Source: Cloacibacillus evryensis DSM 19522 (GTDB taxonomy: Bacteria; Synergistota; Synergistia; Synergistales; Synergistaceae). Taken from it: DNA of 64,000 bases. Positions 1-64,000 of this stretch are shown here, piece after piece (within the stretch, counting starts at the first letter, position 1; each line of letters begins with the position of its first letter). Below the pieces are notes generated by a model. The model was given only the letters and a program-made list of their open reading frames with translations. It was not told the origin of the DNA and did no database searches. The translations under genes were made by a program, and so were the position numbers. The DNA is taken from positions 378,001-442,000 of the forward strand of contig NZ_KK073872.1 in assembly GCF_000585335.1 (NCBI RefSeq), written 5' to 3'.

Positions 1-501
1 AAGGTCGGCGTCGTCTTCCAGAATCCGGACGATCAGCTTTTCATGGCTTCGATCTACGATGATATCGCCTTCGGCCCGCGCAACATGGGGCTGTCCGAAG
101 AGGAGACCGCCAGACGCGTGGATGAGAGCCTCGCGCTTTTGCATATAGAGCACCTGCGCGGCAAGACGGCGCTCAAGATGTCCGGAGGCGAAAAACGCAT
201 GGCGGCGTTGGCGACGGTGCTCGCGATGGAGCCCGACATAATGCTTTTTGACGAGCCGACCGCCTTTCTCGATCCGCGGGCGCGGCGCAACCTGATAAAT
301 GTACTGAAGGCCCTGCCTCACGTCAAACTCATCGCGACCCACGATCTCGCCTTCGCGGAAGAGGTCTGTGAACGTTCGATACTGCTCAAAGAGGGCGGGA
401 TATTCGCGGACGGCCCCTCGCGGGAGCTGCTCCGTGACGGCCGGCTCATGGAGGACTGCGGCGTTGAGGCGATAGAGGGATGCAAAAGGAGTGTTTCATA
501 A
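1..501 (+). CDS. Nickel/cobalt-type ABC transporter ATP-binding protein (5' truncated)
   Basis: The frame is open from base 1, so the start and the Walker A motif lie outside the window. What remains begins at the Q-loop (VFQNPDDQLF), followed by the ABC signature (LKMSGGEKRM), Walker B (DIMLFDEPTAFLDP) and the H-loop (IATHD). This order and the FGPRNMGL segment are typical of CbiO/EcfA-type energy-coupling ATPases for Ni2+ or Co2+. The stop overlaps the next start (TAATG). Because larE, larB and larC follow at once, the transporter is most likely the nickel importer that feeds the nickel-pincer cofactor, as in lar loci; that metal assignment is inferred from context. Confidence 0.9.
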   Translation, partial: KVGVVFQNPDDQLFMASIYDDIAFGPRNMGLSEEETARRVDESLALLHIEHLRGKTALKMSGGEKRMAALATVLAMEPDIMLFDEPTAFLDPRARRNLINVLKALPHVKLIATHDLAFAEEVCERSILLKEGGIFADGPSRELLRDGRLMEDCGVEAIEGCKRSVS

Positions 502-1247
502 TGGAACTTAATGATTTTTTCAAGGAAAACACGCGCGCAGCGCTGGCCTTCTCGGGCGGCACGGATTCCGCCTATCTCCTCTATATGGCGCTCAAGTGCG
601 GCGCTCAGGTGCGCCCCTATTATGTCAAGACGCCCTTTCAGCCGCGTTTTGAACTTGACGACGCGCTGCGTCTCGCGAGGGAGCTTGGCACGGAGCTTAC
701 CGTCATCGAATATGACATCCTCGACGACGGCCTCATCGCCGCGAATCCGGCTGATCGCTGCTATCACTGCAAGAAGAAACTTTTTGGCCTGCTGCTGCGC
801 GAGCGGGCGGCTAACGACGGCTTCCCCCTCATCATCGACGGCACGAACGCCTCCGACGAAGCGGGAGAGCGGCCCGGGATGCGCGCGCTGTGCGAGCTCG
901 GCGTCCGTTCGCCGCTGCGCGAGTGCGGCCTGACGAAGACGGAAATACGCGCGCGTTCGCGGACGGCGGGACTTTTCACCTGGGACAAGCCGGCCTATGC
1001 CTGCCTTGCGACGCGTGTGCCGGCGGGGCGGCGCATCGACCGCGAACTGCTCCAGCGCGTGGAGGCGGCGGAGAGGGAGCTGTTTGCCCTCGGCTTCACC
1101 GACTTCCGCGTGCGCGTCTTTCACGAGGCCGCCCGCATCCAGCTTTCGCCGGAACAGATGGCCGAGGCGCTGAAAAGACGTGAAGATATCCTTGCCCGGC
1201 TGAAAAAATACTTTGATATCGTCCTTCTTGATATGGAAACGAGGTAA
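501..1247 (+). CDS. larE: LarE, ATP-dependent sacrificial sulfur transferase
   Basis: LarE adenylates the carboxylates of the nickel-pincer precursor (pyridinium-3,5-biscarboxylate mononucleotide) and donates sulfur. The 248-residue protein has the PP-loop SGGTDS (about 18-23), a CxxC pair (C87, C90) and a conserved Cys in KPAYACLATR (C168) that corresponds to the sacrificial cysteine of single-Cys LarE proteins. The ATG at 501 is preferred over an in-frame upstream ATG at 480 because AAAGGAG at 484-490 sits at the right distance and the gene then overlaps the ABC gene by one base, implying translational coupling. Length is close to the family norm. Confidence 0.95.
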   Translation: MELNDFFKENTRAALAFSGGTDSAYLLYMALKCGAQVRPYYVKTPFQPRFELDDALRLARELGTELTVIEYDILDDGLIAANPADRCYHCKKKLFGLLLRERAANDGFPLIIDGTNASDEAGERPGMRALCELGVRSPLRECGLTKTEIRARSRTAGLFTWDKPAYACLATRVPAGRRIDRELLQRVEAAERELFALGFTDFRVRVFHEAARIQLSPEQMAEALKRREDILARLKKYFDIVLLDMETR

Positions 1248-1250
1248 AAG

Positions 1251-2006
1251 ATGGAGAGAAAAGAGCTCAGGAATCTGCTTGAAAGACTTTCCGCCGGTGC
1301 GGCGGACGTGGACGAGGTGATGACGAAGCTTAGGGGAGAACCCTTCCGCGACCTCGGTTTTGCGAAACTCGACAGCCACCGCGTGCTGCGTCAGGGCATC
1401 GCCGAGGTCATCTACGGCGCGGGAAAGAGGCCGGAGCAGATCGCGGAGATCGCCGGCGCGATGCTCGCGGACGGGCAGAGGACCGTGCTCATCACGCGAA
1501 TGAGCGCCGAGGCCGCCGCCGTCGTGGAAAAAACCGTTCCCCTCTCTTATCATGAAATGGGGCGCGTCGGCATCGCCGGCGAGATGCCGCGGCCGGACGG
1601 CCGCGGAAAGATCGTCATCGCCACCGGCGGCACCAGCGACATGCCCGTCGCCGAAGAGGCGGCGCTGACGGCGGAGGCGCTCGGCAACGAGGTCACGCGC
1701 CTTTACGACGTCGGCGTGGCGGGGCTGCACCGCCTCCTCTCGCACACCGACGACGTGATGACGGCCTCCGCCATCGTCGCGATCGCGGGAATGGAGGGGG
1801 CGCTCGCCTCCGTGATCGGCGGCATGGCCGACTGTCCCGTCATCGCCGTACCGACCAGCATCGGCTACGGAGCCTCGTTCGGCGGCCTGTCGGCGCTGCT
1901 TTCAATGCTCAACTCCTGCGCCAGCGGCGTCAGCGTCGTCAACATCGACAACGGTTTCGGAGCAGCCTACCTTGCCAGCATGATAAATCATATAGGAGTG
2001 AATTAG
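1251..2006 (+). CDS. larB: LarB, nicotinate adenine dinucleotide carboxylase/hydrolase
   Basis: LarB carboxylates the pyridinium ring of nicotinic acid adenine dinucleotide at C5 and hydrolyses the phosphoanhydride, the first step of nickel-pincer nucleotide synthesis. The 251-residue protein has the family N-terminal region (LDSHRVLRQGIAEVIYGAGK) and a C-terminal PurE-like domain with GGTSDMPVAEEA, GMEGALASVIGGMADCPVIA and the Gly-rich PTSIGYGASFGG segment. It starts three bases after the larE stop and ends three bases before larC, so it is the middle gene of a tight operon. Confidence 0.95.
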   Translation: MERKELRNLLERLSAGAADVDEVMTKLRGEPFRDLGFAKLDSHRVLRQGIAEVIYGAGKRPEQIAEIAGAMLADGQRTVLITRMSAEAAAVVEKTVPLSYHEMGRVGIAGEMPRPDGRGKIVIATGGTSDMPVAEEAALTAEALGNEVTRLYDVGVAGLHRLLSHTDDVMTASAIVAIAGMEGALASVIGGMADCPVIAVPTSIGYGASFGGLSALLSMLNSCASGVSVVNIDNGFGAAYLASMINHIGVN

Positions 2007-2009
2007 AGA

Positions 2010-2825
2010 ATGAGGACTTTATATCTTGACTGCGGCATGGGGGCCGCGGGCGACATGCTGACGGCGGCGCTGCTGGAGCTTCACCCGGACCCCGCCGCCT
2101 TCCTCGAAAGGATGAACGCGCTCGCGATCCCCGGTGTGGAGGTATCCGCCGCGCCCTGCGTCAAATGCGGCATCACCGGGACCCGCGTCACCGTCACCGT
2201 AAACGGCGAGGAGGAGGAGAGCGCGGAGGGCGAAACGTGCCGCGACTGCCGCGAACATCATCAGGCGCACGCGCATGAGCACGCGGCGCATCATCATCAC
2301 GAAAAGGAACACAGCCACGCGGGGATGCATGAGATAGAGCACCTCATCTCCCATCTCGACCTGCCGGAGAAGGTGCGTTCCGACGTGATCGCGGTCTACG
2401 CGCTGGTCGCCGGCGCCGAGTCCAAGGTGCACGGCCGCCCGGTCTCGGAGGTGCATTTCCATGAGGTGGGCGCGATGGACGCCGTCGCCGATATCACCGC
2501 CGTCTGCCTGCTGCTTCACGAACTTGCGCCGGAGAGGATCATCGCCTCCCCCGTCCATGTCGGCAGCGGCCATGTGCGCTGCGCCCACGGCGTGCTGCCG
2601 GTCCCCGCGCCGGCGGCGGCGGAGATACTGCGCGGAGTGCCGATCTACGGAGGCGCGGTGCGCGGCGAACTGTGCACGCCCACGGGAGCCGCGCTGCTTA
2701 AGCATTTTGCCGCCGACTTCGCGCCGCTGCCGGTGATCAAAATATCCGGGATAGGTTACGGCATGGGCAAAAAAGATTTCGCCTGGGCGAACTGTGTAAG
2801 GGCGATGATCGGCGATGCCGAATGA
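2010..2825 (+). CDS. larC: LarC-type nickel insertion protein, N-terminal part only
   Basis: LarC is the CTP-dependent nickel insertase that completes the nickel-pincer nucleotide. This 271-residue frame begins with the family motif YLDCGMGAAGDMLTAALLEL, carries a His-rich loop of about 30 residues (about 90-115) likely to hold nickel, and has EVHFHEVGAMDAVADI and the CTPTGAALLKHF segment. Full LarC proteins are about 400 residues; this one stops where LarC1 of Lactiplantibacillus ends. In that organism LarC2 is joined by a programmed frameshift. The +1 frame here runs only about 30 codons beyond the stop into a terminator, so no LarC2 domain is present at this site. Confidence 0.9.
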   Translation: MRTLYLDCGMGAAGDMLTAALLELHPDPAAFLERMNALAIPGVEVSAAPCVKCGITGTRVTVTVNGEEEESAEGETCRDCREHHQAHAHEHAAHHHHEKEHSHAGMHEIEHLISHLDLPEKVRSDVIAVYALVAGAESKVHGRPVSEVHFHEVGAMDAVADITAVCLLLHELAPERIIASPVHVGSGHVRCAHGVLPVPAPAAAEILRGVPIYGGAVRGELCTPTGAALLKHFAADFAPLPVIKISGIGYGMGKKDFAWANCVRAMIGDAE

Positions 2826-2852
2826 CCCTTTGATAGAATATCTGAACGACGA

Positions 2853-2893
2853 AATAGAGGCCGTTTGGAGCGTTGTTCCAAACGGCCTCTATT
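2853..2893. terminator. Bidirectional terminator between larC and the permease gene
   Basis: A perfect 17-bp inverted repeat (2853-2869 and 2877-2893) with a 7-base loop and A/T-rich outer ends lies between two convergent genes. It should stop transcription from both sides. Confidence 0.85.
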
Positions 2894-2913
2894 CATACAA
2901 GGAGAGCTGTCAT

Positions 2914-3807
2914 CTATAAGAAAAGATCTGTGAGAAGGCCGGTCACGGCTGCGAATATCATCGCAAATAACAGGTAGAGGGCAAAATTCTTAATCCCCAG
3001 CACGATCTTCAGCGCGCCGAGGTTCGTCACCTTCGTCGCGGGACCCGTGATCATGAAGGCCGCCGCCGCGCCCATGCCCATGCCGCTTTGCATCCATTCG
3101 GCGAGCAGCGGGACGGTGCCGCCGCCGCAGACGTACAGCGGCACTCCGGCCGTCGCCGCGGCGATAACGCCCCAGCCGCCGTCTCCGCCGAAGAGGCCGG
3201 CGACCGCCGTCTGGGGAACGAAACACATAAAAATCGCCGCGAGGACGACGCCCGCAAAGAAGTAGGGGCCGGTGGCCCTGATGTTCCGCAGGATGTTTTT
3301 CAGGAGGCGCATCGCCATATCGGGGTCGGTGTCGCGGTTTTCCCCCTCCGCGAAACCGGAAAAATTAAAAAACTTCCCGCCGCGAAAGAGATACCTTACA
3401 CAGAGCCCCGCCGCCGCGCCGCAGATGAAAGATGAGAGCGTCCTGACGGCGAGCGCCTTCATCCCCAGCGCCGCGCTGTAGATCATCAGCTGCGGGTTGA
3501 GCAGGATCGAACTCATCATAAAGGCCGCGAGCCAGTCGTCATTCATGCCCTTTTCCGACAGCGAGGCGGCGATCGGTATCGTTCCGTACATGCAGAGCGG
3601 CGAAGCGATGCCGAGAAGGCTTGCCGGCACCACGCCGGCGGCCCCTAAGCGCGCGCCGCGCATCGCGCCGAGCAGCCCGTGTATCCTCTCCTTCGCGAAT
3701 ACCGAGATCGACGAGCCCATAAGGATGCCAAGCCCCCAGAAGGGAGCGATATCCTTAAATAGCGTTATGAAACAGTGGCTGAAATATGCAAATTCATACT
3801 CTATCAT
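2914..3807 (-). CDS. Permease of the ArsP/UPF0718 family
   Basis: The 297-residue protein is an integral membrane permease of the ArsP_1/UPF0718 type (YraQ-like). Visible features are two homologous halves with multiple hydrophobic segments, the motif LLGIASPLCMYGTIPIAASL in the first half and VPLYVCGGGTVPLLAEWM with a following Gly/Pro-rich helix (FMITGPATKVTNLGAL) in the second. ArsP members export organoarsenicals, while other members have unknown substrates, so the substrate is not assigned. It has its own MerR-type promoter (3848-3878), and a MerR gene lies just upstream, so metal or electrophile induction is likely. Confidence 0.85.
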   Translation of the reverse strand: MIEYEFAYFSHCFITLFKDIAPFWGLGILMGSSISVFAKERIHGLLGAMRGARLGAAGVVPASLLGIASPLCMYGTIPIAASLSEKGMNDDWLAAFMMSSILLNPQLMIYSAALGMKALAVRTLSSFICGAAAGLCVRYLFRGGKFFNFSGFAEGENRDTDPDMAMRLLKNILRNIRATGPYFFAGVVLAAIFMCFVPQTAVAGLFGGDGGWGVIAAATAGVPLYVCGGGTVPLLAEWMQSGMGMGAAAAFMITGPATKVTNLGALKIVLGIKNFALYLLFAMIFAAVTGLLTDLFL

Positions 3808-3847
3808 CTTTTATTGCCGCGCCTCTCTGGCCCCTTATTTTATGACG

Positions 3848-3878
3848 ATGCTAATCCTTAGAGCCGGCTCTAAGTCAA
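3848..3878 (-). promoter_or_regulatory. MerR-type promoter with 19-bp spacer
   Basis: On the minus strand a -35 TTGACT and a -10 TAGCAT are separated by 19 bp, longer than the optimal 17. The perfect palindrome CTTAGAGCCGGCTCTAAG (3857-3874) fills the spacer. This geometry is the hallmark of promoters that MerR-family proteins activate by untwisting DNA. It drives the permease gene starting at 3807. Confidence 0.85.
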
Positions 3879-4009
3879 GCGCCATGCGCCGCCGGAAAAG
3901 GCTGGCGATATTTTTTATGTCTCTGTGTAAGGTAAGATCACGGATGTTTCGGGCGGGTTTATTAGGATGCGGAAGCCCCTCCGCGCGAACGCTATGCGCG
4001 CCGCGCGGC

Positions 4010-4432
4010 CTATACGGCGAAGCTCTGTGCTGAAACCTCTTCCCGGCGGCGCCAGCGCCCGACGGCGTTTTCCGTCTCCGTCATCAGGCCGCTGTCATAG
4101 TGTTCGAGCTGGTAATCCGCCTCGCGGAGACAGCCGTGGAGGTGCTCTATCTTGCTCATCAGGCTCCGGCGCGTCTCAAGGAGGATGACCTTCCGCTCCT
4201 GACGCGTGCCGCTGCCGAGCATCGCGAGCTTGACGTAGCTGAGGATCGACTCCAGCGACATGCCGATCTCTTTGAATCTCTGAATGAACATCACCCACTC
4301 GATCACTTCATCGTTGTAGTCGCGCAGGCCGCTCTCCGTTCTGGGAACGGGAGGTATCAGCCCGATACGTTCATAGTACCTCAATGTGTCCGCCGAAAGC
4401 CCCGTCTTTTCCGCCGCTTCGCTGATCGTCAT
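4010..4432 (-). CDS. MerR-family transcriptional regulator
   Basis: The 140-residue protein has the MerR winged-helix start MTISEAAEKTGLSADTLRYY followed by ERIGLIPPV, then a long dimerisation helix (about 75-115) and a short tail with few Cys residues. The sequence looks like the AdhR/NmlR/YyaN subgroup, which responds to electrophiles, rather than a classic metal sensor. The ATG at 4432 is preceded by AAGGAGGAG; the longer frame lacks a good ribosome-binding site. The likely target is the 19-bp-spacer promoter at 3848-3878, just downstream, plus possibly the two similar promoters at 6237-6324. Confidence 0.9.
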   Translation of the reverse strand: MTISEAAEKTGLSADTLRYYERIGLIPPVPRTESGLRDYNDEVIEWVMFIQRFKEIGMSLESILSYVKLAMLGSGTRQERKVILLETRRSLMSKIEHLHGCLREADYQLEHYDSGLMTETENAVGRWRRREEVSAQSFAV

Positions 4433-4466
4433 TTCCGTCTCCTCCTTTTGTCTTACGCGCCGCGCC

Positions 4467-4826
4467 CTAATTTCGCGGCGGCGTCTCATCCTTAGCTTTT
4501 CTTATTATGTAGTCCAGGCAGTCGAGCGACTGCTGTTTAACGTGGATATCCTCAAGCAGGCGAAACCGCTGCCGCTTCAAGAGCCTGATCCGTTCGCCGC
4601 CGGTCTTTGCGTCCTCGTCCAGCAGCACGGGATTATCCCTCAGTGTCTCCGGCGAGATCCCCGCCTTGAGGAGCGACTCTATCCTGCCGATACGCCGCAG
4701 CTCCTCCCCCCGATAGTCGCGGTCCCCGTCCGTGAGCCTCCGGCAGGTCAGCAGCCCGGCCTCTTCGTAATATCGGAGCTTTGCCGGATCGATCTGGAAA
4801 GAACCGCAAACTTCGTCAATGGTCAT
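4467..4826 (-). CDS. Second, divergent MerR-family regulator
   Basis: The 119-residue protein begins MTIDEVCGSFQIDPAKLRYY and continues as a MerR-type winged helix (RDYRGEELRRIGRIESLLKAGISPETL) and a coiled-coil helix with a C-terminal RKAKDETPPRN tail. It is shorter than most MerR proteins and lacks an effector domain beyond the helix. The ATG at 4826 has GGAGGG upstream. It lies 34 bp ahead of the other MerR gene in the same direction, so the two may be co-transcribed. Its effector is unknown. Confidence 0.8.
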   Translation of the reverse strand: MTIDEVCGSFQIDPAKLRYYEEAGLLTCRRLTDGDRDYRGEELRRIGRIESLLKAGISPETLRDNPVLLDEDAKTGGERIRLLKRQRFRLLEDIHVKQQSLDCLDYIIRKAKDETPPRN

Positions 4827-4850
4827 TTGTGCCCTCCGCCGCCAATAAAA

Positions 4851-4912
4851 ATAGTGTAAGCGCGGCAGCTTGCGGAAGAATCCTCCTCCCTTGCCGATCG
4901 CGCTTACACTAT
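4851..4912 (-). terminator. Large inverted repeat after the LysR gene, terminator-like
   Basis: Perfect 14-bp arms (4851-4864 and 4899-4912) enclose a 34-base loop that can itself fold (GGCA with TGCC, and GGAG with TTCC). On the minus strand the right arm is followed by a T-rich run, so it can terminate the LysR gene that ends at 4948. The large structured loop is unusual for a simple terminator; a leader regulating the MerR pair is the alternative. Confidence 0.6.
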
Positions 4913-4947
4913 AATTTTCCGGGACCAATATGTCTAATGCTTATAAT

Positions 4948-5838
4948 TTATGATTCAGTCATGCCTAAAAAGCATTTCAGGTGTTCGATGAATTTCGTCG
5001 CCGCGAGGCTGAAAGGCTGCTGGCGCTTCCAGGCAAGCACGGAGGTCGAGGTCAGTTCCGGATACAGAGGCCGGAGTGCCAGAACATTGTTGTCGAGATA
5101 GGGAAGCGAGCCTTCGACCGTGACGCAGCGCCCCATCCCTTTTTGTACCATGATGGAGGCGTTTGTGCTCATGCTGTGCGTAAGAATGACGCGCTCACGG
5201 TCAAATGAGCTTCCGAACCAACTGAGCAGTTCGTTGCGCACGCCCCCGCGGATCGGGAGGATCAGCGGCCCCGTCATCAGGTCGTCCGCCGTCACATATT
5301 CGCGCGCGGCCAGCGGGTCGTCGGCGGGCATTACGGCGACCCAGCGTTCCTTCACATCCAGCCTGATAAATTCGTATTTTTCGATGTTGATCGGCTCAAG
5401 CAGCAGGCCGATGTCGGTCAGCCCCTTGTCCATGCGTTCTTTGGTGAGGTCGGCGCTCGCGGTAAATATTTCATAACGTATGAGGGGATGTTTCGTGCGG
5501 CAGGATTTTATAATGTCTCCCAACAGCTGTACCGAGGCGAGTTCGCCGGCTCCGATCGACACCGTGCCGTCGATCAGTTCGTTTTGTTCCAGGAGCTCCC
5601 TCTCCGTCTTATCGACGAGTTCTGCGATCTCCTCCGCGCGGCGGCGCAGCAGTATCCCTTCGTTCGTCAGCGCTATCCCGCGCGCGCCCCGGCGGAAGAG
5701 CCTGACGCCGACCTCCTCCTCCAACTGCGCCAACTGCCGGGATAAGGTCGGCTGCGTGATGTGCAGCATCTCCGCCGCCTTTGTGATGCTCTCTTCCCTG
5801 ACCACGGTCAGAAAATAACGCAGGACCCTGATCTCCAT
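4948..5838 (-). CDS. LysR-family transcriptional regulator
   Basis: The 296-residue protein has the N-terminal LysR helix-turn-helix (MEIRVLRYFLTVVREESITK, then AAEMLHITQPTLSRQLAQLE) and a periplasmic-binding-protein-like effector domain (about 90-290) without transmembrane segments. The GTG at 5847 would sit on the ribosome-binding site GGGGAGG, so the ATG at 5838 is used. No divergent target gene exists upstream, as 5839-6724 has no convincing gene; its regulon may lie elsewhere or have been lost. The effector is unknown. Confidence 0.9.
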   Translation of the reverse strand: MEIRVLRYFLTVVREESITKAAEMLHITQPTLSRQLAQLEEEVGVRLFRRGARGIALTNEGILLRRRAEEIAELVDKTERELLEQNELIDGTVSIGAGELASVQLLGDIIKSCRTKHPLIRYEIFTASADLTKERMDKGLTDIGLLLEPINIEKYEFIRLDVKERWVAVMPADDPLAAREYVTADDLMTGPLILPIRGGVRNELLSWFGSSFDRERVILTHSMSTNASIMVQKGMGRCVTVEGSLPYLDNNVLALRPLYPELTSTSVLAWKRQQPFSLAATKFIEHLKCFLGMTES

Positions 5839-6236
5839 CTTCCGCACCTCCCCGTAAATTTTGCCTCTGCCCGCTGCTTTTCTTTATTATAGCAACATAT
5901 CGGCGGCAAAGGTTTTGCGGAGAAACCGGCCGCGGCAGCGTAGCGGCGATGCCGCCGGGGCGCTTTATTTCATGCGCGGATCTCATCGCGTTCATGGGAA
6001 GGGAATTGTTTGTCGGGATCGCGCGGCGGCCTGTTCTGCCCGGCGCCTTCATCGCCGGTCTTAGGCGGTGTTTTTTACCGGCAATGACAGTCTTGAGCGG
6101 CGAGAGGCGCGCTTCATGCTGCTGAATATGGGTCAAACCAGCCTGATTTTTATTGACATAATCTGCCGCGCGGTCATGTCCGCAGATTGGTCCGCTTTGT
6201 CTGTCCGGACCTTTCCGCCCGCCGCCGGATGGCGTA

Positions 6237-6267
6237 AGATTGGCCGTTTGAGTTCGCTCTAAGTCAA
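6237..6267 (-). promoter_or_regulatory. Leftward MerR-type promoter without a clear gene
   Basis: On the minus strand TTGACT is followed by a 19-bp spacer containing TAGAGCGAACTCAA and a weak -10 (CAATCT). The -35 region and half of the dyad are the same as in the promoter at 3848-3878, so the same regulator could bind. No credible gene starts downstream on this strand before the LysR gene. Confidence 0.55.
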
Positions 6268-6293
6268 GCCTCGCGGCCGGTTTTAAAAGCCGC

Positions 6294-6324
6294 TTGACTT
6301 AGAGCCGCCTCTAAAGTGTAACCT
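6294..6324 (+). promoter_or_regulatory. Rightward MerR-type promoter without a clear gene
   Basis: TTGACT, a 19-bp spacer with TTAGAGCCGCCTCTAA and a -10-like TAACCT point rightward. Together with the leftward promoter it forms a 14-bp inverted repeat (6256-6269 and 6292-6305). No recognisable rightward gene follows before the oppositely oriented crcB. Confidence 0.6.
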
Positions 6325-6724
6325 GTCATTACGGCGGCAAACCGCCGCGCGGCATAGGTCTCCGAAAAAAAAACGGCCCGCGGATAATACGCGTACCATA
6401 AAGGGGGTGGTGGAGGAATAAACATACCGCATAACGAGCTGTCAGAAGATGACGCACAACTTCCTCCCAGGGAACCGTCTTGGTGAAATGCTTCCGCTTT
6501 GGCGGCCGTTTTTTTCAAAGAGACCGGGGTAACTAACTGAAATGACCCACTGACTCCACAAAGGGAAGCATTTCCAAAAGGCGGATAAGGTACAAATGGG
6601 AGGCTATAAGGCGAAGGATATATTCCGAAAGATAATTAAAAATAGATCATATCACGCCGGAATGCCGGGCGTGCCGCGCGGGGCGCGGGCTTTGCGCGCA
6701 AAAGAGGGAGACGGGCGCGGCCCG

Positions 6725-7096
6725 CTAAAGGCAAAGTCCCGCAAGCGTCCGTCCCGCGGCTACGGAGAACAGGCAGCAGAGGACGCTGAGGACGGCGTAG
6801 AGCGCGGCGTGGCCCATTTTGCCCTGCGATATCAGGGCGAAGGTCTCGAGAGAGAAGGTGGAGAAGGTGGTGAAACCGCCGCAGAAGCCTGCCTGCAGCA
6901 TCAATATCACGGAATGGCGCGAAAGGCCGTGCCTCTCGGAAAACAGGCTCAGCACGCCGATCATGAACGAGCCGAAGATATTTATCGCGAGCGTCGCCGC
7001 GGGAATTACGCTCTGTGACGATGCCGCTTTCCCCAGAAGATAGCGCAGCGACGCGCCGAAAAAACCGCCAAGTCCCACAAACAGCATGCCTTCCAT
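6725..7096 (-). CDS. crcB: CrcB/FluC fluoride channel
   Basis: This 123-residue four-helix membrane protein exports fluoride as a dual-topology dimer. It has the family signatures GGFFGASLRYLLG near the N-terminus, NIFGSFMIG, and GFCGGFTTFSTFS with the Phe and Thr/Ser residues that line the pore. GGGGGA precedes the ATG. A fluoride riboswitch with an intrinsic terminator lies in its leader (7132-7206), which confirms the assignment and the regulation. It is a single-copy gene here, so it presumably forms a homodimer. Confidence 0.97.
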   Translation of the reverse strand: MEGMLFVGLGGFFGASLRYLLGKAASSQSVIPAATLAINIFGSFMIGVLSLFSERHGLSRHSVILMLQAGFCGGFTTFSTFSLETFALISQGKMGHAALYAVLSVLCCLFSVAAGRTLAGLCL

Positions 7097-7131
7097 GACA
7101 AAAATTCCCCCAGTGTCTTGTGTATATCGGC

Positions 7132-7206
7132 AAAAAAAGACTCCCGTCTCTTTGGACAGGAGTCATCATCGTAAAAACGAATTTCGGGCGAACTCCATCG
7201 CCCTCG
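7132..7206 (-). promoter_or_regulatory. Fluoride riboswitch (crcB motif) with terminator
   Basis: On the minus strand the leader reads GGGCGATGGAGTTCGCCC, then a hairpin, then GATGATGACTCCT, matching the crcB-motif pattern of GGCGAUGG...GUUCGCC...AUGAUG-CUCCU. It runs into a terminator with stem GACTCCCGTC/GACAGGAGTC (7139-7148, 7155-7164) and a T7 run. Fluoride binding should prevent terminator folding and turn on crcB. A TATAAT at 7217-7222 is placed to start this RNA. Confidence 0.92.
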
Positions 7207-7228
7207 TATGCGCATAATTATACCACCG

Positions 7229-7930
7229 TCATGGCGCGCGCGTTTTATCTTTTTGCCTGAAGAACATCAGGATCGCTCCCAAAAACAGCAGGAACGCCGG
7301 AAAGAGTATCGCGCTGTCGTCGTAAACATAGGTGAGCCTGGAACCGATGACGACGGACAGGGTGAATACCGCCACGGTGACGAGGTATTCAAAGCTGCGC
7401 GACACCTTCTCCATATCGCGGTCTTCCCGGTAGTCCATCACATATTCGATAGCCCCGCGCAGGTTCATCATCGCCAGCGTCGAGGTGAAGGGGACTCCGT
7501 TCATCGAGCGGAAGGCGTCGAACTGCATGGCGCAGGCGAACGAGACCATCGCGTTCGCGACGTTGTCGCCGTAGTGAGGCATGAATGATATCAGCACCAG
7601 CACCAGCGCCTCGGCGGCGACCACGATCTGACGCCATTCTATATGTTTCAGCGAGCTGTAGCGGAGCCGTATCCTTTCGGTTATGTAGGTCCCCAGCAGG
7701 AAGGCGGTCACCGGTATGAGATAGCTGATCGAGGCGGCGATCCTGCCGCGCGCCAGATTGACCCCCAGGAGGATCAGGTTTCCCGTCTGCGTGTTGGCAA
7801 AGACATTGCCGCGTCCGATGAATGTGTATCCGTCGAGAAATCCGCCCGCCGCCGCGAGAATGGCCGCGAGCAGGAATGATTCCGAGGGATCGATGAAGTC
7901 CATCAGCTTTATCTTTGGCAGTTTTATCAT
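7229..7930 (-). CDS. YoaK/DUF1275-family membrane protein
   Basis: The 233-residue protein has about six hydrophobic segments and the DUF1275 signatures GGFLDGYTF and NVFANTQTGNLILLGVNLA near the N-terminus, and FACAMQFDAFRSMNGVPFTS in the middle. The family is a widespread inner-membrane group of unknown function. The ATG at 7930 has GGGAGG upstream; the longer open frame has no support. It lies just upstream of the fluoride riboswitch but has no obvious link to fluoride. Confidence 0.9.
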   Translation of the reverse strand: MIKLPKIKLMDFIDPSESFLLAAILAAAGGFLDGYTFIGRGNVFANTQTGNLILLGVNLARGRIAASISYLIPVTAFLLGTYITERIRLRYSSLKHIEWRQIVVAAEALVLVLISFMPHYGDNVANAMVSFACAMQFDAFRSMNGVPFTSTLAMMNLRGAIEYVMDYREDRDMEKVSRSFEYLVTVAVFTLSVVIGSRLTYVYDDSAILFPAFLLFLGAILMFFRQKDKTRAP

Positions 7931-8140
7931 ATCCGGCCTCCCGCGTCGATTGATCGTCCGCTCTCTTATATCCCGATCATGCCGACGGCGCATCAATAAA
8001 CCTACAGATAAGCGGCTAGGCAAGAGGCATGAGACGCGCAAAGGCCCCACCGTGCCGCGGACGGCGGCGCCGTTCACGAAAGCGCTCCGTTGTGCTATCC
8101 TTCTGTTGTGTTGATAAACAGGCATGGAGGTGGGAGCGAA

Positions 8141-8743
8141 ATGCTGTCCGAGATCATTTACGCGGCATTTTCAGGAGAAATGCTGATAGAGGACGCCGTT
8201 TTTGAAAACGAGATGGTTTCGGCGCTGGACCTTTCGGGGTTTCGTTTCGATTCCGTACGCTTCGTGAAATGCCGCTTCGACGGCTGCGAGTTCAACGCGG
8301 CGCGCTTCAACTCCGTCTCCTTTGAAAACTCCGATATTTCAAACTGCCGCTTCAAAGAGAGCCTCTGGCGCAAATCTGTATTTCTGGATTCAAAGGCCGT
8401 GGGAAGTTGTTTTATCCGCGCCCTTTTCAGGGACGCTGCGATAACGGGGTGCGACTTTCGTTACGCGAACTTAGACGGTATGCTGTGGGACGGCTGCGAG
8501 GTCAGAGCCTCCTCTTTTAAAGAGGCGGTCCTCTCAGGCGTTAAATTCCGGCGCGCCCTGTTTCACGAAACGGACCTTTCCGCCGCCGATTTCTTCAAGA
8601 GCTCCCTCAAAGGGATAGACCTATCGGATTGCAGCATCGACGCCATCGCCGTATCCGACACCCTGGCCGAACTGCGCGGCGCGAAGGTGAACGCGGCGCA
8701 GGCGGTCGAACTCGCGAAACTTATCGGCCTGAGCATTGTCTGA
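8141..8743 (+). CDS. Pentapeptide-repeat protein (Qnr/McbG-like fold)
   Basis: The 200-residue protein consists largely of pentapeptide repeats with Phe or Leu at every fifth position (for example VRFVKCRFDGCEFNAARFNS), which build a right-handed beta helix. It ends with LRGAKVNAAQAVELAKLIGL, a C-terminal helix also seen in DNA-mimic pentapeptide proteins that protect gyrase. Protection of gyrase is possible but not shown. The ATG at 8141 follows a strong GGAGGTGGGAG. The gene stands alone between leftward genes. Confidence 0.88.
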   Translation: MLSEIIYAAFSGEMLIEDAVFENEMVSALDLSGFRFDSVRFVKCRFDGCEFNAARFNSVSFENSDISNCRFKESLWRKSVFLDSKAVGSCFIRALFRDAAITGCDFRYANLDGMLWDGCEVRASSFKEAVLSGVKFRRALFHETDLSAADFFKSSLKGIDLSDCSIDAIAVSDTLAELRGAKVNAAQAVELAKLIGLSIV

Positions 8744-8901
8744 CGGCGGCATGAAGCTCGTTCTCTCGCGGCCCCTCTATCCGCTATCGGCTAATTGAAC
8801 GCGCAAAGATAAAAAGACCGCGTGCTGCTTCACGAAAAAGTGCCGCGCGGCTTTGAAAGGATAGGGTATATAGCGTTTTCTTTGTTGCAGGCGGCTGATG
8901 T

Positions 8902-10170
8902 CTATGAGATTATGCTCAAGAATGTTCTAAGCGACAGGAACAGCGTTATTACAAATAACCCGGCTAACAATATATTACGGAGAGAGGTATTTACTTTATC
9001 CCCCATAATATCCTTGTCCGCGGATATCCTCCAGACGATGAAGCATATCGCCGGAAGCATCATGCCGTTGATCGCCTGCGCGGAAAGGACAAGCCAGATA
9101 GGCGCGCTTCCGAAGACGAAGACTATTATCATCGGCACAACGCCCGCGCCTATTGAGATGATACGGCTTCTTGCTGCTTTTAAATCCTCCTCATAGCCCC
9201 ATGCCTGATTGAATATCATTGGCATCAGCAGCATCCTGAACAAGCCGGACGAGAACGCGGCGCCCCAGAGGCCGAGTGAGAACAGGATTCCCGCGTAACG
9301 CCCGAGCAAAGGTGTAAGCTGCCGTGCCATGTCGCTTGCGCTCTTTACCTGTATGCCCAGAGGGTGCAGTACGCTTCCGGAACAGACAAGAATCGCGATG
9401 GATATCATGGCTGTGACTGTCAAGCTGACTAGCAGGTCAAATACGGCGGATTTCTTCTTTTCCAACGTGGGAAGGTTAACTTCCTCAGGCCTTCCGTACA
9501 TGAACTTTCCTTTAAGCAATGCCGACAGAGATACGGGGATGTCGGGAACCATCGTCGTTCCAAGCAGAGCGATAACCAGGAACCAGTTGCCGCCGGGGAT
9601 TCTGAACGAGAACCCGTCTTTTATCAAATCGCCGACGGAGGGGCCGGATGAGAATGCCGTTATCACAAAGGAGACGACCATGAGCCCTACGAGAACCTTT
9701 GTGAAGTTTTCAAGCAGATCTTGTTTAGACATCAGCGCCATTGCCAGCGCGCTTATGATCATGATATTTGTCCATGCGACAATAGAGAGCCCCGGAACAA
9801 AATAATTCATCGACATCGCCGCTCCAATAAAATTACTGGCTTGGAAAACCAGCGTACCGAGATACAGCAGTATAAACAAAAACTTGGGAACCGCGGGATT
9901 GTATTTTTTACGCGCCGCATCCATTACGCTCATCTGACGTTCGCACACAAGTCTTATCGCTGGCTCCTGGTAAAGATATGAGGCAAAACACGCAAAGACA
10001 ATTACCCACAGCGGATCATAGCCGTATGCGGCGCCCATTGTTGACAACGTCGTGACAGAACCTGGGCCGATAACAACAGCTGCGATGATAATCGCCGGGC
10101 CGATGCTCATGAAATAGTCTTTAAAAGTACGTTTCTTCTCAAGAATGCCATCAGCTTTTTTCTCGCTCAT
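8902..10170 (-). CDS. Nramp-like carrier without the metal-binding motifs (YcsG type)
   Basis: The 422-residue protein has the Nramp fold, with 11 or so helices. The first-helix motif DPGN of metal-transporting Nramps is GPGS here (35-38), and the TM6 motif MPHN is replaced by MVPDIPVS. It therefore probably does not carry Mn2+ or Fe2+. Bacillus subtilis YcsG, an Nramp-like protein, sits beside a DUF1445 gene (ycsI) in the 5-oxoprolinase region, and here too DUF1445 is next door. A small organic substrate such as a carboxylate is a fair guess. The gene is visibly less GC-rich than its upstream neighbours. Confidence 0.85.
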   Translation of the reverse strand: MSEKKADGILEKKRTFKDYFMSIGPAIIIAAVVIGPGSVTTLSTMGAAYGYDPLWVIVFACFASYLYQEPAIRLVCERQMSVMDAARKKYNPAVPKFLFILLYLGTLVFQASNFIGAAMSMNYFVPGLSIVAWTNIMIISALAMALMSKQDLLENFTKVLVGLMVVSFVITAFSSGPSVGDLIKDGFSFRIPGGNWFLVIALLGTTMVPDIPVSLSALLKGKFMYGRPEEVNLPTLEKKKSAVFDLLVSLTVTAMISIAILVCSGSVLHPLGIQVKSASDMARQLTPLLGRYAGILFSLGLWGAAFSSGLFRMLLMPMIFNQAWGYEEDLKAARSRIISIGAGVVPMIIVFVFGSAPIWLVLSAQAINGMMLPAICFIVWRISADKDIMGDKVNTSLRNILLAGLFVITLFLSLRTFLSIIS

Positions 10171-10225
10171 AAAGATGCCCTCCTATATTTATCAGATCGT
10201 TTTAAATGTGTATTGAACAAAAAAG

Positions 10226-11002
10226 TTAAATGATTTTTTTGTCACAGATAAGCATATAGCCAGGAGAATGTGCGATCATCATCTTAGGCTTCGCCTTTTT
10301 TGCGACAGCTTGCGGAGTAACGCCGCAAGCCCAGAAGACGGGAACTTCGTCATCGTTTATGGAAAGGGCATCTCCATAGTCAGGACAATTTACATTTGTT
10401 ATGCCGATCTTGCTTGGGTCACCTATATGTACGGGCGCGCCATGCGCATATTCCATTTTTGACGTGATTTCAACAGCGGTATCTATAAGATCTTTTTTTA
10501 TTGGGCGCATGCTGACTACGTAATTTCCAAAAAACTTCTTTGTCGGGGCACAGGCAATGTTGGTATCGTACATCGGCACGCGTTTATTTTCCTCATAGTG
10601 TTTAAGGCGTATTCCCGCGTTCACCAGAGCCGCTTCAAATGTCAGGCTGCACCCAATCAAAAAGCCCGTCATATTTTTATCCCAATATTGCTGTACAGAC
10701 AACGGCTCTTCAACAAGTACCCCGTTTTTGTAAACTGAATATTTAGGAATATCTGTCGTAACGTCACTTTGGGGCGCCATTTCTTTCGATATCGGCGTTC
10801 CGTCGCAAAGTACCTCAAGCAGCGGACATGGTTTGGGATTCATATGAGCAAACTCCAAAAACTCTGGAGAATCCTCGTCGCTTAAAATGACCAAATTCGC
10901 CTGTATGTATTCAGGACATAGCCCTGCCGTGGGAATTGCAGTTTCACTTTTGCGGAAGAATAGTCTGGCTTCTCCCGGAGATTTGAAATAGAAATCGCTC
11001 AT
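10226..11002 (-). CDS. DUF1445 / YcsI-family putative hydro-lyase
   Basis: The 258-residue protein matches the DUF1445 family along its length: QANLVILSDEDSPEFLEFA, NPKPCPLLEV, FLIGCSLTFEAALVNAGI, VPMYDTNIAC, VVSMRPI, HGAPVHIGDPSKIGI and VPVFWACGVTPQ. The mammalian D-glutamate cyclase carries the same domain at its N-terminus, and the bacterial members are linked by gene neighbourhood to 5-oxoproline metabolism. The exact reaction of this protein is not known. It lies between the Nramp-like carrier and the cyclase gene with short gaps, probably as one transcript. Confidence 0.9.
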   Translation of the reverse strand: MSDFYFKSPGEARLFFRKSETAIPTAGLCPEYIQANLVILSDEDSPEFLEFAHMNPKPCPLLEVLCDGTPISKEMAPQSDVTTDIPKYSVYKNGVLVEEPLSVQQYWDKNMTGFLIGCSLTFEAALVNAGIRLKHYEENKRVPMYDTNIACAPTKKFFGNYVVSMRPIKKDLIDTAVEITSKMEYAHGAPVHIGDPSKIGITNVNCPDYGDALSINDDEVPVFWACGVTPQAVAKKAKPKMMIAHSPGYMLICDKKII

Positions 11003-11022
11003 ATGAATCCCTCCCGATAATT

Positions 11023-11685
11023 TTAGAATTCAGCTATCACCCTTGCCGGGAATCCGTCGCAGCCTTTGACCTTCAGAGGAAGAGCTGTCAGCTTAATCAC
11101 ATCTTTGTCTATATCCAGAGTATTGTTAAGATATTCGACAAGAATGACGCCGTTCTGAAGGAAAATATCGTGAATCGGCGAGTGCTTGCCGTATCCGGTA
11201 TCCGATAGCGGGTCGTCAGGAGAGGGAATGTCCAGAGCGACGAATATCGCGCCCTGATCCACTATATACCGCGCGGCTTCCGCCGTTATCCAAGGCCAGC
11301 GATCATAATACGCGTTGCTTCCCCATTCTTTGTACCATCCGGTTTTTATGAGCAGCCTGTCGCCTTTTTCAATTTCTGTTCCGCAGTTCTTGATCTCTTC
11401 AAGAGTAATTTTGTCTCCGCGGCTTTTGTTCGAAAAATCTATTACTTTAGCCGTTCCAACGATTGTTTCAAGCGGAATCATATCAATGGTGATCCCATTT
11501 TTCACCATATGCGCGGGAGAATCCATATGCGTGCCGGTGTGAGAGCCTAAAGTTACCGCGTAGCTTCTCCTCGCTTCCATATCGATGCGTCCCATTTGCT
11601 TTACATCCACTACAGGATGCCACGGTGAGGGATAGGTGGGCATACCCTCATGAAGCTCAAGAGAAAGGTCAAGAATCTTTGACAT
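11023..11685 (-). CDS. Cyclase-family metal hydrolase (kynurenine formamidase-like)
   Basis: The 220-residue protein carries the cyclase-family metal motif HTGTHMDSPAH (49-59) and the ALDIPSPDDP segment. Members include kynurenine formamidase, isatin hydrolase and other amidohydrolases that use Zn2+ or Mn2+. No other kynurenine genes are nearby, so the substrate is left open; a cyclic amide or formamide is likely. GGAGGAG lies ahead of the ATG. It heads the three-gene run cyclase-DUF1445-carrier after a 150-bp AT-rich gap that probably holds a promoter of its own. Confidence 0.88.
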   Translation of the reverse strand: MSKILDLSLELHEGMPTYPSPWHPVVDVKQMGRIDMEARRSYAVTLGSHTGTHMDSPAHMVKNGITIDMIPLETIVGTAKVIDFSNKSRGDKITLEEIKNCGTEIEKGDRLLIKTGWYKEWGSNAYYDRWPWITAEAARYIVDQGAIFVALDIPSPDDPLSDTGYGKHSPIHDIFLQNGVILVEYLNNTLDIDKDVIKLTALPLKVKGCDGFPARVIAEF

Positions 11686-11835
11686 AATAACTCCTCCTTA
11701 AAATATTTGTTTTTTCAAGCTTGCGCAAAGAGCACAAAACAACAGTATCAGTCTGTGAAAACTAATAATATTTATAGTTGATTGACCGTGATTAAAAACT
11801 ATGCAGCTGAATTGCCGTGTTCTATATAAATAATT

Positions 11836-12624
11836 TTATATCGCCTTTACCATGCCGCCGTCCACAAGCACGGTCTGCCCTGTGATGAAGGTGTTCGACG
11901 GCGCGCAGAGGAATGCCGCGAGCTTGCCGTACTCCTCCGGCTTGCCGTAGCGGCCGAGGGGGATGCCCGCGAAGGCTTTTTTCTGGAGCTCTTCGACGCT
12001 TATCCCCGCCTTCTCCGCGCGTATCTTATCGAGCTGGTCTATGCGCGCCGTGCCGATCCTGCCGGGGGCGATGACGTTTACCAGGATATTGTCCCTGCCC
12101 AGCTCCTGCGAGAGTGTCTTTGCGAGGCCGACGACGCCCATGCGGAATGTGTTTGAGAGGATAAGGTTGTCCAGCACCGCCTTGACCGAGGACGAGGTGG
12201 AGCAGAGGATGCGCCCGCCGCCGTTCTCCCTCATCTGCGGCAGGACTTCGCGTATCGTCCTGATGTAGGAGAGCAGGCAGAGCTCGTATGCCTCCTGCCA
12301 GGCCGCGTCGTCAAAAGCGTCGAAGGGGCCCGGCTTGGGGCCGCCGGTGTTGTTGACGAGCGCGTAGACGGGGCCGAATTTGTCCGCGGTCTCCTTCACG
12401 AGCGCTTTGATGTCGCCGGGGGCTGTGATGCTTCCAGTGAAAACGGCGGGTTTTCTGCCGGTCTCTTTATAGATATCCTCCTGAGCCTCGGCGAGCTGCT
12501 CCGCGAAGGGGCTGAAGAGCATGACGTTCGCTCCCTCGCGCGCCATCTCCGCCGCTATCGCCTTGCCCAGCCCGCTGCTTGAGGCCATTACCAGAGCGCA
12601 TTTGTCTTTCAGTCCGAGTTCCAT
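11836..12624 (-). CDS. SDR-family protein lacking the catalytic YxxxK
   Basis: The 262-residue Rossmann protein has the nucleotide-binding motif ASSSGLG (14-20), NNTGG and the C-terminal TGQTVLVDGGM of short-chain dehydrogenases. At the place of the catalytic YxxxK it reads SNTFRMG, so the usual Tyr and Lys are absent. A subgroup of SDR proteins annotated as 3-oxoacyl reductase-like shows the same loss. It may use another mechanism. It is 24 bp downstream of the FAH gene in the same operon. Confidence 0.88.
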   Translation of the reverse strand: MELGLKDKCALVMASSSGLGKAIAAEMAREGANVMLFSPFAEQLAEAQEDIYKETGRKPAVFTGSITAPGDIKALVKETADKFGPVYALVNNTGGPKPGPFDAFDDAAWQEAYELCLLSYIRTIREVLPQMRENGGGRILCSTSSSVKAVLDNLILSNTFRMGVVGLAKTLSQELGRDNILVNVIAPGRIGTARIDQLDKIRAEKAGISVEELQKKAFAGIPLGRYGKPEEYGKLAAFLCAPSNTFITGQTVLVDGGMVKAI

Positions 12625-12648
12625 TTTTAATTCCTCCCTGTCGTTGTT

Positions 12649-13554
12649 TTATTTTTTGAGTTTAAGGTCGATCACCGGGTTCACGAGCGGTTCGAAGGAG
12701 AAGCCGTCAGGCCCCGTGATGCGGCATTCGGCCGTGTCGCCGTCCTGGATATGTACCGCGCGCGGCGTGCCGGTGGAGAGGATGTCGCCCGGCAGCCAGC
12801 CCTGCATATGCGAAACGAGCGCCACGAGCTTCGATGGGCAGAATGTCATGTTGGAGACGGTATTCTTGGCGTGGACGGCTCCGTTGTGTATCGTCGCCAC
12901 CTCGAGCGCGGAGACGTCGGGAATCTCATCCGGCGTCACGAGCTGCGGCCCGAAGGTGAGGAAGGTGTCGAAGCCCTTGACGATCGTCAGATAGCGCGGG
13001 TTGAGGCGCAGTATCGATTCCTCCGTCATGTCGAGTATAGTCGTGTAGCCGGCGACATATTTGAGCCAGTCCTTTTCCTCGATGGATTTGCATCTCTTGC
13101 CCATGATGATGCCGAGCTCCGCCTCAGCCGTCGTCTTCTGCGCCTCTGGCAGCGCGGGAATCTTTATCTCATCGCCGTGGCCGGCTATGCAGGAGGCGGG
13201 TTTGTAGAAGCTGCCGGGGAATACCTGCGGCGTCTTTTCGCCGAGGTCGCCGGCGTGATCCTTGTAGTTGAGGCCGATGCCGAAGATGCGCCGTGGATTG
13301 CGGTAGAGCGGGCCGTAGATCACATCGCCGTAGGGGATCGCCTCTTTTTCCGCGAGCGCCTCCGCCTCGATCCTGCCGCCCTTGTTGTACCACTCGGTCA
13401 GCGGCTCGAGCTGTTCTTTTTCGATAAGCGCGAATATCTCGCCCTCCGGTTCAAAGCCGGCCCGCGCGCCGAGCGCCGTCAGAGGAAGGATGCCGCTCTT
13501 TGTTACAAGTCCCGCCCTCTCTGTGTTCCACTTACGAAATGTTGCAAGTCTCAT
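12649..13554 (-). CDS. Fumarylacetoacetate hydrolase-family protein
   Basis: The 301-residue protein has the FAH fold core: GIGLNYKDHA (about 92-101), metal ligands in AEAELG (E144, E146) and D175 in ILDMTEES, and the C-terminal GDILSTGTPRAV. The family hydrolyses or decarboxylates beta-diketo or hydroxy-muconate-type acids with Mg2+ or Mn2+. The usual NDVSAR motif after the second site is replaced by LDMTEES, so its substrate may be unusual. It lies between the aminotransferase and SDR genes in one leftward operon. Confidence 0.9.
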   Translation of the reverse strand: MRLATFRKWNTERAGLVTKSGILPLTALGARAGFEPEGEIFALIEKEQLEPLTEWYNKGGRIEAEALAEKEAIPYGDVIYGPLYRNPRRIFGIGLNYKDHAGDLGEKTPQVFPGSFYKPASCIAGHGDEIKIPALPEAQKTTAEAELGIIMGKRCKSIEEKDWLKYVAGYTTILDMTEESILRLNPRYLTIVKGFDTFLTFGPQLVTPDEIPDVSALEVATIHNGAVHAKNTVSNMTFCPSKLVALVSHMQGWLPGDILSTGTPRAVHIQDGDTAECRITGPDGFSFEPLVNPVIDLKLKK

Positions 13555-13579
13555 TTATAACTCCTCCTGTCTTTCTTTT

Positions 13580-14761
13580 TTATTTTCCCGAGAGTTCGGC
13601 GAATGCCTGTTTCATTTTCCCGCAGCCCTCGGCGATGTTGTCGAGGCTGTTGGCGAAGCTCATGCGCAGATATCCCTCGCCGTTCCTGCCGAAGACGTTT
13701 CCGGGCACCAGCGCGACCTTTGCCTCTTCGAGCAGGTATTCGGCGACCTCGGCGCAGGGGCGTCCCAACCCCTTCACGTTGATGAAAATGTAGAAGGCTC
13801 CCTTCGGCGTGACGCAGCTTGCGCCCTCCATCTTATTTATCGCTTCGACGGCGTAGTCGCGGCGGCGCTCAAATTCCCTGACCATCAGCTCGACCTCGTC
13901 CCCCTCGTCGCGCAGGGCCGTGATGGCGGCGCGCTGTACGAATGACGGGGCGCAGGTGGTGTTGTGCTGGTGTATCTTATTCATGGCGATGATGAGATCC
14001 TTGGGAGCCGCGGCGTAGCCGAGACGCCAGCCCGTCATCGAATAGGCCTTGGACAAACCGTTGAATGTTACCGTGCGGTCCGCCATGCCTGGCAGAGAGG
14101 CGATGCTTGTCTGACGCTTTCCGTCGTAGACGAGGCGCTCGTAAATTTCATCCGATACCACGAGCAGATCGTGAGCCTTCGCAAGTTCCGCGATGCCCTC
14201 AAGCGTGCCGCGCGAGAGGACGCCTCCCGTGGGGTTGCATGGCGTGAGCAGCACTATAGCCTTAGTGCGCGGCGTTATCTTGCTCTTTATCTCTGCGAGG
14301 TCGGGCTCAAAGCCGTTCTCCTCGGTGAGCGAATAGGAGACGGGACGCGCGTTGAAGAGCGCGGGGACATTAAGATAATTTATCCATACGGGGTCGGGGA
14401 TGAGAAGTTCGTCCCCCTCGTTCAGTATCGTGCAGAGCAGGTCGAAGACTGCCTCCGAAAGCCCGGCGGTGACGAGTATATTCTCCGCGGCGCAGGGAAT
14501 GCCGTTCGCCTTGGCCAGCCTCTCGGCGATCGTCTCGCGCAGCTCCATCATGCCGAAATTCGAGGTGTAGAAGACCTCGCCGTCGCGCAGGCTTTTGATC
14601 GCCGCCTCTTTTATATAGGCGGGCGTGTCAAAGTCCGGGCGGCCTATCTCGAAGTGTATGACCCGTTCTCCCGCGCGCTCCATTGCCAGCGCGCGTTCAT
14701 TTACTTTGCGTATTCCGGAGGGTGTGAGCGCACACACCCTTGAAGCAGTGAAATCCTTCAT
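13580..14761 (-). CDS. Class I/II PLP-dependent aminotransferase
   Basis: The 393-residue fold-type I enzyme has N176 in CNPTGG, D204 in VVSDEIYERL, the PLP lysine K238 in NGLSKAYSMTGWRLGY and a C-terminal substrate-binding Arg in GEGYLRMSFA. It resembles aspartate or aromatic aminotransferases of the AspC/PatA type. As first gene of the leftward operon and divergent from a LysR gene it probably starts catabolism of an amino acid whose keto acid is then handled by the FAH and SDR proteins; that order is inferred. Confidence 0.92.
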   Translation of the reverse strand: MKDFTASRVCALTPSGIRKVNERALAMERAGERVIHFEIGRPDFDTPAYIKEAAIKSLRDGEVFYTSNFGMMELRETIAERLAKANGIPCAAENILVTAGLSEAVFDLLCTILNEGDELLIPDPVWINYLNVPALFNARPVSYSLTEENGFEPDLAEIKSKITPRTKAIVLLTPCNPTGGVLSRGTLEGIAELAKAHDLLVVSDEIYERLVYDGKRQTSIASLPGMADRTVTFNGLSKAYSMTGWRLGYAAAPKDLIIAMNKIHQHNTTCAPSFVQRAAITALRDEGDEVELMVREFERRRDYAVEAINKMEGASCVTPKGAFYIFINVKGLGRPCAEVAEYLLEEAKVALVPGNVFGRNGEGYLRMSFANSLDNIAEGCGKMKQAFAELSGK

Positions 14762-14844
14762 TGCTATTCCCCTTTCGAGCTATATTCATTATTTTCAGCG
14801 GTCCCATGGCCTTTTTCTTGATTTAATACTAATAAAATATCTTC

Positions 14845-14873
14845 TTGTTGTAAAATACTTATTACAATATAAT
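14845..14873 (+). promoter_or_regulatory. Promoter of the LysR gene with an overlapping dyad
   Basis: TTGTTG (14845-14850) and TATAAT (14868-14873) are spaced 17 bp apart upstream of the LysR gene. The dyad TTGTAA-8-TTACAA (14848-14867) covers the spacer and fits a LysR-type autoregulatory site, so the same site probably also controls the divergent aminotransferase operon. Confidence 0.7.
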
Positions 14874-14922
14874 CTTATATAGTTGTTTCTATAGCTCCCG
14901 ATAAAAGGTAGATGCTGCCACA

Positions 14923-15879
14923 ATGTTAAAGGATATCGAATATATATATGCCGTATATCAGGAACGCAGCTTTTCCAAGGCTGCGCGGAGGCTTTTCATT
15001 TCTCAGCCGTCGCTCAGCGCCGCCGTCAAACGCATAGAGAACGAGCTCGGCCTGCCGCTCTTCAACCGCAGCACGAACCCCGTGAGCCTTACCGAGGCGG
15101 GGGAGTATTATATAAATTTCGCTGATAAGATCATGGAGACGGAGCGCGAGATGCAGGAGCACTTCGCCGCGCTCGCTGGCGGCGCGCCTGCGCGGCTGAA
15201 TGTCGGCAGCTCGATGTTTTTTTGCTCTTATGTGCTGCCGGAGATAATCGAGGCGTTCCGCGCACGTTACGCCAACATCACCGCCACGCTCTCGGAGGGC
15301 AGCAGCGTCGCGCTCTCAGAGCGTCTGCGCGAAGGGGCGCTGGACTTCCTCCTTGAGGCTGAGCAGCTTGATAAAAATGTTTTTGAGTCTGTGCCCTGGA
15401 CGGTCGAGCGCATTGTGCTCGCCGTGCCCGCCTCCAATCCTATTAACGAAGAGCTCTCGGAGTTCCGTTACTCCTTTGAGGAGATGGCGGCGGAGAGCAC
15501 GGACGCGCCCTTAAAGCCGGCCGTGCCGCTGGAGCGCTTCGCGGAAGAGGAGTTCCTGATACTGAAAAAATGGAACGACATCCACCGGCGCAGCCTCGCG
15601 ATCTGCAAGGAAGCCGGTTTTACGCCGAAGGTATCGATGTATCTCGAACAGATGATGACGGCCTATTACCTTGTCTGCGAAGGCAGGGGCATCGCCTTTG
15701 TGCGTGATACGATCCTTGACTGTCTCGCGCCCTCCGACAAAGTATTTTTTTACCGCCTGGATAACAGTGAGGCGTCGCGCGGCATTTATCTCTCTTACAA
15801 AAAATCCGGCGTTCTGTCACAGGTACAGCGCGATTTTATTGACTTCATGAAGACGGAGAAACTCTCGCGGCGGCGCTGA
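14923..15879 (+). CDS. LysR-family regulator of the adjacent catabolic operon
   Basis: The 318-residue protein begins with a LysR helix-turn-helix (MLKDIEYIYAVYQERSFSKA, then ARRLFISQPSLSAAVKRIE) and continues with an effector-binding domain. It has an extra acidic linker near residue 185-205 (FEEMAAESTDAPLKPAVP). It is divergent from the aminotransferase-FAH-SDR operon, 161 bp away, with a shared palindromic control region, which makes it the likely activator of that operon. The effector is probably an amino acid or its keto acid. Confidence 0.9.
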   Translation: MLKDIEYIYAVYQERSFSKAARRLFISQPSLSAAVKRIENELGLPLFNRSTNPVSLTEAGEYYINFADKIMETEREMQEHFAALAGGAPARLNVGSSMFFCSYVLPEIIEAFRARYANITATLSEGSSVALSERLREGALDFLLEAEQLDKNVFESVPWTVERIVLAVPASNPINEELSEFRYSFEEMAAESTDAPLKPAVPLERFAEEEFLILKKWNDIHRRSLAICKEAGFTPKVSMYLEQMMTAYYLVCEGRGIAFVRDTILDCLAPSDKVFFYRLDNSEASRGIYLSYKKSGVLSQVQRDFIDFMKTEKLSRRR

Positions 15880-15885
15880 CGGCGA

Positions 15886-15914
15886 AAGCGGACGGAAATG
15901 TTTCCCGCCCGCTT
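15886..15914. terminator. Hairpin between convergent LysR and azlD genes
   Basis: An imperfect inverted repeat (arms around AAGCGGACGGAAA and TTTCCCGCCCGCTT) lies between the two convergent genes. It has no long T-run, so it is a weak terminator call. Confidence 0.45.
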
Positions 15915-15954
15915 CCGCGATTTATATGAAAAGAGGAGGTGCATCCTCTGAAAG

Positions 15955-16263
15955 CTAGAGAATAAATTTATCGAGGACGAAGACGACGGCGCACGAAAGC
16001 ACCGAGACCTGCAGCAGGCTGCCGCCGAACCAGGAGAGCGCCGCGGCAGCCATAAGCGCCGCGACGGCCGTCAGCGTGCTGCCGGTGGCGTCGATTATCG
16101 CGGGAAAGGTCATCACCGCGAGCGTCACATAGGGGACATAATAGAGAAAGGCGCGCACGCGCCTGTTTTTTATTTCGCATCTGATGACCGTCAGCGGCAG
16201 GACGCGGATGAGGTAAGTCACCGCCGCCATTATCAACAGATAGAGATAGACGTTACGCGGCAT
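15955..16263 (-). CDS. azlD: AzlD-family branched-chain amino acid exporter subunit
   Basis: The 102-residue protein has four hydrophobic helices and the AzlD pattern ILI-like start, TYLIRVLPL near residue 20 and FLYYVPYVTLAVMTFPAI. AzlD is the small partner of AzlC in exporters of branched-chain amino acids or analogues. Its start overlaps the end of azlC by 11 bp, so the two are translationally coupled. Confidence 0.92.
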   Translation of the reverse strand: MPRNVYLYLLIMAAVTYLIRVLPLTVIRCEIKNRRVRAFLYYVPYVTLAVMTFPAIIDATGSTLTAVAALMAAAALSWFGGSLLQVSVLSCAVVFVLDKFIL

Positions 16264-16975
16264 TTGTCCGCCGCTCCTCCCTCAGCGGGAAGAGGAAGGC
16301 CGCCGTGCCGGAGATGGCGACCGTAAGGATTATCGTGCGCACTCCCGCCGAGAGCTCCACCGCGGAGAGGCGCGAGAGGGCGAAGCTTGCCGCCATCGAG
16401 ACGGCGATGAGCAGGGCGATGACCGTATTCTTGCGCGCCGGCGGCACTATGACGGCGATAAACATGCCGAAGAGGCCGACGCTCAGGGCGGTGACGATAT
16501 TCTGCGGCAGGATGTTGCCGACGACGACGCCGAGAAACGTGCCGAGCGCCCAGCCGGGAGCCGCGGCGGCGACCATGCCGTAGGTGTAAAAGGGATTGAG
16601 GCGCTTCGGCTGCGCGACGGACAGGCCGAATATTTCATCAGTGATGTCCACGGCGAGCAGCATGCGGTGGCGAAGCGGCGTTTCGGGCGATATTTTCTGG
16701 CTCATCGCGCATGACATCAGCAGATAGCGCGCGTTCGCGACGATGATCATGATGACGACTTCAAGGTATCCCGCGCCCGCCGCGATGAGGGAATAGCCCG
16801 CGAACTGCCCGGCGGAGGCGTTCTGCGTCACGGCGCTGAGCAGCGCCTGAAAGGGGCTGAGCCCGGCGTTCTTCGCGCCGATGCCGAGAGTGAATGAGAC
16901 GGCGATATATCCCAGCAAAATAGGTATCGCGTCGCGCATCCCCTTGGAAAAATAGTAAATGTCTCTCTTGGCCAT
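16253..16975 (-). CDS. azlC: AzlC-family branched-chain amino acid exporter subunit
   Basis: The 240-residue membrane protein has the AzlC signatures GMRDAIPILLGYIAVSFTLG, TQNASAGQFAGYSLI and ANARYLLMSCAMSQK, and about six helices. With AzlD it exports branched-chain amino acids. The ATG at 16975 matches family starts; the much longer open frame reads through the divergent promoter and is not coding. It is divergent from a LysR gene (17099), 123 bp away, which probably controls it. Confidence 0.92.
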   Translation of the reverse strand: MAKRDIYYFSKGMRDAIPILLGYIAVSFTLGIGAKNAGLSPFQALLSAVTQNASAGQFAGYSLIAAGAGYLEVVIMIIVANARYLLMSCAMSQKISPETPLRHRMLLAVDITDEIFGLSVAQPKRLNPFYTYGMVAAAAPGWALGTFLGVVVGNILPQNIVTALSVGLFGMFIAVIVPPARKNTVIALLIAVSMAASFALSRLSAVELSAGVRTIILTVAISGTAAFLFPLREERRTNAA

Positions 16976-17030
16976 CTCTGTGATTTTCCCCCGTAACCTG
17001 TTGTTTTCACCGATATTTTTACAACTTTTA

Positions 17031-17059
17031 TTGCAAGCAGTCCAACGAATATTTATAAT
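17031..17059 (+). promoter_or_regulatory. Promoter of the azlCD-linked LysR gene
   Basis: TTGCAA and TATAAT are spaced 17 bp apart. Just downstream lies the palindrome TATTAGT-AAG-ACTAATA (17065-17081) and overlapping it an AT-rich dyad at about 17048-17068. These are good LysR-binding candidates in the azlC-lysR divergent region. Confidence 0.65.
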
Positions 17060-17098
17060 AAATATATTAGTAAGACTAATAATAAAAAGGGGCGCGCG

Positions 17099-17968
17099 AT
17101 GAACAGATATGAGGTCTTTGTAAAGGTGGCGGAGTGCGGCAGCTTTACCCGCGCCGCGAATGAGCTGGGATATACCCAGTCGGCGGTGAGCCAGATGGTC
17201 CACACCCTTGAGGAGGAGCTCAGCACGGTGCTGCTGCGCCGCGAGAAGGGCGGCGTCGTCCTCTCGGCAGACGGCGAACAGTATATGCCCTATATTCGTT
17301 CGATCTGCGCCGCTCACCGTGAGCTGCGCGTGAAATGCGAGGAAATGCGCGGCCTCGTCGGCGGCAACATCAGGATCGGGACCTTCACGAGCGTCAGCCG
17401 CAGCTGGCTGCCGAAGCTGATGAACGAGTTCAAATCCATCTATCCCTTCGTGCACTTCGATCTGCGGCAGGGCGACTACCGCGGTATCGAAGAATGGATA
17501 TCGGAAGGCACCGTAGACTTTGGCTTCACCTGTTATGACGAGGTCAAGGGACTTGTCGTGACGCCGCTGCGCAAGGATGAAATGCTCGCGGCGCTGCCTC
17601 CGGGACACCCTCTCTCCGGCAGGGAATATGTTACGCTGGGCGAACTCTCGAAGGAGCCGCTGATACTTCTTGACGAGGGTGAGTTCAGCGTCGCGCTGGA
17701 CGCCTTCCGCCGGGAAAATCTCGAACCCGACATCCACTACAGAGTCACGGACGACTACACCGTCATCTCAATGGTCGAGCAGGGGCTCGGCGTCTCCGTC
17801 CTCTACGAACTGGTCCTGAAAAATGAAGAGCGCAGCCTCGCGGCGCTGCACATCGAGCCGCCCGTGGAGCGCACGACGGCGCTCGCCTACAGGAACAAGC
17901 GGACTCTCTCCGTCGCCGCGCGACGCTTCATAGATTTTGTCCTGGACCATTTCAGAGTGGGGAAATAG
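17099..17968 (+). CDS. LysR-family regulator divergent from azlCD
   Basis: The 289-residue protein has the LysR helix-turn-helix (VAECGSFTRAANELGYTQSA, then VSQMVHTLE) and an effector domain from about residue 90. The divergent arrangement with azlCD and the palindrome in between suggest that it activates the exporter in response to an amino acid. RBS AAAAGGGG is 11 bases from the ATG. Confidence 0.9.
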   Translation: MNRYEVFVKVAECGSFTRAANELGYTQSAVSQMVHTLEEELSTVLLRREKGGVVLSADGEQYMPYIRSICAAHRELRVKCEEMRGLVGGNIRIGTFTSVSRSWLPKLMNEFKSIYPFVHFDLRQGDYRGIEEWISEGTVDFGFTCYDEVKGLVVTPLRKDEMLAALPPGHPLSGREYVTLGELSKEPLILLDEGEFSVALDAFRRENLEPDIHYRVTDDYTVISMVEQGLGVSVLYELVLKNEERSLAALHIEPPVERTTALAYRNKRTLSVAARRFIDFVLDHFRVGK

Positions 17969-17992
17969 CGGCCGGACGGCATCATCAATGTA

Positions 17993-19804
17993 CTAGGCTG
18001 AGCCTTCGTGCGGAACGAAGATGATGATCGTTGTACCGGTTCCGGGCCTGCTCTCGACCGTCAGGCGGCCTCGGCAGAGGTATTCGAGACGGTTTCTCGT
18101 ATTCTCAATCCCGACGTGCCGGCTGCCGTCGCGGGCCAGTGTTTGAAGGTTAAATCCGGAGCCGTCGTCGGAGACGGACAGCAGGGAACCGTTCGCCAGC
18201 CTCTTCGTGGCGACGGTTATCGTGATGGTCCCGCGCCCGTCGCCCCTGCCATGCCGCACCGCGTTTTCAACGAGCGGCTGCAAGGTAAGAATGGGGAGCA
18301 TGAAATCCGTCGTTTCCAGGTCAAAGATCAGCTCCACCCGCCGCCCGAAGCGGAGCTTCTCGATGTAAAAATAATTTTCCAGATGCCGCAGCTCGTCGTC
18401 AAAAGGGATGGGCTTCTTATCCGAAAGAGAGGCCATGCTTCCGCGCAGATATTTCGCGAAATGCGAGACGGCCTCGGCGGCGGCCTTAGGGTCCTTCGCG
18501 CAGAGGGCTTTGATCGTCGAAAGCGAATTATAGAGGAAGTGGGGCTCTATTTGGCTCAACATGATGGTGACCTTGCTCTCCGCCAGCTCCTTCTCCATGC
18601 GTTCGGCCCTCGCGTCGGCGTCGGCGCGGCGTTTATATTCCCAGATAAGGATAACGCTCTGGATGATGATAAAAAAGGAAAAACTTACGCAGACCCATAT
18701 CGGCGGAGTCTCTATGATCCGCAAATAACCGAGATTGTCCGCTATCGCGCCGAAGAGGGTGGGAACAAAAGAAATGAGCACCGGCAGGATCGCCTTATCG
18801 CCGGATTTCCGATACTCGATGACGAGAGAGACGATGGCGAAGAGAAAGAAGGCGGTGTTTACCGCGGCGCTGAAAAGCATGGGCCGATAGATGTCCGTCG
18901 TTCCGGTCCATGAAAGCGCCGCTAGAGCCAGGAATATAAAAAGTCCCGCCGCCGCGGAGCACTCGGCGGCGCGCCTGCGCCAGCCGCTCATATAGGTGGC
19001 GGCGTAAGAGGCGAAAAAGAAGGCCGTCAGATAGAGGCAGGTCACCTCAAAGGCCAGTATCACCCGCGGAAATGGAACGAGCAGCGTCGAAATGTCGTAA
19101 TTTATCGAGATCCAGCCGCCAGCCGCGAAGGTGAAGCCGGCATTATAAAAGAAGCGCAGGAATACATTTCGGGAGGCGAAGAAAAAAAGCAGCGGCGAGG
19201 CCAGCAGCTCCACCGCGCCAAGCAGCGGAACGAATATCCCGATGAAGAAAAGCAGCCCGATCCGCCTGTAAAGGACATCCAGCAGCAGTTCGCCCGAATC
19301 CCCTGCATAAATATTTTCCAGCAGTAGCTTCACGGGCGAGTCATAATCCTTCGCATGGACCCGCCGCAGCTCGATCGTCACCTCGTCGCGCGGCGAGATG
19401 CCGGGCGACAGAAAACCGTGCCACACGTCGCCGGGGCTGTTGATATAACGGTTTGGCCTTCCCGAATATCCGAACGAATAGAGTTCGCGCCCGTTCACCG
19501 ACAGCCGCAGCCGCAAATTCACCATCCTCAGTATGACGAACCTGTTTATAGCGATCTCCTCGCGGAAATGTCCCTTTATATAAACGGGACGCCCCTCCTC
19601 CGCGCCGCGGAATTCGGAGAGGCCGGAGAGCGGGCGCCATGCGCTTCCCTCGGTGCGGTACTCTCCGTCGATTGATATATGTGAAAGGGCGCCTTTGACA
19701 GCGAGCCGGCCCCCGCCGGAGAATAATCCGCCGATGATGAAAATGGCGGCGATGACGGCGGCCGCCAGGAGGGAAAATCGTATCTTGCCGAGAATATTCT
19801 TCAT
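17993..19804 (-). CDS. LytS-type membrane sensor histidine kinase
   Basis: The protein (603 residues) has an N-terminal signal anchor, an extracellular beta-rich domain of the 7TMR-DISM type (about 40-190), seven or so transmembrane helices (about 190-385), a short coiled coil and a His_kinase domain with QIEPHFLYNSL, then a HATPase with ENAVRHG and DDGSGF. No response regulator lies beside it; its end is next to the LysR gene. It is a paralogue of the kinase at 23438-25237, sharing the LSPGISPRDEV/FSPGISPRDHI segment. The two probably sense related surface signals and may share the regulator at 25234. Confidence 0.9.
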   Translation of the reverse strand: MKNILGKIRFSLLAAAVIAAIFIIGGLFSGGGRLAVKGALSHISIDGEYRTEGSAWRPLSGLSEFRGAEEGRPVYIKGHFREEIAINRFVILRMVNLRLRLSVNGRELYSFGYSGRPNRYINSPGDVWHGFLSPGISPRDEVTIELRRVHAKDYDSPVKLLLENIYAGDSGELLLDVLYRRIGLLFFIGIFVPLLGAVELLASPLLFFFASRNVFLRFFYNAGFTFAAGGWISINYDISTLLVPFPRVILAFEVTCLYLTAFFFASYAATYMSGWRRRAAECSAAAGLFIFLALAALSWTGTTDIYRPMLFSAAVNTAFFLFAIVSLVIEYRKSGDKAILPVLISFVPTLFGAIADNLGYLRIIETPPIWVCVSFSFFIIIQSVILIWEYKRRADADARAERMEKELAESKVTIMLSQIEPHFLYNSLSTIKALCAKDPKAAAEAVSHFAKYLRGSMASLSDKKPIPFDDELRHLENYFYIEKLRFGRRVELIFDLETTDFMLPILTLQPLVENAVRHGRGDGRGTITITVATKRLANGSLLSVSDDGSGFNLQTLARDGSRHVGIENTRNRLEYLCRGRLTVESRPGTGTTIIIFVPHEGSA

Positions 19805-20094
19805 GCCGCGCCGCTCCAGTCTCTTCGTAAGTATCCTCCGCCTGATTTTAGCATAAAGATCACAGCTCCTCCTGCCCAAGTACCGGCAGGTCATAGTTTT
19901 CGGCACAGTTGCCCTTTTGTTGGCGTTCGTTTTTTATAATTGGCCTATATAAAGGGATTACTCAGCAAACGGCACAATGAAAATCAAATACAGGATCATG
20001 GAACGGCACCATTTCTAAGCACCTGCATTGACTCTGCCAGATCTTAAATACGGCGCTTTTTCAGCACAGCTTAATTATACGAGGAGGATATGTT

Positions 20095-20622
20095 ATGAAA
20101 AAAAAGATATTTCAGTACGCGGGGGTCCTGTTTTGCGCGGCGTATCTAATATTTGGCATGACGCCTGCATGCTCTGAGGCTGTCAGTCTTATCGGAGAAG
20201 AGCGGGCCAAACAAATAGCATTTCAACACGCGGGAGCCAGCGAGTCTGGCGCAAGGATATTGAAACTAGGGCTTGATAACGACCACGAGCACACGGAGTA
20301 TGAAATTGATTTTGTATTCGGAGACTTCAAATACGAATATGGCATCGACGCCGTAAGCGGCGCCGTAAGAAAATTTGGGAAAAAAGCAGGCTACGGAACG
20401 GCGGCCCATGCACAATATATTGGCCCGCAGGCAGCTGAAAAAATAGCTTTTGACCACGCAAAGGTAAAACGCGGCGACGTGCTTTATCTCAGGACCAAGC
20501 TCGACCATGACGATGGAATGGTTAAATACGAGGTCAAATTCTTCTGCAACGGGCTGAAATATGAATACGACATTGAGGCAAAAACGGGACAGATCCTGGA
20601 GTTTGAACAAGATAACGATTAA
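20095..20622 (+). CDS. Exported PepSY-domain protein
   Basis: The 175-residue protein has a signal peptide (KKK, hydrophobic stretch, cleavage near ACSEA) and two PepSY-like modules of about 65 residues, each with the pattern AKQIAFQHAG...YEIDFVFGDFKYEYGIDAVSG and AEKIAFDHAK...YEVKFFCNGLKYEYDIEAKTG. PepSY domains are known as inhibitors or chaperones of secreted enzymes. It is 47 bp upstream of the GLUG surface protein gene and has a strong GAGGAGG. It may help to keep or present that protein; this is inferred from order alone. Confidence 0.85.
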   Translation: MKKKIFQYAGVLFCAAYLIFGMTPACSEAVSLIGEERAKQIAFQHAGASESGARILKLGLDNDHEHTEYEIDFVFGDFKYEYGIDAVSGAVRKFGKKAGYGTAAHAQYIGPQAAEKIAFDHAKVKRGDVLYLRTKLDHDDGMVKYEVKFFCNGLKYEYDIEAKTGQILEFEQDND

Positions 20623-20669
20623 CAAAATCTGGTTTAAGGCCAGGAATTTAACATTAGGAGGTATATTTG

Positions 20670-23225
20670 ATGAACGAACCAGCTACAACTAATAAAAAGC
20701 ACGTTAGAAGCATAGGCGCGATTGCACTGATATTGGCCATAACGGTCATAAGCGGCCTTTTTGCCCACTACATGCCGACAAAATCCAATGCAGAGGATGT
20801 TCGGATTCCACAAGCATTTATCATCAACACAAGCGCAGATCTTGCGCTGTTCCGCGACAACGTCAACAACGGCACCTCAAGCGATATATATGCGTACCTT
20901 TCCACGGACATCGTACTTTCAGGAGACTGGACTCCTATCGGCACCGAGGGACATCCTTTTAGCGGAACTTTCATCGGCGGCTGCCACATGATATCCGGCC
21001 TGACGATAACGGCTTCCAAGAACCAGTACGCGGGGCTCTTTGGATACGTTAAAGGCGGAGCTGTGGAAAACCTCACGGTCGACGCTTCTATCTCCATAAT
21101 GGGCTCGACGCACGCGCTGTATTCAGGCGTTATAGCCGGGCGCGGAGAATCCGCGGCCTTTCTCAACTGTACGGCGACAGGCGCTGTCGGATTGGTAGTC
21201 TCCACCAACAACAATGTTTACGGCGGCGGGATCGTGGGTTATCTCTCCGGGATAAACTCAAAGATCCTGAACTGCTCATCGGCGCTTGGAAGCGTGGCGG
21301 CGGAGGTCGGGGCGTCGACAAATTACCAGGCATACTGCGGAGGAATCGTTGGCTATAACGGAGGCGGCACTATCACCAACTGTGCTGCCACCGGCGGAAT
21401 TGAAGCGGAATCTCCGATAGATACGACCTATGCCGGCGGAATCGTTGGATACAACATGGGCGGAAAAATCACAAACTGTCTTGCAAATGCCATTGCGGGA
21501 GGAGCTGATTCCACGACAGGCACGACCTATATGGGCGGTATCGTCGGATACAACGACGGCAGCAGTGCCATTACGAACTGTTCTGCAAGCGGCACAGCCG
21601 GTGTTGAGGCGTCATCTGCTCCCTCCATCATTGGCGGGATTGCGGGATACAACCATAATAGTGCTACTATCACAAACAGTGCCTCAGCAATAGCCCTTAC
21701 AACGGAACAGCACGGCACCTATATAGTGGGCGGCATTGTCGGCATAAATTCAGGCGACATCACAAATAGCGGCTGGCTCAGCACAACGGCGAGCTTCGAT
21801 GTCGGCGAGGGCGAGCACGGAAAATTTGCCGTCGTCTCATATGACGCGGCTCTTTCAAACGACGTCGTCACCACCTGCCTGCCGAACCTTCTCGCGTCAA
21901 CGGATCTCGTTCCGAAGCAGCTCGTAGTCACTGTGGGCAGCACCGACCAATATATGCTGAAGACATACCCGGGGAAACTGGGCACACAAGCGTCGTTCGA
22001 TAGTTATGTCACTAACAGCGCTTTTGGCATCATGGACACCGCTTTAGCTGAAGTTGCCGTCAATGCCGCAAGCTATGACCATGCGGACGTGACTGGAAAG
22101 GCCGTAGGCGGCACGCACGCGACAAACGCAATGAAACTCTGCGCTACAGATTTTTCCAACATCGGCAATCCGATTAACACGCCGCTTGACCTGACAGGCG
22201 ATGATAATATCCCCAAACTCTCCATTGGAGTCGTCGAGATAAAGGTCCCCGTGACCGCCATCTCTGTTGATAAAAAGATAGCGAGCACGGCCATAGGCAA
22301 TCTTGTTTACATAGTCGCCACCGTTACACCCGCTGATGCCACTCTCCAAAGAATTACATGGAGTTCCAGCAATCCCGCAGTGGCTACGGTCTCGCCAACA
22401 ACAAGCCTTTCCGGCGCGAGCGTCGGAGTAAAAGGCATTGCTGAGGGCAGAACAGTGATAACTGCAACCTCTGATAACGGTGGTTTCACCGCCTCGTGCG
22501 ATGTCACAGTGACAAAAGAGGGGCCAATCGTAGTAGACGACCCATTCTCGCCGATTAAGCCGGTGCTTCCGGCGGATAAGCCCTCCGGCGTTGAGGCGAC
22601 ACTTGTCAAAATAGCTGTTGCGGCAGATAAAGCTGCTATTCTATCTGGCACGCGCCTGCTTCCCGCTGACCTCACAGTAAACGGCAAAGGACAGCTAATT
22701 GTGACCGATGCCATAGCCTCGGCTGCGGTAAACAGTGCAATCGAAGGCAAAAACTTAACTGTGGTGAAAATCAACAATTTGCCAATAGCCGCTGCAAGCC
22801 TTGACATTCTTGGAGACACATCGACATACGCCTATGAAGTCTCTGGTGATAAATTGCTGGCGGACTCGCTTTCAGAGCTTAAGCTGGTCAAGATTCTCCC
22901 TGGCGGCAAAGGAGAGCTTTTCAGCGTGGCCACCAAGTCGGCCGACTTCAAAGACAAGTATGTGACGCTGTTGAAATCAGGCACAAGCACGATACACACA
23001 GATGCGATAGTGCCAACGGATACCTACACTCTTGTAGCCTTTGTCAAAGACGGACAAAGTTTTGACCTTGACGAAGCCGCAAACGGTGTAGTGATTGACC
23101 CGATGGCGGTGCTTCAGGCAAAGACACAAGGCGGAGGAGGAAGCAGCAGCGGCGGCTGCAGCACAGGCCTTGCTGGATTGATGCTCTTGGCTGTGATACC
23201 ACTGGTATTGAAAAAGAAAAAATAA
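20670..23225 (+). CDS. GLUG-repeat surface protein with Ig-like domain and Synergist-CTERM tail
   Basis: The 851-residue protein has a signal anchor (about 16-38), GLUG-type repeats (GGIVGYNGGGTITNCAATGG and variants, about 110-365), an Ig-like Big_2 domain (about 527-615, with VTAISVDKKIA and AEGRTVITATSDNGG), a beta-rich region and a C-terminal tail: GGGGSSSGGCSTGLAGLML, a helix and KKKK. That tail is a Synergist-CTERM-type sorting signal. The ATG at 20670 follows AGGAGGT. It is likely a cell-surface adhesin. Codon use is clearly less GC-rich than in flanking genes. Confidence 0.88.
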   Translation: MNEPATTNKKHVRSIGAIALILAITVISGLFAHYMPTKSNAEDVRIPQAFIINTSADLALFRDNVNNGTSSDIYAYLSTDIVLSGDWTPIGTEGHPFSGTFIGGCHMISGLTITASKNQYAGLFGYVKGGAVENLTVDASISIMGSTHALYSGVIAGRGESAAFLNCTATGAVGLVVSTNNNVYGGGIVGYLSGINSKILNCSSALGSVAAEVGASTNYQAYCGGIVGYNGGGTITNCAATGGIEAESPIDTTYAGGIVGYNMGGKITNCLANAIAGGADSTTGTTYMGGIVGYNDGSSAITNCSASGTAGVEASSAPSIIGGIAGYNHNSATITNSASAIALTTEQHGTYIVGGIVGINSGDITNSGWLSTTASFDVGEGEHGKFAVVSYDAALSNDVVTTCLPNLLASTDLVPKQLVVTVGSTDQYMLKTYPGKLGTQASFDSYVTNSAFGIMDTALAEVAVNAASYDHADVTGKAVGGTHATNAMKLCATDFSNIGNPINTPLDLTGDDNIPKLSIGVVEIKVPVTAISVDKKIASTAIGNLVYIVATVTPADATLQRITWSSSNPAVATVSPTTSLSGASVGVKGIAEGRTVITATSDNGGFTASCDVTVTKEGPIVVDDPFSPIKPVLPADKPSGVEATLVKIAVAADKAAILSGTRLLPADLTVNGKGQLIVTDAIASAAVNSAIEGKNLTVVKINNLPIAAASLDILGDTSTYAYEVSGDKLLADSLSELKLVKILPGGKGELFSVATKSADFKDKYVTLLKSGTSTIHTDAIVPTDTYTLVAFVKDGQSFDLDEAANGVVIDPMAVLQAKTQGGGGSSSGGCSTGLAGLMLLAVIPLVLKKKK

Positions 23226-23437
23226 CGACGCACAAATAGCCTTTGATATTTGAGGGTGCACAAATTAACTGTATGAGTCGACGGCCTTTCAATATTTGAG
23301 AGGTCGTCCTCTCGTGCGGTGTGCATGATATGTCCATTTGTAGGTAACCTGCTTATGTCAGCAAGGTAATAATTTGCATCGCAGGAAGGGGAAATACTAC
23401 AGGCAGAGGTGGCGCATGGTTTAAGGAGGTTCTGGTG

Positions 23438-25237
23438 ATGGAAAGGCATTTACTTCTTTTGCGGAAAGCGGCTCTTTGCCTGGCGGTCGTTATGACCCTC
23501 CTTCTAGCTTGGCGGCTCATCTCGGATAAAAATTCCCGCGTCTCCGTCGAGAGTCTCTTTGTTCCGGTCAGTTTGATGGGTGAGTACAGTGTCGACGGCA
23601 GCCCGTGGCTGCAGCTGTGCAGCGATGCCGACTTTGGCATAAAGGCTGGAACTACCTTCTTTTTCCGAGGGAATTTTTCATGTGAAGTCGAAAAAAATAT
23701 GCTGATCATGCTTCGCATCACGGATCTTTACGTTGAAATATCGCAGAACGGTCACCGGATATATTCTTTTGGGGAAAAGCGTCACCCGCTCTTCAAAAGC
23801 CCCGGAAACCTTTGGCACGCTTTTTTCTCGCCGGGGATAAGCCCTCGCGATCATATCGACATTGAGCTGCGCCCGGTTTACGGCGACGACTATCTGCCTG
23901 CTGTCAGTAGGTTTCTCAACAGCATCCACTATGGAAGTACAGATGGACTATGGCGCACGGAGATGCATGAATACGGCCTCTCTTTCCTGATTGGCGTTGT
24001 AACACTCGTGATGGGGCTGCTTGAGCTAGCCGCCGCAGCCGGGCTTGTGCTGCTCAAGCAGCCGCTTGCTTCGCGCTGTCTCTACGGCGGTGGTTTTTCC
24101 GTGAGCTGCGGCCTGTGGTTTGCGATACAGTATGGCTTCATTTCGTTAATCGTGCCATATCCAGCGTTGATTGGAAGCATCGACGTTCTCAGCTTTTATT
24201 TTATCGGCCTCTTTTTCATCCTATACATTGGAACTTTTCTTACTGGAGCGAGAAAGAGTGTTGCGGCATGTTCCTCCTCCTTCATTCTGACTCTCATCAT
24301 TGGTATACTGGTGCTGGCACTTTCCGGAGTGCGCGATGCCTATGACGAACCAGATCTTCTGGTTGTCACCGTCGTCTGCGGAATGTTGGCCGCGCTCGCG
24401 GCCATGTGGCGCGAGTATCTTTTTACGTGCAATCGGGGACTGCGGACTGTTTTTTATACCACGTTGCCGGTAGGCATAGGCATTATGGCGGACATGTTCC
24501 TCTTTCTGAGGGATGGCAGTGAAAACACCATATGGCTCAACGCCGGTGTTTTTGTCTACGCAGTGGTGCAGTGGAGTTTTACAATCTGGCAGTTCAAGGT
24601 GAACACCGACGCATCTGTGCGTGAGGAGCACATGCGCGGCGAGCTGGCGCAGAGCCGCATTGCGATTATGCTATCGCAGATACAGCCACACTTTCTCTTT
24701 AACGCGCTCGCCACAATAAAATCTCTCTGCGTGAAGAACCCAAAGGCGGCGCGCGATGCAATAGACGCTTTCGCGAAGTATCTGCGCGGCAATATGGGTT
24801 CTCTAAACAAAAACAGATTAATACCTCTTGAATCGGAGCTGCTCCACCTCGAACATTACCTTTACATAGAAAAATTACGTTTTGGTGATAGAGTCAATGT
24901 AGAATATAATTTGAAGTGCAGGAGTTTTATGCTGCCAGCCCTCACAATCCAGCCGATGGTGGAGAATGCGGTTAAGCACGGCATCAGCCTAAAGCCAGGC
25001 GGCGGCACAATTTCTGTATCGACCTTCGAGGAACGCGCTGGCTTTGTCGTGGAGGTGGCTGATGACGGAATCGGCTTTGCGCCGGAGATGTTCAAGGAGG
25101 GCGGGCGCAGTCACATCGGAATAGAGAACACGAAAAGCCGCCTTAAGTTTATGTGTGGCGGTTCGCTTGCAATAACCAGTGCGCCCGGTGCAGGAACGAA
25201 GGCTGTAATATACATACCTAAAGAGGTGAAGGGATGA
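23438..25237 (+). CDS. LytS-type membrane sensor histidine kinase (paralogue)
   Basis: The 599-residue kinase has an N-terminal anchor, an extracellular DISM-like domain (about 40-180), a seven-helix membrane core, and a C-terminal histidine kinase: QIQPHFLFNALATIKSL with the phospho-His, ENAVKHG and DDGIGFAP. RBS AAGGAGG. Its stop overlaps the response regulator start (ATGA), so the two form a two-component system. It lies 212 bp after the GLUG protein gene, and shares domain plan and motifs with the kinase at 17993-19804. Confidence 0.92.
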   Translation: MERHLLLLRKAALCLAVVMTLLLAWRLISDKNSRVSVESLFVPVSLMGEYSVDGSPWLQLCSDADFGIKAGTTFFFRGNFSCEVEKNMLIMLRITDLYVEISQNGHRIYSFGEKRHPLFKSPGNLWHAFFSPGISPRDHIDIELRPVYGDDYLPAVSRFLNSIHYGSTDGLWRTEMHEYGLSFLIGVVTLVMGLLELAAAAGLVLLKQPLASRCLYGGGFSVSCGLWFAIQYGFISLIVPYPALIGSIDVLSFYFIGLFFILYIGTFLTGARKSVAACSSSFILTLIIGILVLALSGVRDAYDEPDLLVVTVVCGMLAALAAMWREYLFTCNRGLRTVFYTTLPVGIGIMADMFLFLRDGSENTIWLNAGVFVYAVVQWSFTIWQFKVNTDASVREEHMRGELAQSRIAIMLSQIQPHFLFNALATIKSLCVKNPKAARDAIDAFAKYLRGNMGSLNKNRLIPLESELLHLEHYLYIEKLRFGDRVNVEYNLKCRSFMLPALTIQPMVENAVKHGISLKPGGGTISVSTFEERAGFVVEVADDGIGFAPEMFKEGGRSHIGIENTKSRLKFMCGGSLAITSAPGAGTKAVIYIPKEVKG

Positions 25238-26040
25238 AGGTAATCGTAGTTGACGATGAAGAACTTTTGCTTGAAGATCTTCTGCTGCAGCTTCAAGAAG
25301 TACCGTCCGTCATTTCAACGGTCGGTTTTACCGACCCTGAAAAGGCATTGGAATATATTTTGCATAATGAGGTGCATGTTGCCTTTCTGGATATAAATAT
25401 GTGCGGTATGGACGGACTGACTCTTGCCGCACATATCCAGCGTGAAAAACCCGCGGTCTCGATAATCTTTCTCACCGGGTACGGCGAATACGCGGTGGAT
25501 GCCTTCAAACTGCGGGCTTCCGGATATATCATGAAGCCCGCAAATAGCGAGGATATAATCACCGAGCTTTCAAATCTGCGCCCGGTGGGGCCGCGGCATG
25601 ATCTTGGCCGCCTCCGCGTGCAGACCTTTGGCTGTTTTGAGGTCTTCGCGAACGGAGCGCCGCTGCGCTTCAGCCGTTCGCGCTCCAAAGAGCTATTTGC
25701 CTACCTTGTGGATCGCCGGGGCGCCTCCGTATCTATCGCCGAGCTTGCCTCGGCACTCTGGGAAGAGCGGGATTTTGACAAGTCTCTGCGAAACCAGATA
25801 CATACCTTCATGTCCGATATCGTAGCCGCGTTGAAGGCCGTCGGGGCCGCCGAGGTCGTGATAAAGCACAGAAACAGCTTCGCCGTTAATGTGGATGGCC
25901 TTGAATGCGACTACTACCGGTATCTTGAGGGCGATCCCCAGGCCGTTAAATCGTTCACCGGCGAGTATATGGCGAACTATAGCTGGGCGGAATATACGAC
26001 GGCGCAGTTGGTGCGGAACCGGGAAGAGGGAGAGAACTAA
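25234..26040 (+). CDS. Response regulator with REC and winged-helix output domain
   Basis: The 268-residue protein has a REC domain (1-115) with D8/D9, phospho-acceptor D53 (FLDINMCGMDG) and K101, followed by a winged helix of the SARP/OmpR-like activator type (about 128-225; RLRVQTFGCFEVFANGAPLR, and RSRSKELFAYLVDRRGASVS). It lacks the LytTR output usual for LytS partners. It overlaps the kinase by four bases and probably controls the GLUG/PepSY operon upstream. Confidence 0.92.
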   Translation: MKVIVVDDEELLLEDLLLQLQEVPSVISTVGFTDPEKALEYILHNEVHVAFLDINMCGMDGLTLAAHIQREKPAVSIIFLTGYGEYAVDAFKLRASGYIMKPANSEDIITELSNLRPVGPRHDLGRLRVQTFGCFEVFANGAPLRFSRSRSKELFAYLVDRRGASVSIAELASALWEERDFDKSLRNQIHTFMSDIVAALKAVGAAEVVIKHRNSFAVNVDGLECDYYRYLEGDPQAVKSFTGEYMANYSWAEYTTAQLVRNREEGEN

Positions 26041-26063
26041 AACTTTGCGGCGGCGAATGGATA

Positions 26064-26109
26064 CCCGCCCTTAAGGCGAGCGGCATCGCCTGAGGGGCGG
26101 GGTTTTTTT
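26064..26109 (+). terminator. Intrinsic terminator after the response regulator
   Basis: CCCGCCC pairs with GGGCGGG around a further GGCGA/TCGCC stem, and seven T residues follow. It closes the two-component operon. Confidence 0.9.
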
Positions 26110-26198
26110 GTCCGTGTGCGGCTGATTTAAGATTGGACAAATCTCAGGCGGATAAATAACCGCTTTTGTTTTTTTCGCGGCGGCCGTTATAATAACCT

Positions 26199-26566
26199 GT
26201 GAGAGAGTTGTCGGCTGGGGGAATGAGAAGGCTTCTGGATAAAATATCCGCGGATACGGCGGAATTTATAGAATGGCCGGTCGACCATGTGGCGGCAGAG
26301 GAGGCCTTACGGCCTGAATTGGCGGAGATGCGGATATACGACGCTCCGCTGATTGGTGTTGGCGCGGCTGATGACCCGCTTTTCGCGGAACGGCGGCGCG
26401 CATCGAGGGGCAGATGGCGGTAGCCGCGCTCGGCGGGTACATCAAGTCTCTTCTTGAGAGCGAGGAGTTTATGACTGTATTTCCAACCGCCGACAGCCGT
26501 TTCAGGATGCTGTACCCCTATGCCTCCGGCAAATGCCGGACGGGGGCCCTTGCGAAAGCAGGATGA
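26199..26566 (+). pseudogene. Decayed Fe-S (epoxyqueuosine-reductase-like) protein gene
   Basis: Two pieces of one protein family are found in different frames. The first (26199-26423) encodes VAAEEALRPELAEMRIYDAP and LIGVGAADDPLF, resembling the N-terminus of 4Fe-4S double-cluster proteins related to QueG. The second, in the +2 frame (from about 26400 to 26566), encodes RIEGQMAVAALGGYIKSLL followed by VFPTADSRF, an internal part of the same family. The stretch between and the whole C-terminal half with the cluster cysteines are missing. Deletion plus frameshift is the simplest reading. Confidence 0.65.
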
Positions 26567-26624
26567 TGAAGGCGCGGCAGGTCCGGGGGAACGGAGGATG
26601 CCGCCGCCGAAAGGAATGGTATGG

Positions 26625-27206
26625 ATGAGCGAAAAACTTGAATTTATGATCGTGGTCGATATGCAGAACGACTTTGTGAGCGGCAGCCTCGGCAGCGAAA
26701 TGGCCCGCGCGATCGTGCCGGACGTCGCCGAAGCTGTGGAAAGATTTATCTCTGAGGACCGCGGGCGGCTAATATTCACGAAGGACACCCACGAAGAAAA
26801 TTACCTGGAGACAAGCGAGGGCCGTCACCTCCCCGTACCGCACTGCGTCAGGGGAACGTGGGGAAACGAGATCATCCCGGAACTGGCCGGCTATGCCTCG
26901 CGCGAGGGGGCCGTCATCGTGGAGAAAAAGACCTTTGGAAGCGTCGGGCTCCCGGGGATCATCCGCGCCGCGGCAGCCGAAGACAAGGGGAAAAAGAGCG
27001 CGGACGGCACCGCCGGCGAATCTTTCGCCTTTTATCTTCTTGGGCTTTGCACCGATATCTGTGTCGTCAGCAACGCGCTGCTGCTCAAAGCGAATTTTCC
27101 CGAGGCGTCGTTCAGGGTGGACTCCCGCTGCTGCGCCGGCGTGACGCGAAAAAGCCACGAGGCGGCGCTGGAAACGATGAAGATGTGCCACATCGAGGTC
27201 GTATAA
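26625..27206 (+). CDS. Isochorismatase/nicotinamidase-family cysteine hydrolase
   Basis: The 193-residue protein has the cysteine-hydrolase triad: D12 in VVDMQNDF, Lys in VEKKTFGS (about 101-102) and the catalytic Cys in GLCTDICVVSNAL (C146). Members include nicotinamidase, isochorismatase and ureidoacrylate hydrolase. The GLCTDICV motif and size favour a nicotinamidase (PncA-like) role in NAD salvage, but the His/Asp metal site of true PncA is not clear, so the substrate stays open. The ATG at 26625 has AAGGA upstream; longer starts are poorly supported. Confidence 0.85.
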   Translation: MSEKLEFMIVVDMQNDFVSGSLGSEMARAIVPDVAEAVERFISEDRGRLIFTKDTHEENYLETSEGRHLPVPHCVRGTWGNEIIPELAGYASREGAVIVEKKTFGSVGLPGIIRAAAAEDKGKKSADGTAGESFAFYLLGLCTDICVVSNALLLKANFPEASFRVDSRCCAGVTRKSHEAALETMKMCHIEVV

Positions 27207-27217
27207 GCGGCCGTAAA

Positions 27218-27242
27218 GGCAGAGGCCGGTTAGGCCTCTGCC
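27218..27242. terminator. Hairpin between convergent genes
   Basis: A perfect 10-bp stem GGCAGAGGCC/GGCCTCTGCC with a 5-base loop lies between the hydrolase gene and the convergent P-type ATPase gene. No T-run follows. Confidence 0.6.
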
Positions 27243-27295
27243 GGAAGTTCCCGCTCAGGTTCAGCACAGGCCGCCTGCCGTGACCTTTCCCGCCG

Positions 27296-29263
27296 TCATG
27301 CCGCGGGGCACGGCTCGGTCCCTCTTTCTCTCTCCATTGCGGCGTTTCGCGGCGCCGGGGCTTTCAGCGCCCGCAGCGCGTTAGCCACGGCGAGAAGCGC
27401 CACCCCGACGTCGGCGAAGATCGCGAACCAGACGGAGGCGTCGGCAAATATCGCGAGCAGCATCACCGCGACCTTGAAGCCGAGGGCCATCGCGATGTTT
27501 TCCCAGACGATCCGCTTCGTTTTGACGGCGATCCTGACGGCCGTCGCGATCTTGTCGACCTCGTCGGTCATTATCACCACGTCGGCCGCCTCTATCGCGG
27601 CGTCCGAACCGATGCCGCCCATCGCGATGCCGATATCGGCGCGGGTGAGGACCGGCGCGTCGTTGATCCCGTCGCCTACGAAGGCCGTCTTTTTCTCCTC
27701 GCCTGCCATCAGCTTCTCCAGCTCCGCCGTCTTATCCTGCGGCAGCAGCTCCGCGCGGACGGTGTCGATGCCGGCTTCGGCGGCCGTCTCCTTCGCGATC
27801 GCCGCGTTGTCTCCGGTCAGCATCACGAGGCGCGATATCCCGGCCGCGCGCAGGTCGTTCATCGCCGCGCGCACGCCCGGTTTGAGTTCGTTGGCGATCA
27901 GCAGGGCGCCGAGGTATTTCCCGTTGAGGGCGACATGCACGGCGGTCTTAGCGTATCCTCTCAATCCCCCGATGCCGATATCCTTCATGAGCTTTGTGTT
28001 TCCCGCGTAAAGGGTCCCCTCTTTGACGCGCGCTTCGATGCCCTTGCCTGCGAGCTCGCGCGCATCGGACCGCTCCGGCGCTTCGCCGCCGAAGGCCGCC
28101 ATTATGGATCTCGCGATCGGATGATTTGACTGCGCCTCGGCCTCCGCGGCGCGTCGAAGCAGCTCCTCTTTGGAGACGCCCTCCGCGGGCAGCAGTTCCG
28201 TGACCTTGAAGACGCCGCGGGTCAGCGTGCCGGTCTTGTCAAAAGCGACCGTGCCGAGCCGGCTCATCGCATCCAGATAGGAGCTTCCCTTCACGAGGAT
28301 GCCGCTGCGCGCCGCGCCGCCGATGCCGCCGAAGAAGCTGAGCGGGATCGAGAGGACGAGGGCGCAGGGGCATGAGATTATGAGGAAGGAGAGCGCCTTG
28401 TAAAACCACGCGGCAAACGTCCCGTAGCCGGCGAGCGGCGGCAGCAGCGCCACCAGCGCGGCGATACCGACGACGGCCGGAGTGTACCAGCGCGCGAACT
28501 TCGTGATGAACCTCTCCGTGGCGGATTTTTTGCTCGCCGCGCCGCGCACGAGCTCCAGTATCTTTGAGACGGTGGATTCCGAAAACGGCTTTGTCACGCG
28601 TATCTCCAAGGCCCCGTCCGTGCTTACGGAGCCCGAAAGCACCTCGTCGTCCGGCGCGGCGCGGCGAGGCACCGACTCCCCGGTCAGCGCTCTCGTATCA
28701 AGGAAAGATGTGCCGGAGAGCACGACGCCGTCAAGCGGTATCTTCTCTCCCGGCTTTACCGAGATCGTCTCGCCGACCATGACCTCCTCCGGGCTGACGG
28801 CGACTGTTTTGCCGCCGCGCAGCACGTTCGCGCGGTCGCTGCGGAGGTCCATGAGGCTCTCAATGCTGCGCTTCGATTTTGCTACCGCGGAATCCTGGAG
28901 CATCTCTCCGACTCCGTAAAAAACCATTACCGCGACCGCCTCGGCCATCTCGCCGATCGCGAAGGCCCCCAGCGAGGCGACGCTCATGAGGAAGTTCTCG
29001 TCAAAAATCTCGCCCTTCATGATATTGCGCAGCGAGGAAAGCAGCACCTTCCAGCCGGCGATCAGGTAGGCCGCCGCGAAGCCCGCGGCCTTCGCATAGG
29101 GTGGCAGCGGGGCGAAGGCGACCGCAGCCGCCAGCGCAAAGGCGGCGAAAAGCTGTATCAGCGTTCCCTTAATGCCGCCGCCCTCTTCGCGGGAATGGCA
29201 ATGCCCGCAGCAATGCGCCTCTTCGTGCTCGTGATCATGCTCTATTTCGTGCCGGTGTTCCAT
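27296..29263 (-). CDS. P1B-type heavy-metal ATPase (Zn/Cd type)
   Basis: The 655-residue pump has a His/Cys-rich N-terminal tail (about 1-25, with CCGHCH) in place of an HMA domain, then TGES, the transmembrane CPC (ISCPCALVLS), the phosphorylation site DKTGT, the SNHP motif and GDGINDAP. In the last two helices a Lys (GFKVAVM) and an Asp (FADVGVALL) are present, the signature of P1B-2 ATPases that export Zn2+, Cd2+ or Pb2+. It is transcribed from a promoter overlapped by a perfect palindrome (29281-29314), with a CsoR-like repressor gene just upstream. Confidence 0.93.
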   Translation of the reverse strand: MEHRHEIEHDHEHEEAHCCGHCHSREEGGGIKGTLIQLFAAFALAAAVAFAPLPPYAKAAGFAAAYLIAGWKVLLSSLRNIMKGEIFDENFLMSVASLGAFAIGEMAEAVAVMVFYGVGEMLQDSAVAKSKRSIESLMDLRSDRANVLRGGKTVAVSPEEVMVGETISVKPGEKIPLDGVVLSGTSFLDTRALTGESVPRRAAPDDEVLSGSVSTDGALEIRVTKPFSESTVSKILELVRGAASKKSATERFITKFARWYTPAVVGIAALVALLPPLAGYGTFAAWFYKALSFLIISCPCALVLSIPLSFFGGIGGAARSGILVKGSSYLDAMSRLGTVAFDKTGTLTRGVFKVTELLPAEGVSKEELLRRAAEAEAQSNHPIARSIMAAFGGEAPERSDARELAGKGIEARVKEGTLYAGNTKLMKDIGIGGLRGYAKTAVHVALNGKYLGALLIANELKPGVRAAMNDLRAAGISRLVMLTGDNAAIAKETAAEAGIDTVRAELLPQDKTAELEKLMAGEEKKTAFVGDGINDAPVLTRADIGIAMGGIGSDAAIEAADVVIMTDEVDKIATAVRIAVKTKRIVWENIAMALGFKVAVMLLAIFADASVWFAIFADVGVALLAVANALRALKAPAPRNAAMERERGTEPCPAA

Positions 29264-29280
29264 TTAAACGACCCCTTTCT

Positions 29281-29334
29281 GTTATACATATACCCGTATA
29301 GGTATATGTATAACAGAAAAAACTACTTTGTCAA
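29281..29334 (-). promoter_or_regulatory. Repressor operator and promoter of the metal ATPase
   Basis: Reading leftward, TTGACA (29329-29334), a 16-bp spacer and an extended -10 (TGTTATACA; TATACA at 29307-29312) form a strong promoter. A perfect palindrome with 14-bp arms (29281-29294 and 29301-29314) covers the -10 and start point. Its core TACCC-GTATA-GGTA resembles CsoR-family operators, so the adjacent repressor should block the promoter until metal is bound. Confidence 0.85.
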
Positions 29335-29352
29335 GAAGTCCGGAAAGATTTT

Positions 29353-29628
29353 TTACGACATGCGCGAGAAATGTTCGAGAGTCTTTACGAAATCGGCGAT
29401 GGTCTTTTCGGCGTCGCCCTGTTCGATGCCGCGGCGGACGCAGTGCTTGAGGTGTCCCTCGAGTATTACCTGCCCGATCTTGTGCAGCGCGTTCTTCGCC
29501 GCGTTTATCTGGATGAGGATATCTTCGCAGGGGACGTCCTCGCCGATCATCCGCTCGATGGCGTTCACCTGTCCCGCGACCTTCCTCAGCCGCAGATGCA
29601 GATTCTTTGATTCAATACATTCCTTCAT
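29353..29628 (-). CDS. CsoR/RcnR-family metal-sensing repressor
   Basis: The 91-residue all-helical DUF156 protein has the conserved start LRLRKVAGQVNAIERMI and metal-site residues C34, H59 and C63 (VPCED; EGHLKHC). This x-C-H-C fingerprint is that of copper-responsive CsoR. It lies 89 bp upstream of the P1B ATPase gene in the same direction, with the palindromic operator in the gap. It should repress the ATPase and perhaps itself. Because the pump shows Zn/Cd-type residues, the inducing metal is uncertain. Confidence 0.92.
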   Translation of the reverse strand: MKECIESKNLHLRLRKVAGQVNAIERMIGEDVPCEDILIQINAAKNALHKIGQVILEGHLKHCVRRGIEQGDAEKTIADFVKTLEHFSRMS

Positions 29629-29770
29629 GACGGCACCCCCCTCTGTAATTTTTCAAAAATACCTTCGCGGGGTGTAAAAGTCAAGATAAAAAAGCGCCCT
29701 CACGGCAAACGCGTCAAGTCTTTTAACGGAAACATCGGACAGTCCGCGCCGCCGGCCGGCGGCGCGCCCG

Positions 29771-30601
29771 CTACAGCCGCTCGTCGACCTCTCCGATGAA
29801 TCTCTTCTGCTGCCACAGCCATTGTTCCGGAAACTGCAGTATGCGCCTTTCCAGCTCCCTGTTTATCTGCAGCGTCAAAAAGTCGACCTCGGTCATATCC
29901 CCCTGCGCGCCGTCTTCGGGAGGAAAGCCGATATTTATCCTGCATCGGTAGGGAGATATCCGGGTGCAGGTGACGACCAGTACCGCGGCTCCGCTCAGCA
30001 GCGCGCAGCGGGCGGCAAGCGTGCCGGTATTTGTCATCTGCCCGAGAAAGGGCAGTTGGGAGCCGCTGCTCCCTCCGTGCCGGTCTCCCGCGACGCAGAT
30101 GACGTCGCTCTTCTGAAACTCGGAGGCGAGTTGGTCTGACAGCGATTCGTCATTTAAGGCGGATATTTCATCATGCCTGCCGAAGAGGCACGAAAAACGC
30201 ATCTGTCCCTCCATCCAGGCGGCGATGAGCGGCCAGTTGCCCAGGCACGCCGATACGGCAATGACCCGCCTGCCGTTTGAAATAGCTTCCTCAAGGAGTT
30301 CGAATCCCCTGACCTCCGCGGCGACCCTGTTCACGTATGCGGGGTCCTTCTGCCATGCGGCGTATTCGAAAAAACTCCATAAGAGGTTTTTATACGATTC
30401 CTTCAGTATTTGCTCTCTCTTGAACTTCGGCTTTGAGGGAAAGATGAACTCCAGGTTACGCCTGGCGATGTCTCTGCGCGGTCCCGCGATCCCGGCGAGC
30501 ATGCAAAAAAACTCCACGGCTAACTTTGCCGTGGGGCCCTCTCTTTTGATAGTTTTGTTGAACAGCGAAAAAAAATTATCCCGGCAAAAAATGTCCGACA
30601 T
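29771..30601 (-). CDS. LpxL/HtrB-family acyltransferase-like protein with a lost catalytic dyad
   Basis: The 276-residue protein aligns with lipid A lauroyl/myristoyl acyltransferases: RRDIARRNLEFIFP, then VRGFELLEEAISNGRRVIAV, a GNW motif, and a late VDFLTLQINRELERRIL-PEQWLWQQKRF segment. The catalytic HX4E/D is replaced: the motif H-x-GNWE reads CLGNWP (C119, P124). The N-terminal membrane helix is short. It may bind rather than transfer acyl chains, or use another nucleophile. It is 33 bp downstream of the bactofilin gene in a three-gene envelope cluster. Confidence 0.85.
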   Translation of the reverse strand: MSDIFCRDNFFSLFNKTIKREGPTAKLAVEFFCMLAGIAGPRRDIARRNLEFIFPSKPKFKREQILKESYKNLLWSFFEYAAWQKDPAYVNRVAAEVRGFELLEEAISNGRRVIAVSACLGNWPLIAAWMEGQMRFSCLFGRHDEISALNDESLSDQLASEFQKSDVICVAGDRHGGSSGSQLPFLGQMTNTGTLAARCALLSGAAVLVVTCTRISPYRCRINIGFPPEDGAQGDMTEVDFLTLQINRELERRILQFPEQWLWQQKRFIGEVDERL

Positions 30602-30634
30602 GACGATACAGCGACGCCTATTCCCGGCGTCCCG

Positions 30635-31288
30635 TTATTCCCCCGCCTGGATTCTCATCCTGGCTTCTTCCGATCTGTTCTGCGGGTCGCCGTTCAGCGC
30701 CGCGCTGCCGATGGTTACCTCACCGCAGATAACGCCGCCTCTTTCAATCGCGATCATATTCGTCGTGACGTTGCCGATGACGAAGGCTCCCTGCCTGAAA
30801 TAGGCGTCCGCAGACGATGAGATGTTCCCCGATACCTTGCCGTCCACAAATATCTCCTTGGACATCATCGAGCCGACGATCTCCGTGTCTTTGCCTATCT
30901 TTATCGTGCCCTCCGCGGCAAGGTCTCCGGTGATCTTGCATGCCTTGAGGTCGATATTTTCTCCCGAGATATTCCCTTCGACGCTGCCTGATATGACGAT
31001 GTCGCCTTTGGTGACGACATTCCCAACTATGATGCCGCGTATATCCAAACTTCCCTTCGAGACGACCTCGCCGTTGATGGCGGTATCTTCGGAGATGACG
31101 GAGGGATCAGATTTTTTGCGGTCATTCTTCCTTGGCTGTGTGAGGGCCAGCTTAGGCGCCGCAGTCTCCGCCTCTGTGACAAACGCGGCGATGTCCTGCT
31201 TCTCCGCCGGCCTCTCTTCCCTGTTCTGGCTTTTCTGCAACAGGAATATCTCTTTTAAGGCGGTTTTGAAATTCTGGCGATAATCCAT
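30635..31288 (-). CDS. Bactofilin-family cytoskeletal protein
   Basis: The 217-residue protein has an unstructured N-terminal 60 residues and a bactofilin core (about 62-195) of repeating short beta strands rich in Gly, Val and Ile (INGEVVSKGSLDIRGIIVGN, then GSVEGNISGENIDLKACKIT). Bactofilins polymerise without nucleotide and position cell-wall enzymes. Its neighbour, a membrane-anchored polysaccharide deacetylase, is 20 bp upstream and may be its client. The ATG at 31288 follows AAGGAGA. Confidence 0.92.
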   Translation of the reverse strand: MDYRQNFKTALKEIFLLQKSQNREERPAEKQDIAAFVTEAETAAPKLALTQPRKNDRKKSDPSVISEDTAINGEVVSKGSLDIRGIIVGNVVTKGDIVISGSVEGNISGENIDLKACKITGDLAAEGTIKIGKDTEIVGSMMSKEIFVDGKVSGNISSSADAYFRQGAFVIGNVTTNMIAIERGGVICGEVTIGSAALNGDPQNRSEEARMRIQAGE

Positions 31289-31308
31289 GATTTCTTTCTC
31301 CTTATCTC

Positions 31309-32193
31309 TTATCTTATGTGTGTAAACGTGATGGGCCTGTCTTCGCTGCCGAGCGCTTTAAAAATGTAATTCTCTTTTTTCAGGCGCAGGATGATCTGTT
31401 CAAGCGAGGCGAGCGAAAGTTCCGAAGTATCGTGCATCAGGACGATATTGGGCTGGTCCCGCCTGACGTTGTTCGCCACGTTGTCGATGATGTTCTTTTT
31501 TATCGTCTTTTTGACGGCGTCTCCCGCGGAAACGTTCCAGTCATAGAATTTGAACCCGCGGCGCAGCATTTCAGCCGTCAGCTCTCCGTATATACGGGAA
31601 TTGAAGACGTTTATACTGCCTCCGGGAAAGCGGAATATGGCGCACCTGTCGCCTGTTGCGCGGTATATCGCATCCTCGGCCATTGAAAAATCTTTGAGAT
31701 ATGAATCCACATTCATATATATCTGGAGGTATTTATGGCTGTACGTATGGACGCCGATGGCGTGCCCTTCGCTCTTTATCCTTCTTGCCACCGAGGGGTA
31801 TCTTTGTACGTTTATCCCGACCAGAAAAAATGTCGCCTGAACGCCGTGCTTTTTTAAGAGATCCAAAAAGGCCGGCGTATATTTCGAGGGGCCGTCGTCA
31901 AAGGTCAGGTACACGACGCCATCCTGAAGCGCCCTCTCCTGCCCGGCTGCGCCGTAAAGTTCACTGTAGGCGCTCTGATAGCTAAAAGATGGAGGGCGGT
32001 TTTGGGGCGTGCCGTTGCTTTCAGAAAGAGATTTTTTATCGTACTGCAAATCGGATACGCGCTCCTTTTTTATCTCTGACGGTTCTTTCCGTATAAAAAC
32101 ATCTATAAGATATTTGCCGGATAATACGGCCATAAGCAACAGTGCCAAAATGATTAAATGCCTAAAAAATGCAACGCTTCCAAAATAACGCAT
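31309..32193 (-). CDS. Membrane-anchored polysaccharide deacetylase
   Basis: The protein (294 residues from the ATG at 32193) has an N-terminal transmembrane anchor, a linker of about 50 residues and a NodB domain with the five motifs: TFDDGPS, HTYSHKYL (HxxSH metal site), RFPGGS, FYDWNVSAGDA and IVLMHDT. It removes acetyl groups from a cell-wall or surface glycan. A TTG start at 32220 would add nine residues but has a poorer ribosome-binding site than AGGCGG before the ATG. It is the first gene of the leftward envelope cluster with the bactofilin and acyltransferase-like genes. Confidence 0.92.
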   Translation of the reverse strand: MRYFGSVAFFRHLIILALLLMAVLSGKYLIDVFIRKEPSEIKKERVSDLQYDKKSLSESNGTPQNRPPSFSYQSAYSELYGAAGQERALQDGVVYLTFDDGPSKYTPAFLDLLKKHGVQATFFLVGINVQRYPSVARRIKSEGHAIGVHTYSHKYLQIYMNVDSYLKDFSMAEDAIYRATGDRCAIFRFPGGSINVFNSRIYGELTAEMLRRGFKFYDWNVSAGDAVKKTIKKNIIDNVANNVRRDQPNIVLMHDTSELSLASLEQIILRLKKENYIFKALGSEDRPITFTHIR

Positions 32194-32220
32194 CAGCCAC
32201 CGCCTGAATCCTGTAAACAA

Positions 32221-32609
32221 AGAGATATTCCATCTGGGCTTTATCTTCTCATGTAGGTGAGTATATCAATAATTCTTGCATAATGCAATTAAAAATAAGT
32301 GTAAAATAATTGCAATAACGGTTGTGCGTATACATATTATATGAATTACAAAATTCAAGGCGTTCTGTGCGGGAAAACAGATGAAAACGCTGAAAAGATA
32401 AAAATATGCCGCGGCAAGTAAAGTTTGGTGCAAAGCGAAGAGCTGGGAAAGCCATTTTAAATGGAGGTCTTTGCCTTGCGGCTCATGGTAAAATAAAGGT
32501 CATTGAAAACGGGAAAGGACGCTTCCAATTTCCGCTTCGGTAATGGCCGTGCGGAAGGATAAGAACGTGCGAATGTTTCATGACGGCTAATTAGACGATC
32601 AAGAGGTGT
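32221..32609. other. Intergenic stretch, divergent promoters expected
   Basis: AT-rich DNA between the leftward deacetylase gene and the rightward ribbon-helix-helix gene. No credible gene or strong hairpin is seen. Both flanking genes should be expressed from here. Confidence 0.5.
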
Positions 32610-32615
32610 ATGTTC

Positions 32616-32804
32616 ATGTGGAAAATTCAAAAGGGATCTACAAGCGTGAGCCGTACGTTCAGGCTGCCCGAGGAGATGGTGGAGGTGCTGGAGTCGCTGG
32701 CTTCGGAGAACAGGCTGTCCCTGAACCAGCTCGTCATTCAATGCCTGAGGTATTCTCTCGAACATCTCGATCCTCCGGAAGAAACAGCCCCTAAAGAAAG
32801 ATAG
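32616..32804 (+). CDS. Small ribbon-helix-helix protein (CopG/Arc type)
   Basis: The 62-residue protein has a beta strand VSRTFRLPEEMVEVLESLAS followed by a second helix (SLNQLVIQCLRYSLEHL), the pattern of ribbon-helix-helix DNA-binding proteins, and a short Pro/Glu/Lys tail. The ATG at 32616 is 9 bases from AGAGG; an ATG at 32610 is too close. There is no toxin partner next to it, so it is either a stand-alone regulator or an orphan antitoxin. Confidence 0.75.
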   Translation: MWKIQKGSTSVSRTFRLPEEMVEVLESLASENRLSLNQLVIQCLRYSLEHLDPPEETAPKER

Positions 32805-32836
32805 ACACAGCCGTACTGCGTCTCGTAAACGTCATT

Positions 32837-32885
32837 AAAAAACAAAAGCATCCGGCGGTAGATGCGCAGGATATCTTTGTTTTTG
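32837..32885. terminator. Terminator-like inverted repeat
   Basis: A GCATC/GATGC hairpin is enclosed by A-rich and T-rich arms (AAAAACAAA and CTTTGTTTTT) between the convergent ribbon-helix-helix and LysE genes. It can act in both directions. Confidence 0.6.
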
Positions 32886-32921
32886 ATTTATACCGAATAG
32901 ACAGTCCTTTCTGCTTAATTT

Positions 32922-33506
32922 TTAAATATCGATCAGCATCGAAACGGCGCAATATACCAGCAGCAGCGCCATGACGGCGTTCACCGGCCTGCTGTATTTT
33001 TTGAAGAGGAGTTCGAAGAGCGCGCCGAAGAGCGCCCAGCAGAGAGTGCAGGCGAAGCCGACGAAGGCGAGGAATATTATGAAAGCGGCGATGACCGGCA
33101 GCCCGTGATAGTGCGGCAGGATGAACGAAGACATCGTCGTTATACAGTACAGGATCACCTTTACGTTGACGAACTGCAGCGCCATCCCCGAGAGAAAAGT
33201 ATTCGTAACGGCCCGTCCGCCCTTTTCATGAGGCGCGTCGCGCCACACGGTCCAGGCGAGCCACAAGATATAGGCCGCGCCGACATAGAGCATGAGCGGT
33301 TTTACGGAAGGGATGACGTCGTATAACAGCGAGCTGAAAAGCGCGCTGAGAGACATCACGACGAGAAAGCCCGCAAAGACGCCGAAATTGAATGGCAGGG
33401 ACCTTCTGAAGCCATACCGGCTCGCGTTGGACATCGACATGATATTGTTGGGGCCGGGGGTAATGGCGGTAAGAATGACATAGGAGAAAAACGCCGCGAA
33501 ATTCAT
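32922..33506 (-). CDS. LysE/RhtB-family amino acid exporter
   Basis: The 194-residue protein has six hydrophobic helices and the family N-terminus with TPGPNNIMSMSNASRYGFRR, the conserved PGPN region of LysE/RhtB exporters. The substrate is probably an amino acid. The ATG at 33506 fits the family start. It is divergent from a cupin-type XRE regulator (33631), a common pairing, so that regulator probably controls it. Confidence 0.92.
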   Translation of the reverse strand: MNFAAFFSYVILTAITPGPNNIMSMSNASRYGFRRSLPFNFGVFAGFLVVMSLSALFSSLLYDVIPSVKPLMLYVGAAYILWLAWTVWRDAPHEKGGRAVTNTFLSGMALQFVNVKVILYCITTMSSFILPHYHGLPVIAAFIIFLAFVGFACTLCWALFGALFELLFKKYSRPVNAVMALLLVYCAVSMLIDI

Positions 33507-33630
33507 AACGATCACTGCCTCGCTTATTTTTTGTATGATATAATGAATACGTTCGGACGTTATACTGTCCTTTGTTGGATATACTATACATATCGTGCGA
33601 TATATTGTCAATAAGCCAGAGGTGTGTTCT

Positions 33631-34188
33631 ATGGAAAATATCAATTCGGTCGTCGCCGACAACCTGAAACGCCTCCGCGATGAGCGGAAGCTGAGCCTGG
33701 AGGCGACGGCGAAGCTCTCCGGCGTCAGCAAAAGCATGTTGGGGCAGATAGAGCGAGGCGAGGCCAACCCCACCGTCTCGACCGTCTGGAAGATTGCGGG
33801 CGGCCTGAAGATATCCTTCACCGACCTGATGACGCGCCCCGAAAAAGATTACGAGACGGTCGACATCAGACAGGTCGAGCCGCTGCTTGAGGACGGGGGC
33901 CGTTACCGCAACTTCCCCGTTTTTTCCTTCGACGCCGCCCGGCGTTTTGAGATGCTCTACGTCGAGATAGACCCCGGCGGCCGCCTGGAGGCCGAACCGC
34001 ATCCCGCCGGCACGCAGGAATTTATCACCGCCTTCTCCGGCGAGCTTGCCGTGACCGCCAACGGCGAGGCCTTCTCGATCAAAGGCGGCGGCTCCTCCCT
34101 CCGCTTCAAAGCCGACACGCCCCACAGCTACAAAAACACCGGCGACGAGATCTGCCGGTTAAGTATGATTATTTATTATCCGGGGTAG
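33631..34188 (+). CDS. XRE-family regulator with C-terminal cupin domain
   Basis: The 185-residue protein has an XRE helix-turn-helix (about 8-62; NLKRLRDERKLSLEATAKLS, then KSMLGQIERGEANPTVSTVW) and a cupin_2 beta barrel (about 105-182, with PAGTQEFITAFSGELAV and ADTPHSYKNTG). Such proteins sense a small ligand through the cupin. AGAGGTG lies 8 bases from the ATG. It is divergent from the LysE exporter gene, its likely target. Confidence 0.92.
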   Translation: MENINSVVADNLKRLRDERKLSLEATAKLSGVSKSMLGQIERGEANPTVSTVWKIAGGLKISFTDLMTRPEKDYETVDIRQVEPLLEDGGRYRNFPVFSFDAARRFEMLYVEIDPGGRLEAEPHPAGTQEFITAFSGELAVTANGEAFSIKGGGSSLRFKADTPHSYKNTGDEICRLSMIIYYPG

Positions 34189-34297
34189 GGTTTGTACTAA
34201 GACTAACTATGACAAACAAAACCTTAACTAATGAAAAATGAATAACAATTTTCATCGGGGCAAACGCATCAACCAGCCGACAAAGGGTAAATTGGCG

Positions 34298-34425
34298 TAA
34301 ATCGGCGTTTATACGCACGACTAACTTCATAACCGAGGGCCTGCCAATGCTCACCGCACACTAGTGCGCCTCCGCTTGGCAGGCCCTCGGTTATTTCGTT
34401 ATTCGCACGTCTAAACGCCGATTTA
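34298..34425. repeat. Element A, copy 1 (nested palindrome)
   Basis: A 128-bp element begins TAAATCGGCGTTTA and ends with the inverse TAAACGCCGATTTA. Inside lies a second stem ACCGAGGGCCTGCCA/TGGCAGGCCCTCGGT, and within its loop a third, CGCAC/GTGCG. It is the exact reverse complement of copy 5 (53916-54043). It lies 110 bp after the XRE gene and is directly followed by a copy of element B. Confidence 0.9.
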
Positions 34426-34430
34426 TATTT

Positions 34431-34668
34431 TTAAGCCTCCCTCGCCGAGGGAGGTGGGCCGGCGCGCGGTTTTTGCGCCGGGTCGGAAGGAGTGTTGTAC
34501 TGTTTGGCGCGGTTTTCCGCGCTAAACAGTGCCCGCGGCGCAAGCCGCGGAAAAGGCGGAAGAAGATAAGATCAAGATCAAAACACAAAACCCAAGGTCA
34601 AAACTCCTCCAGTCTCGGCGGAAAAACACCGCCGAGCCAGCCCCCTCGGCGAGGGGGCCTTTAAAAGC
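34431..34668. repeat. Element B, copy 1 (multi-hairpin repeat)
   Basis: A unit of about 240 bp starts with AAGCCTCCCTCGCCGAGG and ends with the inverted CCCCTCGGCGAGGGGGCC. In between are hairpins: CCGGCGC/GCGCCGG, ACTGTTTGGCGCG/CGCGCTAAACAGT, CCGCGGC/GCCGCGG and CTCGGCGG/CCGCCGAG. A conserved stretch (GAAGATAAGATCAAGATCAA followed by CCCAAGGTCAAAACTCCT) links them. Several stems differ between copies while staying paired. Confidence 0.85.
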
Positions 34669-34870
34669 ATAAACCAAAATCGCTGAATATCGACAATTTG
34701 CGTTTTGTGAGTGCCCGCTAAACCCCAATTTACCATTTATCTGATCGTTTTTGATGCGTTTGCCCTGCAATTTTCATAAAACAGCTTGACAAGAAATCCA
34801 TGTTAGTAATAATATTAAAAAATGCAGTCTTGAGTTATGAAATATCGGGACTATCCAATTGAATAGCGGC

Positions 34871-35039
34871 AAACGCGATGATGGAGTTACGGTTGCGAAT
34901 TTCGGATACTACAGACGGCCAGCGAACCAAAACAGCGTTTTTCTGTTTTGAGTGAGTCGGCTGGTCTTGCGGCATAAAAAACTAAATACTGTTAAAACGC
35001 GATGATGGAGTTACGGTTGCGAATTTCGGATACTACAGA
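34871..35039. repeat. 45-bp perfect direct repeat around a hairpin insert in the T-box leader
   Basis: The 45 bp at 34871-34915 recur without change at 34995-35039. The second copy is the 5' part of the T-box leader. The 79 bp between them contain the hairpin AAAACAG/CTGTTTT flanked by CGGCCAGC and GTCGGCTGG, which is the same framed hairpin found in element B copies. A hairpin insertion with duplication of leader sequence is the likely origin. Confidence 0.85.
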
Positions 35040-35251
35040 GAGTCGGCACGCAGGTGAGAGCCGATGTTGAAGAAGCGCAATACGGCCTCGCTCCGGAGCG
35101 GAATCCCCTAAGGCGAAAGCTGTTAAGGGATTACGGCTGGCCCCGTTACAGGCGCCAATGAGCGGCCGCGGATATTTCGCGGCAATCAGGGTGGTACCGC
35201 GATGATTTGTATATTCGTCCCTGAGGCATGTTATGCCTCGGGGATTTTTTT
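34995..35251 (+). promoter_or_regulatory. T-box leader controlling the LeuA-like gene
   Basis: The leader has an AGAGAGTCGGC...GGTGAGAGCCGA distal stem I, the T-box sequence AGGGTGGTACCGCG (35188-35201) and a terminator (CCTGAGGCAT/ATGCCTCGGGG followed by T7, ending 35251). Uncharged tRNA binding would favour the antiterminator and turn on the genes at 35316 and 36734. The specifier codon could not be fixed with confidence from reading alone. The gene context suggests a branched-chain amino acid tRNA. Confidence 0.93.
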
Positions 35252-35315
35252 ATGCCCGCGGGGCGCGGGCATTGGCGGGAATTTAATTGTAGAAACAGTA
35301 AAAGGAGTGTTGGCG

Positions 35316-36734
35316 ATGAAGAGAATCAAATTTACGGACATCACGCTGCGCGAGGCGGCGCGCGGACTTGAGGGGGCGCTCTCCTTCAAAGAAATCATAG
35401 AGATGGCAAAGATCCTCGACCGGCTCAACCTTGACGTTATCAGCCTCGCGCCGATCGCAAATGTGAAGATCGATTCGCTGCTGGTGCGCACGGTCGCGGC
35501 GGCGGTGAAGAAGAGCACGCTCTCCATGCCTGTCGGCTATACGGAGGCCGGGGTGGATACGGCGTGGAGCGCCGTCGCGGAGGCCGCGCATCCGCGCCTC
35601 TATGTGGAGGCGCCGCTCTCGGCGGTGCAGATGGAGTTTGTCTGCAATAAGAAGCCAGAAGGGATCATCGAGATGATCGGCAAGCTCGTGCGCAAGAGCC
35701 GCGGGCTTTGCGAAGATGTGGAGTTCGCCGCCGTCGACGCCACCCGCAGCGAGCCGGAGTTCCTCTATCAGGCGCTGCGTACGGCGCTCGCCGCCGGCGC
35801 TTCCACCGTGACGGTCTGCGATTCGGCGGGGACGATGATGCCCTACGAGTTCAATAATTTTGTCAAAGAGATATACGCCAACGTGCCGGAGCTCAAGGAG
35901 GCGGCGCTCGCCGTCAAGTGTTCCAACGAGCTTTCGATGGCGGCGGCCTGCGCGGTATCGGCCGTCAAGGCGGGAGCCTCCGAGGTCGACGTGGTCGTCA
36001 GCGGCGGCTGCGCGCCCGAGCTGGAGACGGCCTCGCACATCATCCGCACTCGCGGCGACGACTGCGGCTTTTTCAGCGGCATAAAGTACACGGAGCTGCA
36101 TCGCTCGATCGCGCAGATGCACTGGATCTCCCGCTCCGAGCGCAGCAAGACGAGCGCCTTTGACACGGGATTCTCAATATCCGACGGCTCGGGTATCAGG
36201 CTGGACGCGAACGACGATATCACCGCGGTCGGCAAGGCGGTGGAGCGTCTCGGCTACGACCTCTCGGAGGAGGATATGGTGAAGGTCTACGATACCTTTA
36301 TCAACGTCGCCGCCAAGAAGTCGGTTGGCACGAAGGAGCTGGAGGCGATCATCGCCACGAGCGCCCTGCAGGTGCCGCCGGCCTATGAGCTGGTGAGCTT
36401 TGTCATCAACAGCGGCAACGTCATCAGCGCGACGGCCAATATCCACTGCCGCCGCGACGGTGAGGATCTTTTCGGCCTCGCGGTCGGCGACGGGCCGATC
36501 GACGCCTCCTTCCTCGCGATCGAGCAGATCACCGGACACCATTACGAGCTCGACGATTTCCAGATTCAGGCCGTCACCGAGGGGCGCGAGGCGATGGGCT
36601 CGACGCTCGTCAAGCTCCGTTCTAACGGCAAGCTCTATTCCGGCAACGGGATTTCAACGGACATCATCGGTTCCAGCATCAGGGCCTATTTCAACGCCCT
36701 GAATAAGATTTCATACGAGGAGAATCACAGATAA
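35316..36734 (+). CDS. LeuA-like (isopropylmalate synthase family) protein lacking metal ligands
   Basis: The 472-residue protein has a HMGL-type TIM barrel (1-270), a linker (SDGSGIRLDANDDITAVGKA) and a LeuA-type allosteric domain (about 350-465, with ATANIHCRRDGEDLFGLAVG, then DGPIDASFLAIEQI). The hallmark residues are changed: TLRDGxQ reads TLREAARG, and the metal motif HxHND reads KCSNE, so both His ligands are missing. It may not catalyse a metal-dependent Claisen condensation. The ATG at 35316 follows AAAAGGAG after the T-box; its stop overlaps the next start (TAATG). Confidence 0.85.
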   Translation: MKRIKFTDITLREAARGLEGALSFKEIIEMAKILDRLNLDVISLAPIANVKIDSLLVRTVAAAVKKSTLSMPVGYTEAGVDTAWSAVAEAAHPRLYVEAPLSAVQMEFVCNKKPEGIIEMIGKLVRKSRGLCEDVEFAAVDATRSEPEFLYQALRTALAAGASTVTVCDSAGTMMPYEFNNFVKEIYANVPELKEAALAVKCSNELSMAAACAVSAVKAGASEVDVVVSGGCAPELETASHIIRTRGDDCGFFSGIKYTELHRSIAQMHWISRSERSKTSAFDTGFSISDGSGIRLDANDDITAVGKAVERLGYDLSEEDMVKVYDTFINVAAKKSVGTKELEAIIATSALQVPPAYELVSFVINSGNVISATANIHCRRDGEDLFGLAVGDGPIDASFLAIEQITGHHYELDDFQIQAVTEGREAMGSTLVKLRSNGKLYSGNGISTDIIGSSIRAYFNALNKISYEENHR

Positions 36735-39268
36735 TGAAGCTTTCATTTTCGACTTTCGGGTGGCATGACTATACATGGGAGGACTTCTGCGCCGTCGCCA
36801 AAGACGGCGGCTTCGCGGGGATAGAGGTACACAATATCCACGAGCCGACGCTCGTGAAGAAAAACAGTATCTTTGACCCGGCAAGGGCCAACGCCGCGCA
36901 CCGCGAGATGACCGAGGCTGGGCTTTCGATCCCCTGCATCGACGCCTGGCATAATATCGCAGACGGCGCGAAGTTTGAAGACAACTGCGCCGAGATCATG
37001 GATTATATCAATACCGCGAAGAGCCTGCGCGTACCCTATGTGCGCCTCGGCGCGAAGGATACGGGAAGTTCGTTCGCGGATGAGCGCGCCGCGGTGATGA
37101 GGGTGCTGGAAAAAATGCTGCCCGCCGCGCAGGAGGCCGGCGTGACGCTGCTGATCGAGACCATAGGGATATTTTCCGATACCGATAAACTCTGCGATGT
37201 GCTCAATTCCTTCTCCTGCGACAACCTCGCCGCGCTCTGGGATATGCAGCATACCTTCCGCGACGCGGGCGAGGCGCCGGAAAAAACGGTCAAGAATCTC
37301 GGCGCCTATATCAAACATGTGCACCTGAAGGATTCCGACGTCGTTGACGGCGTGATGGAGTACCGTCTCATCTGCGAGGGCAGCCTGCCGGTCGACGCGA
37401 TGATGCGCGCCCTCTATTCGCTGAACTATGACGGTTTTATCTCGATGGAGTGGGACCCTCAGTGGGTGCCCGATATCGAGAGCATCGAGCTGATCTCCCT
37501 GCATTTTGTAAATACGATGAACCGTTTCGGCAACCCCGCGCGCATGGTGAAATCGAAGCGCCTTTATGAGAACAAGCGCGGCACGGGGCTCTATCCGTGG
37601 CAGAAGGACAAGCTGATCGAAAAGACCTTCGGCGCGGTGCTTGACCGTGTCGTCGAGGAATTTCCCGACCAGTACGCCTTTAAATACACGACGCTCAACT
37701 ACACGCGGACCTATTCGGAGTTCCGCGACGACGTCGACGAATTCGCGCGCGCGCTGATCTCGCTCGGCGTGGGCCCCGGCAGCCACGTGGCGATCTGGGC
37801 GACGAACCTGCCCCAGTGGTACGTCACCTTCTGGGCGACGACGAAGATCGGCGCGGTGTTGGTCACCGTCAACACCGCCTACAAGATCCACGAGGCCGAG
37901 TACCTGCTGCGGCAGTCCGATACCCACACGCTCGTGATGATCAAGGGCTTCCGCGATTCGCACTATGACGAGATCGTCAAAGAGCTCTGTCCCGAACTGG
38001 AGACCGCCGCGGCCGGCAAGCCGCTGGCCTGCCGCCGCCTGCCCTTCCTGCGCAACGTCATCACCGTCGATTTCAAGATGAAGGGATGCCTTACCTGGGA
38101 AGAGGCCGTCTCCCGCGCGCACATGACGCCGCTGGAGGAGGTGCACCGCCTCGCCGCCGCCGTCGACATCCATGACGTCTGCAATATGCAGTACACCAGC
38201 GGTACCACGGGCTTCCCCAAAGGCGTCATGCTCACGCACTACAACGTCGTCAACAACGGCAAGTGCATCGGCGACCGCATGGACCTCTCGACGGCCGACC
38301 GCATGATGATCCAGGTGCCGATGTTCCATTGCTTCGGGATGGTGCTCGCGATGACTGCCTCGATGACGCACGCCGCCACGCTGTCGCCGCTGCCCTATTT
38401 CTCGACGAAGGCCTCGCTCGCCTGCATCAATCAGGAGCGCATCACCTGCTTCCACGGCGTGCCGACGATGTTCATCGCGATGATGGAGCATGAGGATTTC
38501 GACAAAACCGACTTTTCCTACATGCGCACGGGGATCATGGCGGGCAGCCCCTGTCCGATCTCAAAGATGCGCGACGTCGTCGACAAGATGAATATGAAGG
38601 AGATCGTCATCGTCTACGGACAGACGGAGGCCTCGCCGGGCTGCACGATGAGCGACACCGGCGACTCTCTGGAGGTGCGCGTCGAGACCGTCGGACACGC
38701 GCTGCCGGAGATCGAGTGCCGCGTGGTGGACCCGGAGACGGGCGAAGAGCTGCCCGACGAGGTGCCGGGAGAGTTCGTCGCGCGCGGCTACAATATAATG
38801 AAGGGCTACTACAAGATGCCCGAGGCGACGGCGGCGGCGATCGACGCCGACGGCTGGCTTCACACGGGAGATCTCGCCTGCCGCACGGCGGCGGGAGATT
38901 ACCGCATTACGGGCCGCCTGAAGGATATGATCATCCGCGGCGGCGAGAACATCTATCCGAAGGAGCTGGAGGAGTTCCTCTACACGCATCCGAAGGTCAA
39001 GGATGTGCAGGTGATAGGCGTCCCCGACGAAGCGCTCGGCGAGGAGATCTGCGCCTGCGTCGTGCTCAAGGAGGGGGAGGAGGCCACAGAGGCCGAGATC
39101 AAAGAATTTTTCCTCTCGCACATGGCGCGCCACAAGTGCCCGCGGTATATCGACTTCGTCGATGATTTCCCGATGAACGCGGCGGGGAAGATCCTGAAAT
39201 ACAAGATGCGCGAGGACGCGGTGAAGAAGTACGGGCTGGAGAATGCGGCGGCCGTCAAAACCGCTTAA
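36734..39268 (+). CDS. Fusion of a sugar-isomerase-like TIM barrel and an acyl-CoA synthetase
   Basis: Residues 1-265 form a xylose-isomerase/AP-endonuclease-2-type TIM barrel (start MKLSFSTFGWHDYTWEDFC, metal-site Glu and His in LLIETIG, ALWDMQHT, HVHLKD and ISMEWDP). Residues about 275-844 are a FadD-type AMP-forming ligase: YTSGTTGFPKGVMLTH, YGQTEASP, GWLHTGD, GRLKDMIIRGGENIYP and the catalytic Lys in AAGKILKYKMRE. No stop or frameshift lies between, so it is one polypeptide. It is coupled to the LeuA-like gene and under the same T-box. The substrate acid is unknown. Confidence 0.9.
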   Translation: MKLSFSTFGWHDYTWEDFCAVAKDGGFAGIEVHNIHEPTLVKKNSIFDPARANAAHREMTEAGLSIPCIDAWHNIADGAKFEDNCAEIMDYINTAKSLRVPYVRLGAKDTGSSFADERAAVMRVLEKMLPAAQEAGVTLLIETIGIFSDTDKLCDVLNSFSCDNLAALWDMQHTFRDAGEAPEKTVKNLGAYIKHVHLKDSDVVDGVMEYRLICEGSLPVDAMMRALYSLNYDGFISMEWDPQWVPDIESIELISLHFVNTMNRFGNPARMVKSKRLYENKRGTGLYPWQKDKLIEKTFGAVLDRVVEEFPDQYAFKYTTLNYTRTYSEFRDDVDEFARALISLGVGPGSHVAIWATNLPQWYVTFWATTKIGAVLVTVNTAYKIHEAEYLLRQSDTHTLVMIKGFRDSHYDEIVKELCPELETAAAGKPLACRRLPFLRNVITVDFKMKGCLTWEEAVSRAHMTPLEEVHRLAAAVDIHDVCNMQYTSGTTGFPKGVMLTHYNVVNNGKCIGDRMDLSTADRMMIQVPMFHCFGMVLAMTASMTHAATLSPLPYFSTKASLACINQERITCFHGVPTMFIAMMEHEDFDKTDFSYMRTGIMAGSPCPISKMRDVVDKMNMKEIVIVYGQTEASPGCTMSDTGDSLEVRVETVGHALPEIECRVVDPETGEELPDEVPGEFVARGYNIMKGYYKMPEATAAAIDADGWLHTGDLACRTAAGDYRITGRLKDMIIRGGENIYPKELEEFLYTHPKVKDVQVIGVPDEALGEEICACVVLKEGEEATEAEIKEFFLSHMARHKCPRYIDFVDDFPMNAAGKILKYKMREDAVKKYGLENAAAVKTA

Positions 39269-39344
39269 AACCGGCGTTTTGGTTTGCTGCATATAAACGC
39301 CGATTTCCTTCGGGCGGGGGAAAGATAAACTGGGATTTATCTTT

Positions 39345-39604
39345 TTAAGCCTCCCTCGCCGAGGCGGCCAGGGAGCCAAATCAGAGTTTTTCTGATTTGT
39401 GCGACTCGGCTGGCAGTTACACCAGAGGTGGTAGCCGCGTGTTTTTTGCGGCTGACGGAAGGAGTGTTGCACTGTGCGGCGCATGTTTTCAGCGCCACGC
39501 AGTGCCCGCGGCGGAAGCCGCGGAAGGCCAAAGACAAAACCAAGGTCAAATCTCCTCCACCCGCCTGCGGCGGGAGCCCCCTCGGAGAGGGAGCCTTTTA
39601 AAGG
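39345..39604. repeat. Element B, copy 2
   Basis: It has the frame of copy 1, with an added framed hairpin AAATCAG/CTGATTT (39378-39398, inside GGGAGCC...GTGCGACTCGGCTGG). The second stem is CACTGTGCGGCGC/GCGCCACGCAGTG. It ends CCCCCTCGGAGAGGGAGCC, the intact form of the site hit by the IS in copy 3. Between the fusion gene stop (39268) and this copy lies a partial element A (ACCGGCGTTTTGG and TAAACGCCGATTT). Confidence 0.85.
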
Positions 39605-39790
39605 GCAAAGCCAAACCCGACGACTCTAGGCTCCGGCTCGGAGGCCGGAGCGCTAAACAGCAATTTATCCTCAATAGATACATTGTGATAGAATCTATAA
39701 GACAGTCTCCTATATTGGTTCATTAATTGCGGCAATAGCTGGCAAAGTAGTTAAGATAAAATTCCGGAACGCTTGAAAGGGGTCCGTGCA

Positions 39791-43300
<3,510 letters not shown>

Positions 43301-43303
<3 letters not shown>

Positions 43304-43428
43304 ATCGGCGTTTATACGCGCCGCTGACTTAGCTCAACAAGGCCGGAAAATCCTCGACGCACCAAAGTGCGCCTGCGGTTTTCCGGCCTTATTTCGCGTG
43401 GTCATTGGCACGTATAAACGCCGATTTA
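43301..43428. repeat. Element A, copy 2
   Basis: It is 128 bp with the standard outer arms. The inner stem is AAGGCCGGAAAA/TTTTCCGGCCTT, unrelated in sequence to copy 1, and the loop hairpin is GCAC/GTGC. The first TAA is the stop codon of the pyruvate:ferredoxin oxidoreductase gene. Confidence 0.9.
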
Positions 43429-43732
43429 CTCGATTGGGAGGGAACGATAAACTGGGGTTTATATTTTTAAGCCTCCCTCGCCGAGGGAGGTGGGCCGGCG
43501 CGCGGTTTTTGCGCCGGGTCGGAAGGAGTGTTGCTCTGCGTGGCGCATGTTTTCCGCGCCACGCAGAGCCCGCGGCGCAAGCCGCGGAAGGCCAAAGACA
43601 AAACCAAGGTCACATCTCCTCCACCCGCCTGCGGCGGGAGCCCCCTCGGATGAACAGAGTCCCGAAAATCGGACAGCCAAATAAAGCCCCTGGATTATAA
43701 TAAAACTAAATACATATAAAGGGGGCTCTTCT

Positions 43733-44176
43733 ATGCGTAAACGTAAAACAGAAGAAAGAATAAAAGCAATTGAGATGCACAAACAGGGAATTCCACGAAG
43801 GCGGATTGCTGAAGAACTTGGTGTTAGTCATGATTCTGTTAAAACATGGATATCTTTATATAAGAGCGGACAGAAGGACTTACTGGATGATACAAGGAAA
43901 AAAAGAACCTACAGCAAGGCTGTAAAACTTGAAGCTGTTTCGGCTCATTTAGAAGAGGGACGTACTATGGTAGATGTTACCTCATCTTTTAACATTTCAA
44001 GTCCCTCTCTTTTAAGGCGATGGTGTAAGGAATTTATCGAACAAGGGGATATTTCTAGTTCAAAACAAGACTGTCCAGATAAGAAATTGGAAGTTACAAA
44101 TAGCATAGAAAAGATTAAAGAGCTGGAAATGCAGGTCGATGTATTAAAAAAAGCCTTAGAGCTGCAAAGGTGGTGA
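43733..44176 (+). CDS. IS3-family OrfA (helix-turn-helix transposase subunit)
   Basis: The 147-residue protein has two helix-turn-helix segments (RRRIAEELGVSHDSVKTWIS and TSSFNISSPSLLRRWCKEF) and a C-terminal leucine-rich helix (IKELEMQVDVLKKALELQ), as in IS150 OrfA. It overlaps orfB by seven bases near an A7G run that could serve as the usual -1 slippage site making the OrfAB transposase. Confidence 0.93.
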   Translation: MRKRKTEERIKAIEMHKQGIPRRRIAEELGVSHDSVKTWISLYKSGQKDLLDDTRKKRTYSKAVKLEAVSAHLEEGRTMVDVTSSFNISSPSLLRRWCKEFIEQGDISSSKQDCPDKKLEVTNSIEKIKELEMQVDVLKKALELQRW

Positions 44177-45042
44177 TAGAAAGAAATATTAAATACAGAA
44201 TCATTTTTGAATTTTCAACAAAACATTCTGTCTGTGTAATGTGTAGATTTTTGTCCGTATCTCGTTCGACATACTACAGTTGGCTAAAGCGGCGTGGAAT
44301 GGAAGATAAAGACGGTCCTCTCATAGAAGCAATAAGAACGGGACAGAATATCAACAAAAACACTTATGGGTACAGGCGAATGACTCTGTGGCTCAACAAC
44401 TTCATTGGCATTCATGTAAACAATAAGAGGGTAAGGCGTGTTATGAAAAAAAGCGGGACTTCAAGCGGAAATAAGAAAAAAGAAAAAGTTTAAAGTGATG
44501 TCAGGAAATATCCACAGCTATGAGAATATCCTGAACAGAGAATTTCGTTCCGACAGACCAAACCAGAAACTGGTTACTGATATCACATATATACGAACAA
44601 AAAGGGTAATATATTCCTCTCCATGATAAAAGATCTCTTTGATAATTCCATACAGGGATATCAAATCAGTCGTAATAATAATATTAAGTTAGTAAGCGAT
44701 ACATTGAAGAAAGCATTTGAAAATAATAATAAGGTGGTCGCTGATGGACCAATCCTCCACAGCGACCAGGGGTTTCAATATACAAGCCATGCATATTTCA
44801 ACCTGACACAAAGATACGGACTCAAGGTCTCGATGTCAAGGAAAGGAAATTGTTTGGATAACGCCTGTGCAGAAAACTTCTTTAGTCACATTAAATCAGA
44901 ACTCGTCAACCGAGTAAAATGGGAGAACTACGAGGAGGCCAAAGATGCTATAGACGAATATATAAGGTATTATAATAACGACAGGATACAGATAAAATTG
45001 AAAAAGGCTCCGATGCAATATCGAAGTCTCTTTATTGAATAA
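44170..45042 (+). pseudogene. IS3-family OrfB transposase, two frameshifts
   Basis: The first part (44170-44493) has the HTH_21 region (FLSVSRSTYYSWLKRRG, then GYRRMTLWLNN). The frame is lost in an A-rich run near 44480, continues in another frame as NILNREFRSDRPNQKLVTDI, is lost again at an AAAAAGGG run near 44600 and resumes from 44623 to 45042. The catalytic DDE residues are all present (VTDITY, LHSDQGF, ENFFSHIKSE) but are in different frames. The element cannot make active transposase as it stands, unless the homopolymer runs are sequencing errors. Confidence 0.88.
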
Positions 45043-45218
45043 ATTTTTGATACCCTTGGGAGCTTTTATAGCGTTGTCCGGTTTGCGGGACTCTGTTCAG
45101 GAGAGGGAGCCTTTTAAAGAGCAAAGCCAAACCCGACGACTCTAGGCTCCGGCTCGGAGGCCGGAGCGACGGAAGGGCAGCCAGATAAATCGCTGTTTAT
45201 CTTTTCCCTACAATCGCG

Positions 45219-45318
45219 TAAATCGGCGTTTAGAAGTGCGAGTTGCTAAATAAAACGGGGGCTCCGATACCGGAGCCCCCGTTTTATGACGCAAATCGTG
45301 CTTATAAACGCCGATTTA
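45219..45318. repeat. Element A, copy 3 (short form)
   Basis: It is 100 bp with standard outer arms and inner stem AAACGGGGGCTCCG/CGGAGCCCCCGTTT closed by only ATAC; the nested loop hairpin is missing. The subterminal sequences GTGCGAGTTGCTAAATA and TATGACGCAAATCGTGC recur in copies 4 and 7. Confidence 0.9.
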
Positions 45319-45390
45319 CCAGTTTTTTCAGTCGCTCAGCCTTCCGCCTTCGGCGAATAGCGTTTGTTCCGTTATATAGGAGGCGCCTTC

Positions 45391-47115
45391 TTAATAGGCC
45401 ATGTCCTCGTCTTTGGCGATCTTCGCCGCCGCCCAGGCCGGCACCGGCGGTAACTGCTCGTCCTCCGGCTTCAGCGGAACGTCGATGAGGCAGGGGCCGT
45501 CCGCCTTGAGGCATTTGGCGAATATCTCTTCAAATTCGCTCATGCTGCCGGCGCGGCAGCCCGTAAGGCCCAGTGATTCGGCGAATTTGACGTAATCGAC
45601 CTTCGCGAAATCGGTGAATTGGCGGAAGTTCCGCGTGATTTCCGCCCCGGTATGGACGCGCTGCGTACCGCGTATCCAGCCGAATGTCCCGTTGTTGAAG
45701 AGGACGTATATTATCTTCAGGCCAAGCCGTGCCGCCGTTTCCAGCTCCGCGCCGCAGAAACCGAAGCTGCCGTCGCCGATGAGCCCTACCACGGGAGCCT
45801 CAGCCGCCGTGCCGCAGCGCGCGCCGATCGCCGCCGGTATCGCGTAGCCGAGCGCGCCCATCGAGAAATTGTAGGCGGCGCGCCGTCCAGCGCGCGCTAT
45901 GCGCAGAAAGCAGGAGGAATAGATCGCCGGGCTGCCCGGGTCTACGGCGAAGAAGGCGGTGTCGGGCGTCAGCCTTTCGATCGCGCGCACGAGCGAGAGC
46001 GGGTGCGGTTCGTCGCCGCAGCGCGCCATGATCGCTTCCAGCTTCTTCTCATGAGCGGCCTTTTCTTCGGCGCAGCGCGCGGCCCACGCGCCTCTGTCGG
46101 GGCGCGGCCTCTCCGCCAGCGCCGCCGTGAGCGCCGTCAGCGTTTCGCGCGCGTCGCCGAAGAGCGGCAGCGCGTCGTAGTTGTTGCCGAGCTCGCGTTC
46201 GGCGATATCTATCTGGATGAATTTCTGCCCTGAATTTGGTGAAGGCAGCTTCCAGCCGTCGGTGTTCGCGGAGTCGGTGCTCGTCGCGGCGAAGAGTATG
46301 ACGTCGGCCTCTTTGACCATCCGATTGTTCCATTCGCGCCCTCCGCGCGCGCCGATGACGCCCAGCGAAAGCGGCTCATGTTCGTTCAGGCAGCCTTTGG
46401 CGTTGATCGTCGAGCCAACGGGCATCTCCTGCATCTTTGAAAGGGCCGCGGCCTCCTTCCACGCGCCGGAGTGCACGACCCCCTGGCCGCATATCATCAC
46501 GGGCCTACGCGCCGCGGCGAGCAGCGCGGCCGCTTCGGTCACATCCGCCGCCGCCGCGCTGTTTCTGCACCCGGGGAAGGTCGAATAACGGCTCTGCGCG
46601 TAGATCTCCCCATCCGCCGCCTCGCCCTCAAGGGTGTTCATCGGGATACGGATGTGGACGGGGCCGGGACGTCCCGTCGTTGCCGTGCGGAAGGCGCGCC
46701 GGAAGAGGTGCGGAATCTCGCTCGCGTCGGTCACGGTAAAGGAGTCCTTCGCGATGCTTTTGAAGAGCGCCGACTGGTCGAAACCGGTCAGCATATTTTT
46801 CGGCCCCGTCTTGAGGTCGATATCCGTCGTTATTACGATGAGCGGCACGCAGGACTGGAACGCCTCGACGACGCCGGGTACCATATGCGTCGCGCCGACG
46901 CTCGGCCCCTCGCAGACGCCGACCCTGCCGGTGGCTTTTGCGTAGGCGTCAGCCATGAAGACTGAATTCCTTTCGTCCCGCGTAAGATGATATTTTATCT
47001 CGGGATATTCCTCCCATGCCTCATATAGGGCGAGCGTCGTTTCGCCGGGCAGGCCGAATACGTCGGTAACGTCATAGGCCCGCAGCATTGCAAGTATGGC
47101 TTTGCTTGCTTTCAT
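45391..47115 (-). CDS. Thiamine-diphosphate enzyme of the acetolactate synthase family
   Basis: The 574-residue enzyme has the three-domain plan of TPP enzymes: N-terminal pyrimidine-binding domain with the catalytic Glu (HLTRDERNSVFMADAYAKAT), a central domain (about 190-330) and a C-terminal diphosphate domain with GDGSFGFCGAELETAARLGL and NNGTFGWIRG. It has no clear biosynthetic AHAS small subunit next to it, so it is more likely a catabolic carboligase or decarboxylase. GGGAGG precedes the ATG at 47115. It is divergent from the FAD oxidoreductase gene and shares an operator region with it. Confidence 0.88.
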   Translation of the reverse strand: MKASKAILAMLRAYDVTDVFGLPGETTLALYEAWEEYPEIKYHLTRDERNSVFMADAYAKATGRVGVCEGPSVGATHMVPGVVEAFQSCVPLIVITTDIDLKTGPKNMLTGFDQSALFKSIAKDSFTVTDASEIPHLFRRAFRTATTGRPGPVHIRIPMNTLEGEAADGEIYAQSRYSTFPGCRNSAAAADVTEAAALLAAARRPVMICGQGVVHSGAWKEAAALSKMQEMPVGSTINAKGCLNEHEPLSLGVIGARGGREWNNRMVKEADVILFAATSTDSANTDGWKLPSPNSGQKFIQIDIAERELGNNYDALPLFGDARETLTALTAALAERPRPDRGAWAARCAEEKAAHEKKLEAIMARCGDEPHPLSLVRAIERLTPDTAFFAVDPGSPAIYSSCFLRIARAGRRAAYNFSMGALGYAIPAAIGARCGTAAEAPVVGLIGDGSFGFCGAELETAARLGLKIIYVLFNNGTFGWIRGTQRVHTGAEITRNFRQFTDFAKVDYVKFAESLGLTGCRAGSMSEFEEIFAKCLKADGPCLIDVPLKPEDEQLPPVPAWAAAKIAKDEDMAY

Positions 47116-47150
47116 TATATTTTTTCCTCCCATAACAAATTTTTTATAAA

Positions 47151-47183
47151 ACAATGATTCATCATAAATGATGTATTGATTGT
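47151..47183. promoter_or_regulatory. 33-bp palindrome upstream of the TPP enzyme gene
   Basis: An imperfect palindrome is centred on TTCATCATAAATGATGTA with outer arms ACAAT and ATTGT. It lies 36 bp before the TPP enzyme start and probably binds a dimeric regulator. A shorter version, TTCATTGATGAA, is found at 47362-47373 on the other side of the region. Confidence 0.7.
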
Positions 47184-47315
47184 TATAAGATTACCCAATT
47201 ATTGGCGTTTGGTCAATAGTGTAAGAAAATATTTTCTAAAAAATTTTTACCCACAAAACTGATAATACTTAAAAAATCCTTGAACAGAGCTGCTTTAAGT
47301 CTTTTATTCGCAATA

Positions 47316-47373
47316 TTGACACATGGCCTGAGGGAGTTTATAATGAAATTACGCACTACTCTTCATTGATGAA
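47316..47373 (+). promoter_or_regulatory. Consensus sigma-70 promoter and operator for the FAD oxidoreductase gene
   Basis: TTGACA (47316-47321), a 17-bp spacer and TATAAT (47339-47344) match the consensus exactly. The palindrome TTCATTGATGAA (47362-47373) lies just after the expected start point, where a bound repressor would block it. AGGGAGG follows 20 bases later as ribosome-binding site. Confidence 0.85.
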
Positions 47374-47406
47374 TAAAAAATAAATATCGCAGGGAGGCTT
47401 ATCTAC

Positions 47407-48696
47407 ATGAGTAAAATAAAGATCGTGGTAGTCGGCGGCGGCTGGGGAGGCTGCGCGGCGGCGATAGCGGCTGTCAAAGCGGGAGCCGAGGCCGTGCTTC
47501 TTGAACGTACCGATATGCTGCTCGGTACCGGGCTCGTGGGCGGGATCTACCGCAACAACGGACGTCAGACGGCTGCCGAGGAGATGACCACGCTCGGCGG
47601 CGGGGATCTCTTCCATGTCATGGATGAATGCGCGGGCCACAAGAACATCGAATTTCCCGGCCACGCCCACGCGAGTCTTTACAATGTATATGAGATAGAG
47701 CCCGCGGTCAGGAAATGCCTCGCCGGATTAGGCGTCAAGGTAGTCGCCAACGCCTCCGTGGTCAAGATAGATAAAAAAGAGGGCAAGGTACTTTCCGTCG
47801 TCACACGCGACGGCGCGGTCTATGAGGCGGACGCCTTCGTCGACGCGACGGGAACCTCCGCCGTGCCCGGCAACTGCGTGAAATACGGCAACGGCTGCGC
47901 CATGTGCATCCTGCGCTGCCACAGCTTCGCGCCTCGCGTCTCTATCTGCACGCTCGCAGGGATCGAGGAGTGGAACGGGCGCAAGAAGGACGGGTCGCTC
48001 GGGGCGATGAGCGGTTCCTGCAAGCTCTTCAAGGAATCACTCTCCGAAAATATCGTCAGAAAACTCAACGATACCGGCGTCTGCGTCGTGCCGATCCCGG
48101 CCGCCGCCAACATGAGCGAGAAGCTCGGGATGAAGGCCTGCCAGCAGTACGCGACGAAGGACTTCGCGGAAAACATCATCCTGCTCGACACCGGCCCCGC
48201 CAAGTTGATGACCCCATACTTCCCGCTGGAAAAGCTGCGCCTGGTCCCCGGCTTCGAGAAGGCCCGCTATGAGGACCCGATCGCCGGAGGCAGGGGGAAC
48301 TCTATGCGCTACTTCCAGTTTGCCAACTGCGCACACAGCCTCCAGGCCCGGGGCGAGGTCGATAATATCTTCTGCGCCGGCGAAAAGGGCGGCGCGATGG
48401 TGGGGCACACCGAAGCGGTCGTCACCGGCACGCTGGCGGGAAACAACGCCGTGCGGCTCGCCGCCGGCAAAGAGCTGGTCGAGCTGCCTAACGGCCTTGC
48501 CGTCGGAGATTTCATCAACCACGTCACGGACGAGATGAAGAGGGACGAATGCCGCGGCACCAAGTATACCTTCTCCGGTTCCGTCTACTTCGAGCGCATG
48601 AAGGAGCTGGGCCTTTATGTCTGCGATCCCTCTGAGACGGCCAAAAAGGTGGAAGCCGCCGGACTCAGCGGCCTCTTCGCAAGGAAGATCTGCTGA
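47407..48696 (+). CDS. FAD-dependent oxidoreductase (GidA/FAD_oxidored type)
   Basis: The 429-residue flavoprotein has the N-terminal dinucleotide motif VVVGGGWGGCAAAIAAVKAG with LLERTD, a central substrate region with several Cys (GCAMCILRCHSF) and a C-terminal FAD motif (NIFCAGEKGGAMVGHTEAVV). It is of the class that includes GidA/TrmFO-like and FAD_oxidored proteins, often dehydrogenases of organic acids. Paired with a permease downstream and a TPP enzyme divergently, it belongs to a locus for use of an unknown carboxylate or related compound. Confidence 0.85.
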   Translation: MSKIKIVVVGGGWGGCAAAIAAVKAGAEAVLLERTDMLLGTGLVGGIYRNNGRQTAAEEMTTLGGGDLFHVMDECAGHKNIEFPGHAHASLYNVYEIEPAVRKCLAGLGVKVVANASVVKIDKKEGKVLSVVTRDGAVYEADAFVDATGTSAVPGNCVKYGNGCAMCILRCHSFAPRVSICTLAGIEEWNGRKKDGSLGAMSGSCKLFKESLSENIVRKLNDTGVCVVPIPAAANMSEKLGMKACQQYATKDFAENIILLDTGPAKLMTPYFPLEKLRLVPGFEKARYEDPIAGGRGNSMRYFQFANCAHSLQARGEVDNIFCAGEKGGAMVGHTEAVVTGTLAGNNAVRLAAGKELVELPNGLAVGDFINHVTDEMKRDECRGTKYTFSGSVYFERMKELGLYVCDPSETAKKVEAAGLSGLFARKIC

Positions 48697-48707
48697 AACT
48701 GTCACTG

Positions 48708-48736
48708 CGGGGCCGCCTGACGCGGCCCCGTTTTTT
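48708..48736 (+). terminator. Intrinsic terminator between the FAD oxidoreductase and permease genes
   Basis: A perfect 9-bp GC stem (CGGGGCCGC/GCGGCCCCG) with a 5-base loop is followed by six T residues. Read-through would be needed to express the permease gene from the same promoter. Confidence 0.9.
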
Positions 48737-48777
48737 CGCCGTTGACTTCACTTTTGACATTGTAAGGAGGCATACCA

Positions 48778-50154
48778 ATGGTAACCGAACTTTCAGTCAT
48801 TCATTTCATATATGTGGCAGTAGTCTTCGTTTGTATCGCTCTTATGCTCTGCCGTAAAGATATCGTCATCGTCTGCGTCCTCGGGACCCTGTTGATCGGC
48901 GCCATCCATACCGGTTCGGCGATAGAGGCCATTCAGGTGCTCTTTCGGGCGCTTATGGTGGCGGGGGAGGATCTGTTCGCCATCATGCTCGTCATCTCGC
49001 TCATGGTGGCGATGCTCAGGGTCCTCAACAGGATGGGCGCCGACTACCTGATGTTCCTTCCGTTCAAGAAGGTCATAACCGGAGCTAACCAGTCATACCT
49101 CTTTCTCGGCATCGTCTCATATATCGCAGCCTCGCTCTTCTGGCCGACGCCGGCGACGGCGCTCGTCGGAACGCTGCTGATCCCGATCTGCATCAAGGCC
49201 GGGCTCACGCCGATGGCCGCCGCCGTCGCCGTCAACATCTTTGGCCACGGCATGGGGCTCTCGGGCGACCTCGTCATCCAGGGCGCGCTGAAACTTTCGT
49301 CTACAGCCGCCAATATCACGGTGGACGACATGTACTTCAAGGTCGCGCTGCTCTCGATAACCACCGGCGTCGTAGCCGGGTTTGCCGGCTGGCTTATGCT
49401 GCGCGAAGAGCTGAAAACCTTCAAGGGCTCGGACGAATGGAAAAAATATAAAGAGACCTCCGAACAGGAGGGCAGCTATAAGCCCTGCGCCGTGTACTTC
49501 GCCGTCGGCGTGCCCGTAACTTTCTGCTGCATCATCGCCGCGATGATACATTATGATATCAAAGGCGGCGACGCCACCGCGCTCATCGGCGGCACGGCGC
49601 TCATCATCCTCACCGCCGGCACCGTCGTCAACGACGCGAAAAAGAGCTTTGACGACATAGTCGCCTTCCTCAAAGAGGGCTTTCTCTTCGGCATAAAGAT
49701 ATTCGCCCCCGTCATTCCCATCGCCGCCTTCTTCTTCCTGGGTGCCAACTCTGTCACCGAGATACTGGGAGAAGGCGCGCCTAAGTGCCTCTTTGACGTC
49801 GGCAACTGGCTCGCCTATCATCTGCCGATGGGGCGCGTGCCCGTTGCCTTCGGAAACCTTATCGTCGGAATGATCGCCGGCATCGAGGGCTCCGGCTTCA
49901 CGGGCCTCCCCCTGACAGGAAGCCTCGCGCAGGCGATCGGCGGGCCGCTCGGCCTTGACGTCGCCTATATCGCCTCCGTTGGGCAGATGGGCTCGATATG
50001 GACCGGCGGCGGCTGCCTCGTCCCCTGGGCCTTCGGGCTCGCGGCGACGGCGGGGATCGCCGGCGTCAACCCCATCGAGCTGGCGCGGAGGAACTTTATT
50101 CCCGTACTCTGCGGGCTCCTCGTCTCGACGGTTCTAGCGATCTTCCTGATGTAG
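48778..50154 (+). CDS. Ion-transporter-superfamily permease
   Basis: The 458-residue protein has about 11-12 transmembrane segments in two repeated halves, each with a helix break: LFWPTPATALVGTLLIPICI in the first half and GSGFTGLPLTGSLAQAIGG in the second, as in GntP/CitM/DcuC-like carriers of the ion-transporter superfamily. An Asn/Gly-rich NIFGHGMGLSGD lies in between. The substrate is likely an organic anion used by the FAD oxidoreductase next to it. AAGGAGG precedes the ATG. Confidence 0.8.
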   Translation: MVTELSVIHFIYVAVVFVCIALMLCRKDIVIVCVLGTLLIGAIHTGSAIEAIQVLFRALMVAGEDLFAIMLVISLMVAMLRVLNRMGADYLMFLPFKKVITGANQSYLFLGIVSYIAASLFWPTPATALVGTLLIPICIKAGLTPMAAAVAVNIFGHGMGLSGDLVIQGALKLSSTAANITVDDMYFKVALLSITTGVVAGFAGWLMLREELKTFKGSDEWKKYKETSEQEGSYKPCAVYFAVGVPVTFCCIIAAMIHYDIKGGDATALIGGTALIILTAGTVVNDAKKSFDDIVAFLKEGFLFGIKIFAPVIPIAAFFFLGANSVTEILGEGAPKCLFDVGNWLAYHLPMGRVPVAFGNLIVGMIAGIEGSGFTGLPLTGSLAQAIGGPLGLDVAYIASVGQMGSIWTGGGCLVPWAFGLAATAGIAGVNPIELARRNFIPVLCGLLVSTVLAIFLM

Positions 50155-50171
50155 CAAGAGGCGTATTTATG

Positions 50172-50203
50172 ACGGAGGGCCTGACGGCGGGGCCCTCCGT
50201 TTT
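50172..50203. terminator. Bidirectional terminator
   Basis: The stem ACGGAGGGCC/GGCCCTCCGT with a 9-base loop and TTT lies between the convergent permease and P-type ATPase genes. Confidence 0.85.
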
Positions 50204-50231
50204 CTGCGCCGGCACGCGCCGTACCGCCGGA

Positions 50232-52907
50232 CTAATCGGCCCTAAAGCGGCGTCTCGCCAGCTTTACCAGCTCCGAGAGCAGGATTACCGAGAAGCCGAG
50301 GGCGATGATCTTCAGCCACATGGCGAGCGGCAGGGGGACGGTCCTGAAGAGGCCGTCCGCGTACTGCGTGATGAGCACCTGCAAGGCGAAGGTCAGCGCG
50401 AAGACGCCCAGCATCAGCCTGTTGGAGCCGAAGCTGCGCAGGATGCTGACGTCGCCGAGCGCGCGGCTGTTGAAGGCGTTGAACAGCTGGAAGACGACGA
50501 AGAGCGTGAAAAGTATCGAAGACAGCTCCGCCTCTGTGCCGCCAAGGAAATTGGTCCAATGCTGCGCCATGAAGACCGCCGTGATGTAGAGGCCGTTTAT
50601 CGTTATGCTCCAAAGCATCCCCCTTGAGACGATGTTCGCGTCCCTCCTTATCGGCGGCTGGTCCATCAGGTCGCCGCGTACCGGCTCAAGGCCGAGGGTG
50701 AGCGCCGGGGGGCCGTCCATGATCATGTTTATCCAAAGTATCTGGATGGCGGTGAAGGGCGCCTGAAAACCGGCCACGACCGACAGCAGGATCACGAGCA
50801 CCGACGAGAGGTTGACAGTGAGCTGGAACTGGATAAAACGCTGGAAGTTGCGGTAAATGCCGCGCCCCCACTGTACGGCCCGGACGATGGTGGCGAAGGA
50901 GTCGTCAAGCAGCACGATGTCGCTCGCCTCCTTTGAGACCTCCGTTCCGGAAATTCCCATCGCGATGCCGACGTCGGCGTTTTTTATCGCCGGAGCGTCG
51001 TTGATGCCGTCGCCCGTGACGGCGACCACGTTGCCGAGCGTTTTCAGTATCCTGACCACCCTCGTCTTGATGGAGGGCGTGCTGCGCGCGATCACCCGTA
51101 TCGCCGGCAGCCGCTCCGCCAGCTCAGCGTCTGAAAGCTTCTCCAGCTCCCTGGCCTCCGCCGCGCAGTGCCCTTCGTCGAGAAGCCCGAGCTCTCCCGC
51201 GATGGCCGCGGCGGTGGTCAGGTTATCGCCCGTAAGGATCTTGACGTCGATGCCGGCGCCGCGGCAGCGCTCCACCGCTTCAAACACGTCGGCGCGCAGA
51301 GGGTCGGCGATGGCGGCGAATCCGTCAAACGCCATGCCGCTCTCGATCGCCTCCCTGCTGCTGCCGTAATCTTCGCCGGGAGAAAGCTCGCGGTGCGCGA
51401 AGGCGATCACGCGGCGCGCCCGCTCCTGAAACTCCGTTATACGGGCCGCGGCCTCTCTCCGTTCGCCGTCGGTCATGGAACACATAGAAAGTATCTTTTC
51501 CGGGCTGCCCTTGGTATAGGCCGTTATGGACGTCCCATTCGTGACGACGGAGGTCATGTTCTTTGTCTCCGAAGAGAAGGGGAAGGTGTGAAGCACGTTC
51601 CTCTCCCTGCGCAGGGCGCGGTAATCGAAGCCGGCGTCGTGTGCCGCCACGAGCAGCGCGCACTCCGTGGGATTGCCGATGAAGGCCGCCTTTCCCTCCT
51701 CAAAGCGGACCTCGGCGGTGCCGTTCAGACAGAAATTGTCTATCAACGCCCCCGCGCCGAGCTCCCGCGGCCCGCGCGGCTCTCCGCCGCCGCAGACGTC
51801 CGTCACCGTCATGCGGTTCTCCGTCAAAGTCCCAGTCTTGTCGGAACAGATGACGTTTATGCCGCCGATAGTTTCGCAGGCCGCCATCTTTTTGACGAGC
51901 GCGTTATGTTTCGACATCTTAATGATGTTTATCGCGAGGGAAACCGCGACAATGGTCGGCAGCCCCTCCGGCACGGCGGCGACGATCAGCACGATGCTGG
52001 TGATAAAAGCCTCGGAGACCGTCTCCAGCGAAGCGGCGCCCTTTGCGATAAAAGAGGCCAGCTGGATGAGAAAGACCGCCGCCGCGGTTCCCGTGGCGAG
52101 CAGCGCGATCCTTTTGCCCATCTTCGCCAGCTTTTCCTGCAGCGGGGTGGCGGAAGATTCCGCCGCCGAGAGCTCTCCCGCGATCTTGCCGAACTCCGTC
52201 GCGTCGCCGACGGCGGTGACGACGGCCAGGCCGCCGCCGCCCGTCGCAAAACAGCCGGAATAGAGCATATTGGCGCGCTCGGCGAGCGGCGTCTCCGGGT
52301 CGGCGAAAACCGCCTCCGCCTCCTTGCCCGCCGGCATACTCTCTCCCGTGAGCGCCGATTCGTCGGCCGTCAGCGACGAGCTTTCTATCAGCCTCGCATC
52401 GGCGGGGAATTTATTGCCGGTCTCAACGCTGATGATATCGCCGACGACTACCTCCCGCTGCGGAATGAGCTCCGCCTCGCCGTCCCGTATCACGCGCACC
52501 TTGGCATCGTCCGTGATACGGTTCAGCGCCTCAAAGGCCCTGGCGCTGCGTCCCTCCATCGCCACCGTGATGGCTATGGAGAGCGATATCGCCGCGAATA
52601 TCCCCGCGCACTCGATAAGGTCCGCCTCGCCGCCGCTCAGGCCGCGCGCGATATTCACGCCCAGCGTGATCAGCGCCGCGGCGATCAGCATGATTATCAT
52701 CGGCTCGCGGGCGGCCTCCGCGATCCTTCTCAACATCGAGACGGGCTTCTTTTTAGTGAAGCTGTTTTCCCCGTACCGCCGCCGGTTCTGCGCCGCCTCC
52801 TCTGTACTCAGCCCGCGCCGCGGGTCGACGCCGAGCCTCTTCAGCGTTTCGGCGGCGCTTTCCCGGAAAGCCTCCCGGCGCGCCGGATACTTTTCGTTCA
52901 ACTGCAT
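50232..52907 (-). CDS. P2-type Ca2+/Mn2+ ATPase
   Basis: The 891-residue pump has a cation ATPase N-terminal domain, TGES, the ion-site helix VAAVPEGLPTIVAVSLAI, phosphorylation site CSDKTGTLT, GDGINDAPA and a C-terminal helix bundle with NLSSVLVILL and ILWINMIMDGPPALTLG. It looks like a bacterial SERCA/PMR1-type exporter. A yybP-ykoY manganese riboswitch lies in the leader (52985-53132), so the main job is probably Mn2+ export. The ATG at 52907 is the first credible start after the riboswitch terminator. Confidence 0.94.
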   Translation of the reverse strand: MQLNEKYPARREAFRESAAETLKRLGVDPRRGLSTEEAAQNRRRYGENSFTKKKPVSMLRRIAEAAREPMIIMLIAAALITLGVNIARGLSGGEADLIECAGIFAAISLSIAITVAMEGRSARAFEALNRITDDAKVRVIRDGEAELIPQREVVVGDIISVETGNKFPADARLIESSSLTADESALTGESMPAGKEAEAVFADPETPLAERANMLYSGCFATGGGGLAVVTAVGDATEFGKIAGELSAAESSATPLQEKLAKMGKRIALLATGTAAAVFLIQLASFIAKGAASLETVSEAFITSIVLIVAAVPEGLPTIVAVSLAINIIKMSKHNALVKKMAACETIGGINVICSDKTGTLTENRMTVTDVCGGGEPRGPRELGAGALIDNFCLNGTAEVRFEEGKAAFIGNPTECALLVAAHDAGFDYRALRRERNVLHTFPFSSETKNMTSVVTNGTSITAYTKGSPEKILSMCSMTDGERREAAARITEFQERARRVIAFAHRELSPGEDYGSSREAIESGMAFDGFAAIADPLRADVFEAVERCRGAGIDVKILTGDNLTTAAAIAGELGLLDEGHCAAEARELEKLSDAELAERLPAIRVIARSTPSIKTRVVRILKTLGNVVAVTGDGINDAPAIKNADVGIAMGISGTEVSKEASDIVLLDDSFATIVRAVQWGRGIYRNFQRFIQFQLTVNLSSVLVILLSVVAGFQAPFTAIQILWINMIMDGPPALTLGLEPVRGDLMDQPPIRRDANIVSRGMLWSITINGLYITAVFMAQHWTNFLGGTEAELSSILFTLFVVFQLFNAFNSRALGDVSILRSFGSNRLMLGVFALTFALQVLITQYADGLFRTVPLPLAMWLKIIALGFSVILLSELVKLARRRFRAD

Positions 52908-52984
52908 TCCAAGTTCCACATCCTTTCGTCTCTTACAACGAAAAGACCCAGGTATCAGCTCCGCCGGAGCTTTGCCTGAGCCAT

Positions 52985-53132
52985 AAAAAAAGACTCCATG
53001 TAAAGCTTCGCAGAGCAATACATGAGTCTCGTTATTTAAGACAAGCCAGACTTTTTCGATCTCAGCCAGGATGTTGACTTGCCACGCGCCCTTCGCGCGC
53101 CACTACTCCCTCACGGGTACTTTTCAATTGTA
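52985..53132 (-). promoter_or_regulatory. yybP-ykoY manganese riboswitch with terminator
   Basis: On the minus strand the leader has GGGAGTAG (53103-53110), a GC hairpin, GTCAACATCCTGGC (around 53071-53078) and ACGAGACTC (53024-53032), the conserved parts of the yybP-ykoY family. The last joins a terminator with stem GACTCATGTA/TACATGGAGTC and seven T residues at 52985-52991. Mn2+ should turn on the downstream P-type ATPase. A promoter TTGACA-17-TAATTT is present at 53139-53167. Confidence 0.9.
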
Positions 53133-53210
53133 GGGCATAAATTAACATCGCCGCCCGCGTTTGTCAATACGCATGATTGCCCTTATCACGCGGGGCTCTT
53201 TAAATCTCTT

Positions 53211-53448
53211 TGCGGCGTTTATAAGCACGATTTGCGTCATAACTTAGGGCTCTGGCGTCCTCGCCGTATTAATATACGGCTCCGGTTCCAGAGCCCTAAG
53301 TTATTTAGCAACTCGCACTTCTGGTGAACAAATTAAGCGATTGATGGACAAACTAAGTTCGACGACGAAAATCAAAGATTTTCTGTCTCACTTATCACAC
53401 AAAACGCAAAACCGGCGTTTTGGTTCACTGCTTATAAACGCCGATTTA
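53211..53448. repeat. Element A, copy 4 (long form, interrupted)
   Basis: The left arm carries a small insertion (TAAATCTCTTTGCGGCGTTTA). The inner stem is ACTTAGGGCTCTGG/CCAGAGCCCTAAGT with loop hairpin CCGTAT/ATACGG. After TATTTAGCAACTCGCACTTC come further hairpins, including AAAACGC/GCGTTTT (53401-53421), before the right arm TAAACGCCGATTTA. Copy 7 is its closest relative. Confidence 0.85.
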
Positions 53449-53487
53449 CGCGATTGGAAGTAAACGATAAATTGCTGTTTAGCGCCT

Positions 53488-53826
53488 TTAAAGCCTCCCT
53501 CGCCGAGGCGGCCAGGGAGCCAAATCAGAGTTTTTCTGATTTGTGCGAATCGGCTGGTAGGCACACCAGAGGTGGCAGCCGCACGTTTTTTACGATTTAT
53601 GCTTTTAAAGCCTCCCTCGCCGAGGGAGGTGGCATGACGCGGTGTTTTTCCGCGTCATGACGGAAGGAGTGTTGCTCCGTTTGGCGCGCGGTTTTCGCGC
53701 CGAACGGAGCCCGCGGCGACAGCCGCGGAAGAAGCGGAAGATGATAAGATCAAGAGCAAAGCACAACCCAAGGTCAAAACTCCTTCCGGCCCTTCGGGCC
53801 ACCTCCCTCGGCGAGGGAGGCAAGGG
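53488..53826. repeat. Element B, copy 4 (two units in tandem)
   Basis: A partial unit (53488-53600, with hairpin AAATCAG/CTGATTT) is joined to a full unit (from about 53605). The full unit has stems GACGCGG/CCGCGTC, CTCCGTTTGGCGCG/CGCGCCGAACGGAG, CCGCGGC/GCCGCGG and GGCCC/GGGCC, and ends CCTCCCTCGGCGAGGGAGG. Confidence 0.85.
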
Positions 53827-53915
53827 GCAAAATCTAAACCAAAATCGTTGAATATCGACAAACGGCTTTTTGTGGATGCCCGCTAAATCGCTATTTATCT
53901 TTCCTCGCAATCGCG

Positions 53916-54043
53916 TAAATCGGCGTTTAGACGTGCGAATAACGAAATAACCGAGGGCCTGCCAAGCGGAGGCGCACTAGTGTGCGGTGAGCATTGGCAG
54001 GCCCTCGGTTATGAAGTTAGTCGTGCGTATAAACGCCGATTTA
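53916..54043. repeat. Element A, copy 5, reverse complement of copy 1
   Basis: All 128 bp match the reverse complement of copy 1 (34298-34425). On the minus strand its first TAA (54043-54041) is the stop codon of the mocA-like gene. Confidence 0.92.
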
Positions 54044-54619
54044 CAGGGAGGCCAATCGCTCTTGATACTCCTCCGGCGTATCCATGTCTTTGAAATGACA
54101 GTCGGGGGCTTCGGCGCGTTCGATCTCGCCTTCGTAGCGCATGAGGATCTTCTTTCCGCCGACGTCGCCCTCCGCGCCGCGGAAACGTTCGCGCCAGAGG
54201 GCGCGGTAGAACATCGGGTGTCCGAAAGCTCCCCCGCGGCAGGGGGCGAGGACGCTCTTCTCCGGCGGCAGCGCCTTGAACCTTTCGGCGAGCGCCGCTA
54301 TATCCGCCGCGCGCGCGAGCGGCAGGTCGCCGAGCATGATGCAGAAATCCTCTCCCGCCGGCAGCATATCGAGGCCGATCGAAAGCGAGCTCGACTGCCC
54401 GCGTTCCGGCTCCTCGTTTACGCGGACCGTCAGCGGTCCGGCGGCGGGGCCGAGCGCCTCCGCGACCTCGCGCGATAGCACGGCGTATATCATCCGCGCT
54501 CCGGCGTCGCGCAGATTGCCGATCACGGTCTCTATGACGCTCCTGTCCCCGAAGGGCAGCAGCAGCTTCTGGCGTCCCATGCGCTTTGAGAGCCCCGCTC
54601 CCAGCAGAATCACATTCAT
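54041..54619 (-). CDS. mocA: MocA-type molybdenum cofactor cytidylyltransferase
   Basis: The 192-residue protein has the nucleotidyltransferase signature LLGAGLSKRMGRQKLLLPFG and MLGDLPL with metal-binding Asp, as in MocA/MobA-like proteins. MocA attaches CMP to molybdopterin for xanthine-dehydrogenase-type enzymes. Next to YqeC it fits maturation of a selenium-dependent molybdenum hydroxylase. The ATG at 54619 is preferred over 54625 because GGGAG sits 8 bases upstream. The stop codon is contributed by element A copy 5. Confidence 0.88.
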   Translation of the reverse strand: MNVILLGAGLSKRMGRQKLLLPFGDRSVIETVIGNLRDAGARMIYAVLSREVAEALGPAAGPLTVRVNEEPERGQSSSLSIGLDMLPAGEDFCIMLGDLPLARAADIAALAERFKALPPEKSVLAPCRGGAFGHPMFYRALWRERFRGAEGDVGGKKILMRYEGEIERAEAPDCHFKDMDTPEEYQERLASL

Positions 54620-54621
54620 CC

Positions 54622-55386
54622 TCATCTCTCCCGACAGTCGTAAAGTATATTGAGCCGCATCGAGACGAAAGCGGCGGCGTCATAGCTTTCGAGCAGGGAC
54701 GGCACGGCCTCCGCGAACTCCCGCCGCGCCTCTTCGCCGGCCCTCTCCCACTTATTCAGCAATAACATCTTCTTCGCGCCGCGCGGGGCGTTTTTCAGCG
54801 GCCCTTCGGGATGGCGCAGATAACTCAGATAATCGGCGGCGCTCACCTTCGCCCCCTCCGCCATGCCGTGCAGCGCGCGGAACCTGTCGGCGCGGAAAAT
54901 ATGTTCCTCGTCCGCCGTCTCGCCGAGCGCGTCGATCCCCGCGACGGCAAAAAGGCAGCCGCAGCTCCGCGGCACCGGTGGTTCCCATTCCTCATAAAAT
55001 TTCAATGACCGGCCCCGCGAGCCGTCGCATTCCGCGACCACCGCCCCCGCCGCGCCGCATCCCGCGAGCGCGCAGACCTCCTCCGGCGCGTAGCCGATCA
55101 GCTTGCCCTCCCTCTCGCCCGCGGCGGCGGCCAGCAGTGAGGCGGGCGGCATCGCGCCGATAAAGGCGGCGCATAACTTTGCCGGGCCGAGGAAGAGGTC
55201 GCGGCACTCGCAGGCCGTGGGACGGAATATCTTCGTCGTCGTGGAAAGCAGCACGCGCCGGGAGGCGGCGAGCTCGCGCCCCAGCCCGTAAAGCAGCGAC
55301 GTCTTGCCGCCGCCGCCGGTGACCGCGGCGAGGGCGGCCTCATTCCTATCCATATATCCTGCCAAAAACGCAAACAGCTCTCTCAT
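54622..55386 (-). CDS. yqeC: YqeC, selenium-dependent molybdenum hydroxylase accessory protein
   Basis: The 254-residue protein has a P-loop (TGGGGKTSLLYGLGREL, 23-39), the TTTKIFRP segment and a central VVAECDGSRGRSLKFYE, the YqeC family pattern. YqeC genes co-occur with mocA-like and yqeB genes in organisms with selenium-dependent molybdenum hydroxylases. It is directly upstream of the mocA-like gene. The hydroxylase itself is not in this window. Confidence 0.9.
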   Translation of the reverse strand: MRELFAFLAGYMDRNEAALAAVTGGGGKTSLLYGLGRELAASRRVLLSTTTKIFRPTACECRDLFLGPAKLCAAFIGAMPPASLLAAAAGEREGKLIGYAPEEVCALAGCGAAGAVVAECDGSRGRSLKFYEEWEPPVPRSCGCLFAVAGIDALGETADEEHIFRADRFRALHGMAEGAKVSAADYLSYLRHPEGPLKNAPRGAKKMLLLNKWERAGEEARREFAEAVPSLLESYDAAAFVSMRLNILYDCRER

Positions 55387-55696
55387 AAAATCCGCAACCT
55401 CTGCAAATTAAAAATCCGCGCCTCTATTATATACAAAAAAATCCCCGCGCGGCGGCGGGGCCCTGAATTCATCCGGCGCGCCCCGCGCCTTGCGCAGAAC
55501 ACGGCCGGATACGAATACTCCCTTCCCGGCTTCCGTTATCGTATAACCCGGCTTTTACAGTAAACCCGGGTCAAACATATCCAATTCCTTGCAATGAATC
55601 ATTCTTTCAAACAACATGGCTCTATTTATTTGAGTGATTTAGGTCTAAATATGATATGATAACAGCACTAAATAGTGACGTTAAGGAGGTTTTTAT
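55387..55696. other. Intergenic stretch with left direct repeat of the toxin-antitoxin module
   Basis: It holds the yqeC promoter region, a GC hairpin near 55444-55462 (CCCCGC/GCGGGG) and the 42-bp repeat annotated separately. The antitoxin promoter must lie in the last 100 bp, which include the AT-rich TATGATATGATAAC. Confidence 0.5.
55505..55546. repeat. Left direct repeat flanking the toxin-antitoxin pair
   Basis: The 42 bp starting CCGGATACGAATACTCCCTT recur at 56331-56371 with two base changes and one deletion. The two copies bracket the Phd/PIN pair closely. Confidence 0.85.
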
Positions 55697-55909
55697 ATGA
55701 TTCAGATATCGGTCTCCGAGCTGAAGGCTAATGTGGGAAAGTATGTCTCGATGGTGAACGAGCAAGAGATTTATATAACGAAAAATGGCAAGAGGGTCGC
55801 AAAACTGACGGCCCCGAAGCAGGATAAAATTTCGGCTGCGATGTCGTTATTTGATATCCTTCCGCCTGAAGCTGACCTTGATAAGGCAAGGATGGAGCGC
55901 CTGGGATGA
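55697..55909 (+). CDS. Phd/YefM-family antitoxin
   Basis: The 70-residue protein has the Phd/YefM N-terminal fold (MIQISVSELKANVGKYVSMV, then EIYITKNGKRVAKL), which binds DNA as a dimer, and a charged C-terminal tail (DLDKARMERLG) that would wrap the toxin. AAGGAGG precedes the ATG, and it overlaps the toxin gene by four bases. Confidence 0.93.
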   Translation: MIQISVSELKANVGKYVSMVNEQEIYITKNGKRVAKLTAPKQDKISAAMSLFDILPPEADLDKARMERLG

Positions 55910-56325
55910 AGATCTCTTTCGACACGAATGTTATTCTGGATGCGATCATTGAGGGGCGGGAGGGCGGCGCAGAGGCAAAGCAGCTTATCCTTGCGGTCGC
56001 GCAGGATAGGGCTGAAGGGCTTATTTCGGCAAATAGCATCACAGATATTTATTACATTGCCAGGAAGTATTTGGGAGATGTAAAGACGAGAGAGGTAATC
56101 TACAGCCTTCTGACGATTTTCAGCGTCGCCGGCGTTGGCGAGGATGATTGTCTGAACGCCCTGGAGCTTCCGATGGGTGATTTTGAAGATGCGCTTCTTG
56201 CCGTCTGCTCACAACGGGATGGGGCGGAGTATATTGTTACCCGGGATGAGGGATTTATAGCAGCTCCGGGTTGTCCGGTAAAAGCGGTAAGACCGGCTAT
56301 GATGCTGTCGATTTTGCAGCGGTAA
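55906..56325 (+). CDS. PIN-domain (VapC-type) toxin
   Basis: The 139-residue protein has the PIN-domain acidic residues: D6 in ISFDTNVILD, the SITDIYY region, GDFEDALL and TRDEGF. PIN toxins are Mg2+-dependent ribonucleases that cut tRNA or rRNA. It forms a type II pair with the antitoxin before it. The stop lies five bases before the right direct repeat. Confidence 0.93.
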   Translation: MKISFDTNVILDAIIEGREGGAEAKQLILAVAQDRAEGLISANSITDIYYIARKYLGDVKTREVIYSLLTIFSVAGVGEDDCLNALELPMGDFEDALLAVCSQRDGAEYIVTRDEGFIAAPGCPVKAVRPAMMLSILQR

Positions 56326-56330
56326 CGGGC

Positions 56331-56371
56331 CCGGATACGAAAACTCCCTTCCGGCTTCCGTTATTGTATAA
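56331..56371. repeat. Right direct repeat flanking the toxin-antitoxin pair
   Basis: It differs from the left copy (55505-55546) by T to A, a lost C and C to T. It ends 70 bp before the LuxR-type regulator gene. Confidence 0.85.
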
Positions 56372-56440
56372 TAATCACCATATCATGAAGAAACCAGGCG
56401 AACGAAGCCGCGGACCGACCAACGGAAGAGGGAATTGAAA

Positions 56441-58930
56441 ATGCGCAGAGGCGTGGGCTTCAAAAACAACGACGGGACATACATACCGCCGCAGCTCATC
56501 GAGAAACTGGGGACGATGCTGACGTCGCCGCTGACGCTCATAGAGGCGGGCTCCGGCTTTGGCAAGACCACCGCGGTGGCGGAAGTCCTCGAAGACGTTC
56601 AGGAGCAAAAAGCGAACGTCTACTGGCACACATTCCTCGGAGAACCGCCGGAAAAGGCGTGGCAGGCCCTCTGCGGCCTCATCGCGCACGCCGACGGCAA
56701 AGCCGCCGTCTGGCTCGGGAACCTCGGGCGTCCCTCGCTCTCGTCGCTCCCCGACCTCGCCTCCATCCTGCGCGACATACGCTGTTCCAAGACCACCGTC
56801 ATCGTGCTTGACAACTGGCAGCTTGCCGGCTTTGAAATATCGGCGCAGCTGATAGAGGCGCTCTCGCTGCACCGCGGCAAAAAACTCCACATCGTCGTCA
56901 TCACCCAGCCCGCGGCGGCCGCGGCCCGCACCACCTCCAACCCGCGCATGGCCCTTATCGGCAACGACAGCTTCCGTTACACGCGTGAAAACATCGCGGA
57001 ATTCTTCCTCCATTCACGGATCACGCTCGACGAAGAACAGCTCGACATGCTCTGCGACATCACCGAAGGCTGGATCGCCGCGCTGCGCCTCCAGCTCTCG
57101 GCCTACGCGGAAAACGGCCGTTTCGAGACCGCCGGCGGCATCTCGCAGCTCATAGAGACGGCGGTCTGGAACAAACTCACCGAACAGGAACGGGAAGAGA
57201 ACCTCCGCCTCTCCATCCCGAAAAACTTCACGATCGAACAGGCCGCCGCCATCCTGAGACGCCCGGAACTCAGCGAAGATGAGATAGCGCGCCTCGACAA
57301 CGACCCCTTCGTGCGCCGCGACGCGAACGAAGGGACATACACATTCCACAGCCTCAAAAGGGCCTACCTTGCCGACAAACTATCGCGCCGCTCGCGCGAA
57401 TACCAGCTCGACGCGCTGCGGCGGGCCGCCGAAGGCTACGCCGCGCGCGGGGACGTCGGCGCGGCCGCCTCATGCTATGCCCGGACGCGCGACTACGAAG
57501 CCATCTTCGCCCTCCCCTTTGGGGACGCCGCCCTCTCGCAGTCCATCCGCTACGCGCGCGGAGAGAGCATCGACGCCATCTTTGACGACTGCCCCAAAGA
57601 AATATTGCTGCGCCACCCGGAAATAATGCTGCGCGCGGCGCTGGAATTCTTCCTCAAAGGCGATTTCGAGCACTTCTCCCGCGCCTTCGCGCTCGCGGAA
57701 GAATCCTGCGAACTTGAAGAGCGGCGCGGCGGCGAACGCGCCATAAACCTGCGCGGTGAACTGGAATTCCTCAAATTCTTCCCCGCCTTCAACGACGTCA
57801 AGGCCATGTGCGCCGCGCACGAAAAGGCGTGGAAGATACTGCGGGGGCCGCTCAAGACCCTCTACTTCAACGACGACACCTGGACCTTCGGCATCTCCTC
57901 CGTCGTCTGCATGTTCTGGCGCGAAAGCGGCAGCCTCCGCGAAGAACTCAAAGAAGTGGAAAACGGGATGCCCTGCTACTATAAACTCAGAAACGGCCAC
58001 GGCATGGGCGCGCCTGCCGCCATGGCCGCGGAGACGGCGCTCATGAGCGGAGACGACGAAAGCGCGCAGAACCTGGCCATCAAAGCCATCTACAGCGCCG
58101 AAATAAAACATCAGGACAGCATCTGCTTCTGCGGCGAGCTCGTCCTCGCGCGCATCGCCGCCCTGCGCGGCGAAAGCGGCAAATTCAGCAAAACGCTTGC
58201 CGAAATGCGCGCGCGCGCCTTCGAGGGACGCGACCCCTACGGCGTCGTCACGGCGGAACTCTGCCGCGCCCACCTGGGGACCATGGCCGGCATCGGCGGC
58301 CTCATCCCCGAATGGACCCTCGACGCGCGCCGGATCAGGGAAAAAGTATTCGCCGCCGCCGTCCCCTTCGCGCTGATACCGCTCGCCAAATACCTGCTCG
58401 ACAACGACCCCGTCAGCTTCGGCGCGCTCGTCGGAGAATTCATCGACGAAAGCCGCCGCTTCCACATGCTGCTGCCGGAGATATACTTCCGCCTCTACGC
58501 CGTGCGCCACAAACAGCGCTCCGGCGAAAGCGGCGAAGCGGAAACGGAGCTGAACGCCGCGCTGGACCTCGCCCTGCCCGACAAAATATACCTGCCCTTC
58601 GCGGAACAGGGGAGCGAAATAGCGCCGCTGCTCGTCGCGCTGCGCCCGCAGATCGGCGACAAACAGGCCGTTGACGCCATCCTCGCCCTCTCCCAGCGCC
58701 TGCAATACAACATAAGCGGCATCCCTGACGCCGGCACCCAGCCCGGAGACAAGCCCCTCTCCGCGAGAGAGCGCGAAGTGGCGCGGCTGCTCGCCGAAGG
58801 CCTGACCACCCAGGAGGCCGCCGAAAGACTCTCCATCACGAACAACACCGTCTGCACCATGAAAAAGAGCGTCTACAAGAAACTCAAAGTCCGCTCAAGA
58901 GTGGAGCTTGCCAAGCGCTGCCTCTTGTAA
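56441..58930 (+). CDS. MalT-like LuxR-family STAND regulator
   Basis: The 829-residue protein has an N-terminal STAND NTPase (P-loop GSGFGKTT at about 37-44, VIVLDNWQ Walker B-like), a winged-helix and helical-repeat sensor (about 250-760) and a C-terminal LuxR helix-turn-helix (LSAREREVARLLAEGLTTQE, then LSITNNTVCTMKKSVYKKL). MalT-type proteins bind an inducer and oligomerise to activate transcription. The ATG at 56441 follows GAAGAGGGA. Its stop is the TAA of element A copy 6. It may regulate the GLUG protein gene 820 bp downstream. Confidence 0.92.
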   Translation: MRRGVGFKNNDGTYIPPQLIEKLGTMLTSPLTLIEAGSGFGKTTAVAEVLEDVQEQKANVYWHTFLGEPPEKAWQALCGLIAHADGKAAVWLGNLGRPSLSSLPDLASILRDIRCSKTTVIVLDNWQLAGFEISAQLIEALSLHRGKKLHIVVITQPAAAAARTTSNPRMALIGNDSFRYTRENIAEFFLHSRITLDEEQLDMLCDITEGWIAALRLQLSAYAENGRFETAGGISQLIETAVWNKLTEQEREENLRLSIPKNFTIEQAAAILRRPELSEDEIARLDNDPFVRRDANEGTYTFHSLKRAYLADKLSRRSREYQLDALRRAAEGYAARGDVGAAASCYARTRDYEAIFALPFGDAALSQSIRYARGESIDAIFDDCPKEILLRHPEIMLRAALEFFLKGDFEHFSRAFALAEESCELEERRGGERAINLRGELEFLKFFPAFNDVKAMCAAHEKAWKILRGPLKTLYFNDDTWTFGISSVVCMFWRESGSLREELKEVENGMPCYYKLRNGHGMGAPAAMAAETALMSGDDESAQNLAIKAIYSAEIKHQDSICFCGELVLARIAALRGESGKFSKTLAEMRARAFEGRDPYGVVTAELCRAHLGTMAGIGGLIPEWTLDARRIREKVFAAAVPFALIPLAKYLLDNDPVSFGALVGEFIDESRRFHMLLPEIYFRLYAVRHKQRSGESGEAETELNAALDLALPDKIYLPFAEQGSEIAPLLVALRPQIGDKQAVDAILALSQRLQYNISGIPDAGTQPGDKPLSAREREVARLLAEGLTTQEAAERLSITNNTVCTMKKSVYKKLKVRSRVELAKRCLL

Positions 58931-59070
58931 ATCGGCGTTTATAAAAATCGGCGCGAATAAGCACCGTATGCGTCATAAGCCGGCCCCTGAGTGTCCTCGC
59001 CGTATGGAGAATACGGCTCCGGTACTCAGAGGCCGGCCTATTTAGCCTACGGCACTTCTTCGCGCCGATT
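58928..59070. repeat. Element A, copy 6 (divergent)
   Basis: It begins TAAATCGGCGTTTA, continues with a second arm AAAAATCGGCGCG that pairs with CGCGCCGATTTTT at the right end, and has inner stem AGCCGGCC...TGAG/CTCAGAGGCCGGCCT with loop hairpin CCGTAT/ATACGG. The first TAA is the stop codon of the LuxR-type gene. Confidence 0.85.
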
Positions 59071-59192
59071 TTTTTGTTATTATGCAAAACTGCTATCGTT
59101 GATTTCCTTTGGGAGAGGGAAAAGATAAACTGGGATTTAGCGGGCACCCACAAAAAACAATATGTCGATATTCAGCGATTTTAATTTATGCC

Positions 59193-59505
59193 TTTAAAGG
59201 CTCCCTCTCCGAGGCGGCCAGGGAGCCAAATCAGTGTTTTTCTGATTTGTGCGAATCGGCTGGTAGTTACACCAGGGCTGGCTCGGCGGTGTTTTTCCGC
59301 CGAGACTGGAGGAGTTTTGACCTTGGGTTTTGTGTTGCTCTTGATCTTATCTTCTTTCGCCTCTTCAGTGGGAGAGGATAAGGCCAGAACAAAAACAAAA
59401 CCCAAAGTCAACCCTCCTCACCCCGCTTCGCGGGGAGCTAAGCGACTCGCACAAAACGAAAAAACATCGTTTTGGCTCCCTGCTTATCGGCGAGGGAGCC
59501 TTTAA
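59193..59505. repeat. Element B, copy 5
   Basis: It has outer arms GGCTCCCTCTCCGAGG and CGGCGAGGGAGCC, hairpin AAATCAG/CTGATTT (59228-59248), CGGCGG/CCGCCG, a shortened middle, and a reversed hairpin AAAACGA/TCGTTTT (59453-59473) in the same frame GGCTCCCTGC. Between this element and the next gene is a further short stem CAATCACCCG/CGGGCGATTG (about 59667-59688). Confidence 0.85.
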
Positions 59506-59752
59506 AAAAGTAAAACCAACGCCACTGGACTTTTGCTCGGGGGCCGGAGGGACGGAGGGGCGGGCGGCGCGCGCGAAACAATGAAAAAAAACGAATCGGA
59601 TTTTCACGGGTCACGACCGGCTTTATGGTGGTCCGAACCAAAAAAACTCTTTAAAAAAGAGCCCCAATCACCCGAACGGGCGATTGTCATATCCGGGAGC
59701 GCCGTTTACCATGGAGCGAGTAGGTATATATTTCTCTTTAGGGGGCTTTTTT

Positions 59753-62700
59753 GTGCGCAAAGACGGCAAAAGGTTCAGTTTATATTTGATCGCGGCGTTG
59801 ATCCTGGTTTCGATAGCATCGTTCATGATGCTGCGTTCGGAGGCGGAGGATTTGCAGCTGACGAAGGATAGCGCCGGTTATTATCTGATCGCGACGTCGG
59901 CGGACCTCAAGCAGTTCAGGGAGGCGGTCAACGCGGGCAGCAAGGACATCAACGCTAAGCTGACGGCGAACATCGACCTTGAAGGCACGTCGGACAACCA
60001 ATGGACGCCGATCCGCAGTTTCAGCGGCACATTCGACGGCGGCGGCTTCACGATCAGCGGCCTCTATATCAATGAGGGTAATAGTGAAAATAAGGGCTTC
60101 ATCGGGACCCTCGCCGGCGGAGCGGAGGTCAGCGGCCTGACGATCGAGGGCACGGTAATCGGCGGAGGGACTCTCGGCGGCATCGTGGGGAAGAACAATG
60201 GCACGGTGAAGAACTGCGCGTCGAACTGCGAAAAAGTCAGCGGCAGCGAAGACTATGTCGGCGGCATCGTGGGGGAGAACAATGGCACGGTGACGAACTG
60301 CGCGTCGAACTGCGGGGCAGTCAGCGGCATCGGCAGCTTTGGCGGCGTCGTCGGGTGGAATAACACGGGCACGGTGACGAACTGCGCGTCGAACTGCAAA
60401 ACAGTCAGCGGTAGCGTCCACGCCGGAGGCATCGTCGGGAGGAACGGCAGTGTGTCCGGCACAACCAGAGGCACGGTGACGAACTGCGCGTCGAACTGCG
60501 TGGCAGTCAGCGGCAGCGGCGACTCTGGCGGCGTCGTCGGGTGGAATAACAAGGGCACGGTGACGAACTGCGCGTCGAACTGCGGGGCAGTCAGCGGTGG
60601 CAAAAATGTCGGCGGCGTCGTCGGGATTAGCGATGGCACGGTGACGAACTGCGCGTCGAACTGCGGGGCAGTCAGCGGCAGCGACTATGTCGGCGGCGTC
60701 GTCGGGCGGAACATGAACGCCACAGGCACGGTGACGAACTGCGGCTGGCTTTATACAACAACAACAACAAGCGTGCCGAGCGTCGGCGTCGGCGCCGGCA
60801 ATAGCACGCACGTCGTCTCCTACGACGCGGATGCCTCCAAGACGGTCGTGACCGCCTGCGTGAGCCCGCTCTCCGTCACGGTCGCCAAAGACCGCTCGGC
60901 TGTCGTGCCGTTTGCGCTCGCGCCGGGCGCGGATGCCTCCGCCGCGATGTATATCGAGACCTTAAGCGCCGACGTTGCAAGCGCCGGCATTGCCTCGGCG
61001 GATGTTGCTTCCGGCAAAGTCACCGTCACCGGCCGGAACTACGGAACGACGGCCATGGCGGTCAGCTACAAATTCAAATACACAGACTTCTCCAAGACGC
61101 CGCTAAGCGTCTCAGACGGCTCGGTGGCGGTCAGCGCCAACGTGGGGATAACCGTACAGGATTTCGCGGTAACGCCGAAATCGGCGACGATCGCGGTCGG
61201 CGGCACATCTAAGCTTACCGCCTCCGGCGGTTCCGCCGCGGGCGGCGTAACGTGGGACGTGTCGGGTGACGCCGTTTCGCTCGACAAGAAGGATGGAACC
61301 TCTATAGCGGCCACAGGCGTCCGCAGAGGTACGGCGACGGTGACGGCGACGACCAAAGACGGCGAGACGGACTACTGCGACATTACGGTAAATCCCGCGA
61401 CCGACCCAGCCGACCCGCTTCCGGCCGAAAACCAGACGGACAAAGACGGTACCGGCTCCGGCGTCCTCATCATCAGCCCCGACACATACGAATCGTTCAA
61501 AGTCTATGACGCTTTAATAAAACTGGGCGAAGAGGGCAGACTCCCCGACGGCATCACGATAGCATCGTTAGACGCAGTGCCAGCCGCAAGCACCGACCTT
61601 TCGATCGACTGCTACATCCAAGGCACAGGCGGCAAGACCAGCGGCGACATTATTGCCGGGGCTATAAAGGATTACTGGGGCATCACCGACACGTCGCCGG
61701 AAAAGCTGCGTCTCGTCAGCGCCGTCAGCGCGACCGCACACGCAGGTTCTGACGAAACAACGCTTGCCAAATTCTGGCGCATCCTCGTCGATGAGGTGCG
61801 GAAGTTGCTCGGCTATGACAACGATAAATCAACGGACAGCGCATATCTGCCTCTTCAGACGAACTTCACGATAACGTCGGCGGACATTGCCCTGCTCTCG
61901 GACGACATCAAGACAGAACTGAACGCCGGCAACCTTCTGGATAAAGTAAACCTCTTCGCCGTCGTAAAGAGCGGAGACGAATACGCCGCCAGGAGCCTCA
62001 ACGACGCCGCCGACAACTCCGGCGCGTCCCGCGGCAAATACATGACCGTCAGCGAAGACAAAGACGGCAATTACAGGATAAGCACGCGCATAATGCTCTT
62101 CAACTTGCCCGGCACCGTATCGGGCGACAAGACGATGGGCGCGAGCTGGATACTCCCGATATCGTCCGACAAGACCTCCGACGACTACTTCCTCGTCCAG
62201 GACGGAGCAAAGGACGATACATACGCCGTTGCAATGGCCCTCGCCGTAAAGACACCCAACTACGCCACAGTCCATATAGCCACAGACACCACATCCGGCG
62301 ATACGCCAGTCTCATACGACACAGCCGTAACAGGCAAAAAAGGCTACAGTGAGAAGATAACCTCGTCCGACTGGTCGAACGCCGAAATGTCCGGCGACGT
62401 CTACACCGTGACGTTCGCAAAGGTCGCAGGCTACTCCATCAGCGTCAACGACGGCTCCGAAGCTTACACAGTAAGCAAAGACCTCGCGTGGGGAGCGAGC
62501 TGGGACGTCAAGGCGACATACAGCAAGATATACGTCTCCGGCGTATCGCTCGACAAAACGGCGCTCGTCCTCGCCCCCGGCGGAAGCGACAAACTGACCG
62601 CCACGGTCACGCCAGACGACGCCTACGCCAAAGACGTAACATGGACGACAAGCGACAAAAACATCGCCGAAATCGCGGCGGACGGCACGGTAACGGCGAA

Positions 62701-63520
62701 AGCGGCGGGCAAAGCGACGATCACCGCGACGGCGAACGACGGCGGCGGAGCATCTGCCGCATGCGCCGTAACCGTGAGGAATAACGCCGGCGACGACCCG
62801 ACGGCGCCATCGCTCACGCCCGAGCTTGTCACACACGCGATAGCCCGCCCGGCGGAGATCGAACTCGCCGACAATACCGCGTCCTACGTCACGGACGCGG
62901 CAAAACAGACGACAGTCGCGACCGCAGCCGGCTTCAAAGACGAAGACACCGCGCTCACCGCGACGGGAGCCCTTGCCGCCGGCAGCACCGTCGTCAACGG
63001 AGCGGTAAACGACGTCATAGCCAAAGACCCGACCGTCAGCAAAGACATCGTCTACGCGCTGCCGATCGTCGAAAGCAAAGCCGACAAAGCCGGAATGCTC
63101 CACGCCATCAGCTTCAAAGTGAGCGGAGACATATTCGGCGAAGTGACCGGAGCGGAAATACGCGTCCTTAAAGTATTCCCGGACGGCACGGGAGAACTCT
63201 TCACGCCGATATCCGCGCCCGAAGAGATAGCCGACAAAACGGCGGCGCTCTACGACACGAACGAGGCGATGGTAACGGGCGCGATAGACAAAGAGGCGGA
63301 TTACATCCTCACGATCTTCGTCAAAGACGGAGAGTCATTCGACCTCGACGGCAACGCGGACGGCACAGTCATCGACCCGGTATCGATAATCAAAGCGGCG
63401 GCCGCGGAACCCGACCAGCCGGACAACACCCGCAGCCACAACGGAGGCTGCAACACAGGAGCGGCGCTGCCGCTGCTAGCGGCGATGGCTGCGGTACTAA
63501 TAATACGCAAGAAGCGGTAA
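59753..63520 (+). CDS. Large GLUG-repeat surface protein with Synergist-CTERM tail
   Basis: The protein (1255 residues from GTG at 59753) has a signal anchor, seven GLUG-type repeats (about 140-335) of the form VGGIVGENNGTVTNCASNC, two Big_2-like domains (about 470-550 and 930-1020), and a C-terminal tail: NGGCNTGAALPLLAAMAAVL with RKKR, a Synergist-CTERM-type signal. Unlike the GLUG protein at 20670 each repeat carries two Cys. AGGGGG lies before the GTG; ATG 59711 would add 14 residues. It is likely a surface adhesin. Its stop is the TAA of element A copy 7. Confidence 0.88.
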   Translation: MRKDGKRFSLYLIAALILVSIASFMMLRSEAEDLQLTKDSAGYYLIATSADLKQFREAVNAGSKDINAKLTANIDLEGTSDNQWTPIRSFSGTFDGGGFTISGLYINEGNSENKGFIGTLAGGAEVSGLTIEGTVIGGGTLGGIVGKNNGTVKNCASNCEKVSGSEDYVGGIVGENNGTVTNCASNCGAVSGIGSFGGVVGWNNTGTVTNCASNCKTVSGSVHAGGIVGRNGSVSGTTRGTVTNCASNCVAVSGSGDSGGVVGWNNKGTVTNCASNCGAVSGGKNVGGVVGISDGTVTNCASNCGAVSGSDYVGGVVGRNMNATGTVTNCGWLYTTTTTSVPSVGVGAGNSTHVVSYDADASKTVVTACVSPLSVTVAKDRSAVVPFALAPGADASAAMYIETLSADVASAGIASADVASGKVTVTGRNYGTTAMAVSYKFKYTDFSKTPLSVSDGSVAVSANVGITVQDFAVTPKSATIAVGGTSKLTASGGSAAGGVTWDVSGDAVSLDKKDGTSIAATGVRRGTATVTATTKDGETDYCDITVNPATDPADPLPAENQTDKDGTGSGVLIISPDTYESFKVYDALIKLGEEGRLPDGITIASLDAVPAASTDLSIDCYIQGTGGKTSGDIIAGAIKDYWGITDTSPEKLRLVSAVSATAHAGSDETTLAKFWRILVDEVRKLLGYDNDKSTDSAYLPLQTNFTITSADIALLSDDIKTELNAGNLLDKVNLFAVVKSGDEYAARSLNDAADNSGASRGKYMTVSEDKDGNYRISTRIMLFNLPGTVSGDKTMGASWILPISSDKTSDDYFLVQDGAKDDTYAVAMALAVKTPNYATVHIATDTTSGDTPVSYDTAVTGKKGYSEKITSSDWSNAEMSGDVYTVTFAKVAGYSISVNDGSEAYTVSKDLAWGASWDVKATYSKIYVSGVSLDKTALVLAPGGSDKLTATVTPDDAYAKDVTWTTSDKNIAEIAADGTVTAKAAGKATITATANDGGGASAACAVTVRNNAGDDPTAPSLTPELVTHAIARPAEIELADNTASYVTDAAKQTTVATAAGFKDEDTALTATGALAAGSTVVNGAVNDVIAKDPTVSKDIVYALPIVESKADKAGMLHAISFKVSGDIFGEVTGAEIRVLKVFPDGTGELFTPISAPEEIADKTAALYDTNEAMVTGAIDKEADYILTIFVKDGESFDLDGNADGTVIDPVSIIKAAAAEPDQPDNTRSHNGGCNTGAALPLLAAMAAVLIIRKKR
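60160..60745 (+). repeat. Tandem DNA repeats encoding the GLUG/NCASNC units
   Basis: A unit containing GTGACGAACTGCGCGTCGAA is repeated six times almost without change, at spacings of about 75-110 bp, with a seventh degenerate unit. The conserved third codon positions show recent duplication or gene conversion, so repeat number may vary between strains. Confidence 0.9.
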
Positions 63521-63705
63521 ATCGGCGTTTATAAGCACGATTTGCGTCATAACTTAGGGCTCTGGCGTCCTCGCCGTATTAATATACGGCTCCGGTTCCA
63601 GAGCCCAAAGTTATTTAGCAACTCGCACTTCTGGTGAACAAATTAAGCGATTCACACGAAACGCAAAACCGGCGTTTTGGTTCACTGCTTATAAACGCCG
63701 ATTTA
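63518..63705. repeat. Element A, copy 7 (long form)
   Basis: It has the standard arms, inner stem ACTTAGGGCTCTGG/CCAGAGCCCAAAGT, loop hairpin CCGTAT/ATACGG, and a side hairpin AAACGC/GCGTTT before the right arm. It is a close copy of element 4. The first TAA is the stop codon of the GLUG protein gene. Confidence 0.9.
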
Positions 63706-63742
63706 CGCGATTGTAGGGAAACGATAAACTGCGATTTACGCC

Positions 63743-64000
63743 TTAAAAGCCTCCCTCGCCGAGGGAGGTGGGCCGGCGCACGGTTTTGCGCCGGGTCGGA
63801 AGGAGTGTTGACTTTGGGTTTTGTTTTGCTCTTGATCCTATCTTCTTTCGCATCTTCCGCGGCTCCCGCCGCGGGCTCCGTTCGGCGCGAAAATCGCGCG
63901 CCAAACGGAGCAACACTCCTTCCGTCATGACGCGGAAAAACACCGCGTCATGCCACCTCTGGTGTGACTACCAGCCGATTCGCACAAATCAGAAAAGCTC
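63743..64000. repeat. Element B, copy 6 (runs off the window)
   Basis: It begins AAGCCTCCCTCGCCGAGGG and has the GCCGGCGCACGG/GCGCCGG hairpin. In contrast to other copies its middle part (CTCCGTTCGGCGCG/CGCGCCAAACGGAG) is inverted. It reaches the AGCCGATTCGCACAAATCAG hairpin frame, also inverted, at the window end. Confidence 0.8.

What the first reader, a model, noticed from the sequence alone, without database searches (positions are those of the whole stretch)
34871..35251. Hairpin insertion into a T-box leader with a 45-bp duplication
Forty-five bases of the T-box leader's 5' part are present twice without a single change (34871-34915 and 34995-35039). The 79 bp between contain the framed hairpin of the element B family. 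This looks like a mobile hairpin that inserted and duplicated its target, far longer than the 2-9 bp made by usual transposases, or like a replication-slippage event templated by the hairpin. It also leaves the T-box with two possible 5' halves, which could compete in folding.
Basis: partly seen in the sequence, partly recalled or inferred. Interest (0 to 1): 0.65.

Follow-up and report, generated by a model that had tools for sequence, protein, structure and literature searches.

The report
Mobile hairpin beside duplicated gene ends
A 60-base mobile hairpin sits between two copies of the front part of a leucine-sensing RNA switch, and the same arrangement recurs at a tRNA gene and three protein genes in this bacterium and its close relative, so a hairpin that invades essential sequences seems to leave behind a spare piece that keeps them working.

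Summary
A 45-bp sequence occurs twice without change (34871-34915, 34995-35039), with a family hairpin between the copies. The downstream copy belongs to a complete T-box; the upstream copy is an orphan joined directly to the hairpin's 5' end. The hairpin, called E here, has strong compensatory base-pair support and about 60 nt including an 11-nt tail. It occurs in several Synergistaceae genomes. Five loci in two genomes show the same layout of orphan end, E and complete unit: this T-box, tRNA-Arg (shared by both genomes), rplS, an aminotransferase gene and an ABC-transporter gene. Twelve relatives lack the duplication, and one of them has E without the orphan copy. However, E also sits in a spare 5S rRNA gene and in several repeats with no target duplication, so the long duplication is not its ordinary insertion footprint. 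I infer that E inserts cleanly and that only rearranged versions, which re-copy or recombine the unit's end, survive in single-copy units. The two copies then stay alike by gene conversion, or the orphan is lost. The mobilising enzyme and the duplication step are unknown.

The parts
34786..34815 (+). promoter-like TTGACA / AATAAT or TAATAT upstream of the leader
   Evidence: consensus scan, (10-11 of 12 matches); the same layout is readable in the relatives' leaders
34871..34915 (+). orphan copy (R1) of the T-box 5' part, in the ancestral upstream context and ending exactly at the hairpin
   Evidence: exact repeat; its left flank (ATTGAATAGCGGC) matches the single-copy leader of same-genus G001
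34916..34964 (+). hairpin of the mobile element E: 5-bp outer stem, conserved internal loop with tandem G.A, inner stem
   Evidence: covariance model 72.9 bits, (a training sequence); 20 family members, 97.6% of cells paired, 11 of 17 pairs with changes on both sides
34965..34975 (+). 11-nt tail of E (TCTTGCGGCAT)
   Evidence: same-length tails in other copies; 11-nt tail TTTGTTTGTTA at the clean insertion in 5S rRNA
34976..34994 (+). probable start of the second copy: diverged pre-T-box flank
   Evidence: resembles the pre-T-box flank of G029, G014 and G020; inferred
34995..35039 (+). functional copy (R2): 5' strand of T-box stem I
   Evidence: exact repeat; inside the Rfam T-box match
34993..35225 (+). 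complete T-box leader
   Evidence: RF00230, 96.5 bits, E 5.9e-20
35087..35089 (+). probable specifier triplet CUC (Leu)
   Evidence: position relative to the stem I base in the alignment and conservation of CUC-R-CUCC in relatives; inference
35217..35251 (+). intrinsic terminator of the T-box
35316..36734 (+). regulated gene: isopropylmalate-synthase-like (HMGL-like plus LeuA_dimer domains)
   Evidence: Pfam; below NCBIfam equivalog cut-offs
39365..39413 (+). other family hairpin
53509..53557 (+). other family hairpin
59215..59263 (+). other family hairpin
59438..59486 (-). other family hairpin (TAAGC outer stem)
63643..63691 (-). other family hairpin (TAAGC outer stem)

Best explanation
E is a short non-coding mobile element: a 49-nt structured hairpin plus an 11-nt tail. 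It inserts precisely, without a target duplication, mostly between a base A and a G. Shown: clean insertion in a spare 5S rRNA gene and in several repeats, and a precise 5' end everywhere. In single-copy functional units a clean insertion would break the unit. There E is found as orphan unit end | E | complete unit. Inferred: these survivors arose when E's exact 5' end was joined inside the unit while its other side was sealed by re-copying or recombining the unit's terminal part, about 63 to 134 bp back, from an intact allele. The unit behind E therefore stays whole and the old end remains as an orphan. Partly shown: such modules pass between related genomes by recombination. The G000 leader is a mosaic of sister-species-like ends around an E plus stem I tract resembling G020. 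Shown at tRNA-Arg: the two copies stay identical by concerted evolution. Inferred: in some lineages the orphan is lost. In the T-box the downstream copy carries the regulation; the orphan and hairpin form a transcribed 5' extension with no proven role.
For: Five loci with R | E | R: T-box (G000), tRNA-Arg in G000 and G001, rplS, aminotransferase, ABC ATPase. Hairpin covariation. Clean zero-duplication insertion GTGGGA|E|GAGTAGG in the second of two tandem 5S genes of G001, and empty versus filled repeat sites. Concerted evolution at tRNA-Arg: both copies GGAGATTCGAACTCC in G001, both GGGGATTCGAACCCC in G000. G000 leader mosaic: stem I remainder 90% identical to G020 but 69% to G001; the rest of the T-box 96% to G001 and 83% to G020. 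At rplS and the aminotransferase gene the two copies differ at their ends almost only by synonymous or stop-codon changes.
Against: No mobilising enzyme was identified. No strain-level empty site for this T-box exists in the data. The spacing after subtracting the hairpin is 75, 75 and 74 nt at three of the five loci (P about 0.005-0.025 post hoc), which random re-copying would not predict and which hints at a defined-length mechanism. The clean sites, apart from 5S rRNA, lie in repeats.
Confidence: 0.5

Rival explanations
1. True long target-site duplication: the element's own insertion chemistry cuts the two strands about 64 bp apart (72 and 134 in other cases), and gene conversion later keeps the functional part identical.
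For: Five loci, E's exact 5' end at the junction each time, spacing minus hairpin of 75, 75, 74, 83 and 145 nt; at tRNA-Arg in G001 the diverged duplicate reaches back to the element's tail.
Against: Clean insertions with no duplication in 5S rRNA and at repeat sites; synonymous divergence at both ends of the rplS and aminotransferase copies is not expected of a fresh copy.
Confidence: 0.22
2. Att-like module: E travels with the end of a gene, T-box or tRNA, as integrative elements do, and integrates by recombination at the matching end of a resident unit, restoring it with its own version.
For: Targets are tRNA 3' end, gene 3' ends and a leader 5' end; restored ends carry their own stop codons and synonymous changes; G020 carries E plus T-box without the orphan.
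Against: The carried end differs at every locus, so one att specificity cannot explain it; the module would be only 116-194 bp and no integrase was linked to it (not searched).
Confidence: 0.15
3. Ordinary slippage or tandem duplication at this leader, with the hairpin as an unrelated neighbour.
For: Direct repeats can arise by replication slippage near hairpins.
Against: Of 7 isolated close repeats in 2.06 Mb, the two with a model-supported hairpin between are this T-box and tRNA-Arg; the junction is exactly at E's first base at five loci.
Confidence: 0.06
4. The partial second T-box half plus hairpin is kept because it regulates, for example by folding competition or as a second tRNA contact.
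For: Perfect identity of the copies; partially tandem T-boxes of unknown mode of action are mentioned in a review (PMC7583486).
Against: Identity is explained by concerted evolution seen at tRNA-Arg; the orphan lacks specifier and antiterminator; forced pairing of the orphan is 4.4 kcal/mol worse; G020 has no such copy.
Confidence: 0.07

Closest known systems
REP / REPIN elements mobilised by RAYT (IS200/IS605-type tyrosine transposases)
   Same: Short dispersed imperfect hairpins, structured on one strand, in intergenic mosaics; IS200/IS605 members make no larger target duplication (PMC2817692).
   Different: REPs end in a GTAG tag (PMC3733652), which this copy lacks; no Y1_Tnp gene was found in this genome; E is about 60 nt with a fixed-length tail and a tandem G.A internal loop.
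Rickettsia palindromic elements and CGTC-tagged repeats
   Same: Palindromic repeats that insert into functional genes, with no known transposase (PMC3733652, PMC10969869).
   Different: RPEs are about 150 bp and are read through in frame; E instead leaves an orphan end and a complete unit.
tRNA- and gene-end-specific integrative elements (general knowledge)
   Same: The target's end is restored by a second copy, giving attL/attR-like repeats.
   Different: E is about 60 nt, carries no gene, and its 'att' sequence differs at every locus.
Partially tandem T-box riboswitches
   Same: A leader with an extra partial T-box (PMC7583486).
   Different: Here the extra half has a visible origin, a mobile hairpin, and recurs at units that are not riboswitches.

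Membership tests
T-box leader (RF00230) | Match to the curated covariance model above the gathering score | tested here: met
   96.5 bits against 93, 34993-35225, full model 1-219
T-box leader (RF00230) | Specifier codon matching the amino acid of the regulated pathway | tested here: inconclusive
   CUC (Leu) assigned by position upstream of a LeuA-like gene; inference, no tRNA binding test
Tandem T-box | Two complete T-boxes in one leader | tested here: not met
   Only one match even at E up to 5; the upstream copy is 45 nt of stem I
REP/RAYT | GTAG-type tag at the foot of the hairpin | tested here: not met
   This copy has GTCTTGC after the stem; some other copies read GTAG at the 3' foot, but it is not conserved
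REP/RAYT | RAYT (Y1_Tnp) gene in the genome | tested here: not met
   PF01797: 0 matches in G000; 5 of 14 control genomes positive
MITE | Short target-site duplication flanking each copy | tested here: not met
   Zero duplication at 5S rRNA and repeat sites; about 30 to 134 bp at the five unit-end loci
MITE | Autonomous partner sharing the termini | not tested
   No search for a larger element with E-like ends was made beyond PF01797
Integrative element with att sites | Element-borne or trans-acting integrase | not tested
Known Rfam RNA family for the hairpin | Rfam match | tested here: not met
   No Rfam family overlaps 34916-34992 at E up to 5

The most novel reading that the evidence does not exclude
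A gene-less hairpin of about 60 nt uses an unknown host or trans-acting enzyme to insert at A|G sites and, in single-copy units, couples insertion to copying back a defined length (about 64 bp). It would thus be a self-repairing mobile element that spares the gene it hits.
Probability: 0.2. Interest if true: 0.85.

Novelty: new variant of a known kind. Interest (0 to 1): 0.58.

Why it matters
It gives a concrete origin for a partially tandem riboswitch: a mobile hairpin that landed in it, not regulation. It also shows a small palindromic repeat family, apparently without a RAYT, repeatedly entering a tRNA gene, a ribosomal protein gene, an rRNA gene and a riboswitch while the functional unit stays intact. 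How short palindromic repeats spread in bacteria lacking RAYT genes is open. The exact 5' junctions, the clean 5S insertion and the duplicated unit ends make the mechanism testable.

Tried and rejected
(1) At first I read the 45-bp repeat as unrelated to the hairpin, because G020 has the hairpin without the repeat; rejected when four further loci with the same layout appeared. (2) I took the spacer AAAAACTAAATA as an element tail shared with rplS; rejected, because it resembles the T-box's own upstream flank and the rplS stretch encodes the gene's last codons. (3) RAYT mobilisation: no Y1_Tnp in this genome. (4) Carriage by phages: no match of two family patterns in IMG/VR. (5) Dating by the 100% identity: invalid given concerted evolution at tRNA-Arg. 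(6) Known Rfam hairpin: none. (8) Literature searches for a described Synergistaceae palindromic family or long target duplications of this kind found nothing close; only open-access papers are held.

Full report
Observation. The two 45-nt copies are exact and 124 bp apart. The downstream copy is the 5' strand of stem I of a full T-box (34993-35225, 96.5 bits) ahead of an isopropylmalate-synthase-like gene (HMGL-like plus LeuA_dimer). By position in the T-box the specifier is probably CUC, leucine (inference). The upstream copy lies behind the promoter and is cut exactly where the hairpin begins.

Relatives. The same gene and leader were compared in 12 relatives. None has a repeat in the leader (longest exact repeat below the 12-nt seed). 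Same-genus G001 has one T-box and no hairpin, and its flank ATTGAATAGCGGC-AAACGCG matches the flank of the upstream copy here. So the upstream copy sits in the old context. G020, another genus, has the hairpin directly 5' of its single T-box and no orphan. The G000 leader is a mosaic: the stem I remainder is 90% identical to G020 and 69% to G001, while the following antiterminator part is 96% identical to G001 and 83% to G020. I read this as import of an E plus stem I tract by recombination.

The hairpin family. Pattern searches gave 16 strict copies in this genome, 11 in G001, 3 in G020 and 1 in G021, and none in 49 other family members; a second outer-stem type is frequent in G004. In all, 58 distinct hairpins share AG-N-GA-R-CC / G-N-G-Y-GA-N-TC with variable stems. 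Fifty-four keep all five outer pairs although the search did not ask for them. On 20 members of equal length 97.6% of pair cells are standard, 11 of 17 pairs show changes on both sides, and no shuffle reaches the covariation score. The tandem G.A means that only one strand makes this fold, which suggests a structured single strand as the recognised form (inference). No Y1_Tnp gene was found in this genome, no Rfam family matches, and two patterns found nothing in IMG/VR.

Recurrence of the duplication. Scanning the copies for flanking repeats, plus a covariance search of sampled stretches, gave five loci with the layout orphan end | E | complete unit. These are: T-box (G000); tRNA-Arg(CCG), in both G001 and G000; rplS in G001, R1/R2 53/64 with one mismatch in the last 46; an aminotransferase gene end in G001, exact core 65; and the end of an ABC ATPase gene that overlaps the next gene in G000, 29/30. 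In every case E's first base abuts the orphan and the copy behind E's tail completes the unit. Spacing minus hairpin length is 75, 75, 74, 83 and 145 nt. Three of five within 1 nt has P of about 0.005-0.025 under uniform models, post hoc. Base rate: in 2.06 Mb only 7 isolated close repeat pairs were seen; the two with a model-supported hairpin between are the T-box and tRNA-Arg (the ABC case, with a mismatch, fell below that scan's threshold). This shows that hairpin and duplication belong together.

Not an ordinary footprint. In G001 a second, tandem 5S rRNA gene is interrupted by E with no duplication: GTGGGA|E(61 nt)|GAGTAGG, next to an intact 5S. Repeat sites also show clean insertion: AAATCGGCGTTTA|GAAGTGCG, empty at window 45218 and filled in L185 and L188; CTGATTA|GATGTGCC, empty in L038 and filled in L133; GGTCCA|GCG, empty in L257 and filled in L343. 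The T-box junction CAGA|GAG is the same kind of target. So the element inserts cleanly where the target is redundant. At single-copy units the surviving form carries a second copy of the end. I infer that the rest are lost because the unit would be broken.

History of the copies. At tRNA-Arg G001 has GGAGATTCGAACTCC in both copies and G000 has GGGGATTCGAACCCC in both, although the insertion is shared. This is concerted evolution, so perfect identity at the T-box does not date the event. At rplS and the aminotransferase gene the copies differ at their ends by synonymous or stop-codon changes, with one exception (H/N in rplS). That fits alleles that evolved as working genes in different lineages and were then joined. 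Orphans are also lost: E without an orphan at rplS in G000 and at the T-box in G020.

Effect on the T-box. Forcing stem I through the downstream copy gives -74.1 kcal/mol against -69.7 through the orphan; neither is the overall minimum (-79.0), so this is weak evidence. The orphan lacks specifier and antiterminator. I expect the downstream copy to do the work. A review notes that the modes of action of partially tandem T-boxes are unknown (PMC7583486); this case suggests that at least some may be insertion relics.

Limits. Only species representatives were available. Genome searches were exhausted before an integrase or other mobilising enzyme could be sought. About 1.26 Mb of G000 and 0.8 Mb of G001 were sampled, not the whole genomes. 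The 11-nt tail and the 63-134-bp duplicated lengths rest on assuming a fixed element length. Deposited organism names are not shown for the window's own genome; the nearest named records are Synergistaceae.

Noticed in passing
L254:16655-17282 (G000:866655-867282): Array of 30-bp direct repeats GAAGATAAAGTTCCTTTGAGGATTGGAAAG with about 66-bp spacing: a CRISPR array.
   Followed up: no
L336:18877-19054 (G001:638877-639054): A second, tandem 5S rRNA gene downstream of an rrn operon is split by a family hairpin with no target duplication; the first 5S is intact.
   Followed up: yes
L239 reverse strand 888-1511 (G020:C64): tRNA-Arg carries a different insert of about 580 bp with a DinJ-like antitoxin reading frame and its own 42-bp tRNA-end duplication.
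   Followed up: partly
L230:1884-1941 (G000 rplS downstream): The E copy here is a perfect palindrome of the 3' arm (TAAGCGACTCACACAAAACGC...), scoring on both strands; arm replacement looks like templated correction.
   Followed up: no
L038 about 2700-2900: In G004 the same T-box leader is interrupted between stem I and the antiterminator by a nested palindromic composite of about 180-190 bp.
   Followed up: no
window 36734-39268: Fused reading frame: xylose-isomerase-like TIM barrel plus acyl-CoA-ligase-like AMP-binding enzyme behind the LeuA-like gene.
   Followed up: no
window 7150-7211 (-): Fluoride riboswitch, 40.7 bits.
   Followed up: no
window 60116-60707: Imperfect tandem repeats of about 84 bp, probably coding.
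   Followed up: no
L131:1508-1560: In the aminotransferase locus the hairpin loop (CCGTTCCTGC) is exactly complementary to the start of the downstream tail (GCAGGAACGG): a possible pseudoknot or templated copy.
   Followed up: no
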